From IMG/VR virus record IMGVR_UViG_3300028610_001630, positions 1 to 33,415 of that record: a DNA stretch of 33,415 nucleotides, one strand, 5' to 3'. Numbering within the stretch: position 1 is the stretch's first letter; the number at the start of each line of letters is the position of its first letter. The position numbers were made by a program, and so were the translations under genes. Below the pieces are notes generated by a model, which was given only the letters and a program-made list of their open reading frames with translations, was not told where the DNA came from and did no database searches. Below are positions 1-33,415 of the stretch, piece by piece. The DNA comes from a virus.

Positions 1-114
1 CCTGGCAGCAGCCCCGGCAGCAGCCCAGGCAGTAGCCCTGGCAGCATCCCTGGCAGCATCCCTGGCAGCAGCCCCGGCAGCAGCCCCGGCAGCAGCCCCG
101 GCAGCAGCCCCGGT
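1..114. repeat. 12-bp tandem repeat inside the left-end gene
   Basis: About nine to ten imperfect copies of a 12-base unit (plus-strand consensus GGCAGCAGCCCC, with CAT/AGT variants) run from the contig edge to about 114. Read leftward they encode the Ala-rich tetrapeptide repeat. Copy number is probably under-represented because the contig stops inside the array. Confidence 0.9.
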
Positions 115-483
115 TTCATAAAGTTTCCATTCCAAAGGCTTTTTGTAATTAGAGAAGTATTTTATTTTTGATACCGAAGGAATGAACTTGTTAATTTCAA
201 CAAGCCATTCCGGTTTCAGCTCGGCAAGGAGTTGTGCTTTTCTTACCCGGATTTTGCTTTCATCTTCACCTAATGTTTTCGATAAAGGCTTGGCCTTAAA
301 AATCCTGCCGGGCAATTTACCATATTGGAAGGCATCATTAACGGATTTAGCCAAGTGAAGGCCAACACCACAAACTTCACCTTTTTTTGCTTCCAGCACT
401 TCAGTTGGTTTTTTTAATGACCAGACAAAGTTTTCATTAAACCAACTGCCTCTGTTCATTCTTAACAGCTTGTAATAAATCAT
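1..483 (-). CDS. Phage repeat protein, conserved N-terminal domain plus Ala-rich repeats (partial, 3' end off contig)
   Basis: This ORF starts at ATG 483 behind a GGGAGGG ribosome site and is still open at base 1, giving at least 161 residues. Residues 1 to about 125 form a compact domain with a CGVGLHLAKSVNDAF segment. From memory this resembles the phage domain of unknown function DUF7666, which is often followed by tandem repeats. From about residue 126 the protein becomes a four-residue repeat of the type GAAA/RDAA/WAAA, encoded by a 12-base DNA repeat. No function is known to me. It is the last visible gene of the leftward early cluster and sits behind an attenuator-like leader. The repeat is probably why the contig ends here, so the real C-terminus is unknown. 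Confidence 0.7.
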   Translation of the reverse strand, partial: MIYYKLLRMNRGSWFNENFVWSLKKPTEVLEAKKGEVCGVGLHLAKSVNDAFQYGKLPGRIFKAKPLSKTLGEDESKIRVRKAQLLAELKPEWLVEINKFIPSVSKIKYFSNYKKPLEWKLYETGAAAGAAAGAAAGAAARDAARDAARATAWAAAGAAAR

Positions 484-496
484 AGTCCCTCCCTAA

Positions 497-540
497 CAAA
501 AAAAGAGGGGAGACCACCAATGAAGGCGATTTCCCCTCTA
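497..540 (-). terminator. Intrinsic terminator-like hairpin just upstream of the 483 start (candidate attenuator)
   Basis: On the minus strand AGAGGGGA (539-532) pairs perfectly with TCCCCTCT (511-504). The intervening loop is 20 nt and the stem is followed by seven U (504-498). The U tract ends only six bases before the GGGAGGG ribosome site of the gene starting at 483. It could terminate the upstream operon or act as an attenuator for the next gene. Confidence 0.65.
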
Positions 541-550
541 AGTTTAACGG

Positions 551-566
551 TGTGACCGAAGTCACA
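551..566 (-). promoter_or_regulatory. cUUCGg tetraloop hairpin in leader
   Basis: A perfect 6-bp inverted repeat, TGTGAC/GTCACA, encloses four bases that read UUCG on the minus strand. This gives the exceptionally stable C(UUCG)G tetraloop. It lies 11 nt upstream of the terminator-like hairpin at 539-504. The same arrangement recurs at 2540-2555. Confidence 0.6.
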
Positions 567-586
567 TATTACTAAATTAAGTTTAC

Positions 587-613
587 ATAATATATAGAAT
601 CGGACTGTTTCAA
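587..613 (-). promoter_or_regulatory. Weak candidate sigma70 promoter
   Basis: Minus-strand TTGAAA (613-608) is followed after 15 nt by TATTAT (592-587). Both hexamers are reasonable but the spacer is short. It would give a leader of about 100 nt, containing the UUCG hairpin and the terminator, before the ATG at 483. Confidence 0.3.
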
Positions 614-632
614 ACATAGTTTCCGCCTTATT

Positions 633-848
633 TTATGCCTTTTTAGTGTTTTCGACTCGGACAGGATTTGTCCGGGTTGGTCGACAGAGATTAATTTCTT
701 TTACCCTATAATCAGCAACCCCAAGGGCATCTCGTAATTCTTGAATACTAACTTCTTTATTTATTACAAGGCTGGCTATTTTATCAACCCAGGCATGAAA
801 CTCTGGATCCGTTCGGTATTTTCTAATTTGCTCTTCGCTTAGACTCAT
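633..848 (-). CDS. Small hypothetical protein, 71 aa
   Basis: I chose the ATG at 848, which begins one base after the TGA of the upstream XRE gene and so suggests coupled translation. A longer TTG-start version from 899 would overlap that gene by 50 bases. The protein has a charged N-terminus (MSLSEEQIRKYR), a helical middle with ELRDALGVADYRVKEI, and a basic tail. I recognise no family. The segment from Gln to Ile could be a short helix-turn-helix, but that is only a visual impression. Co-transcription with the repressor-like gene suggests a regulatory or early role. Confidence 0.55.
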   Translation of the reverse strand: MSLSEEQIRKYRTDPEFHAWVDKIASLVINKEVSIQELRDALGVADYRVKEINLCRPTRTNPVRVENTKKA

Positions 849-849
849 T

Positions 850-1089
850 TCAGGTTGCCCAGCGTCTTTCAAGTTTCCAAACATTCTGTTCACAGACAAT
901 ATTTCTCAACCAGTTAGGATTTGCCTCATAATACATGGCAATTCGCTCCGTCAAGTATCTTCCCGGCAGCCTCAATCTCCGTTCAATCTTACTGAGATAA
1001 TCCTCGCTGATGCCGAGGAACCAGGCTAATTGGTGCTGAGTTAGTTTCTTCCTTTTTCTGAAATCTTTTAAAATCTTATCTACCCTCAT
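850..1089 (-). CDS. XRE/Cro-family helix-turn-helix regulator, 79 aa
   Basis: The start is ATG 1089, preceded by GGAGGT at seven bases. An upstream TTG at 1104 lies inside that ribosome site and is unlikely. Residues 1-60 read as a Cro/CI-type helix-turn-helix: RKRKKLTQHQLAWFLGISEDYLSKIERR, with the usual T-Q-x-x-L-A and the second-helix S-x-x-Y-L-S-K-I-E pattern. The remaining 20 residues lack a cleavage or dimerisation domain, so this is a Cro-sized protein rather than a full CI repressor. It probably binds phage operators and helps choose between leftward and rightward transcription. A three-way-junction-like inverted repeat (1131-1187) lies immediately upstream. Downstream, a 71-aa gene follows with one base between. 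Confidence 0.85.
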   Translation of the reverse strand: MRVDKILKDFRKRKKLTQHQLAWFLGISEDYLSKIERRLRLPGRYLTERIAMYYEANPNWLRNIVCEQNVWKLERRWAT

Positions 1090-1130
1090 TCTACCTACCT
1101 CCAAGTGCGGTAGCCAAGAAATTGGTGGAA

Positions 1131-1187
1131 GCTCGGGAGTGCCCGTCTTGGTGGCGGGCTATTCGGGTGGCCTACCCTATCCCGAGC
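1131..1187 (-). promoter_or_regulatory. Structured element A: possible three-way junction upstream of the XRE gene
   Basis: GCTCGGGA (1131-1138) pairs perfectly with TCCCGAGC (1180-1187). Inside lie two smaller stems, GCCCG/CGGGC (1141-1145/1155-1159) and GGGT/ACCC (1165-1168/1174-1177). This gives a compact three-stem fold in either strand. It occupies most of the 140-base gap 1090-1229 and has no U tract on its 3' side, so it is not an ordinary terminator. A structured 5' leader or a protein-binding DNA cruciform are both possible. Confidence 0.5.
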
Positions 1188-1229
1188 AAAAAGGAGTTCC
1201 TGTTTAGTTAAAATCGCTCATTATTTTTA

Positions 1230-1427
1230 TCAGTCTCCGGGTGGGTTGTCAATGGTTATTCTGCTCGTATTCTTACTGGTTGTCTTTGGGAAATAAATCC
1301 ATCCCTTTATTTTAACTTTTTCAAAATCAACATGAATACCAAGTAAGAAATGGAGTCCATGAATAATATGATTAAAAAAATCATATTCCTCTCTATCGTA
1401 AGCATATTTAGTTCCCACACGGTTCAT
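1230..1427 (-). CDS. Hypothetical protein, 65 aa
   Basis: The ATG at 1427 follows the stop of the preceding gene by one base and uses GGGGGATAGG as ribosome site. An upstream TTG (1439) would overlap the preceding gene. The protein is rich in aromatic residues in its first half (YAYDREEYDFFNHIIHG) and ends in a short beta-like segment. No family recognised. It is the last gene of a tight set running from about 1953 to 1230, and a 140-base structured gap follows it. Confidence 0.5.
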   Translation of the reverse strand: MNRVGTKYAYDREEYDFFNHIIHGLHFLLGIHVDFEKVKIKGWIYFPKTTSKNTSRITIDNPPGD

Positions 1428-1428
1428 C

Positions 1429-1626
1429 CTATCCCCCAAACAACCCCATCTGCTCCGCCACGGGAACCACGGCTTCCATATTCACATTAAACTCGTGCCC
1501 CTGGGGGTCCCTAACCATATATGTCGGGAGTTCCCCGGGGATAAGTGGCGGGTTGATAGCGATGATTCTTCCTTCGCCCTTGCCTTCCTTCTTGGAGTAG
1601 TATTTGATTTTAGTTCCGATGGTCAT
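1429..1626 (-). CDS. Small beta-rich (SH3-like?) phage protein, 65 aa
   Basis: The start codon at 1626 lies one base after the stop of the 47-aa gene, so translation is probably coupled. The sequence alternates short beta-like strands and glycines (IGTKIKYYSKKEGKGEGRII, then ELPTYMVRDPQGHEF). This fits a small SH3- or KOW-like barrel of the kind seen in many phage early proteins. The function is unknown, and the fold is an inference from pattern only. Confidence 0.6.
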   Translation of the reverse strand: MTIGTKIKYYSKKEGKGEGRIIAINPPLIPGELPTYMVRDPQGHEFNVNMEAVVPVAEQMGLFGG

Positions 1627-1627
1627 G

Positions 1628-1771
1628 TTATTCTTCTTCCGCCGTTTCGCCGTATCGCTCCAGTAAATGAGTCTCCGCAGCCCGGACTAAAGTCTCCATG
1701 GCCTCTATTAAGCGCTTACCCTCTCTAATAGACTCTATTAACTCATTTATTTCTTTATCGTCAGATGCCAT
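1628..1771 (-). CDS. Small helical hypothetical protein, 47 aa
   Basis: This short gene begins at ATG 1771 with AGAGG upstream and ends at TAA 1630-1628, one base before the next start. It encodes a charged, apparently all-helical peptide (DDKEINELIESIREGKRL, then ETLVRAAETHLLERYGE) that could form a coiled coil. The good ribosome site and the tight junction with the next gene support it being real. No function can be assigned. Confidence 0.55.
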   Translation of the reverse strand: MASDDKEINELIESIREGKRLIEAMETLVRAAETHLLERYGETAEEE

Positions 1772-1806
1772 TCTCAACCTCTCAAGCCCTGAACCAGTTA
1801 TTACTT

Positions 1807-1953
1807 TTAACCCACAAGCTCTAATGGGACTATTTCACCACGCAAAACCATTAATTCCCAATCTGTAAAGTTAAGAAACTGATTTTGATTAACCCATTTA
1901 TGATAAAGTTCACTTCTTTTTCTTTCAGGTAATTTAAGGTATTTTTCTTTCAT
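1807..1953 (-). CDS. Small hypothetical protein, 48 aa
   Basis: ATG 1953 is preceded by GGGAGAAAGG, and the frame closes at TAA 1809-1807. The product starts MKEKYLKLPERKRSELYHKW and has a second half with NFTDWELMVLRGEI. It is probably helical and basic at the N-terminus. I recognise no family. It sits 63 bases downstream of the 151-aa gene and 35 bases upstream of the 47-aa gene, in the same direction. Confidence 0.55.
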   Translation of the reverse strand: MKEKYLKLPERKRSELYHKWVNQNQFLNFTDWELMVLRGEIVPLELVG

Positions 1954-1989
1954 CCTTTCTCCCTTCGTTTAGTTTAACCTCTCAACAAG

Positions 1990-2004
1990 GCCCCCGGTGG
2001 GGGC
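1990..2004 (-). terminator. GC-rich hairpin after the 151-aa gene (weak terminator candidate)
   Basis: Minus-strand GCCCCC and GGGGGC form a perfect 6-bp stem with a three-base loop, 12 bases after the stop at 2017. It is followed by CTTGTTG rather than a clean U tract. Termination would be partial at best, or the hairpin may protect the mRNA 3' end. Confidence 0.35.
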
Positions 2005-2016
2005 TAAGCTCAGGGG

Positions 2017-2472
2017 TTAAGCAGTATTCATTCTCTCCTGAAGTGCTGCCAGTTGCTTTTCCCGAAATTCATTATAGGCTTGCTCGGTTACGATCCGTGT
2101 TCCACCGTGCCCTTTATCAACTGCTGAAATCTGAATTGGGAATACAGTGTAAGGCTTCCTTTCCGCTTCCGGGTCTGGGGTTATTTCCACCTGGTCTGCG
2201 AATCTTTCTCTCTCAATAATCTTTGTTACTGTTCCCCAATGCTCCAGATTAGCCATATCGCCCCGATTGTGAACTCTAAGGCCAATCTCTATTTCTGCCT
2301 TTTCCATCCCTGCTTTTCTCTCTACCGCCTCTGATTCCCAATCTCCAATTATAGCCCTGATTCCCTCCCTATTGGCTATCTTAACCAACTGCAACCGAGT
2401 GCATTTTATTAATGCTTCACGGTCATAGTCATGGTCTTTTTCCAATAGGTTAACCAATTCATTCAATTTCAT
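2017..2472 (-). CDS. Hypothetical phage early protein, 151 aa
   Basis: The ATG at 2472 has GGGGGT at the right distance. The longer reading from 2514 runs through the leader hairpin and has no ribosome site. Residues 1-75 look helical (LNELVNLLEKDHDYDREALI, then an acidic/basic helix). The middle holds a beta-like segment with VHNRGDMANLEHWGTV that resembles a small SH3/tudor-like strand set, and the C-terminus is again helical. I do not recognise the family. The gene stands behind a strong promoter and an attenuator-like leader, so its expression is probably conditional. This is the best clue to its importance. Confidence 0.65.
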   Translation of the reverse strand: MKLNELVNLLEKDHDYDREALIKCTRLQLVKIANREGIRAIIGDWESEAVERKAGMEKAEIEIGLRVHNRGDMANLEHWGTVTKIIERERFADQVEITPDPEAERKPYTVFPIQISAVDKGHGGTRIVTEQAYNEFREKQLAALQERMNTA

Positions 2473-2491
2473 TTCTACCCCCTTATATAAA

Positions 2492-2532
2492 AATGCCCGG
2501 GGAAGGCTGACCACCTGAAAACCCCGGGCATT
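2492..2532 (-). terminator. Strong terminator-like hairpin in the leader of the 151-aa gene
   Basis: AATGCCCGGGG and CCCCGGGCATT form a perfect 11-bp stem with a 19-nt loop. On the minus strand the stem runs into a U-rich stretch (GCAUUUUUAUAUAA). Only a few bases separate this from the GGGGGT ribosome site. The loop is complementary to an upstream leader segment at 2578-2590, which suggests conditional termination. Confidence 0.7.
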
Positions 2533-2539
2533 CGCTTTT

Positions 2540-2555
2540 ACACTCCGAAGAGTGT
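2540..2555 (-). promoter_or_regulatory. cUUCGg tetraloop hairpin in leader
   Basis: ACACTC/GAGTGT, a perfect 6-bp stem, encloses UUCG when read on the minus strand. It lies seven bases upstream of the terminator-like hairpin. It repeats the arrangement seen at 551-566. Confidence 0.6.
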
Positions 2556-2577
2556 TTGAAGCTTGTTATTATTTTTT

Positions 2578-2590
2578 GGTGGTCAACCTT
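2578..2590 (-). promoter_or_regulatory. Anti-element complementary to the terminator loop
   Basis: Minus-strand AAGGTTGACCACC (2590-2578) can pair over 13 positions with GGTGGTCAGCCTT in the terminator loop (2515-2503). Twelve pairs are Watson-Crick and one is G-U. A 13-bp helix with a 19-nt loop should be hard to accommodate while the 11-bp terminator stays closed, so this may be an antiterminator or a loop-docking site. Confidence 0.55.
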
Positions 2591-2615
2591 TTTCATTTTT
2601 CTGTTTGCGTGTTTA

Positions 2616-2644
2616 CTTATATTAAGGTAAGAAAATCGTGCCAA
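2616..2644 (-). promoter_or_regulatory. Sigma70-like promoter for the 151-aa gene
   Basis: Minus-strand TTGGCA (2644-2639), 17 bases, then TATAAG (2621-2616). Each hexamer matches consensus at five of six positions with ideal spacing. Transcription would start near 2609 and give a leader of about 137 nt before ATG 2472. Confidence 0.7.
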
Positions 2645-2726
2645 GAGAATATTGAATGCTTTATGTTTCACGGGGAACAGAGTTAAATGGTTGATTTAAT
2701 TAAGGAAAGAATAATGGATATTTCTT

Positions 2727-2882
2727 TCATTTCTCCCTATCTTTTGAGGCTTTGGTTTTAAAGTAGGTCTTTAGCATTTTATTAAATTCTTTTTCTGTGA
2801 GCGGACCCCGGGGCTCCAACGAATTATTAAAAACCCCTTTATACTTGAGCCACTCTATAAAAGATGAGTTCTTTCTAAACAT
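2727..2882 (-). CDS. Small hypothetical protein, 51 aa
   Basis: ATG 2882 overlaps the stop of the ribbon-helix-helix gene by eight bases, so it is likely co-translated with it. The product is basic and probably helical (FRKNSSFIEWLKYKGVF, then TEKEFNKMLKTYFKTK). A longer reading from 3035 in this frame only mirrors the real upstream gene in the wrong frame. I recognise no family. The pairing with an RHH regulator is reminiscent of small toxin-antitoxin or regulator pairs. However, 51 residues without a visible toxin motif do not support naming it a toxin. Confidence 0.55.
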   Translation of the reverse strand: MFRKNSSFIEWLKYKGVFNNSLEPRGPLTEKEFNKMLKTYFKTKASKDREK

Positions 2883-3054
2883 CTTCCTCACCGTCCAGAA
2901 TCTTATCACAATATTTATCAAGGATTTCTCTGACCAGCTCAGACTTCTTCTTCCCCGTGCTTTTCGCAAAATCCCTGAGTAGTTGATTGGTAGGTTTGTC
3001 AAGTCTGATACTGAGATATTTATCCTTCCTATCACTTTCTTTTACTTTCTTCAT
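2875..3054 (-). CDS. Ribbon-helix-helix (CopG/Arc-type) DNA-binding protein, 59 aa
   Basis: ATG 3054 follows AGGAGGT at four to five bases, a near-ideal ribosome site. The protein has a basic N-terminus, a single beta strand with alternating residues (DKYLSIRLDK), then two helices (TNQLLRDFAKSTGKK and KSELVREILDKYCDKIL). This is the classic Arc/CopG layout at the typical size. Such proteins bind palindromic operators as dimers and usually repress their own promoter. A perfect 7-bp inverted repeat lies exactly on the -10 box of this gene's promoter. It is the first gene of the leftward cluster, opposite the replication initiator, and so probably part of the control switch. Confidence 0.8.
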   Translation of the reverse strand: MKKVKESDRKDKYLSIRLDKPTNQLLRDFAKSTGKKKSELVREILDKYCDKILDGEEDV

Positions 3055-3067
3055 CTTACCTCCTATC

Positions 3068-3086
3068 TGTGGTATATTCTACCACA
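3068..3086. promoter_or_regulatory. Palindromic operator over the -10 box of the RHH promoter
   Basis: TGTGGTA and TACCACA form a perfect 7-bp inverted repeat with a 5-base centre. It covers the TAGAAT -10 box and the expected start point, the ideal position for autorepression by the RHH protein. Confidence 0.6.
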
Positions 3087-3103
3087 CCATAACCATATGT
3101 CAA
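3076..3103 (-). promoter_or_regulatory. Sigma70-like promoter for the leftward RHH gene
   Basis: Minus-strand TTGACA (3103-3098) is a perfect -35 box. It is followed after 16 bases by TAGAAT (3081-3076), which matches -10 at five of six positions. The transcript would begin near 3069, about 15 bases before the start codon at 3054. Confidence 0.75.
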
Positions 3104-3122
3104 CCCCTTCTGAAAGAATTAT

Positions 3123-3139
3123 TCAAGATTTATTCTTGA
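3123..3139. promoter_or_regulatory. Second operator-like palindrome
   Basis: TCAAGA and TCTTGA form a perfect 6-bp inverted repeat around a 5-base centre, overlapping the -35 box of the candidate rightward promoter. It has the same centre length as the palindrome at 3068-3086 but different half-sites, so it might serve another regulator such as the XRE protein. Confidence 0.4.
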
Positions 3140-3165
3140 CTTATATCATATATTTATGAAATAAT
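3136..3165 (+). promoter_or_regulatory. Candidate rightward promoter for the replication genes
   Basis: TTGACT (3136-3141) is followed after 18 bases by AATAAT (3160-3165). The hexamers are good but lack the first T of the -10, and the spacer is one base long. The transcript would start near 3172 with a 140-nt leader. Confidence 0.4.
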
Positions 3166-3252
3166 GGTTGGAAAATATGGGTGGTTCTGGTATGGTAGGG
3201 GGGTTGAGTTAAAAAGTGGGGTTATAATGGAGAAGGTGAAAGGAAAGATTTG

Positions 3253-3300
3253 GGGGGAGTAAGTGCCTTAGCCGCTTTACTCCCCCTGCCCGGGCTAAGG
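3253..3300 (+). promoter_or_regulatory. Possible pseudoknot or switch in the leader of the initiator gene
   Basis: GGGGGAGTAA (3253-3262) pairs perfectly with TTACTCCCCC (3277-3286). The loop contains CCTTAGCC (3266-3273), which pairs perfectly with GGCTAAGG (3293-3300). The second helix ends two bases before the GGAGG ribosome site (3303-3307) of the gene at 3312. It could be an H-type pseudoknot, although the 6-nt linker across the 10-bp stem is tight. Otherwise the two hairpins may be alternatives. Either could control initiator translation. Confidence 0.5.
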
Positions 3301-3311
3301 ACGGAGGATAA

Positions 3312-4151
3312 ATGGAAAAATTACCACAAGCGGAGAATGGACATATTGACATAGCTCATGGTATTGCGGAGGCGCTGGCCCAGGTCAACTTATCTCCATA
3401 TGAGTCCCGGGTGCTCTGGGCCATATTTAGAAAGACTTATGGGTGGCATAAAAAAAAGGACGCAATATCATTATCTCAGTTTCAGAAGATTACCGGCATT
3501 GACCGAAATAATATTAGAAGGACTTTAAAAGGATTGATGGAAAAGGAAATAATATCCCAAAATGGGCAAAAAGGTAATATTAATCTATGGGGTTTTCAGA
3601 AGGATTATAAACAGTGGAAAGGGGTCTCTCAAGAGAGGGTCTATAAAGACCCCCTCTCTACTGACCCTATAGGGTCTCCCAAGACCCCCTCGGGGGGGTC
3701 ACCAGAGACTCCGATTTCAGGGTCTCCCAAGACCCCTACAAAAGAAAAGAAAGAAACTATACAAAAGAAACTACCTTATCGGGGTAAAAAAAATACTCCC
3801 CCAGAGATAAAAGAATTCTCAGAACTCGCAAAGGCCAAAACTGAGGAAATATTAAAGGTCAAATTGACCATCGTGGAGTATAAGGAAAATGCCTTAATCG
3901 GAAGGTTAATAAAAAACCTCGGCATAAACCGCCTGAAGCTCCTCTGGGAATACTTCATAATTGAGGAATTCGAAGAAGATGACTGGTTAGAGAAAATAGG
4001 GAAGACGATCACAACTTTCAATACGAGGATTAATAGCCTTAACCAGAATTATGATGGCTGGAAGAAAACGCAAGAATTTAAGATAAAAATGAAAGAGGAA
4101 AAAGAAAGGGAACAAAAGATATTGCGCCAACTTGAAGAAAAATACCAATAA
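3312..4151 (+). CDS. Lambda O-like replication initiator, 279 aa
   Basis: Residues about 9-95 match the pattern of the phage replication protein O N-terminal domain: NGHIDIAHGIAEALAQVNLS, then a winged-helix with FRKTYGWHKKKD, SLSQFQKITGI and LKGLMEKEII. In lambda this domain binds iterons, and the C-terminus recruits helicase or its loader. Residues about 100-150 here are a proline/serine-rich linker with repeated GSPKTP. The DNA encoding this linker carries palindromic repeats, as in the lambda origin inside gene O. The C-terminal half is charged and helical, ending in a K/E-rich coiled coil. No helicase or loader gene is visible in the window, so host helicase or a gene off the contig would be needed. 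ATG 3312 has GGAGG five bases before it. Confidence 0.85.
   Translation: MEKLPQAENGHIDIAHGIAEALAQVNLSPYESRVLWAIFRKTYGWHKKKDAISLSQFQKITGIDRNNIRRTLKGLMEKEIISQNGQKGNINLWGFQKDYKQWKGVSQERVYKDPLSTDPIGSPKTPSGGSPETPISGSPKTPTKEKKETIQKKLPYRGKKNTPPEIKEFSELAKAKTEEILKVKLTIVEYKENALIGRLIKNLGINRLKLLWEYFIIEEFEEDDWLEKIGKTITTFNTRINSLNQNYDGWKKTQEFKIKMKEEKEREQKILRQLEEKYQ
3622..3735. other. Candidate replication origin: palindromic iterons inside the initiator gene
   Basis: Three palindromes of the form GGGTCT-N4-AGACCC occur at 3637-3652, 3672-3687 and 3720-3735. The last two are identical over all 16 bases. A degenerate copy lies at 3622-3637, and further half-sites at about 3697-3710. They lie between the DNA-binding domain and C-terminal domain codons, as in lambda. 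Confidence 0.7.
3736..3777 (+). other. A-rich, purine-strand-biased segment next to the iterons
   Basis: Directly after the last iteron the plus strand becomes almost pure A/G (runs such as AAAAGAAAAGAAAGAAAC). This matches the AT-rich unwinding region placed beside iterons in lambdoid origins. Confidence 0.5.
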
Positions 4152-4194
4152 CACAATTACCCGCCATTTAAAGAACCAGTAGAAAAGGGAGTAT

Positions 4195-4395
4195 ATGAAA
4201 AAACAATATAAATGCGAGTATAAAAAACTCACCGCGGAAACCACCACCAAAAAAAAGGAGAAGATAGTTGCTGATTACTTCCGAGGGAAAACATATGAGG
4301 AAGTTGCAAGAAAGCACGGGGTCCCTTATGGATTCGTGGGCCACCTGAAAAGGGAATGGGAAAAGAAACACCTCTACCGAGGGAGAAGGGGTTGA
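4195..4395 (+). CDS. Small helix-turn-helix protein, 66 aa
   Basis: ATG 4195 follows AAGGGAG. Residues 22-55 read as a homeodomain-like or resolvase-type helix-turn-helix: IVADYFRGKTYEEVARKHG, then VPYGFVGHLKREWEKK. The rest is a basic N-terminal arm and a short basic tail. It could be a transcription or replication accessory protein, or a DNA-recognition subunit linked to the terminase. The following 59-aa gene starts one base after its stop. Confidence 0.6.
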   Translation: MKKQYKCEYKKLTAETTTKKKEKIVADYFRGKTYEEVARKHGVPYGFVGHLKREWEKKHLYRGRRG

Positions 4396-4396
4396 G

Positions 4397-4576
4397 ATGG
4401 CAGAACAAATACAGAGGATTAAGAAATGCCGCCACGCCCTCACTTGTCCATTATTATCTGTAAAGGAAAAAGGAAAAGTAATCGGTGTGAAGATAAAGGA
4501 AATTAAAACACAACACGGGATTATTAATGTCATTGAAAATCTAAAATTAAAAGAAAATGAATGGGGAATAGTCTGA
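4397..4576 (+). CDS. Small hypothetical protein, 59 aa
   Basis: ATG 4397 lies one base after the preceding stop, and GAGAAGGGG provides a ribosome site. The stop overlaps the next start as TGATG. The protein starts with a basic cysteine-containing segment (RIKKCRHALTCPLL) and continues with beta-like K/I-rich sequence (GKVIGVKIKEIKTQ). No family recognised. Its position inside a tightly coupled trio makes it very likely real. Confidence 0.6.
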   Translation: MAEQIQRIKKCRHALTCPLLSVKEKGKVIGVKIKEIKTQHGIINVIENLKLKENEWGIV

Positions 4577-5139
4577 TGGCGACCAGGGGTAGAAAGAATA
4601 AGGACTGGCACTTACTAAAAGCTGACTTCATAACGAAGGGACTTAGTTCTGAGCAGTTAAGCGCAAGATATGGGATTACACCTAATTGGATTAGGATAAT
4701 CGCAAGAAAGGAAGGGTGGCAAAAAGAGAGAGAAGAATATCAGTCAACAACTGTGAAGAAAAAAATTGAGGATGCGAGAAAGGTTTATGTTCGTGATAAA
4801 TTACTTGAAGCCGCTAAGTTTGCAGGATTAAAGGAGAAATTAGAGGAGTTAATCGACAAGATTATATCGGATAATGGAAAGGGTAATCCAAAAGATGTTG
4901 CAGACTTATCCCGTGCCATCTGTCAGCTTGAAGAAAGGGAGGCGGTGCTATGTGGAGAAGCCTCTCAGGTCACTGAGGGGCGATTCTCCGCCAATATACA
5001 GCAGGTTATAGCGGAGCTGGGGGGATTGTCAAAGGAGGAGCTTCAGAAGAAGTTCCAAGAGGAGAAGAAGAGGCTGTCCGGGGCTGGAAGTGGTATGGCA
5101 AGCCTGCCTCCAGCGCAAGAGAAGAAAGAGGGAGAATAG
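4576..5139 (+). CDS. Probable terminase small subunit, 187 aa
   Basis: I use ATG 4576, which overlaps the previous stop. A longer reading from 4561 has no advantage. Residues 1-50 form a helix-turn-helix typical of DNA-recognition subunits (LLKADFITKGLSSEQLSARYG, then TPNWIRIIARKEGWQ). A long helical region with LEELIDKIISDNGKG and LEEREAVLCG follows, then a charged tail. The W-x-x-x-R-E-x-Y pattern after the HTH and the overall length fit small terminases that bind packaging sites. The large terminase genes follow about 2 kb later, after three small genes and a gap. I cannot exclude another HTH regulator. Confidence 0.6.
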   Translation: MATRGRKNKDWHLLKADFITKGLSSEQLSARYGITPNWIRIIARKEGWQKEREEYQSTTVKKKIEDARKVYVRDKLLEAAKFAGLKEKLEELIDKIISDNGKGNPKDVADLSRAICQLEEREAVLCGEASQVTEGRFSANIQQVIAELGGLSKEELQKKFQEEKKRLSGAGSGMASLPPAQEKKEGE

Positions 5140-5515
5140 TGGTGTGGCACTATCGCTGAATATATGGGGAGTTCGGGGGTTTATAGAGTCAATGATGAGT
5201 ATTCAAACCACCGTGTATTTAGGGCATAATTTACCCTATATCTGTAAGTGCTTGATATTGTTAGGATATGGTGAATAAGAAAGTTTACATAATTAAACAT
5301 TATCAGACGCTATGATGTGTGTGTTTTTATTTAAAAAGGGCGCTGTCCCTGCATAGTGGAGTGATATTGCAAGATAACATACCCTCACTCAGTCTTAATT
5401 TATCCTTATCCTCCAGAGAGGGTAGGGGGGGTCATGGGTGCTCCTGGGCCTACCGACCCCTATATAACATCTTTACTCCCGGTAAAAATTATTTAATATC
5501 TCAAATCTTCTTCTC
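5140..5515. other. 376-base gap with inverted repeats and no convincing gene
   Basis: No open frame here has a ribosome site or a protein-like sequence. Inverted repeats are present: TACCCTC/GAGGGTA (5380-5386/5418-5424), GGTAGG/CCTACC (5421-5426/5449-5454) and GGGGTC/GACCCC (5428-5433/5455-5460). The last two cross each other, so they would be alternative folds. A short frame ending at about 5226 reads GVYRVNDEYSNHRVFRA and could be a relic or a tiny gene. No clear promoter or terminator was found. Confidence 0.45.
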
Positions 5516-5875
5516 ATGGTAACGCTAATGAACATTGACACTCAGATAATTGAGGAAGTAATTAAGCATTGTAATAAGTGGTGCCTTGGGAATGCTCTTG
5601 CTTGTAAGGGGTGTAGTTTTTTCTTACCTGGGATTGTTGAAGGTAGTTGTTATTTTAAGTTTTTACTACCTGCACATTGGGATGAGCAGGAGATTAGGCG
5701 CAGGATGATGGAAGGGGAGAAACTATTTCCAGACTGGGATCACCGGGGAAGTCATTATGAATGGTATAGGATGACCCTTGAGATTCCAGGGTGGGATATT
5801 CTTAAATATCCTGAATCTTGTTATTGCGTTACTGGAGCCGGGGGTAAGGTGGATACAGTGGAGGAGGTAGAGTGA
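5516..5875 (+). CDS. Cysteine-rich hypothetical protein, 119 aa
   Basis: The N-terminal third carries a cluster of cysteines (CNKWCLGNALACKGC, then GSCYF) that could bind zinc or an iron-sulfur cluster. The middle is rich in tryptophan and acidic residues (HWDEQEIRRRMMEGEKLFPD), and a second Cys pair (SCYCV) lies near the end. Neither ATG 5516 nor ATG 5528 has a good ribosome site, so the start is uncertain. I recognise no family. The next gene overlaps it by four bases, which suggests co-expression with another Cys-containing protein. Confidence 0.55.
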   Translation: MVTLMNIDTQIIEEVIKHCNKWCLGNALACKGCSFFLPGIVEGSCYFKFLLPAHWDEQEIRRRMMEGEKLFPDWDHRGSHYEWYRMTLEIPGWDILKYPESCYCVTGAGGKVDTVEEVE

Positions 5876-6228
5876 TTACAAAACAGATAGGAGAATTTTT
5901 TAAGAAGTTTTTACTTTCTCATGAGATGTCCTTCATAGAACCCGAAGGTTATTTTATGGGGAGAGATAGACACTACATAGATTTTCATTGTCGGGATTGT
6001 GGAGGGGAGTTTAGGATTTACGAAGAGTTTCCTCAGCACCAAGCTCAGCCTTGTATCTATTGCCTTTCGTATAAGCTGACCCTTGATGCCTACGGTATAG
6101 AGTGCCCGGGTTCCCTTCTTCAGCCCCGGATGGTCACGGTCATTGGAAAAGAGTCATTGGGCTTAGAGAATCCGTTCTGGTTTGAGGGGTGGGACTGGGA
6201 TCTTAGAGTAGAAAGGGTGGGTTTGTGA
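5872..6228 (+). CDS. Zinc-ribbon-like hypothetical protein, 118 aa
   Basis: It begins at GTG 5872, overlapping the previous stop, with GGAGG just upstream. Two CxxC pairs (CRDC and CIYC) about 20 residues apart frame a beta-like segment, as in a zinc ribbon. The C-terminal half is rich in Trp/Phe and Gly (NPFWFEGWDWDLR). No function is assigned. It lies between the Cys-rich gene and a glycosyltransferase, and its stop overlaps the start of that gene. Confidence 0.6.
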   Translation: MITKQIGEFFKKFLLSHEMSFIEPEGYFMGRDRHYIDFHCRDCGGEFRIYEEFPQHQAQPCIYCLSYKLTLDAYGIECPGSLLQPRMVTVIGKESLGLENPFWFEGWDWDLRVERVGL

Positions 6229-7157
6229 AAAAGTCAAAAACGAGCCTCCTCTATATCGACAAGTTTTCTAAAATCAATTCCAATTATTATTGGCTGAAGT
6301 ATTTCAACCGCATTGCCCCTGTGCATAACCTTGATGTTGATACCGAGTTAAATAAAAAGGCGTTTTTTAATTCGATGCCGGTTAGCCACATCCATTTAGG
6401 CGGTAGTGTGAAGCACGATAAGGTTCCTCTTGATTGGTTAAAAACTGCAAAGAAGAAATTCAATCCTACCATCACCGTCTTCTATGGCGATGCGAAACCC
6501 TCTGATTATCACCGGACATTGACAAGGGTGGCTGACAAGATTTATTTTTCCAATAAGAGCTATGTGAAAGAGCTTAACGATGAATTGGGCATTAAGCTCT
6601 GTTCCTACATGCCGTGCCCCACCGACCCGGAAGTTTTCAAGCCTTACCCATTAAAGAAAAAATATGATGTGATATTCATCGGGAATAATAGTCCTATTCT
6701 TGGCCCCGAGAGAAAGGAATTGGTGCAGGGGCTATTACTTAACGGCGATTTCTCCTTCAAGATATTTGGCCGTGGCTGGGCGAACAGGACTAAGCCTGTT
6801 TATGGTGAGAAGTTTGCCAAGACCTGCTCTTCGGCAAAGATAGCAATTGGTATTCTTGACACTAAGTGGCGGCACTTGCAAGCTTATTTCAGCAACAGGT
6901 TGGTTTTTACGATGTCCTCCGGCTGTTTTTACATAGCCCCCTATGTCCCGGGCTTATCGCAGATATTTTTAAAACACCGTCATCTTGTCTGGTATAAATC
7001 TTTTGAAGAGTTACTGGACTTGATTGAATATTATTTAAGGGTGGATAAGGCGAGGGAGAAGATAGCGAAGTCGGGAATGGAAGTTGTAACCAGAAGGTTT
7101 AACTTCAGGAAAAGTGTGAAAAAGATATTGGGTATTGAGAGGAAGAAGCGGAAATAA
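6225..7157 (+). CDS. Glycosyltransferase, CgeB/GT-B-like, 310 aa
   Basis: The protein starts at GTG 6225 and has the two-lobed look of a GT-B enzyme. The C-terminal half contains DVIFIGNNSPILGPERKELV, then FKIFGRGWA, then a segment with SGCFYIAPYVPGL, followed by an ELLDLIEYYL helix and a terminal KIAKSG...TRRFNF helix. This order is typical of CgeB-like or GT4-like transferases, where the S-G-x-F/P loop contacts the sugar nucleotide. It would transfer a sugar from an activated donor to an unknown acceptor, perhaps the capsid, a tail protein, DNA or host glycan. It lies between small genes and the terminase, one of four sugar genes among the structural genes. Confidence 0.7.
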   Translation: MKKSKTSLLYIDKFSKINSNYYWLKYFNRIAPVHNLDVDTELNKKAFFNSMPVSHIHLGGSVKHDKVPLDWLKTAKKKFNPTITVFYGDAKPSDYHRTLTRVADKIYFSNKSYVKELNDELGIKLCSYMPCPTDPEVFKPYPLKKKYDVIFIGNNSPILGPERKELVQGLLLNGDFSFKIFGRGWANRTKPVYGEKFAKTCSSAKIAIGILDTKWRHLQAYFSNRLVFTMSSGCFYIAPYVPGLSQIFLKHRHLVWYKSFEELLDLIEYYLRVDKAREKIAKSGMEVVTRRFNFRKSVKKILGIERKKRK

Positions 7158-7158
7158 A

Positions 7159-7899
7159 ATGACCGAGCAAGAAAAATTATTAGAGCAAACCCAGGAGATA
7201 ACGCTCTTAAATAATTCTCCCTCTCTCCAGGGGATTGTTTACGAGCAATGCCGCCGGGATGTTAAATACTGGCTCTGGGGCGATACCCCGGAGAACCATG
7301 CCTTCAGCGGCGCCGATAGGGTATTGGAACACACGGGATTGATTTTCGTTAATACCCTTGACGAACACGATAAGAATAACCCCATCAAACCGTTTCCCCG
7401 CCGTGAATATTTCCTACCCCTAATCGACCTCTGGGAAAAAGAGCAAATTATTTTATTGGTCAAGTCCGCGAAGATGATGATCACCTGGCTATTCGTTGCC
7501 CTCTATCTTCACGACACATTGTTTAATTTAGGACGGCATAATTTCTTCCAATCGCAGAAGGAGGAGGCGGCGAATTTTCTTGTTGACCGGGCTAAGTTTA
7601 TTTATTCTCATCAGCCCCACTTTTTAAAACAGCATAAAATCAGGGATGTATTCGGCAAGTTGGAATTTGAGGCAATCAGTTCAAAGATTTGGGGAGTTCC
7701 CCAGGGGCCGGATCAAATCCGGGAATACACCCCTTCTGGCATACTCAGCGATGAGATGGCTTTTCAGGTAGAGGCGGAAGCTTCCTATACCGCCTCCCGG
7801 CCTAATATAGCGGGGGGAGGTAGGTTTACCGGGATTACCAGACCGAACCGGGGCTTCTTTCACGAGATGGTAAAAGACGATTACAATCCGAGGCCATAA
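7159..7899 (+). CDS. Terminase large subunit, ATPase half (split gene), 246 aa
   Basis: The ATG at 7159 is preceded by GAGGAAGAAGCGG. The sequence matches the ATPase domain of large terminases. It has a Walker A-like KSAKMMIT at residues 102-109, Walker B GILSDEM at 194-200 with the catalytic DE pair, and a motif III-like FTGIT at about 223-227. It stops at 7899 after NRGFFHEMVKDDYNPRP, where intact terminases continue into the nuclease domain. That continuation is present as a separate ORF at 9061-9969. The ATPase would power DNA packaging through the portal. The glycine normally seen in the P-loop is replaced by methionine. Confidence 0.85.
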   Translation: MTEQEKLLEQTQEITLLNNSPSLQGIVYEQCRRDVKYWLWGDTPENHAFSGADRVLEHTGLIFVNTLDEHDKNNPIKPFPRREYFLPLIDLWEKEQIILLVKSAKMMITWLFVALYLHDTLFNLGRHNFFQSQKEEAANFLVDRAKFIYSHQPHFLKQHKIRDVFGKLEFEAISSKIWGVPQGPDQIREYTPSGILSDEMAFQVEAEASYTASRPNIAGGGRFTGITRPNRGFFHEMVKDDYNPRP

Positions 7900-7900
7900 G

Positions 7901-8884
7901 ATGAATATTTTAGTTACCGGCGGAGCTGGTTTTATCGGGTCACATATCGTTGATGCCTTAATCGAAAAGGGGCATAGCGTTTCGGTGATTGACGATTTAA
8001 GTTTAGGTGAGGAAAAGAATATCAATCCCTCGGCAAAGTTCTGGAAAGGAAATATTAACGACCTGAGAATTTTAGAGGCACTTTTTCAAACAGAGCAACC
8101 GGAAGTGGTTTTTCATTTAGCGGCCTTTGCCAGGGAGGGCGCTTCTCAGTTTATTCCCATCAAAGTATCTCAAACTAATTACGAAGGATATATCCGGGTG
8201 CTGACAACCGCAATTAAAAACAAAGTTAAAAAAATTATTCTCTTTTCTTCGATGGCTGTTTATGGGGAGCAACCCATACCTTTTTTTGAAACAGCGGAAA
8301 CGAAACCGGTTGATATTTACGGGGTGAATAAGGTAGCTATGGAAAAGGCCACGCAGATATTAGCGGAGGTTCACGGTTTCGATTGGGTAATAATAAGACC
8401 ACACAATGTCTTTGGTGAAAGACAATCTCTAAGGGACCCATACAGGAATGTCATGGGTATCTTCATGAACAGGATAATGAGAAGAGAGCCTATCTATGTT
8501 TACGGAGACGGGGAGCAGGCAAGGGCTTATAGCTATATTGACAATAGCATACCTTGTTACTTGAAGGCATTGGAAACAGAAAAAGAAATATTTAATATCG
8601 GAGGATTGGAAGTTATAACGGTTAATGAATTGGTGAGACTCATATTAAGAGAATTCGACCTGAAAGAATACCCCATTATTTATTTAAGAGACCGGCCTTG
8701 TGAAGTAAAACATGCCTGGTGCTCGGCTCAGAAAAGTATCTTTGTTTTAACCTACAGAGATGCAGTATCCATCGAAGAGGGGATCCACGAGATGGCAGAA
8801 TGGGCGAAACAAGAAGGCCCGCAAGAATGGATTAAAGAGAAGTTGGAAATTTACAGTGAGATGACGCCAGTAACCTGGAGATAG
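7901..8884 (+). CDS. NAD-dependent nucleotide-sugar epimerase/dehydratase (extended SDR), 327 aa
   Basis: The N-terminus has the Rossmann signature GGAGFIG at residues 7-13, and the D-D pair at 31-32 fits NAD binding. The SSMAVYG segment (116-122) supplies the Ser/Thr of the active site, followed by Y140-GVN-K144, the YxxxK motif. The RPHNVFGERQ segment and the later YVYGDGEQARAYSYIDN are typical of UDP-glucose 4-epimerase-like enzymes. It would interconvert or dehydrate an activated sugar for the nearby glycosyltransferases. It starts one base after the terminase ATPase stop and appears to be a cargo gene inserted into the terminase gene. The exact substrate cannot be told from sequence. Confidence 0.9.
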   Translation: MNILVTGGAGFIGSHIVDALIEKGHSVSVIDDLSLGEEKNINPSAKFWKGNINDLRILEALFQTEQPEVVFHLAAFAREGASQFIPIKVSQTNYEGYIRVLTTAIKNKVKKIILFSSMAVYGEQPIPFFETAETKPVDIYGVNKVAMEKATQILAEVHGFDWVIIRPHNVFGERQSLRDPYRNVMGIFMNRIMRREPIYVYGDGEQARAYSYIDNSIPCYLKALETEKEIFNIGGLEVITVNELVRLILREFDLKEYPIIYLRDRPCEVKHAWCSAQKSIFVLTYRDAVSIEEGIHEMAEWAKQEGPQEWIKEKLEIYSEMTPVTWR

Positions 8885-8890
8885 TAAGTG

Positions 8891-9064
8891 ATGAGGAAGG
8901 AAGAATTATTTTTTAGGAAAATGAGCATATTGAAAATGCTGGAGAAGGGTTTGTGTAATGAGGCAATTTGTGAACTTATGGGAATATCAAGAGGAGCCCT
9001 TTTAAGTGTTATTTTCAGGTTGAGAAAAGAAGGGCTGATTGCTCCTGTTGCTAAGAAAAAATGA
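8891..9064 (+). CDS. Small helix-turn-helix protein inside the terminase split, 57 aa
   Basis: ATG 8891 follows GGAG, and the stop overlaps the start of the terminase nuclease ORF as ATGA. The product holds a winged or simple helix-turn-helix: ILKMLEKGLCNEAICELMG followed by ISRGALLSVIFRLRKEGLI. This is like the sigma-region-4 or Trp-repressor type of small phage proteins. It may regulate transcription, or it may be the remains of a homing or insertion element that brought the epimerase. Its overlap with the nuclease ORF suggests it drives translation of that ORF by reinitiation. Confidence 0.6.
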   Translation: MRKEELFFRKMSILKMLEKGLCNEAICELMGISRGALLSVIFRLRKEGLIAPVAKKK

Positions 9065-9969
9065 GAATCCAGAAGGGTCTTGACATTGCCGAGGCGGCAG
9101 ATGGCTATCAAGTTGTTAGCCTCCACTACTCGGCAGACCCGGAGAAGGATACCCCGGAATGGTTAGCCCAGGCCCTGAAGGGATACAAGGGCGGGCAGAG
9201 CAATCCTTATTTTCGTAAGGAATATGAGCTGGACTTTGAGGCGATCAGCGGGCAGCCGATTTATGCCGACCTCTGGAGAGATGAAATACATGCCATCAAT
9301 CCTTTCCGGATCCCCGACGAACTAAATAAATACCGGATAATCGACCCCGGGTTCAGGAACCCCCTTTGCTGTCTATGGGTTGCAGTTAATTACGATGACC
9401 CGCTGGGTTTTTTAAAACAATTCCCCCCGGGGGCTCACTTTGTTTACCGGGAGCATTATGTCAAAGGGAAATTGATTCCGTGGCACCGGGAACAAATAAA
9501 AACCTTGACAGCGAAAGAGGTTATTAAATACACTTTAATTGACCCCCGGGCCGCGGATAAAACCATTAAGGCGGAAGAATCTGTATTAGAAGACTTCCGG
9601 GACAACTCGGAAAACGATGGAATTAAAAATCTCCGGGTTGCTAATAACACCGTCTGGGACGGCATCCTGAGGGAGCGAGCCCTTCTCAACTGGGAGAAAA
9701 ACGAAGCCGGGGTATTAACACGAAAGCCTAAACTTTATGTTTTCAGAACATGCCCTAACTTAATTCGGGAATATAAATTTTACTGCTGGGAAGATTATCG
9801 TTCCGAAGCAACGAGAGACCGAAGGGACCCGAAGGAAAGTCCGAGAAAGAAAGATGATCACGGAATGGATTGCCGGAGATATTTTGCGAATGAGAAAGTC
9901 GGACCTACCCGGAGGAAGCCCATTGTCATGCCCAAGTTTCGTGACATAAGAAGGGAAAGGGTTTATTGA
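9061..9969 (+). CDS. Terminase large subunit, nuclease half (split gene), 302 aa
   Basis: This ORF continues the terminase where the ATPase half stops. It begins with YQVVSLHYSADPEKDTPEW, which normally follows the ATPase core. The RNase H-like nuclease residues are visible: D95 in YRIIDPGF, D161 in TLIDPRA, and the acidic pair D265/D266 plus D270 in KKDDHGMD. It would cut concatemeric DNA during packaging. ATG 9061 overlaps the stop of the HTH gene and lacks its own strong ribosome site, so coupled translation is likely. Its stop overlaps the portal start. All expected acidic residues are kept, so the split protein is probably functional. Confidence 0.85.
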   Translation: MRIQKGLDIAEAADGYQVVSLHYSADPEKDTPEWLAQALKGYKGGQSNPYFRKEYELDFEAISGQPIYADLWRDEIHAINPFRIPDELNKYRIIDPGFRNPLCCLWVAVNYDDPLGFLKQFPPGAHFVYREHYVKGKLIPWHREQIKTLTAKEVIKYTLIDPRAADKTIKAEESVLEDFRDNSENDGIKNLRVANNTVWDGILRERALLNWEKNEAGVLTRKPKLYVFRTCPNLIREYKFYCWEDYRSEATRDRRDPKESPRKKDDHGMDCRRYFANEKVGPTRRKPIVMPKFRDIRRERVY

Positions 9970-12005
9970 TGGCAGCCGAAGAAGAGAAAGTCACAATCGG
10001 CGAAGACGAAAAGGAAGACCTGGTAAATAGCGTTGTCCGGGATTTTGAGGACGCACAGAGAAGGAGGGAGCCTTACGAAGAGATATGGGACCGCTGCTAC
10101 AAACTCTATAATTCTTATGTCAAGGATTTACCGGAAGACGATTGGCATTCAAATATTTTCGTTCCGAAATGTTTCTCCCTGGTCGAAACCGAGTTGCCCC
10201 GGATAATCTTAGCAACGATAGCCATTCGGGAATTCTTTGGCACCCTGCCGGTAAACCCGCACGAGACCGAGCAGGTTAAACTCGTTAAGCAACTAATCAC
10301 ATACCAGGTAAACGATGAGATAAAGATATTTCTGAAATGGGTGGATTACCTGAAGCAACTGATAATTTATGGCAATTCCCCGGGTAAGGTTTATTGGTCG
10401 AGAAAGTGGGAAAAGAAAAAGTTCAGGTCGTTTAAAACTCCCGAGTCCTCGTGGTTCTCATTCTGGGGTAAGCCCCAATCAAAAGAAATAATTGAAGAAA
10501 AAGACATAAAAATCTATGATGGCCCCCAGTTTGACCCCTTAGACCTCTATGATTTCTTCCCCGCCCTGCCCAGTGTTTCTACCCTCGAAGAACAGCCCTA
10601 CCTGATTCATCGGACATGGCGTGATGTGAATTACCTCAAGGAGATTCAGAAGGATGCCGGCTACGACCCGGAGGTAATCGCCGCCCTGGGAGAAAAGGGA
10701 AAGGAAGGGGAGGGTGGCATTACGGAGGACTCCAGTCAGAAGAGAATGTCGGAGATCGGAATCCATACAAGCGATTTCGGCTCGGGACGCTTGTGGATTC
10801 TTGAAAGAACTAAGAACGGGAAACTCACCACGATTGAATATAATAACAAAGCTTTACTGAGGAATGTTGATTATCCGTATGAATACATAAAAAACTCATT
10901 CATATTTACCAAGCACACCCCGGTGCCCGGGGAGTTTTACGGTAAGGGAATTATTGAGCCGAACGCAAAGCTTCAATTCGCATTGAACGATATTGTTAAT
11001 TACAGATTGGACAATGTTTATGTCCTGTTAAATAAGGTTTTCAAGGGGTTAAAGGGTGCCGATATTGACTGGGAACAAATTGTTGTGGGTCCCAACAAGA
11101 TAATGCTTGTTGATGCGATGGAAAACTTGCAGGAATTCGTAATGTCTGATGTTACCTCTTCGTCTTATCACGAGCAGGGCGGGTTCAGTGAGATGATGCA
11201 GGAGACCTCCGGTATCTGGCCCTATTCCCAGGGGCGTGCCCCGCAAAGGAAAGAAACCGCTTCCGGGATAATGTCTCTCCAGCAGGCGGCGGAGATCAGG
11301 TTTCAACTTATCGCCCTTATCTTCCAGCATTCGGGTATCGTGGAACTGGTGGAGAAAATTCACGGCCTGAACAGGCAATTTCTACCCGAGGAAAAGAGGA
11401 TAAGGATTTTAGGCCCCGAGGGATTAAAGTTTCTGAATGTGCCGTTTAACGATGTGAACATTGACTGCGACTTCATCGCCGTGGGTCATCCGACTATGGG
11501 GAACAAGCAGTTGATGTTGCAACAAATGCTGATGATTGCAGAATATCTGGCAAATCGCCCGGGAGGGGTTAATCAGTATGAAATTGACAGGATGGTGCTT
11601 GAGGCGGCCGATGTGGAGAACATTGACGAGATTTTAGAGAAACCGCCCACCGACCGGATAAGTCCCCAGGACGAAAATAAGGTGATGGCTATGGGGGAGC
11701 TTGTCAATGTGAATTATTACGATAAACACGGCGAGCACGCACCTATTCACATGAGCCTCTTACGGTCTCCCGAATTGAATCCCAGTTTCCGAATGATAGT
11801 TGAAAGCCATGTCAGGGAACATCAGAGTTATATAGATTTTATGATGCAGCAAAGGACACAGCAGATGAGCCAGGCCGGGGCGCAAATGCCGGGGTCTGCC
11901 GATGAGGAACGGGCATTTCTCCGGCCCACCGGACCCGCGGAGGGGCAGAAACCGGCACCGCCGGAAGAGGTAGTCAGAAGGATGATGCAGGGAGGGAAAA
12001 TTTAA
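9969..12005 (+). CDS. Portal protein, 678 aa
   Basis: ATG 9969 overlaps the previous stop as TGATG and has AAGGG upstream. The order after terminase, the length near 680 residues and the sequence all fit a large podovirus portal. The N-terminus has RREPYEEIWDRCYKLYNSYV and WHSNIFVPKCFSLVETELPRI. The middle has FDPLDLYDFFPALP, and the helical segment that would face the tunnel includes KETASGIMSLQQAAEIRFQL. The C-terminus is rich in Gln, Met and Pro. Portals form the dodecameric ring through which DNA is packed and ejected. It belongs to the broad P22/SU10-like head-to-tail connector group, by impression. Confidence 0.8.
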   Translation: MAAEEEKVTIGEDEKEDLVNSVVRDFEDAQRRREPYEEIWDRCYKLYNSYVKDLPEDDWHSNIFVPKCFSLVETELPRIILATIAIREFFGTLPVNPHETEQVKLVKQLITYQVNDEIKIFLKWVDYLKQLIIYGNSPGKVYWSRKWEKKKFRSFKTPESSWFSFWGKPQSKEIIEEKDIKIYDGPQFDPLDLYDFFPALPSVSTLEEQPYLIHRTWRDVNYLKEIQKDAGYDPEVIAALGEKGKEGEGGITEDSSQKRMSEIGIHTSDFGSGRLWILERTKNGKLTTIEYNNKALLRNVDYPYEYIKNSFIFTKHTPVPGEFYGKGIIEPNAKLQFALNDIVNYRLDNVYVLLNKVFKGLKGADIDWEQIVVGPNKIMLVDAMENLQEFVMSDVTSSSYHEQGGFSEMMQETSGIWPYSQGRAPQRKETASGIMSLQQAAEIRFQLIALIFQHSGIVELVEKIHGLNRQFLPEEKRIRILGPEGLKFLNVPFNDVNIDCDFIAVGHPTMGNKQLMLQQMLMIAEYLANRPGGVNQYEIDRMVLEAADVENIDEILEKPPTDRISPQDENKVMAMGELVNVNYYDKHGEHAPIHMSLLRSPELNPSFRMIVESHVREHQSYIDFMMQQRTQQMSQAGAQMPGSADEERAFLRPTGPAEGQKPAPPEEVVRRMMQGGKI

Positions 12006-12274
12006 TGGCCGAAAACGAAGAATACAACCAGAGGAAAATAAGGGAGGGCAATCAGATTGAGGATTTAATTGCCCGGCCTGGATGGAAAGAAGTTCTTGAA
12101 CCGTGGCTGGTAAAGAGGGAAGTGGAGGCGATAAATAAGCTGATAGACAAAGAGAATAGTGAAACAAGAGGAACCATAAAAGCATATAAGAATATCCTTA
12201 CCAAAATAAAAACTATCATTGCTGATAGGAAGAGGGTATTGGAAACAATGAAAAAAACCTTGACAGCGGAATGA
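12005..12274 (+). CDS. Small coiled-coil protein between portal and scaffold, 89 aa
   Basis: ATG 12005 overlaps the portal stop as TAATG. The product is highly charged and helical, with a WKEVLEPWLVKREVEAINKLI core and a C-terminal helix rich in Lys and Ile (KTIIADRKRVLETMKK). It has no cysteine and no membrane segment. Small proteins at this place are common in SU10-like and related podoviruses but their role is unclear. A sigma70-like promoter begins inside its last codons. Confidence 0.6.
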   Translation: MAENEEYNQRKIREGNQIEDLIARPGWKEVLEPWLVKREVEAINKLIDKENSETRGTIKAYKNILTKIKTIIADRKRVLETMKKTLTAE

Positions 12275-12289
12275 GTAAGTTTTCATAAT
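12260..12289 (+). promoter_or_regulatory. Sigma70-like promoter at the portal-scaffold boundary
   Basis: TTGACA (12260-12265) is a perfect -35 box and CATAAT (12284-12289) matches -10 at five of six positions, with an 18-base spacer. Transcription would begin near 12296, just before a stem-loop and an intrinsic terminator. Confidence 0.6.
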
Positions 12290-12299
12290 GAAATAAATA

Positions 12300-12343
12300 G
12301 TTTCTGTCTGGTGAATTGATCACATCAGACTCTCAACAGAAAC
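12300..12343 (+). ncRNA. Stem-loop of a candidate small RNA or attenuated leader
   Basis: GTTTCTGT (12300-12307) pairs perfectly with ACAGAAAC (12336-12343). Inside, CTG/CAG (12308-12310/12326-12328) and GTG/CAC (12311-12313/12321-12323) continue the helix around a small bulge. With the promoter upstream and the terminator at 12357-12388 it would yield an RNA of about 95 nt. Confidence 0.45.
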
Positions 12344-12356
12344 CGGCCTAATGAGA

Positions 12357-12388
12357 GGGGCTCAGGTTAATACCTGAGTCCCTTTTTT
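12357..12388 (+). terminator. Intrinsic terminator before the scaffold gene
   Basis: GGGGCTCAGGT and ACCTGAGTCCC form an 11-bp stem with one G-U pair and a TAAT loop, followed by six T. The scaffold ribosome site GGAGG begins about 15 bases later. Outer segments CGGCC (12344-12348) and GGCCG (12392-12396) could also pair around the terminator. Confidence 0.8.
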
Positions 12389-12414
12389 ATTGGCCGAACA
12401 CAAAGGAGGATTTT

Positions 12415-13248
12415 ATGCTAGGAAAAGATGATCCTGCCGCTAACGAATTTGGAATAACCGATCCGGAGCAAGGATTGGAAGAGCCAAATGAGGAAGTGAA
12501 AACGGGACATGAGGAAGGAGCGGTAGAAGGTGCCCCGGAAGGGCAAACACCGGAACCGGAAAAGCTGATTGCCGGTAAGTTCAAAACCCAGGAAGAACTG
12601 GAGAAGGCTTACCAGGAATCGGAGAAATCGCGTTCTCAGTTGGACCAGGAAAGGGTGAGGCTGGAGGCGGAGAAGAAGGCATTGAGCCCGGTCATTGAAA
12701 AGGCTAACCAGATCATTGACCGACAAACTCAAGGAGCTGAACCTTCGCTGGAGGAAAGAAGAGATGCCTATTACAAGGGCATTGGTGAAAATCCCTATCA
12801 GGTTCATGCGGACGCACTGAATTCTCCTGAAGTTAAGGAGGTTCTCAAAAAGGCAGTTCAGGAGGTAACGCAGCCGTTTGTCGAACGGCAAAACCAGAAC
12901 AGGATAGATGGGATGATAAAAGAGGCAAAGGAGACTATCACCGTTAAGGAAGGCTACCCGGTGAATTTTGGAGACCACATCGGTGATATTGGCCGGATCC
13001 TGGACGAACGGCCCTGGCTGAGACAGGACCCTTCATGCCTGAAACTCGCCTACAGCGTTATGATCGAGCAAAGACCTGAACTGCTGAAAAATTGGGAATC
13101 GAAGAAACCAGGCACTGGCCCAGCAATACCCCATACCGAAACGAGCAGCGGAGCAGCCCCGAAAATAGAGACAAAGAAAAGCGAGGAGGACAAGGAATGG
13201 GAGGAAATGGTTAGGGCCGGGCCGAAAATGGACAGCGTATTAGTCTAA
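12415..13248 (+). CDS. Capsid scaffolding protein, 277 aa
   Basis: ATG 12415 has GGAGG at seven bases. The protein is acidic, low in complexity at the N-terminus (many Glu, Gly and Pro), then strongly helical with KFKTQEELEKAYQESEKSRS and a run of E/K/R heptads. It then carries a region with GDIGRILDERPWLRQD and ends in a charged tail. The composition, the length and the place between portal and major capsid protein are those of a podovirus scaffold. A scaffold guides procapsid assembly and then leaves the head. The KFKTxEEL segment recurs in many phage scaffolds. A terminator directly precedes the gene, so its level may be set by readthrough. Confidence 0.75.
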   Translation: MLGKDDPAANEFGITDPEQGLEEPNEEVKTGHEEGAVEGAPEGQTPEPEKLIAGKFKTQEELEKAYQESEKSRSQLDQERVRLEAEKKALSPVIEKANQIIDRQTQGAEPSLEERRDAYYKGIGENPYQVHADALNSPEVKEVLKKAVQEVTQPFVERQNQNRIDGMIKEAKETITVKEGYPVNFGDHIGDIGRILDERPWLRQDPSCLKLAYSVMIEQRPELLKNWESKKPGTGPAIPHTETSSGAAPKIETKKSEEDKEWEEMVRAGPKMDSVLV

Positions 13249-13261
13249 GGGAGGAATTAAA

Positions 13262-14413
13262 ATGGCAATGATTGATGGAGTTAGAGATACAAACACCATA
13301 ATTGCGGCAACCCGCAAGTTGGATACGGCGGACAGGATTGCACTTCTGGAACCCGATGCGGCTCCTCTAACCGTTATTCTCAAGATGGCCCGGAAGCGTA
13401 AGACCACCGACCCCAAGTTCAGGTGGTTTGAGGATGTGCTGGGTCCCCGGTGGGATACGGTAAATTACTCAACGGGATATACAACTTCCGAGACCAGTAT
13501 TGTCGTTGACAACGGCGCCTACTTCAAGGCCAACGACCTGGTCAAGGTAACGACCACCGCGGAGGTTGTTCTGGTAACCGCTGTTAGCACCAACACCCTA
13601 ACGGTAACCCGGGCATTCGGGGAGACTGCGGCCGGCGCAGTTGCCGATGGAGGTAAGCTACTCATTCTCGGTAATCTCAGCGAGGAAGGTGCCGATGCCC
13701 CGGCGATCAAGACCACCCAGAAGGTAGAGGTTTATAACTTTACCACAATCGTCAGGACACCCCTGGGATTGACCGGCACGGAGGCGGCTACCGACCTCTA
13801 CGGAGAGAAAGACCTGCCTTACCAACGCCGGAAAGCGGCCATCGAGCATATGAAGGATATTGAAAACCGGTTCCTCTTCAGCGAGCGAAAAGAGGATACC
13901 AGCGGGACGCATCCGAAGCGTTCCACTCGTGGATTAATCAAGTGGATTACCACGAATGTTACCGATGCCGGGAATACCCTGACCGAGGCGGAGTTCAATA
14001 CCTTCTTAGAGAGCGTCTTCCGGTATGGTTCCAAAAAGAAGATGCTTATCGCCTGCTCGAAGATAGTCTCCGCACTGGACTCCTGGGGCCGGGCTGCGGT
14101 TCGGGTTTTATCGAAGGACCAGACCTACGGGATTTCCGTTAAGCAGTATCTAACCTCACACGGCACGCTCAATGTGACAAAGCACGACCTTCTGGAGGAA
14201 TTCTACAACGAGACCGGTTTTGCCCTTGAGCCTGCTTCCATGTGGTATAGGCCACTGCAGGGTGCTAAGAACAGGGATACCCATCTTCGGAAAAACATTC
14301 AGGACAACAAGAACGACAGCGAGCAGGACGAATGGATGACTGAGGTGGGGCTGCATCTCGAGCATCAGAAGAAGCACGGGCGACTGCATAATGTCGACCA
14401 GTATTCAGCGTGA
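13262..14413 (+). CDS. Major capsid protein, SU10-type (HK97 fold), 383 aa
   Basis: ATG 13262 follows GGGAGGAATT. The protein resembles the SU10 major capsid family (formerly DUF5309) in overall pattern. The N-terminal segment has DGVRDTNTIIAATRKLDTAD and EPDAAPLTVILKMARKRKT, and a beta-rich insertion of about 80 residues follows (VDNGAYFKANDLVKV, then TLTVTRAFGE). The core has YNFTTIVRTPLGLTGTE and IENRFLFSERKED, and the C-terminal part has TKHDLLEEFYNETGFALEP. Length is in the normal range. It would form the icosahedral shell. It follows the scaffold by 13 bases, and a strong terminator after it separates the capsid gene from the neck and sugar genes. Confidence 0.85.
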   Translation: MAMIDGVRDTNTIIAATRKLDTADRIALLEPDAAPLTVILKMARKRKTTDPKFRWFEDVLGPRWDTVNYSTGYTTSETSIVVDNGAYFKANDLVKVTTTAEVVLVTAVSTNTLTVTRAFGETAAGAVADGGKLLILGNLSEEGADAPAIKTTQKVEVYNFTTIVRTPLGLTGTEAATDLYGEKDLPYQRRKAAIEHMKDIENRFLFSERKEDTSGTHPKRSTRGLIKWITTNVTDAGNTLTEAEFNTFLESVFRYGSKKKMLIACSKIVSALDSWGRAAVRVLSKDQTYGISVKQYLTSHGTLNVTKHDLLEEFYNETGFALEPASMWYRPLQGAKNRDTHLRKNIQDNKNDSEQDEWMTEVGLHLEHQKKHGRLHNVDQYSA

Positions 14414-14424
14414 TCGTCACTTAC

Positions 14425-14457
14425 GGAAGGGGGGGCTTCCCCTCCCTTCCTCTTTTT
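14425..14457 (+). terminator. Strong intrinsic terminator after the capsid gene
   Basis: GGAAGGGGGGG and CCCCTCCCTTCC form an 11-bp stem with a single bulged T and a CTT loop, followed by TCTTTTT. It starts 12 bases after the capsid stop. The next gene's GGAGG ribosome site follows about 14 bases after the T run. Confidence 0.8.
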
Positions 14458-14480
14458 AATTTCAACTAATGGAGGATGTT

Positions 14481-14885
14481 ATGCGATTTGATAGTCCTTA
14501 TGATGGATTGCGGTTAGTCAAGAAGGCAAGGGCGAAGACTGTGGTAGAAGGTCAAGTCATCTTATCTCCCGGGGAAGATGCGCAGTTCAAGAACGGGGTT
14601 TACGAGACGGACGACAAGGAGATGATTAAGTGGCTCCTGGGCCACGACGGATACAAGAGGGATTTCTTTGCCGATATTCCTCAGTCGGAGCTTCAGAAGG
14701 AGGAAGCTGGAAAGAAGGGGGGAAAGAAGGGGAAGGAATCTGTTGAGGTGAAGGAAGAGAACCCGGAAGGAGTTGAGGTTAGTGAGTCAGAAGAAGAAAG
14801 TACAAAAGCACCTAAAGCTGGTAAGGGCAGGAGAAAGGGAAAGAGAAAGAAAGCCAAAAGTGCTTCTGGCAGTTCCGGTAGCTGA
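14481..14885 (+). CDS. Post-capsid hypothetical protein with charged tail, 134 aa
   Basis: I chose ATG 14481, which has GGAGG at five to six bases. An in-frame ATG at 14469 lies upstream of that ribosome site. Residues 1-70 form a small alpha/beta domain (VEGQVILSPGEDAQFKNGVY, then DDKEMIKWLLGHDGYKRDFF). The remaining 65 residues are a low-complexity Lys/Glu/Gly/Ser tail. Proteins of this kind often follow SU10-type capsid genes, but I know no proven role. A head decoration or completion protein is possible. The basic tail could bind DNA or a charged surface. Its 3' end overlaps the next glycosyltransferase. Confidence 0.55.
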   Translation: MRFDSPYDGLRLVKKARAKTVVEGQVILSPGEDAQFKNGVYETDDKEMIKWLLGHDGYKRDFFADIPQSELQKEEAGKKGGKKGKESVEVKEENPEGVEVSESEEESTKAPKAGKGRRKGKRKKAKSASGSSGS

Positions 14886-15657
14886 CAAGGTTGAGCATAG
14901 AACTCATACATGCCTTACTAACATATTTCATTCTCTGATTCTTTCCGGTTATGAGTATGCCTACCACAATAAGCAGTCAGCCAATCTACACGCATCCCGG
15001 AATAGGGCCGTCCAGGTAGCCTACGAAAACGGCTGCTCTCATGTCCTGTTTATCGACTCGGACATGACCTTCCCGGACGGGGTGCAGGGGGGCATGGAGA
15101 ATGTAGTTGAGCAGCTACTGAGGCATGACCGGGATATTATCGGGGCATTGGCAGTCCGAAAAAGGGCACCTCACTTTCCCAATATAGCCAATTTCGATGA
15201 GGAAAATCAGTGGTTTGTAAACATTCTCGACTGGCCCGAGGATGCCCTTATCGAAGTGGATGCAATCGGCACTTCAACCCTTCTGATTAAGCTCTCCGTT
15301 TTTGACCGGATCTCCGAGCACTTCTTTTCCGACATTCCCTTCAAAGACCATAACTGGTTTGGATTTGTCCAGTTACGCACCAACAACTCCATTAAAGAGC
15401 TCGGTATGGACTATTCTTTCTGTTACCGGGCAATGAAGGCCGGACTAAAGATATTCTGCGATACCTCCATCCCGATTGGACATATTGGCAGTTATACTTT
15501 CACCGTAAACGATTTTTCGGTCTATAAGGAAGAGGCGTTTGAACACAATACCGCAAAGGTCGAATTGACAAAGGCAAGGGTTATTAAGGAGAAGGAAATT
15601 GAGCCTGATACAAAAACCGCAATTCCCGCTGATAATAATCAAGAAGCCGGAAAATAG
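14860..15657 (+). CDS. GT-A-type glycosyltransferase, about 265 aa
   Basis: The fold is that of family-2-like transferases. It has a first beta strand (KVLLAVPVADKVE), a helix with NLHASRNRAVQVAYENG, then HVLFIDSDMTFPDG with the metal/nucleotide-binding DSD, then DRDIIGALAVRKRAP and VDAIGTSTLLIKLSVF. A later GMDYSFCYRAMKAG helix and HIGSYTF end the core. The start is uncertain. The frame is open from 14773, but GTG 14860 gives only a 26-base overlap with the preceding gene and removes a highly basic lead. It would transfer a sugar, likely to a virion or cell-surface target, and pairs with the second transferase at 15808. Confidence 0.75.
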   Translation: MLLAVPVADKVEHRTHTCLTNIFHSLILSGYEYAYHNKQSANLHASRNRAVQVAYENGCSHVLFIDSDMTFPDGVQGGMENVVEQLLRHDRDIIGALAVRKRAPHFPNIANFDEENQWFVNILDWPEDALIEVDAIGTSTLLIKLSVFDRISEHFFSDIPFKDHNWFGFVQLRTNNSIKELGMDYSFCYRAMKAGLKIFCDTSIPIGHIGSYTFTVNDFSVYKEEAFEHNTAKVELTKARVIKEKEIEPDTKTAIPADNNQEAGK

Positions 15658-15799
15658 GGACCCCCTCTGTGTCGAATGCCACGAGTATGCCGACCTGTGG
15701 AGTAAGGGACTGCCCTATTGCAGAGAACATTACAATGAGAAGTTTTATAAGCCGGTATTCGAGGACGAACAGGAGGATTTCTTAAACCTGAAACACTAA
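15599..15799 (+). CDS. Small zinc-binding protein, up to 66 aa
   Basis: The frame is open from a TTG at 15599, but the true start may lie nearer 15640 since the first residues overlap the glycosyltransferase. The core CVECHEYADLWSKGLPYCREHY has two cysteines plus a later Cys and His, a likely zinc knuckle, followed by an acidic tail. It lies between two glycosyltransferases. The role is unknown. Similar small CxxC proteins are scattered through phage structural clusters. Confidence 0.5.
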   Translation: MSLIQKPQFPLIIIKKPENRDPLCVECHEYADLWSKGLPYCREHYNEKFYKPVFEDEQEDFLNLKH

Positions 15800-15807
15800 G
15801 AGGTGCT

Positions 15808-16437
15808 ATGAAGGACAGAGTAAACATACTGATGCTTACCTATAACCAGCCTCAACTGGAGGCGGATTGCCTGAGCAGTATTGTTAAGCAGACGGAGCAT
15901 CCGTATTCAATCACTGTGCACGATAACCGGGGAGGGAATACCAACCTGGCTGAGATATGGAATAAGCTCATCCGGGAATCGGTTCATAGCCATTTACTGT
16001 TCCTCAATTCCGATACGGTAGTGGAGAAGGGCTGGTTATCAAAACTGGCCGGTTCATTCGATGAGATACATCGCCTGGGAGCCATCGGCCCGGTAACCAA
16101 CCGCTGCGGATACCCATATCAAATCAGGGAAATTGCGCAGCCGGAGCCAAATTTAACCAAGGCGGAAATATCAGGCTTCTGCTTTCTCACAAAAAAAGAG
16201 GTATTTGAGAAGGTGGGCTATTTTGACGAAGAGTTCGACTTTTACGGTCAGGAGTCCGAATGGTTTCTCCGGGTTAAGCAGGCTGGTTACTGGGTAGGGT
16301 TCCGGCAAGATGTCTTCGTCTCTCACTTAGGTGGGGCCTCGATAAAGAAAAGGGAGGGATTTGATTTAGCCGGGGCACGGAAGAGGGGCGGGGAACTCTA
16401 CCGGGAGAAGAGATACGAGGCTGAGCAAGGAGCTTAA
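15808..16437 (+). CDS. Family-2 glycosyltransferase, 209 aa
   Basis: ATG 15808 follows AGAGGTGCT. The sequence begins with a classic GT2 start (VNILMLTYNQPQLEADCLSS), then SITVHDNRGG, then LLFLNSDTVVEKGWL with the D-x-D-like NSD motif. FCFLTKKEVFEKVGYFDEEF and a catalytic-region-like EWFLRVKQAG follow. This is the rhamnosyl/galactosyl-type layout at short length. It needs an activated sugar, which the epimerase at 7901 might help supply. Its stop overlaps the neck protein start, so it is co-expressed with virion genes rather than with a polysaccharide operon. Confidence 0.85.
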   Translation: MKDRVNILMLTYNQPQLEADCLSSIVKQTEHPYSITVHDNRGGNTNLAEIWNKLIRESVHSHLLFLNSDTVVEKGWLSKLAGSFDEIHRLGAIGPVTNRCGYPYQIREIAQPEPNLTKAEISGFCFLTKKEVFEKVGYFDEEFDFYGQESEWFLRVKQAGYWVGFRQDVFVSHLGGASIKKREGFDLAGARKRGGELYREKRYEAEQGA

Positions 16438-17096
16438 TGCAGTATATTAACATCATAAACAATGTCCTGAACCGCTGCCACGACCCGGGGAAGTCCGATA
16501 TGGTCAAGGACTTTATCAACGAAGTCTATCAGCGAGTAATGAGTGAATTCGACTGGCCGTTTCTTCAAAAGGAGAGCAGTTTTAACACGGTTGTCGGCCA
16601 ACTGGAGTATGAACTGGCCTCCGATTGTCGGCTGGACGGCCTGAAGGAATTCTGGAATGCAGCGGACGGGAAGGTTTTAAGTGTTGAGGAGCACGGGGTA
16701 TTTGTCGAGAATTTCCCGAAAAGGACGGGAACCGGCTCCCCGGACTACATCATTCCCTTCGGTGTCGGGGCAAACGGTTATCCCAATATAATGGTTTACC
16801 CCCTTGCCGATGCCGTCTATACAATCAACTATTCCTACCTGATGTCGGTATCTGATTTAGTTGAGAATGCCGATGTGCCGGCATTTCCCGCGGAGTTTCA
16901 TTCAATCATCGAAGAAGGGGCACTGGCAATGTCCTACGAACACGAAGACGAAGGGCTCTTTAACCTTGCTCTCAGAAAATACAATTATCTGTTAAGAACG
17001 ATGAAGCGGCGGTTTTCCACCGCGGTGCGGGGCCAGACATTCTCCTTGAAGCTGGCCGCCGATGTCCTGGAGAGAAGGGCGGGGAGGAGATATTAA
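16437..17096 (+). CDS. Neck/head-to-tail adaptor protein, SU10-type, 219 aa
   Basis: The start overlaps the previous stop as TAATG. The N-terminal helix pair (NIINNVLNRCHDPGKSDMVK, then FINEVYQRVMSEFDWPFL) and the later FPAEFHSIIEEGALAMSYEHED helix with a C-terminal NLALRKYNYLLRTMKRRF are typical of podovirus adaptor proteins. Examples are the SU10 adaptor and T7-like gatekeeper proteins, which dock below the portal and extend the tail channel. The place after capsid and before the nozzle agrees. The glycosyltransferases between capsid and adaptor are unusual. Confidence 0.7.
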   Translation: MQYINIINNVLNRCHDPGKSDMVKDFINEVYQRVMSEFDWPFLQKESSFNTVVGQLEYELASDCRLDGLKEFWNAADGKVLSVEEHGVFVENFPKRTGTGSPDYIIPFGVGANGYPNIMVYPLADAVYTINYSYLMSVSDLVENADVPAFPAEFHSIIEEGALAMSYEHEDEGLFNLALRKYNYLLRTMKRRFSTAVRGQTFSLKLAADVLERRAGRRY

Positions 17097-17320
17097 TGGC
17101 TGAAGAGTGTCAAGGGAAATTCTGGGCCGGTAAAATAACGAAGGCGGTTGAAGACCTGGAAAAGGTTGTCAGCCGGATAGAAGTCGCACTGAAGAATCAC
17201 CTGGAGCATCACATGGAAGTTGAGCAGAAAAGGCAGGATAGGCTCTTCAAGGTCATTGTTTCAATCGGTGGAGCATTGCTGATTATCCTGCAAACCTACA
17301 TGATAATCAAGATGACATAA
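17096..17320 (+). CDS. Small membrane protein with coiled coil, 74 aa
   Basis: It starts at a TAATG overlap and ends with the next one. Residues 12-50 form an amphipathic helix (VEDLEKVVSRIEVALKNHL). One hydrophobic membrane segment follows at about 52-71 (VIVSIGGALLIILQTYMII). This single-TM-plus-coil layout resembles XhlA-type haemolysin/holin accessory proteins, but the similarity is only architectural. It might support lysis or anchor a virion component. A separate LLH-like holin occurs at 28944. Confidence 0.55.
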   Translation: MAEECQGKFWAGKITKAVEDLEKVVSRIEVALKNHLEHHMEVEQKRQDRLFKVIVSIGGALLIILQTYMIIKMT

Positions 17321-19059
17321 TGGCAAGTGAACTTAGCTCTGTAAGACTGTTTAAGAATGTGGGGGGCATCAATGACAATTTCGACCCGATCCACATCGAG
17401 GATAACCAGGCCTCCGATTTGCTGAATGTCTATTTCGACCGGGGCTCAATCTGTAAACGCCCGGGATCCATTAAGAGGAATAAAACCAAGGTAACACTCG
17501 GCACTCTCGGCTGGACGGGGCTTTACGATTTTCAGTCCCAGGACGGGTCCACCCGGAAATTTATCGCCTGCACCGATGATAAGGTCTATTACTGGAAGGA
17601 TGCCACTGATGAGTGGCAAGACATTAGCGATGTGGCCTTTACCGAGGCTTACTGGAGCTTTGCCACTTTTGTCAATAGCTCAGCCGCTTCTATCGCTATC
17701 CTTACCAACGGCAATGAAGGGGTGAGAAAGTGGACGGGGAGCGGGAATGTAGCGCCCCTGGGCGGCTCGCCTCCGTTTACGAAGGCCAAATATCTGGCGG
17801 TGCATAACAATCAGTTAATTGCCGCTAATTGCTATGAGAGTTTGTGGCTCCCTTCCCGGGTGAGAATTTCCGACATTAAAAACGGGGAGTCCTGGCAGAC
17901 AAACGGATATATTGACATTGCGGAAGATGACGACATTATCACCGGCATTATATCCGTTAAGGACATGCTGGTTATTTTCGAGAGAGACCATATTTATCTG
18001 GCAAACGGCTTCTATCCTACTAACTGGACGAAACACCTGGCGGTGAACGGTGTTGGGTGCGTGGCTCCCCGGAGCATTCAGATAATTGAGAGCCCGCAAT
18101 ATGGCCGGGCGATTGTCTATCTGGCGGAGGATGGGCTGCATATTTATCAGGGTGGCAACTCATCTCCCAACATTTCCCGCATTCTCATTGAGAATACAGT
18201 TCGGAGCCTGAGAGACCTCAAGATTGAAAATGCCTGCTCGGCAAACTATAAGAAATTGGGACTCTATCTCTTGTGGGTGCCGACCGGCTCTTCAGACGAA
18301 AACAATCTCCTGATTGTCTATGATTATATCAACAACGCCTTTTCGTTATGGGACATTCCCGCATCATCGGCGGCGATTGTGGAGAACCCATCAACTGATG
18401 TGCCGGAGCTATTCACCGGGGATTATCAGGGCTTTGTTTTAAAGCAGGACCAGGGCAATGCAGACGGCGGGGCCGGGGATAACGGCACGGCTACCGCAGC
18501 GGGAGCTACTACCCTGACAGATAGCACAAAGGCCTGGACAATTAACGAATGGCAGGGTGTCAGTGTCAGGATAATGGCGGGCACCGGGTTGGGGCAGGAA
18601 CGGGTGATTGTGAGCAATACCGCCACTCAGTTGACCGTAGCTGCCTGGGCTGCTAACCCGGATACATCTTCTCAATATTCGATTGGCTTTATCAAGGCGC
18701 ATTATCAGACCAAGTGGTTTGATTACGGGGTGCCGGAGAGAAGGAAGGGAAACCGGAAGCTGGAGATGGTGCTGGCCCAAGAGGGGAATTATGATTTGGA
18801 GGTCTGGGATAAGCTGGATTTTGCCTCCGGGGAGGGGGCAAGGAATACAATAAACCTGGTGGCAAGTGGCGACCTCCTGGGTTCGACATTTATTTTAGGC
18901 ACATCTAAATTAGGAGGAGTCAGTGCATTCTCAAAGAAAATATCTATGAATGGTGCAGGTAAGTTTATTCAATTCAAGTTTCAAACACTCTGGGAGAACC
19001 AGCCGTTTAAAATACATGGCTGGACAAATCATATCAAACCATTGGGATTGGGGGAATAA
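17320..19059 (+). CDS. Tail nozzle / beta-propeller-like tail protein, 579 aa
   Basis: The gene starts at a TAATG overlap. The N-terminus (SVRLFKNVGGINDNFDPIHI, then ASDLLNVYFDRGSICKRPGS) is a common opening of podovirus nozzle or tail-tube B-like proteins. The body has repeating beta-blade-like units with tryptophans (GLYDFQSQDG, VYYWKDATDEWQDI, GVRKWTGSG), consistent with a propeller. Near residues 385-450 a small inserted domain (GTATAAGATTLTDSTKAWT) is typical of tail-associated beta domains. It would close the tail channel and carry the fibres. Order after the adaptor supports this. Confidence 0.7.
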   Translation: MASELSSVRLFKNVGGINDNFDPIHIEDNQASDLLNVYFDRGSICKRPGSIKRNKTKVTLGTLGWTGLYDFQSQDGSTRKFIACTDDKVYYWKDATDEWQDISDVAFTEAYWSFATFVNSSAASIAILTNGNEGVRKWTGSGNVAPLGGSPPFTKAKYLAVHNNQLIAANCYESLWLPSRVRISDIKNGESWQTNGYIDIAEDDDIITGIISVKDMLVIFERDHIYLANGFYPTNWTKHLAVNGVGCVAPRSIQIIESPQYGRAIVYLAEDGLHIYQGGNSSPNISRILIENTVRSLRDLKIENACSANYKKLGLYLLWVPTGSSDENNLLIVYDYINNAFSLWDIPASSAAIVENPSTDVPELFTGDYQGFVLKQDQGNADGGAGDNGTATAAGATTLTDSTKAWTINEWQGVSVRIMAGTGLGQERVIVSNTATQLTVAAWAANPDTSSQYSIGFIKAHYQTKWFDYGVPERRKGNRKLEMVLAQEGNYDLEVWDKLDFASGEGARNTINLVASGDLLGSTFILGTSKLGGVSAFSKKISMNGAGKFIQFKFQTLWENQPFKIHGWTNHIKPLGLGE

Positions 19060-19691
19060 TGGGACTTTTTAGCAGAATAAAAGTTTGGGCGGATGGCTTC
19101 GTTTTACCGGGTTCGGAGCTTAATACTGAGTTCGATGCAGTCAAAGACGCTGTAAACCAGATTGAAGACATCAATGTCAAAGCGGGGGCGGATATTGACG
19201 GGGCGAAACTGAAGGATGAGACAGTCACCAGTGCCAAGATTAAGAACGATGAAATTGTTAATGCTGATATAAATTCCGCTGCGGCCATTGCAGCCAGTAA
19301 GTTAAATGTAGGTTGGCATAATAGTCCTACAACAATAAAAATATTCCCAAGTAATTTTGTTTGTGTTGATGATGATTCTCCGACGAAAATGGTTAGTTAT
19401 GGAGGCAGAAGTACCACTGCGGCCGCGGTTAGCTTAATTGCTAATGTTACCATTCCAATAGGTTATAAGGCAACTGCTGTTCGTGTTCATGCAGGTGCAA
19501 CAAAAACAGTTACTGTTTATGAATGTCAAATAGATGATAATTCTGAAACTTCGAAGGGTAGCGGTGATACAGATGCAGAAGTAGATATTACAGATGTGAC
19601 TGCTGATGGAACTAATTATCTATCAATAGTAGTAGCATCTGTTACCGGCCAAAGTATTCATGGTGGCTATGTAACGATAGAGAAGACTTAA
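19059..19691 (+). CDS. Tail fibre protein, short, 210 aa
   Basis: The start overlaps the nozzle stop as TAATG. The first 30 residues (SRIKVWADGFVLPGSELNTE) follow the W-x-x-G-x-x-L-x-x-x-x-L-N-x-E pattern that opens many phage tail fibres and anchors them to the tail. A repeated short segment (DIDGAKLKDETVTSAKIKND, then EIVNADIN) suggests a trimeric fibre stalk. The C-terminal 110 residues form a beta-rich head that probably binds a receptor. The gene's stop overlaps that of a convergent lipoprotein gene by four bases, which marks the edge of the inserted cassette. Confidence 0.7.
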   Translation: MGLFSRIKVWADGFVLPGSELNTEFDAVKDAVNQIEDINVKAGADIDGAKLKDETVTSAKIKNDEIVNADINSAAAIAASKLNVGWHNSPTTIKIFPSNFVCVDDDSPTKMVSYGGRSTTAAAVSLIANVTIPIGYKATAVRVHAGATKTVTVYECQIDDNSETSKGSGDTDAEVDITDVTADGTNYLSIVVASVTGQSIHGGYVTIEKT

Positions 19692-20131
19692 TCTTCAAAG
19701 CAATTAATATTACCAATAATGATACCGAATTCATGTTCTTTTTCGTTTGCATATTCTTCGTTATCGCAACCTCTCTCTAAATGAGCGGTTTCGTGGATTA
19801 TTGTGTAGGTTTCAATTAAGGGGGCATCGTAAGTTGTTATATGAATATCGTTACAGGAACAATCAGCCATGCCAGTAGTATTGTATCCGTCTTTTGAAAT
19901 TATTTCATCTGGGTAATATGCACAACGGACATTGTCTCTTACATATTCATCGAAGCCTGCACACTCCAGGATCTCCCAATGTTCGGGGGAGATCCCCAGC
20001 CCCCCGGATTCATCGGGGCAGGTGGGGCAGTCAGGGCCACAACTGAAAAGGAAGATAAGGCTTAACGATAGGTAAATTATTCTTTTGATAAATAAGCTCC
20101 TAAGACGAATAATATTATACATGAAATGCAA
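19688..20131 (-). CDS. Lipoprotein with HExxH zinc-protease motif, up to 147 aa
   Basis: The sequence opens with a basic/hydrophobic signal (FIKRIIYLSLSLIFLFSC) ending in a lipobox-like LFSC at residues 28-31. It would be exported and lipid-anchored at Cys31. The mature part is Cys-rich (about nine cysteines). It contains H113-E-T-A-H117, the HExxH zinc site of metallopeptidases, with Glu130/Glu132 as possible third ligands. It could cleave peptide bonds at the cell surface, for host defence, superinfection exclusion or host fitness. The start is unclear because ATG 20131 or 20122 overlaps the upstream membrane gene. It is read against the surrounding late genes, which marks it as an accessory (moron-like) gene. 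Confidence 0.65.
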   Translation of the reverse strand: MHFMYNIIRLRSLFIKRIIYLSLSLIFLFSCGPDCPTCPDESGGLGISPEHWEILECAGFDEYVRDNVRCAYYPDEIISKDGYNTTGMADCSCNDIHITTYDAPLIETYTIIHETAHLERGCDNEEYANEKEHEFGIIIGNINCFED

Positions 20132-20376
20132 AGAAGTAAAAAGACAGTCATTCCAAAACAGTAAAAATTATGGAATGTTCCAAAATGAGTCCAAGCTCTA
20201 TAGAACCAGTAAATTTCTGAAATGACAGGTAGGAAGGCGGTTAAGAGACAAGCGGCGATGCCGGAAATCCTGAAAGCGAGTAAAGCCGTGAAAGAGTGAA
20301 TTCCTAATGCTAAGAAGGGAATCGGTGTAGCAAGTATTATACTTATAACAGATAAAGTCATGCCGACTTTTTTCAT
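20077..20376 (-). CDS. Membrane protein paired with the lipoprotease, 99 aa
   Basis: ATG 20376 has no ribosome site and lies almost at the predicted transcription start, so the mRNA may be leaderless. The product has about three hydrophobic segments: LSVISIILATPIPFLALGI, ISGIAACLLTAFLPVISEI and a C-terminal one with FLLLCISCIILFVLGAYL. It is therefore an integral membrane protein. No family is recognised. It overlaps the lipoprotein gene downstream, so the two probably act together. Possible roles are immunity, lysis control or exclusion, but none is shown by the sequence. Confidence 0.6.
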   Translation of the reverse strand: MKKVGMTLSVISIILATPIPFLALGIHSFTALLAFRISGIAACLLTAFLPVISEIYWFYRAWTHFGTFHNFYCFGMTVFLLLCISCIILFVLGAYLSKE

Positions 20377-20382
20377 TGATTA

Positions 20383-20410
20383 AGAATACCATATTAGGAG
20401 AGTTTGTCAA
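20383..20410 (-). promoter_or_regulatory. Extended -10 promoter of the inserted cassette
   Basis: Minus-strand TTGACA (20410-20405) is a perfect -35 box. After 16 bases comes TATTCT (20388-20383), preceded by TGG, an extended -10 motif. Transcription would start close to 20376, which is the first base of the ATG. This implies a leaderless or near-leaderless mRNA. Confidence 0.6.
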
Positions 20411-20429
20411 GAAGGAAATGGCCGGAGGG

Positions 20430-20532
20430 CCCTACAATAGTTTGCCCACTGTGTTTACCACTGATTCCGGGATGATCAGGTCCCGGATCGAGGCAAGAAC
20501 CAGTGGGTCCCAACCTGGGGGCTATTGTAGGG
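20430..20532. repeat. Structured element E: 103-base long inverted repeat
   Basis: CCCTACAATAG (20430-20440) and CTATTGTAGGG (20522-20532) form a perfect 11-bp outer stem. Nested inside are CCCACTG/CAGTGGG (20445-20451/20501-20507) and CCGGG/CCCGG (20467-20471/20482-20486). CCACTG occurs twice on the left arm, allowing an alternative pairing. It lies between the leftward cassette promoter and the rightward fibre gene. It may be a structured RNA, a transcription block, or an insertion end. Confidence 0.6.
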
Positions 20533-20607
20533 TTTGTCCCCGACCACCTTTTACTTAGCACGCACTTTATAATTTATCAATTATCTTTTTAATAATTCTT
20601 TTAAAAA

Positions 20608-22335
20608 ATGGCTACAAGAACCTGGCAAAGTAACGAAGATGTAGAGAGTTACGATTCCGATTATATCGGGGTAGGTAGTAACTACATCGCCGAGCTAATT
20701 AAGTATATCGCAGCGAAGGTCTGGGATGCCGATAGTGATGTTGAGTCGGTTACTACCGAGGATGGGAATACTAAGGTAGGCACGGACCCCGGCTATCTTG
20801 GTGAGGTTGCTTTATGGCAGGATGTATTTGGTAGTGTCCTTGATGCCGCTCATTGGGCTGAACATATTGCAGATACGGGTTATACAGAATCCGACTCGCA
20901 TTCGGTTTCCGAGGCTGGGGGAAAATTGACAATATCTGTAACGGAGGCTTCTGGCACATGGAGCGGTTGGGGTGTGAAAAGCCCGCTCAATTTTCCCGGG
21001 GATTTTAATAGACAGATTGAACTGGATATAACGGAAACTGATCAAGAATATGTGGTCTTTAGATTTTTCAACGATGCTAATAACTGGGCATATATAGCTA
21101 AGAGAAAATATGGGCCAACAAATCAAATACTTGCTGGCACAGCTGTGAATGGTGTCCTCACTAGTAATACTTTTAATACTACTAACGCCACTCCGAAGTT
21201 TAAGATTATCCGTGCAGGGACTACCCTTGAGTTGTGGTATGACATCGGGGGCGGGTGGGTTAAATTACATGAATATACCGGGGCTGTTTCAATCGGCACC
21301 TTAAACCTTTTCATATATATTATAACCAGAAATGGCAATACTGTTTCCTGCGATTTCGACAATCTGATTGCCAATTCGGGCTTCCCGGTCTGGGAGGATT
21401 CCCCGGAGATTATCCTTAACCAGTGGGATTTAGGTAGCTCAAAGACAATAGACATGAGCCTCTTTTCCGATTCCACTGTCGGTGCCGGTTCGGTAAAGTA
21501 TAAATATGCTACCAACGCCGCCGGAGACGACTGGAACGGTGCCTGGTTGACAATGGCAGAATTACAGGCCCAGAGCGATCCGGAAACGCAATACTTCAAA
21601 TTAAAAGCCCAGTTAATTAGCGATGGCACACAGGCAATCAAGTTAAACTCGGTAAGTTACCCAGACCAATACGGAACTGAATCGGTAGTAACTTTATGCC
21701 AGCAGGGGGGGACAAGGGCTTTATTCGATATGTCCACCTTTGCCGAGACAAAGGCCGGCGCCGCCACGGTTAAATATAAATATGCAACGAATCAGGCGGG
21801 CGATAGCTGGAACGGTGCCTGGTTAACGGAAGGCGAGATGCAGGCGCAAAGCGATGTTACTTCTAAATATTTCAAGCTAAAGGTGCAGTTTACCGGGGAC
21901 GGTAGTCAGACCGTAAAACTTACTGATTGCGAGATTGACTACACTGTTATTGAGAGGACGGTCAAGAAATATGAGATAGAGAAAACCTTTGTCCCTGAGA
22001 ATGAGGAGCTGGCGAAGGTATATCAGGAGATTTGTGAAAAAGTCAAAAACCACATAACCTTTGAGGCCACCTTGACTGCCGGGGATGTCAGTAACGGCTA
22101 TATTGAGGTTGACCCGAACGACCTGGAGATGAAGATAAATATAAGTGATATTGCGTATATTCATACCTCGATGGAGGATATTTCCGAGAGCGAGGTTTTG
22201 TCAATCGGGGATACCGGGAATGCAAACTTTAGTTACGGGACGGTAAAAGCGAATAGAATAAGAGTTAGCTTTGGGGCAGTTTTTGATGTCGGTGATAAAT
22301 GCAGCGCCGAGATTACGCTGAAACAAAATGCCTGA
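20608..22335 (+). CDS. Large tail fibre/receptor-binding protein with tandem beta domains, 575 aa
   Basis: ATG 20608 lies in A/T-rich DNA with no ribosome site, although a TATAAT occurs at 20568-20573. The N-terminus (RTWQSNEDVESYDSDYIGVG) may attach to the virion. Residues about 80-250 look like a lectin/LamG-type beta sandwich (FRFFNDANNWAYIAKR, then GTTLELWYDIGGGW). Two tandem domains follow, each with VKYKYATN-x-AGD-x-WNGAWLT, about 95 residues apart. The C-terminus is a mixed beta segment. The composition points to receptor or glycan binding. It follows the inserted cassette, so cassette insertion separates two fibre genes. Confidence 0.65.
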   Translation: MATRTWQSNEDVESYDSDYIGVGSNYIAELIKYIAAKVWDADSDVESVTTEDGNTKVGTDPGYLGEVALWQDVFGSVLDAAHWAEHIADTGYTESDSHSVSEAGGKLTISVTEASGTWSGWGVKSPLNFPGDFNRQIELDITETDQEYVVFRFFNDANNWAYIAKRKYGPTNQILAGTAVNGVLTSNTFNTTNATPKFKIIRAGTTLELWYDIGGGWVKLHEYTGAVSIGTLNLFIYIITRNGNTVSCDFDNLIANSGFPVWEDSPEIILNQWDLGSSKTIDMSLFSDSTVGAGSVKYKYATNAAGDDWNGAWLTMAELQAQSDPETQYFKLKAQLISDGTQAIKLNSVSYPDQYGTESVVTLCQQGGTRALFDMSTFAETKAGAATVKYKYATNQAGDSWNGAWLTEGEMQAQSDVTSKYFKLKVQFTGDGSQTVKLTDCEIDYTVIERTVKKYEIEKTFVPENEELAKVYQEICEKVKNHITFEATLTAGDVSNGYIEVDPNDLEMKINISDIAYIHTSMEDISESEVLSIGDTGNANFSYGTVKANRIRVSFGAVFDVGDKCSAEITLKQNA

Positions 22336-22699
22336 AATAATCTTTGCCGATAAAGGCGATATTGAGAATATACTGAAATTCGTGAGTGCTTTTCACACCC
22401 TGGATACTGATGAGCCGATTAACAGCGATAAGGCAAGGGGGCAGTTATTGAACTACATAGAGAATGTGTCTCTACTGATGGCAAAAAGGAACGGCGACAT
22501 ACTCGGTGTTTTAGGATTTGATAAATTCACCGATGAGGCCCTCCGGGTTCCCTTCGTTCTGGTGAAGGAGGAGGAGGGGCTGATACTGAAATTCAGGAGA
22601 TTTATTTTAAACAGCTTCCCAAAGCTGAAAATCATCACCTGGAGAAGTGATAAGAGAAACGAAGAGAGAGTTTTTAAGGTAATAAAAAAGGAGGGGTGA
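22328..22699 (+). CDS. GNAT-like internal protein, 123 aa
   Basis: It overlaps the fibre stop by eight bases. The fold pattern is acetyltransferase-like: an N-terminal strand (PEIIFADKGDIENILKFVS), a helix, the pair LLMAKRNGDILGVLGFDK, then LRVPFVLVKEEEG and a C-terminal strand/helix. The acetyl-CoA-binding Q/RxxGxG/A loop is not clear. Short GNAT-like proteins sit at this position in some T7-like podoviruses among the internal virion genes. I therefore suggest a structural or assembly role rather than proven acetylation. Confidence 0.5.
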   Translation: MPEIIFADKGDIENILKFVSAFHTLDTDEPINSDKARGQLLNYIENVSLLMAKRNGDILGVLGFDKFTDEALRVPFVLVKEEEGLILKFRRFILNSFPKLKIITWRSDKRNEERVFKVIKKEG

Positions 22700-22700
22700 G

Positions 22701-23432
22701 ATGGGAGATGTAGCAACTTTTTTAACTGGTGAAAAAGGAACCCCGGGTCAATACATACCCCCGGAGATATATCATTCCTACTATGGAGCCGGCGGGGGTG
22801 CGGGGGCTGGTGGCGGAGGAGGAGGTAGCGTGCCTTCATTTGAAGAGTGGTATGAACAAAGCAGTTGGAAAGGAATGGGTTCTGAGGCCATAGGTCTTGC
22901 GAGGAAGGAATACAATAAATTACTCGAAGGAGGTGGGCTTTCCACGGGAGCAGGGGGAGGTCCACCCATATCCGAGGAGATGGCTTACAGTCTCATTCAG
23001 GAGCTCATGGGTAAGGAGACTTATTTCGATAAGGACTATGAGGCCACACAGTATGATTTACTCCGCCAGCAGGTTGCCGAGGGCTTAGAGGAGCGGGGCA
23101 GGTCCCTTGAGGAGATTTCAAACCGGGGCGGGGTATATGCCCAGGGGCCTCACCTCCAGAACTGGTCGGAAATGCTTATGAAGGGACAGGAGCAATATGG
23201 TCGCAGGGCAGGGGAGATGGCAGTCGCCACCGCCGGCCAGAGGGCTCAGGAGGACTTTCTGAGACGGCAGATGGCACTTGGCTGGGCGCAGCAACAGAAA
23301 CCGTATGCACTCACTGGCGGGGCAACCATACCGGGGAGCCCGGGGAGTGGGGGCTTGTTAGGGAACATCTTAGGTGGTGCAGGTGAAGGAGCGGGGGCTT
23401 GGGCAGCGAAGAAATACCTACCAGCGGCTTAG
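22701..23432 (+). CDS. Internal virion (ejection) protein, Gly/Ala-rich, 243 aa
   Basis: ATG 22701 follows GGAGGGG. A glycine-rich linker (GAGGGAGAGGGGGG) sits near residues 30-45. The middle is helical with repeated Q/E/R (LRRQQVAEGLEERGRSLEEI-like region) and the C-terminus is again Gly/Ala-rich. Such composition is common in podovirus ejection proteins, which are packed inside the head and released ahead of DNA. Three such genes follow one another here, with increasing size. The assignment rests on position and composition, not on a conserved motif. Confidence 0.55.
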   Translation: MGDVATFLTGEKGTPGQYIPPEIYHSYYGAGGGAGAGGGGGGSVPSFEEWYEQSSWKGMGSEAIGLARKEYNKLLEGGGLSTGAGGGPPISEEMAYSLIQELMGKETYFDKDYEATQYDLLRQQVAEGLEERGRSLEEISNRGGVYAQGPHLQNWSEMLMKGQEQYGRRAGEMAVATAGQRAQEDFLRRQMALGWAQQQKPYALTGGATIPGSPGSGGLLGNILGGAGEGAGAWAAKKYLPAA

Positions 23433-23441
23433 GAGGCAATT

Positions 23442-24167
23442 ATGGCAGAACCGATTGAATTTAAGCAGTATCCAGGTCGGGCTTCTCAACTTGGCAGCTC
23501 TCTCGGCCAGGGGCTTATACAGGGAATTATGCAAGGGCGGGAGAGGAAGCGGGAAGCCTCGGCCGCTCAAGGCCAATTCCTAACCAACCTGATCCGTGCC
23601 GCTTATAACTCGGGGCAAATAGGCCCTCTACAAGCTGAAGAGGCTTATAAGAGGGTGCAGGCCGGGGAAGGATTGCCGGAGATAATGAGGGGGCTGAAGG
23701 CACCGCAAAAGCAGGCGGAGGTAAAGCAGAGCTTTGAGAAGAAAGAGCAGATAAAAGCAAAATACAAGAGAGACCCGGAATTTAACCAGTTAATGCAGAG
23801 GCGGGAGAATATATACAAAAGGCCGGGGATAACGAGCATGACGGGTCAAATGCTGCCGGAAAGTATGTGGCCTGAAAGATACTTAAAGGAACTCCAGGAA
23901 ATTGAGACAAGATTGGGAGCTATTACAAAAAGCAAGGGATTTAAGGACCCCTGGTCAACCTTTGTGCCTTCCCCGCCCGAACCGGAAGTGCCTAAAGTTG
24001 AAGGCATAGCTGGTTATCCGATTGTTGGGGAAATAGTGCAATTAAGAGAAATTAGGAAGGCTATGGAAGCTGAAGGGCATAGTGAAATCGAAATTGAAAG
24101 TGTAATGGAACTTTTAAAACGGAATCCCGGAAGAAGAGAAGAAGAATACTTAGAAACTTTGAAATGA
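23442..24167 (+). CDS. Internal virion (ejection) protein, 241 aa
   Basis: ATG 23442 follows TAGGAGG. The N-terminus (GRASQLGSSLGQGLIQGIMQ) is Gly/Ser/Gln-rich and amphipathic. The middle is helical and basic, and a proline-rich hinge (PSPPEPEVPKVE) precedes a C-terminal helix. There is no catalytic motif. It is the second of three consecutive internal-protein candidates. The amphipathic N-terminus resembles peptides that insert into membranes during DNA ejection, but this is an inference. Confidence 0.5.
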   Translation: MAEPIEFKQYPGRASQLGSSLGQGLIQGIMQGRERKREASAAQGQFLTNLIRAAYNSGQIGPLQAEEAYKRVQAGEGLPEIMRGLKAPQKQAEVKQSFEKKEQIKAKYKRDPEFNQLMQRRENIYKRPGITSMTGQMLPESMWPERYLKELQEIETRLGAITKSKGFKDPWSTFVPSPPEPEVPKVEGIAGYPIVGEIVQLREIRKAMEAEGHSEIEIESVMELLKRNPGRREEEYLETLK

Positions 24168-24168
24168 A

Positions 24169-27100
24169 ATGTCTCGTTTTGACGAACTTATTGAGGAATC
24201 TAAAGGAGAATCTACTAAGGAGAGCCGTTTCGGTTCCCTTGTAAAAGAAGCTGTAACTGCCCACCCTCCTAAGCCCAAAGTCAAATACCGCGGGATGCTC
24301 CCTCCCGAATATGAAATCCCCCCCACTGTAACTACCAGCACTGTCGGTGCTCCTTCCCGGGAACCACCGGGACCCACCAATAGAGAAAAAATACTCGCTG
24401 AGTTAAAAGAGGAAACTCCCGAAGACTATTCTTTAAAGCAAATCCAGAAGGAAAGGGACGAATTCTTCGCAACATTACCAGAAGAACTTATCAAGTCTAA
24501 TGCACTGGCAAATGCTCCTAACACAAAGGCTGCCATTGCCACTGTCTTGGATTTAGTCCCCCTGAGCCCCGAACAACTTGCCGGATATTGGGCTGTTGGT
24601 AAGGGATTTAAATATGGGGCGAAGGGAATAAAATACGGTGCATTGGGAGCTAAGAAGGTTGGGGAGAAGGTAGCCCCAGAAGTTACTGCTAAAATAATTT
24701 CCTCATTGAAGGGTATTGAGAAGGCTGGTAAGGCGGAACTAAATGCCGAGAACTATAAAATACTCAAAGGACATTTAGATGATTTTCTCTTCAAGGGTGG
24801 GGTAAGAAGAAAGCATTTAGAGTTTAAATATAGGAAGGCTGTTGATCCGAAAGCGGAGGCTAAGTATCGTATTTTAGTAGAGAAGCAAGAAAAGGAAGGG
24901 TTGCCTGATAAACCGTTATTGCAGATGCTTTACGAAGAGGGTGTTCCGAAGGAGAATTTAGAAATTCTTGCCGATTTGGTTCCAATTAAGCAAAAGATAA
25001 CTACGAAACAGTTTATTGAAAGGTATAAGGTAAGATGGGCGGAGCATCCGAGACTTAAAGAAGGCATTGAATACTGGAAGGGCTTAATGGAACCAACCCC
25101 CGAAGGAATTATAAGAGCTAAAAAAGCAGGGACTATTAAATATGCTGAAGAAGCAACGAAAGTCCCCGAATCCATTACCAGGTTAGGTATTAAAGAGCCT
25201 CTTCCCAAACCAAGACCCAGGGCTCAGAACCTCAAACCCACTGATGAGCTTGAAAAGCAGTTAATCAAGGACGGGGCGGATAAGGAGGTATTCGAGTTCT
25301 TTGAGAGTAAGGTTCCCACTGAAAAGGATAAGTTCATAAAATACACGCTTCATCACATGAAGGAAGACATCAGGGGTGCTCAGGCGGGGGGCAGGATATG
25401 GGATGAATCGGGTAAGGGAGTTACTGGCGGTTATGGAAGCACATATCCAAAATGGTGGCCTGAGGCCAAGACATCGAGAAAAGGTTTCTTTCAAGCAATG
25501 GAGAAGGAGAAGGGTGTAGTTTATGAGAGAGTGAAGGCGATTGCAGAAAGGCATATCGAAGAAGGGCTGGCTCCCTCTGAACTGTTCTCCGGGCCACCCA
25601 TAACGAAAATGATTGGAAAGTTACTCAAGAAGACCCCACCCCACCCTCACGAGACAATGGCAAAGAACGCTATGAAGGAGGCCCTGGCGGAGAAGTCGAA
25701 GATGAATGAGGTTTATGGGCTCTCGCCTCTCAAGGGATTTTATAGGGAAATGATTAAGTGGCCCCGGGAGACCTTTATTCATGCCCGGGAGACGCTTAGT
25801 AAGTCTGTCCCGGGGGGGCATTTATCTTACCTGGGCCAGAAGCTTGAATTGGCTTTAGAGAAGGAGAAATCGGCAGCCCGGAAGATGGTGTGGCAGGCTT
25901 TCAAGGGGATTAAAAAGAGCGATCGGCACGAGTTCAGGTTATTGATGGAATCGGATATAGCCGCACAGCCGGGGAAAATAGCAACAATAGCCAATCCGAG
26001 AATAAGGGAGGCAATGCCTAAATGGTTGGAGGTCAATAAAAAGGTCTTGGAAATTAGTAAGGCAATGGGCCAGGATGTTTCCAAGTGGGGGAATAAAATC
26101 ACCAATTACTTTCCCCGTATGTGGAGAGGGGAGTGGCAGGTATTTAAAACAACGGGTAAGGGGAAGACGGAAACCCTTGCTTTTGTTAAGGGACAGGGAA
26201 ATGCTACAAAGAAGGCGAAAGAGCTGATGGACTTGCACCCGGACTTTGCCGACAGTATCCACATAATGCCCCGGGTTATGAGGAAGGATTTCAGCACTAC
26301 CGAACTAAGTCGCCCGGGCTTCTTTAGGGCAGTAAATCAATTCTCCAAAGCCTTTGACATGACTAAGGACGATATTATTAACGAGGGCGTTTTAAAGGGT
26401 GTAATATCAATCAAGAGAAAGAAGGTCTTTGTGCCTTCGTTCTCGAAAAGAAAGGGCAAGCTGGAAGGCTACGAAGAAGACCCCGTGTTTGTTTACCAGT
26501 CTCTTTTTAACCGGATTCTGAGGAAGAAATACATCGAGCCGTTTTCCAAAGAGGCCCAGGCGCTTATTCAGAAAATGCCCACTTCTCAGAAGCAATTCGC
26601 CCAGGAGTATGTGGATAAGTTGGCTGGTAAATACTCGGAATATCCGAATATGCAGAAGATAATGAAGCACGCAAGCCCGTTTATGACCAAGCTGAAATTG
26701 GGCTGGAGGCCGGTAACTGCTTTTGTCAACCATTTACAGAAATTTCAGCAGACCCTGCCTGAAGTGGGTGGGGTGAGGCTGGCTAAGTCCTATGCCAAGA
26801 AATTCACAAAGGAGGGTAGGGCACATCGAAATGACATAATCGAAAGGACTAATGTGCTGGGAGGAGAGGCTAAGTATTACGGGGGTGAGTGGCAGCGGTG
26901 GGGTAGTGAGCGGTGGACTAAGGATTTAAGTATGCGAATGTTTAGGCGGGCGGAGGAGAGCAATAGGAAAGAAAGCATTGTCGCCTTAGTGGATGATGCG
27001 ATGGAGAGGTTTGATTTTAAGGCTGTTGTTAAAGAGCAATTAAAAGAGGGCGTGCCTAAGAATCTGGTTTTCAAAAGTCAGAAGGAAATGGCCGATGCTT

Positions 27101-28116
27101 ACGGGGGTGTAGCACTTATGGGCACTCAGGGTCATTATGGTATGGCGGACTTCCCCAGGCTAATGAGAGGCCCCTGGGGGCAGACATTGATGAAGTTTAA
27201 GCCCTTCACCATTAATTTCATTAACCAGATGGTGAAAGTGAGCACCGGGAAGCCCCTGGCCGGCACTGAGGTATTTTGGAACTCTATCGGGGGTATGCCT
27301 AAAAGCTATGCAATAGCCCGGGCAGCCCGGTGGTGGGGCTCTAATATTATGGTGGGTGGTATCCGGTCCCTACCAATACCGGCCCTTGCCGGCACAATGG
27401 CTTTTTTAGCCAGGGAATATCCCAAGAACCCACTGGTTAGCGGTATCTTAGCTCCCCTGGGCTTTGACATTTCCGGGAAGGCCGGGGTTCACGACCCCTG
27501 GCAGTTCTATAATTGGTATGATATTTTTGGCCCTTATGCCGGAACTATCGGCAGGATCGTCAAGGTGGCGAGAAGTGGTAATTTAGAAAGGCTCTGGGCG
27601 GAATGGCCTGCGGGTCGAGGTGTCTATGAGGCCCTGAGAAGCGAGGACCAGTATTCAATCTACAATAAGGAGATGATAAGGAGGGGCATTAATTGGAAGG
27701 AGAGGATGGCTATGGCCGCCGGGTTTACCCCAATGAAGACCAGCCTTTACCGGCTCCTGAATGAGCAGGGCCACATGTTCCAGGACGAGCAGAAACTAAT
27801 CCGGCAGAAATACGACCCTAAATTCATTGAATTGATTGAAAAGAAAGACAGGGCGATACAAAGGAACGACAAGAGAGAATATGAGAGAATAGACAAAGAG
27901 ATTGATGGGATGGTGGAGAAGGTAATTGATGAGGGTGGTTGGTATTCTCCCGAGATACTTCAAAACTTGGCAGACCGCAGGAAGATGGAGAGGCCCGAGA
28001 GAATGCTGAAAAGGGGCCTGCCCTTCATACCTAAGCCCAAGAGAGAGGAATTTGCCGAGATGGTGGAGAAGGTGAGGCAATTCCAACAGAAACCCCAGAC
28101 CCAGATCACGCAATGA
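24169..28116 (+). CDS. Giant internal virion protein, 1315 aa
   Basis: This is the largest gene of the window and ends the rightward virion block. It resembles the large ejection proteins of T7-like and SU10-like podoviruses in size, position and helical, Lys/Glu-rich content. Visible blocks include a proline-rich N-terminus and helical stretches with KLELALEKEKSAARKMVWQ. A segment with NYFPRMWRGEWQVFK and FVKGQGNATKKAKELMD is reminiscent of large polyvalent phage proteins. A hydrophobic region near residues 1060-1110 (IRSLPIPALAGTMAFLA) could insert into a membrane. No lysozyme motif was seen. It probably helps span the host envelope during DNA delivery. Confidence 0.65.
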   Translation: MSRFDELIEESKGESTKESRFGSLVKEAVTAHPPKPKVKYRGMLPPEYEIPPTVTTSTVGAPSREPPGPTNREKILAELKEETPEDYSLKQIQKERDEFFATLPEELIKSNALANAPNTKAAIATVLDLVPLSPEQLAGYWAVGKGFKYGAKGIKYGALGAKKVGEKVAPEVTAKIISSLKGIEKAGKAELNAENYKILKGHLDDFLFKGGVRRKHLEFKYRKAVDPKAEAKYRILVEKQEKEGLPDKPLLQMLYEEGVPKENLEILADLVPIKQKITTKQFIERYKVRWAEHPRLKEGIEYWKGLMEPTPEGIIRAKKAGTIKYAEEATKVPESITRLGIKEPLPKPRPRAQNLKPTDELEKQLIKDGADKEVFEFFESKVPTEKDKFIKYTLHHMKEDIRGAQAGGRIWDESGKGVTGGYGSTYPKWWPEAKTSRKGFFQAMEKEKGVVYERVKAIAERHIEEGLAPSELFSGPPITKMIGKLLKKTPPHPHETMAKNAMKEALAEKSKMNEVYGLSPLKGFYREMIKWPRETFIHARETLSKSVPGGHLSYLGQKLELALEKEKSAARKMVWQAFKGIKKSDRHEFRLLMESDIAAQPGKIATIANPRIREAMPKWLEVNKKVLEISKAMGQDVSKWGNKITNYFPRMWRGEWQVFKTTGKGKTETLAFVKGQGNATKKAKELMDLHPDFADSIHIMPRVMRKDFSTTELSRPGFFRAVNQFSKAFDMTKDDIINEGVLKGVISIKRKKVFVPSFSKRKGKLEGYEEDPVFVYQSLFNRILRKKYIEPFSKEAQALIQKMPTSQKQFAQEYVDKLAGKYSEYPNMQKIMKHASPFMTKLKLGWRPVTAFVNHLQKFQQTLPEVGGVRLAKSYAKKFTKEGRAHRNDIIERTNVLGGEAKYYGGEWQRWGSERWTKDLSMRMFRRAEESNRKESIVALVDDAMERFDFKAVVKEQLKEGVPKNLVFKSQKEMADAYGGVALMGTQGHYGMADFPRLMRGPWGQTLMKFKPFTINFINQMVKVSTGKPLAGTEVFWNSIGGMPKSYAIARAARWWGSNIMVGGIRSLPIPALAGTMAFLAREYPKNPLVSGILAPLGFDISGKAGVHDPWQFYNWYDIFGPYAGTIGRIVKVARSGNLERLWAEWPAGRGVYEALRSEDQYSIYNKEMIRRGINWKERMAMAAGFTPMKTSLYRLLNEQGHMFQDEQKLIRQKYDPKFIELIEKKDRAIQRNDKREYERIDKEIDGMVEKVIDEGGWYSPEILQNLADRRKMERPERMLKRGLPFIPKPKREEFAEMVEKVRQFQQKPQTQITQ

Positions 28117-28592
28117 TTTACCTCAAACACATCAAACTTGGCTTATTGCCTATCAGGTTCAAGCACGCTAATTTAGAACAGCAATTCTATGAGGTTTTAG
28201 ACCCCCGGCTCCGGGCAATGACCCTGGAGTTTGCCTATTTATCCCGCAGGCAGTTTAATGTCACCCCTGTTATTACCCACATTTACCGCACTCAGGAGCA
28301 ACAGAACAGCTTCTACCGGGATAAAATAGAGGCGGGATATTATATCAGGCAGAACGGGCAGGTCTATTATTCACGGGATAAGAAGAGGCCCACCCTGAGT
28401 GTGCATCAGATGGTTCCCTGCCGTGGGATTGACATTAGAGACCGGGTTTATAGTGAAGCGGAGATAAGCTTCTTTGATAAGGAATTTGAGCGGTATTTCC
28501 CTTACGGGAGAGGGAAGGAGAGCTTAGTCCACCACAATGTTGTCGGGAGCCACATACACCTTCAATCCCCGGCAGAGATTAAGGCGGGATAG
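28113..28592 (+). CDS. M15-like peptidase / endolysin, 159 aa
   Basis: The start overlaps the previous stop as ATGA. The zinc-peptidase signature is visible: TPVITHIYRTQEQQ, then S96-V-H98 followed by CRGID107 (His and Asp ligands, with two extra residues between them), and G-S-H147-I-H149 at the C-terminus. M15 enzymes cleave D-Ala-D-Ala or L-Ala-D-Glu bonds in peptidoglycan. It could be the endolysin, or a virion enzyme used at entry, since it is linked to the internal proteins. The holin is encoded on the other strand just beyond. Convergent gene 28579 overlaps its 3' end by 14 bases. Confidence 0.75.
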   Translation: MIYLKHIKLGLLPIRFKHANLEQQFYEVLDPRLRAMTLEFAYLSRRQFNVTPVITHIYRTQEQQNSFYRDKIEAGYYIRQNGQVYYSRDKKRPTLSVHQMVPCRGIDIRDRVYSEAEISFFDKEFERYFPYGRGKESLVHHNVVGSHIHLQSPAEIKAG

Positions 28593-28902
28593 GGGGCGGG
28601 GTGTCCTTTGGTAAATCCCTGTCCTCTTTCCAATAATAAAGGCATTCGGCTTTACCTTCTACAATAAGATTTAGTTGTTTCAAAGCAGTTTCGTAAAGAG
28701 GTATGATTTGGTTTTTTATTATTTCTGCAAGTTCTTCTCTTGTAGTAGCCCTTATGTCAATACCCTCTTCACTTACCCTTCCCCTTCTTGGCATATAGTT
28801 ACTTGCCCTTAAATTCCAAGCAAGGTTTTCATAACTTAGCCAAATATCAACAGGAATATTAGCATCATCACATAACTCTTCAATTTCTCCTTCAATAATC
28901 AT
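28579..28902 (-). CDS. Hypothetical protein, 107 aa
   Basis: ATG 28902 follows GGGAGGAG. An upstream start at 28914 lies in that ribosome site. The protein has an acidic N-terminal helix (IEGEIEELCDDANI), a basic beta-like centre (NLRASNYMPRRGRVSE) and a helical end with EELAEIIKNQIIPLYETAL. It ends in a proline-rich tail. No family recognised. It follows the holin and a hairpin, and may be a lysis-timing or unrelated small protein. Confidence 0.55.
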   Translation of the reverse strand: MIIEGEIEELCDDANIPVDIWLSYENLAWNLRASNYMPRRGRVSEEGIDIRATTREELAEIIKNQIIPLYETALKQLNLIVEGKAECLYYWKEDRDLPKDTPPPIPP

Positions 28903-28911
28903 AACTCCTCC

Positions 28912-28940
28912 CAAAAGTAAGGTGGGGCTTTCACCCCACC
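28912..28940 (-). terminator. Hairpin after the holin gene, before the next ribosome site
   Basis: Minus-strand GGTGGGG and CCCCACC form a 7-bp stem with a 6-base loop, followed by UUACUUUU. It sits three bases after the holin stop and directly before the GGGAGGAG of the next gene, the same layout as other leaders here. Confidence 0.5.
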
Positions 28941-28943
28941 CTG

Positions 28944-29366
28944 TTAAACTGGCCCACCACCATTTCTGGCTTCGGCCATTTCCCTTACATTATCCTCCTC
29001 CGGTGGTTTCCCACGCATTGTCAAAGGCTTTACAACGGTCGCACCGATGCCATTGATAAACAAGGCCTCGTGTGCTAACTGCACAGCCTTTTCCTCAGAA
29101 TGACCCGGCTTCTCCTCCGAGAAGAGGGCAACAGCTTCTCTTAACTTATCCCGGCCTTTGACCTTCTTACCATTCGCATTCAGCAACTTAGCCCCCTTCT
29201 CCTCCACATGCAGGACTATCCGGGTCATTACGGCCAGCAGGCCATTCTCCTCACTCTCTTTTAGCTCAAAGCCATACTTCTGAGCCAGCCTCTTGACCAA
29301 GATTAGGAGCAGCACCCCCACGCCGATCGCCACAGCTTCCATTACGATTCTAAGTATTTCTTCCAT
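28944..29366 (-). CDS. Holin, LLH-family-like, 140 aa
   Basis: ATG 29366 follows GGAGGTGAT. One N-terminal membrane segment (AVAIGVGVLLLILVKRLA, residues about 10-30) is followed by KYGFELKESEENGLLAVM and TRIVLHVEEKGAK. This matches the pattern of the phage LLH holin family, where a single TM precedes a Tyr-Gly/Val-Glu helix. It would form membrane lesions that release the endolysin. The C-terminal 60 residues are more hydrophilic than in typical members. It overlaps the preceding Cys-rich gene by 25 bases. Confidence 0.7.
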   Translation of the reverse strand: MEEILRIVMEAVAIGVGVLLLILVKRLAQKYGFELKESEENGLLAVMTRIVLHVEEKGAKLLNANGKKVKGRDKLREAVALFSEEKPGHSEEKAVQLAHEALFINGIGATVVKPLTMRGKPPEEDNVREMAEARNGGGPV

Positions 29367-29536
29367 CGGGTATCACCTCCTTTCTCCTCTTTTTCATAAC
29401 TACAACAAACTGGTTCACCACTGCCCGATTTTCCAATTTCTATCTCATCATTTCCACATTGACGTTGATAAGCCTTACCTTTATCTGGCTTAAAAATATG
29501 GTAAGCACAATTTTCCATTTCGCATAAAATTATCAT
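29342..29536 (-). CDS. Small cysteine-rich protein, 64 aa
   Basis: ATG 29536 has GGGAG upstream. Four or five cysteines (CEMENC, RQC, VCCSY) spaced across 45 residues suggest a zinc or metal site, similar in style to small DUF1540-like proteins. The tail is acidic/basic. It overlaps the holin start, so both may be translated together. No function is known. Confidence 0.55.
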   Translation of the reverse strand: MIILCEMENCAYHIFKPDKGKAYQRQCGNDEIEIGKSGSGEPVCCSYEKEEKGGDTRWKKYLES

Positions 29537-29550
29537 TTCATACTCCCTTC

Positions 29551-30306
29551 CTAAAACAATACCCCCTGAGCTAAACGGTTGTTAGCTATCTTGATATACT
29601 CAGGGTTGATATCGAAACCTATATAATTTCGTTGTAAATTCCGGGCTGCGACTGCTGTTGTCCCGGAACCCATAAACGGATCCAGAACAATATCGTCTGG
29701 CTTAGTAGAGAAAACAACGGCCCTCGAGACTAAAGCTATTGGCATTTGAGTAGGGTGGGCTTTTCTATTGGTCCCGGGCACGATGATCGCTTCCTTATGA
29801 TGAACGGATCCTGCAAATATAAAAGTTATATCGTCCCAATAATCATGTAATTGACCTCGAGGGCCCTTATCGTATTCAGTCCATCTCCATTTATTTTTCT
29901 TAATTTGAGCATAAGTATTAAATAAATAATCTTCCGTTTTGGCATATACAAGGATAGGCTGATAGCTATTCCAAAAACTCCTCTTACCGTGAGCGGCGGA
30001 TACATTCCGCCAAACAACTAAATTTATAAACACTCCCCGGGACCCGAGCATGGGGAATAATATCTGTAAGTGGCGAGGTATTGTCATTAAATAAATCGTT
30101 CCGGTATCCTTGAGCTTTCTAAAACAAAGGTCAATCCATTGTTCACACCATTCGTAATAATCCTGGCGCCTATCATTGGTAAGGCCATAATCCTTTCCAA
30201 CATTAAACGGTGGATCCGCAAAAATGAGGTCAATCGAACTATCAGAAATCGACTCGAGGCCCTCGAGTGCGTCAATACAATGAATCTTATTTATCCAGTC
30301 TCTCAA
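29551..30306 (-). CDS. DNA adenine/cytosine-N4 methyltransferase, beta-class, 251 aa
   Basis: Motif IV DPPF is at residues 31-34, ahead of the AdoMet-binding DPFMGSGTT at 209-217. This is the order of beta-class N6-adenine or N4-cytosine enzymes. HPTQMP (184-189) and a C-terminal FDINPEYIKIA strand complete the fold. It probably methylates phage DNA to avoid host restriction, or regulates genes. No restriction enzyme partner is adjacent except the HNH nuclease about 270 bases upstream. The start is a TTG at 30306 with GAGGAGGAG close by, overlapping the previous gene. DPPF leaves both target bases possible. Confidence 0.9.
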   Translation of the reverse strand: MRDWINKIHCIDALEGLESISDSSIDLIFADPPFNVGKDYGLTNDRRQDYYEWCEQWIDLCFRKLKDTGTIYLMTIPRHLQILFPMLGSRGVFINLVVWRNVSAAHGKRSFWNSYQPILVYAKTEDYLFNTYAQIKKNKWRWTEYDKGPRGQLHDYWDDITFIFAGSVHHKEAIIVPGTNRKAHPTQMPIALVSRAVVFSTKPDDIVLDPFMGSGTTAVAARNLQRNYIGFDINPEYIKIANNRLAQGVLF

Positions 30307-30508
30307 TTCTCCTCCTCAGATTCTCCAGCATATCCAGGGCAGCTTCTTTTCTAAGCAAACTGAGGCAGGTAATTAGGGTTTTCTTAATCATGTGATACTT
30401 AAATTTACACCCGGCAGAACAGAACTTTGCCCAAGATTTGCTTTTATTGATTTTCTCCTTACAGAGAGGGCCGAAGCATTTAGCGACCTTGCCTTCGGGG
30501 TCTATCAT
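30287..30508 (-). CDS. Small zinc-finger protein, 73 aa
   Basis: ATG 30508 overlaps the stop of a 14-codon frame (ATGA), and GGAAAGGG lies upstream. Four cysteines (CFGPLC and CSAGCK) form a probable treble-clef or zinc-ribbon site, followed by a long basic helix (LLRKEAALDMLENLRRRIERL). It could bind DNA or RNA and lies directly before the methyltransferase, overlapping it by 20 bases. Comparable small C4 proteins often accompany HNH nucleases in phages. Confidence 0.6.
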   Translation of the reverse strand: MIDPEGKVAKCFGPLCKEKINKSKSWAKFCSAGCKFKYHMIKKTLITCLSLLRKEAALDMLENLRRRIERLDK

Positions 30509-30549
30509 TTAATTCCCTTTCCATGCGTAACACGCATATTCCTGTCCAT
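30505..30549 (-). CDS. Candidate 14-codon leader ORF
   Basis: ATG 30549 has GGGAGGT upstream and the frame ends in an ATGA overlap with the zinc-finger gene. The peptide is MDRNMRVTHGKGIK. The DNA inside carries the hairpin ATGCGT-3-ACGCAT (30524-30538). It may be a coupling or leader peptide, or simply a chance short frame. Confidence 0.3.
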   Translation of the reverse strand: MDRNMRVTHGKGIK

Positions 30550-30575
30550 TTTTACCCTACCTCCCGAACTCCTGT

Positions 30576-31007
30576 TTAAGCGATTTTCCTCCACCAATCA
30601 TCAGGGGATAACCAAAGAAGCCCCACATGATTAATCCCTTTTAAAAACGCCAAGAATCTAACCACCATACCGTATTTCCAAGCTTCTATTTTATGGCATT
30701 CAGAACAAAGTAACAGCACATTCTCAGGATTAAATAATTCCCCGCCATCTTCTAAAGGGATTTTGTGGTGAACCTGAAAATCCTCTCTATTATATTTATT
30801 TTTATTCTTGCTTTCCTTGCCACAAACTTCGCATTTCATACCACGAGATTCATAAATCCAAATACCAAAATCAACAGCTCTGTTACGGTTGTAATATTCT
30901 TGCCGGTGCTCAGCATTACAATATTTACCCCGCCCTATCTTAACCCCACACCAGAAACAAAATCCAGTCGGTTTGTCGTCACCCAATTTCTTATATCTTT
31001 CCATCAT
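30576..31007 (-). CDS. HNH endonuclease, 143 aa
   Basis: The C-terminal half has the HNH pattern. A zinc pair CEVCGKE (59-62) is followed by VHHKIPLEDGG with the His pair at 80-81, then NPENVLLLCSECH with Asn96 and the second Cys pair 101/104. The N-terminal 35 residues carry another CxxC (CFWC) and a C/H pair. Such enzymes nick or cut DNA. In phages they act as homing nucleases or packaging partners of terminase. This one is far from the terminase genes and lies near the methyltransferase, so homing or defence roles are equally possible. ATG 31007 overlaps the previous stop. Confidence 0.85.
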   Translation of the reverse strand: MMERYKKLGDDKPTGFCFWCGVKIGRGKYCNAEHRQEYYNRNRAVDFGIWIYESRGMKCEVCGKESKNKNKYNREDFQVHHKIPLEDGGELFNPENVLLLCSECHKIEAWKYGMVVRFLAFLKGINHVGLLWLSPDDWWRKIA

Positions 31008-31378
31008 TCTAATTCCAATTCCAACTGCCCAAAGAAGTATTTCCTCCCGTTACTTTCCAACTTAGAGGCCATTTTCAATATGCTCAAACCTCTTTTCCTT
31101 TGGGATTTAACCGCTTTCTTTAATTCATTTTTATCGGTTATAATATAATAGCCCGGTGGGTAATCAGTGACAGACCCTATTGGTATTCCATGATTAACCC
31201 TTAATTCCCTAACTATTTTTCTAACTTTAATTTCTGCTATGGACTCACCCAGGCGGATATGAACGCACCTTGTTAGGGTGGGGACTGAGATAGCAAACTC
31301 CCGGCCCCGGTGATTGCTTATCTCATTAAAGACAACCCGTTCTTCTCGGTTAAAATGTTCTTTTGGAAACCAGGTCAT
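31004..31378 (-). CDS. Winged-helix-like DNA-binding protein, 124 aa
   Basis: It is flanked by ATGA overlaps on both sides. The centre reads as a winged helix: FNEISNHRGREF, ISVPTLTRCVHI, then SIAEIKVRKIVRELRVNHG, and a wing with GIPIGSVTDYPPGYYIITDK. A helical C-terminus with LKKAVKSQRKRG follows. The GIPI-GS...GYYI pattern is frequent in small phage replication or regulatory proteins. It probably binds DNA, with an unknown target. Translation is coupled to the HNH nuclease. Confidence 0.65.
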   Translation of the reverse strand: MTWFPKEHFNREERVVFNEISNHRGREFAISVPTLTRCVHIRLGESIAEIKVRKIVRELRVNHGIPIGSVTDYPPGYYIITDKNELKKAVKSQRKRGLSILKMASKLESNGRKYFFGQLELELE

Positions 31379-31662
31379 TGTTTATCCAGCACCTTCTCGA
31401 TATAAGCTTTGAGTTGGCTATCTGCCCCATTTAGAAAAGCTATCAATTCATTGATACCATCCTCTCTACCTATCACCTTCTGGAGAAAGGAGAGGATTGC
31501 TTGTTTAACCGATTCAATAGTTCTCCCACAGGCACAGCAATAAGCCATCTTCGACTCTTCCGCCGCCTCAATCACTTGGCTAATTACTTCCTTATCGTTC
31601 CCGTCAAGGTCAAAGTTATCCCGTATATATTTAGCCCTCTCAATCGCCTTCTCCAGTTTCAT
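31375..31662 (-). CDS. Hypothetical protein with single CxxC, 95 aa
   Basis: Start and stop both overlap neighbours as ATGA. The protein is mostly helical (KLEKAIERAKYIRDNFDLDG, then AEESKMAYCCACGRTIESV), with a lone CCAC motif in the middle and a leucine-rich C-terminus. No family recognised. Its tight coupling to the winged-helix gene suggests a related role. Confidence 0.55.
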   Translation of the reverse strand: MKLEKAIERAKYIRDNFDLDGNDKEVISQVIEAAEESKMAYCCACGRTIESVKQAILSFLQKVIGREDGINELIAFLNGADSQLKAYIEKVLDKQ

Positions 31663-31931
31663 CGGGGAGCCTCCTTTTGGCCTTCCGTAGCTTTAGCGGA
31701 GGGGGCCTCGGTTAGTAGGGAGAAAGCAAATTTAAGCCCCTCACCAACAGGAGTATGTTGTTTGTCGCTCCACGCTATTTCCTCTTTTAACTTCCCTGCC
31801 CATTTATCAAACCGCTTGGTGGTGGAGAGGAGGAGTTTAATGGCCTCATAAAATTCATCTGCTTCGTGTGATTGGTCTCCTGAGATATAGTCATCCCCTA
31901 TCTCAATCGCTTCCTTCCGGGTCATCGTCAT
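31659..31931 (-). CDS. Hypothetical protein, 90 aa
   Basis: ATG 31931 follows GGAGG. A start at 31958 would lie upstream of that site. The sequence is acidic and helical (TRKEAIEIGDDYISGDQSHE, then FYEAIKLLLSTTKRFDKW), ending in an Ala/Glu-rich tail. There are no cysteines. It is the first of four genes linked by ATGA overlaps and has no recognised family. Confidence 0.5.
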   Translation of the reverse strand: MTMTRKEAIEIGDDYISGDQSHEADEFYEAIKLLLSTTKRFDKWAGKLKEEIAWSDKQHTPVGEGLKFAFSLLTEAPSAKATEGQKEAPR

Positions 31932-31951
31932 TGGTGGCCTCCTTATTTTTG

Positions 31952-32095
31952 TTACCACTCATCTGGCATTGAGAACGCATCTTTTAAGAATTCCCAGATA
32001 GTTTTTTGTGTAAATGTCTTTCCCCTATCATACCCACCAAATATATAAACAAAAATCAGTACTACAAATACAAGAACGAATATATCTGTTATCAT
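31952..32095 (-). CDS. Small single-pass membrane protein, 47 aa
   Basis: I place the start at ATG 32095, preceded by AAAGGAAT. The longer frame from 32194 runs through structured element B and lacks a ribosome site. One membrane segment (ITDIFVLVFVVLIFVYIFGG) fills residues 2-21, and a short charged tail follows. Its size resembles small phage membrane peptides involved in lysis control or host-process inhibition. Its leader carries a three-way junction, so expression may be controlled. Confidence 0.55.
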   Translation of the reverse strand: MITDIFVLVFVVLIFVYIFGGYDRGKTFTQKTIWEFLKDAFSMPDEW

Positions 32096-32109
32096 CTTAT
32101 TCCTTTCAG

Positions 32110-32200
32110 ACCCCGGTGGCGGGGGAATCCGGCTTGTCCCCATACTTTTGTATGGAAACATCCCCTCTCCTACCTGCGTATCGTCAGGTCGCACCGGGGT
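32110..32200 (-). ncRNA. Structured element B: three-way-junction leader of the 47-aa membrane gene
   Basis: ACCCCGGTG (32110-32118) and CACCGGGGT (32192-32200) form a perfect 9-bp closing stem. Inside are GGGGA/TCCCC (32122-32126/32161-32165) around a perfect CCATAC-TTTT-GTATGG hairpin, and ACCTG/CAGGT (32172-32176/32185-32189). On the minus strand the ribosome site follows eight bases later. It looks like a structured leader or riboswitch-like RNA. Confidence 0.5.
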
Positions 32201-32203
32201 TCG

Positions 32204-32410
32204 CTATCTTGGCTTCTTAAACTTGACTTTTATCTTTTCCTGCTTCCTTGTCTTATCCGTAGAAGCATCATCCCTAAAGACTGTTAATCTAATCTTTGAC
32301 CTCTCTTTCTCAATAGTAAAGAGATGGGTTAAACCACAATCACAACATTCTAACCTGAAAAAGTGAGGCACAGGTAAAAGTAGATATTCCCCATTTTTTA
32401 AGTTATACAT
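32204..32410 (-). CDS. Small Cys-containing phage protein, 68 aa
   Basis: ATG 32410 has GAGAGGGAG upstream. The core FRLECCDCGLTHLFTIE carries a C-C-x-C-G-L-x-H motif, which recurs from memory in small phage proteins of unknown function and probably binds metal. The rest is strand-like and ends in a strongly basic tail (RKQEKIKVKFKKPR), so nucleic-acid binding is plausible. It stands between structured elements B and C. Confidence 0.6.
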   Translation of the reverse strand: MYNLKNGEYLLLPVPHFFRLECCDCGLTHLFTIEKERSKIRLTVFRDDASTDKTRKQEKIKVKFKKPR

Positions 32411-32443
32411 TACTCCCTCTCAACTTCCCTCCTCCTTTCAAAC

Positions 32444-32530
32444 TGGCTCCCGGAACCCACCTAAGCCCTATGTAATGGCTGGTGATTCAATGTTCAATTT
32501 TAGATACATAGTATTCACCGCCGGGAGCCA
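32444..32530 (-). ncRNA. Structured element C: 87-base element with a perfect 10-bp closing stem
   Basis: TGGCTCCCGG (32444-32453) pairs perfectly with CCGGGAGCCA (32521-32530). Inside, CTATGTA/TACATAG (32468-32474/32505-32511) pair, and GGTGA/TCACC (32481-32485/32515-32519) could add a crossing helix. It lies directly upstream of the 68-aa gene, with no U tract. Confidence 0.5.
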
Positions 32531-32577
32531 CAGCGGGGTTGACCGGATACCGGTCTAAGCTACAATCAACCCCCTGT
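32530..32577 (-). ncRNA. Structured element D: hairpin between the 150-aa gene and element C
   Basis: GGGGTTGA (32535-32542) and TCAACCCC (32566-32573) pair, flanked by ACAG/CTGT. A nested GACCGG-ATA-CCGGTC hairpin (32541-32555) competes for the two innermost bases. It starts eight bases after the stop of the 150-aa gene and abuts element C. Confidence 0.45.
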
Positions 32578-32584
32578 CATTACC

Positions 32585-33037
32585 TTAAAGTTCCTTACCC
32601 CATAGAGTTAGACTACCCCCTATTGTCAATGACCATTCGTTCTCATCGGGATTGTAAATCGCCCCGACATTCCCTAACTGTAAGGGGCCGATTGACAATA
32701 ATGACCCGGAGCAGCCAAACTCAATATCCAGTTCCTTACTTTCCTCCCGGGACGAGGCAAGGACATAGACTTCTACCCTGGGCTTAAAGGCGGTTTTTTC
32801 CTTTGCTTGATACTCGGCAAAGAAACCACCACCCAGGCCACTGGTCATAAAAGATGTCCGGGTGGGATTAAACTTCATTCTAATCATCTGAGCGGTCAAC
32901 ATCGGCCCAAACCTCACCGGCCCGATAGTATCCTCATCTGCCTTTACCCTATTAGCCCAAAATAGCAGAACAAGGGCAATGACACTGATGATTATCCAGA
33001 TAGTTCCCGCTCTCTTTAAATGCTGTCGTTCAATCAT
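32585..33037 (-). CDS. Secreted or membrane-anchored beta-rich protein, 150 aa
   Basis: ATG 33037 has a strong GGAGGTGAAC ribosome site that lies within the end of the upstream gene. The N-terminus is a signal-like segment ([20 protein letters not shown], residues 11-30) ending near VKADEDTIG. The remaining protein alternates strands and glycines ([17 protein letters not shown], then [13 protein letters not shown]), consistent with a small beta-barrel or beta-sandwich. It has no catalytic motif. It could be an envelope protein affecting adsorption, or a lysis accessory. No family recognised. Confidence 0.6.
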
Positions 33038-33415
33038 TCTTGTTCACCTCCTTCCATTTCTCCAGATATTCATTCCAACCTAAATCAGCCAACTTTTTTA
33101 GAATCGCTCCCGCTTCTTTTTTGTATTCCTTTTTGATTGTATCCCAACAAAATTTAAAGGCAAAAACTCTGCTGGCTTTCTCTTGTTGTTGCTTAGTGAA
33201 CTTACTTTTATAATTAATAACCAGTTGTATGAATATCTCATGTATCATTGAATAATTTTTCGCCCCTACCAGATTCGCCCCTACCAGATTCGCCCCTACC
33301 AGATTCGCCCCTCTCAGATTCGCCCCTTCCAGATACGCCCCTTCCAGATACGCCCCTACCAGATTCGCCCCTTCCAGATACGCCCCTCTCAGATTCGCCC
33401 CTTCCAGATACGCCC
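33030..33415 (-). CDS. Pentapeptide-repeat protein (partial, 5' end off contig)
   Basis: The frame is open from the contig edge and stops at 33030. The visible part begins with ten units of the A(N/Y)L(E/R/V)G type, each 15 bases, which fold as a right-handed quadrilateral helix in known pentapeptide-repeat proteins. A C-terminal domain of about 75 residues follows ([17 protein letters not shown], ending [13 protein letters not shown]), mostly helical and basic. Some such proteins mimic DNA and protect gyrase, but this one is not otherwise classified. The repeat explains the contig break. Confidence 0.85.
33267..33415. repeat. 15-bp tandem repeat encoding pentapeptide units
   Basis: About ten copies of a 15-base unit (plus-strand form CGCCCCTACCAGATT, with CTTCCAGATA and CTCTCAGATT variants) reach the contig edge. 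They encode the A-x-L-x-G repeats on the minus strand. Copies alternate between a few nearly identical versions, which suggests recent duplication. Confidence 0.9.

What the first reader, a model, noticed from the sequence alone, without database searches (positions are those of the whole stretch)
7159..9969. Large terminase split into ATPase and nuclease ORFs by a sugar epimerase and an HTH gene
The ATPase half (Walker A and B intact) stops at 7899. The nuclease half (all acidic residues present) begins at 9061. Between them are a complete NAD-dependent epimerase and a 57-aa HTH gene, linked by one-base spacing and an ATGA overlap, with no obvious loss of terminase sequence. Split terminases are known elsewhere with inteins or homing nucleases, but a metabolic gene as the insert looks unusual. 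Both halves appear intact, so a two-chain packaging motor is possible.
Basis: partly seen in the sequence, partly recalled or inferred. Interest (0 to 1): 0.75.

Follow-up and report, generated by a model that had tools for sequence, protein, structure and literature searches.

The report
Naturally two-piece viral DNA-packaging motor gene
The gene for this phage's DNA-packaging motor really is in two pieces, but the sugar-enzyme gene between them did not cause the break: most known relatives share the same break, many with nothing or quite different genes at the junction, so a large group of uncultured phages probably builds its motor from two protein chains.

Summary
In detail: N ORF 7159-7899, epimerase 7901-8884, winged-HTH 8891-9064, C ORF 9061-9969, no intron. 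The reading "split by the epimerase" is not supported. Profile searches of IMG/VR found many relatives. Seeded from the N half, 63 of 73 non-redundant loci have TerL in two ORFs at the same point (62 in order, 1 reversed), 5 are intact and 5 show only N. Seeded independently from the C half, 52 of 65 are split (3 reversed). N-stop to C-start spacing runs from -20 bp to about 4 kb. Junctions hold nothing, HNH or LAGLIDADG endonucleases, Zn fingers, methyltransferases, a glycosyltransferase or, here, epimerase plus HTH. The split therefore predates the epimerase; the junction is a cargo site. The break is not between ATPase and nuclease domains: chain N is ATPase subdomain I up to the coupling-motif strand, and chain C carries the rest of the ATPase domain plus the nuclease. 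Both chains are under purifying selection (dN/dS about 0.09-0.25) and co-vary (r=0.88). Best reading: an obligate two-chain large terminase. I found no published unspliced two-chain TerL; spliced and intein-bearing ones are known. Two-chain function is inferred, not shown: no member is cultured.

The parts
4561..5139 (+). putative small terminase (TerS)
   Evidence: PHROG 51 / 1206 terminase small subunit, E 6.5e-6 / 1.8e-4
7159..7899 (+). TerL chain N: ATPase subdomain I (engine), 246 aa, TAA stop
   Evidence: ORF; PHROG 5989; AF model pLDDT 89.6, T4 gp17 E 1e-12; family profile aligns to gp17 chain residues 101-299
7462..7488 (+). Walker A-type motif K102-S-A-K-M-M-I-T-W110
   Evidence: alignment A3: K102 and W110 invariant, S103 nearly so
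7738..7755 (+). Walker B, GILSDE (D198, E199)
   Evidence: D198 and E199 invariant in A3
7822..7848 (+). coupling-motif strand RFTGITRPN, last well conserved segment of chain N together with the FF that follows
   Evidence: strand E222-227 in the model
7901..8884 (+). NAD-dependent nucleotide-sugar epimerase, cargo in the junction
   Evidence: PF01370 E 6e-49; PHROG 540 E 4e-65; nearest solved structure 4zrm UDP-glucose 4-epimerase E 7e-56; GC3 0.43 against 0.53-0.58 for the flanking terminase and portal genes
8891..9064 (+). 57-aa winged HTH protein, cargo
   Evidence: PF13412 E 9e-5; GC3 0.37
9061..9969 (+). TerL chain C: remainder of the ATPase domain plus RNase H-like nuclease, 302 aa
   Evidence: PF17289, PHROG 5653; D6E / P22 terminase folds
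9061..9240 (+). N-terminal part of chain C carrying conserved HYSADPxKDxxEW and KEYELDF motifs, equivalent to the end of the ATPase domain in intact terminases
   Evidence: alignments
9343..9870 (+). nuclease acidic residues D95 (9343-9345), D161 (9541-9543), D270 (9868-9870)
   Evidence: D95, D161 and D270 invariant in A4
9966..12005 (+). SU10-type portal protein, overlapping the end of chain C by 4 nt
   Evidence: PF23899 E 1.6e-23

Best explanation
The large terminase of this phage and its relatives is a naturally two-chain enzyme. Chain N (7159-7899) is the P-loop ATPase subdomain I, ending just after the coupling-motif strand. Chain C (9061-9969) supplies the rest of the ATPase domain and the RNase H-like nuclease. 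The chains are translated as neighbouring cistrons and most likely assemble without covalent joining into the packaging motor at the portal, with chain C completing the ATPase fold and transmitting ATP hydrolysis to the DNA-moving nuclease domain. The break is old and shared by most of the group. The intergenic junction behaves as a cargo site where endonucleases and moron genes come and go; in this phage it holds a sugar epimerase and a small HTH gene. Shown: gene arrangement, homology, breakpoint conservation, absence of a known intron family, purifying selection, co-variation of the chains, insert turnover. Inferred: assembly and function of the two-chain motor, and the origin of the split.
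For: Same breakpoint in 63 of 73 non-redundant loci found by an N-seeded profile scan and in 52 of 65 found by a separate C-seeded scan. Junctions overlap, abut or are up to about 4 kb apart. In 1 and 3 of these non-redundant loci respectively chain C lies upstream of chain N, so cis-splicing cannot rejoin them there. No Rfam intron in the window or 12 related loci. N-terminal ORFs end with all three stop codons, 35 TAA, 19 TGA, 9 TAG, so no single stop is being read through. dN/dS 0.09-0.25 in both halves in the pairs where dS is measurable. Distances of N and C correlate, r=0.88, 0 of 1000 permutations reach it, and r=0.90 for spacings over 300 bp. Catalytic residues invariant. No conserved block missing at the break. 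Insert turnover between close relatives, for example L109 and L094 (N 83% identical, spacing 8 and 839 bp) and L102 and L103 (77%, 2 and 2237 bp).
Against: No protein-level or biochemical evidence; every split member is from metagenomes. Splitting T4 gp17 at the hinge (a different position) kept ATPase and nuclease activities but abolished translocation (reviewed in PMC3012670), so two-chain function is not automatic. Shine-Dalgarno sites are not enriched at the C-chain starts (13/63 against 17% at random ATGs). Rfam cannot exclude an undescribed splicing element in loci with long junctions. The C model is only moderately confident (pLDDT 75.7).
Confidence: 0.85

Rival explanations
1. The epimerase/HTH insertion split an intact terminase in this phage alone.
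For: Insert genes have lower GC3 (0.43 and 0.37) than the neighbouring terminase and portal genes (0.53-0.58), consistent with acquisition.
Against: Relatives with no insert or quite different inserts are split at the same point.
Confidence: 0.03
2. A group I or group II intron, trans-splicing element or split intein rejoins the halves into one protein, as in ICP1 and Jug phages.
For: Intron-split terL genes exist and are spliced (PMC10448857; PMC12363816). Real inteins sit inside some chain C genes of this group (L096, L122).
Against: No Rfam intron. Overlaps of 4-20 bp and 1-2 bp gaps leave no room for an intron. Reversed order in several loci. Inserts are ordinary ORFs with different content. 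No Pfam intein match in the window chains.
Confidence: 0.06
3. Programmed frameshifting or stop readthrough makes a fused product in loci with short overlaps, and long-junction loci are derived or defective.
For: Some junctions overlap by 4-20 bp.
Against: Frame offsets and stop codons vary between loci; spacings over 60 bp are common and both halves stay under purifying selection in such pairs.
Confidence: 0.04
4. The terminase is a decaying pseudogene or the split is an assembly artefact.
For: Single metagenomic contig; reads are not available here.
Against: The same arrangement recurs in dozens of independent contigs; dN/dS is well below 1 in related pairs; catalytic residues intact.
Confidence: 0.02

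Closest known systems
Bacteriophage T4 gp17 (large terminase)
   Same: Chain N has the gp17 ATPase subdomain I fold (E 1e-12, TM 0.72); the joined halves follow a gp17-like order of motifs.
   Different: gp17 is one chain. Here the break lies after the coupling-motif strand, whereas the published artificial split of gp17 was at the hinge and lost translocation (PMC3012670).
Intron-split terL of ICP1 and Jug phages
   Same: terL coding sequence in separate ORFs with endonuclease genes nearby.
   Different: Those transcripts are spliced to one protein. Here no intron is detected, ORFs can overlap, and the order can be reversed.
Genes-in-pieces: Aeh1 nrdA and the T4 topoisomerase gene split by homing endonucleases
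   Same: A contiguous gene becomes two polypeptides that must reassemble (PMC2988022); HNH or LAGLIDADG genes occur in some junctions here.
   Different: A different enzyme, conserved across a large group, most junctions without an endonuclease, and diverse cargo.
Intein-containing TerL (cyanophage Mic1)
   Same: Interrupted large terminase (PMC7156551).
   Different: Inteins splice at protein level; none is detected at this junction.
Phage nucleotide-sugar epimerases (PHROG 540)
   Same: The insert is an ordinary member (E 4e-65).
   Different: Its position between two terminase cistrons; no close relative of this epimerase was found in IMG/VR by the pattern scan.

Membership tests
Tailed-phage large terminase (TerL) | P-loop ATPase with Walker A/B and gp17-like fold | tested here: met
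   Walker A is a deviant form, KSAKMMITW
Tailed-phage large terminase (TerL) | RNase H-like nuclease with conserved acidic residues | tested here: met
   D95, D161, D270 invariant
Tailed-phage large terminase (TerL) | both domains in one polypeptide gene | tested here: not met
   separate ORFs; so filed as a two-chain variant
Tailed-phage large terminase (TerL) | packages DNA at the portal | not testable with these tools
   portal and TerS genes nearby; activity not testable
Intron-split terL | self-splicing intron between exons | tested here: not met
   no Rfam hit, overlapping and reversed ORFs
Genes-in-pieces created by homing endonuclease insertion | homing endonuclease at the break | tested here: inconclusive
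   absent in the window junction; HNH in L050 and L083, LAGLIDADG in L103
Genes-in-pieces created by homing endonuclease insertion | split chains assemble into a functional enzyme | not testable with these tools
   needs biochemistry; selection data consistent
Split intein | intein halves at the N-chain end and C-chain start | tested here: not met
   no Pfam intein match in the window chains; chain N ends 16 residues after the coupling-motif segment and chain C starts about 21 residues before the conserved HY motif, leaving no room

The most novel reading that the evidence does not exclude
A large, uncultured group of tailed phages runs its packaging motor as an obligate heteromer in which the ATPase engine and the transmission-plus-nuclease are separate polypeptides, broken inside the ATPase domain at the coupling-motif junction, while the gene junction serves as a long-lived docking site for cargo genes.
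Probability: 0.8. Interest if true: 0.8.

Novelty: new variant of a known kind. Interest (0 to 1): 0.72.

Why it matters
TerL is treated as a universal single-gene marker of tailed phages and as a motor whose ATPase and nuclease domains must be covalently linked to move DNA. A stable two-chain version would test how force is passed between the ATPase engine and the DNA-moving domain, since nature cuts at the coupling motif rather than the hinge. It also means marker-gene pipelines may see only half a terminase in many uncultured phages, and it shows a split essential gene persisting with a cargo site at its junction.

Tried and rejected
Single-sequence relative search with the N half found nothing; with the C half it found only distant terminases in single ORFs, which at first made the split look unique. 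A degenerate DNA pattern opened the family. Intron search negative. Stop-codon recoding rejected: all three stops used. Shine-Dalgarno enrichment at C starts: none. Direct repeats flanking the epimerase/HTH insert: only 7-bp chance matches. Cultured two-chain relative: the best INPHARED matches to N or C are under 33% identity, and each one opened is a single gene (TW1, Vibrio 1.052.A, MW202803, API480, ctEqG8, Shocker, C48C1, immuto, Leptospira LE1). Leptospira LE1 looked short in its annotation, but its ORF is 479 aa and intact. Single versus repeated origin of the split was not resolved: 6 changes on the quick tree, of which well-supported branches force 2.

Full report
Observation. N ORF 7159-7899 is terminase ATPase and C ORF 9061-9969 is terminase nuclease by family profiles and by predicted fold. 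Between them lie a complete epimerase (PF01370 E 6e-49; nearest solved structure UDP-glucose 4-epimerase 4zrm) and a 57-aa winged HTH protein. No known intron family is found in the window.

Where the break lies. The 22-member N profile aligns to T4 gp17 chain residues 101-299 and stops there; chain N ends 16 residues after the conserved coupling-motif segment. Chain C begins with conserved motifs (HYSADPxKDxxEW, KEYELDF) that in the single-ORF relatives L067, L074 and L123 lie between the coupling motif and the nuclease. The break is therefore inside the ATPase domain, near the junction that the T4 literature calls NsubI/NsubII (PMC3012670). The joined halves lack no conserved block compared with L067.

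The split is not caused by the epimerase. A degenerate DNA pattern for a conserved N motif found two IMG/VR contigs, L045 and L046, split at the same place without the epimerase. In L046 the ORFs overlap by 13 bp; in L045 a 30-aa membrane-peptide ORF lies between. An alignment-based scan gave 28 viral and 2 MAG loci, and a 22-sequence profile gave 80. After removing near-copies, 73 loci: 62 split in order, 1 with C upstream of N, 5 intact (L067, L069, L070, L074, L123), 5 with chain N only: in some the contig ends soon after N, in others (L121, L133, L147) no C was found in about 6 kb downstream. A separate scan seeded on chain C gave 65 loci: 49 split in order, 3 reversed, 5 intact, 8 with no N detected, mostly at contig starts. 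The two sets overlap.

Junctions. Spacing from N stop to C start runs from -20 bp to about 4 kb. Contents include nothing, a 30-aa TM ORF (L045), a Zn-finger family shared by L057, L061, L064, L110 and L111, HNH endonucleases (L050, L083), a LAGLIDADG match (L103), FkbM methyltransferases (L061, L140), a glycosyltransferase (L061), a DNA cytosine methylase directly after N in L066, and the epimerase and HTH here. Close relatives differ in content. In L050 the last codons of the HNH ORF match the N-tail/C-start junction of the insert-free relative L046 (21 of 23 bp), which suggests that the endonuclease entered an already split junction. In the window, lower GC3 of the epimerase (0.43) and HTH (0.37) than of N, C and portal (0.53-0.58) fits later acquisition.

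Are both chains real proteins? In nine related pairs both halves show far fewer non-synonymous than synonymous changes (dN/dS 0.09-0.25 where dS is not saturated). N and C distances correlate (r=0.88; 0.90 when more than 300 bp apart); this shows co-inheritance as well as possible co-evolution. N-terminal ORFs end in TAA, TGA or TAG (35, 19, 9), so no stop is being read as sense. Reversed order in L072/L073, L217, L227 and L230 rules out cis-splicing there.

What it is. The simplest account is a two-chain large terminase. That the chains assemble and package DNA is inferred. It is not trivial: T4 gp17 separated at its hinge keeps ATPase and nuclease activity but loses translocation (PMC3012670). 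The natural break at a different point suggests that keeping the ATPase remainder on the nuclease chain is what permits function; this is a hypothesis.

Known comparisons. Spliced terL genes (ICP1, Jug phages), inteins in TerL (Mic1) and genes-in-pieces enzymes (Aeh1 nrdA, T4 topoisomerase) are the closest precedents. Ten full-text searches of the open-access library, nine of them aimed at this question, found no unspliced two-chain TerL; subscription papers are not covered.

Limits. No reads, transcripts or proteomes were available; all split members are metagenomic; the number of origins of the split is unresolved; start codons of chain C were chosen by profile position and may be off by a few codons.

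Noticed in passing
L096:1588-3615; L122:3274-5208: Chain C genes carry inteins inside the nuclease domain (PF14890, with HNH in L096). L090 and L104 chain C ORFs are similarly long (655 and 662 aa; L090 shows a second C-profile segment) and may be the same.
   Followed up: partly
L072, L073, L217, L227, L230: Gene order reversed: chain C lies upstream of chain N on the same strand, with about 1.3 to 1.8 kb between the two ORFs.
   Followed up: partly
L050:2100-2175: The 3' end of the HNH ORF contains a copy resembling the N-tail/C-start junction of L046 (21/23 bp).
   Followed up: partly
window 6225-7157, 14773-15657, 15808-16437: Three glycosyltransferase-like genes besides the epimerase: PF13524, a weak Anp1 match below its cutoff, and PF00535, suggesting a glycan-modification set.
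   Followed up: no
window 9966-12005 and 13262-14413: Portal and major capsid protein are SU10-type (PF23899, PF17236).
   Followed up: no
window 29551-30306 and 30576-31007 (minus strand): DNA methylase (PF01555) and HNH endonuclease (PF01844) genes near the right end.
   Followed up: no
L020:932-1930: An epimerase relative (32% identity) lies directly upstream of an intact, distantly related terminase.
   Followed up: no
L040 (Delftia phage PhiW-14 gp17): The annotated gp17 begins with what looks like the C-terminal part of an intein before the ATPase (sequence read).
   Followed up: no
window 7159-7899 and 9061-9969: Chain N is nearest to T4 gp17 while chain C is nearest to D6E and P22 nucleases; intact relatives show the same mixed affinity.
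   Followed up: no
L076:11-1580: Seventeen tRNA genes in tandem just upstream of the split terminase.
   Followed up: no
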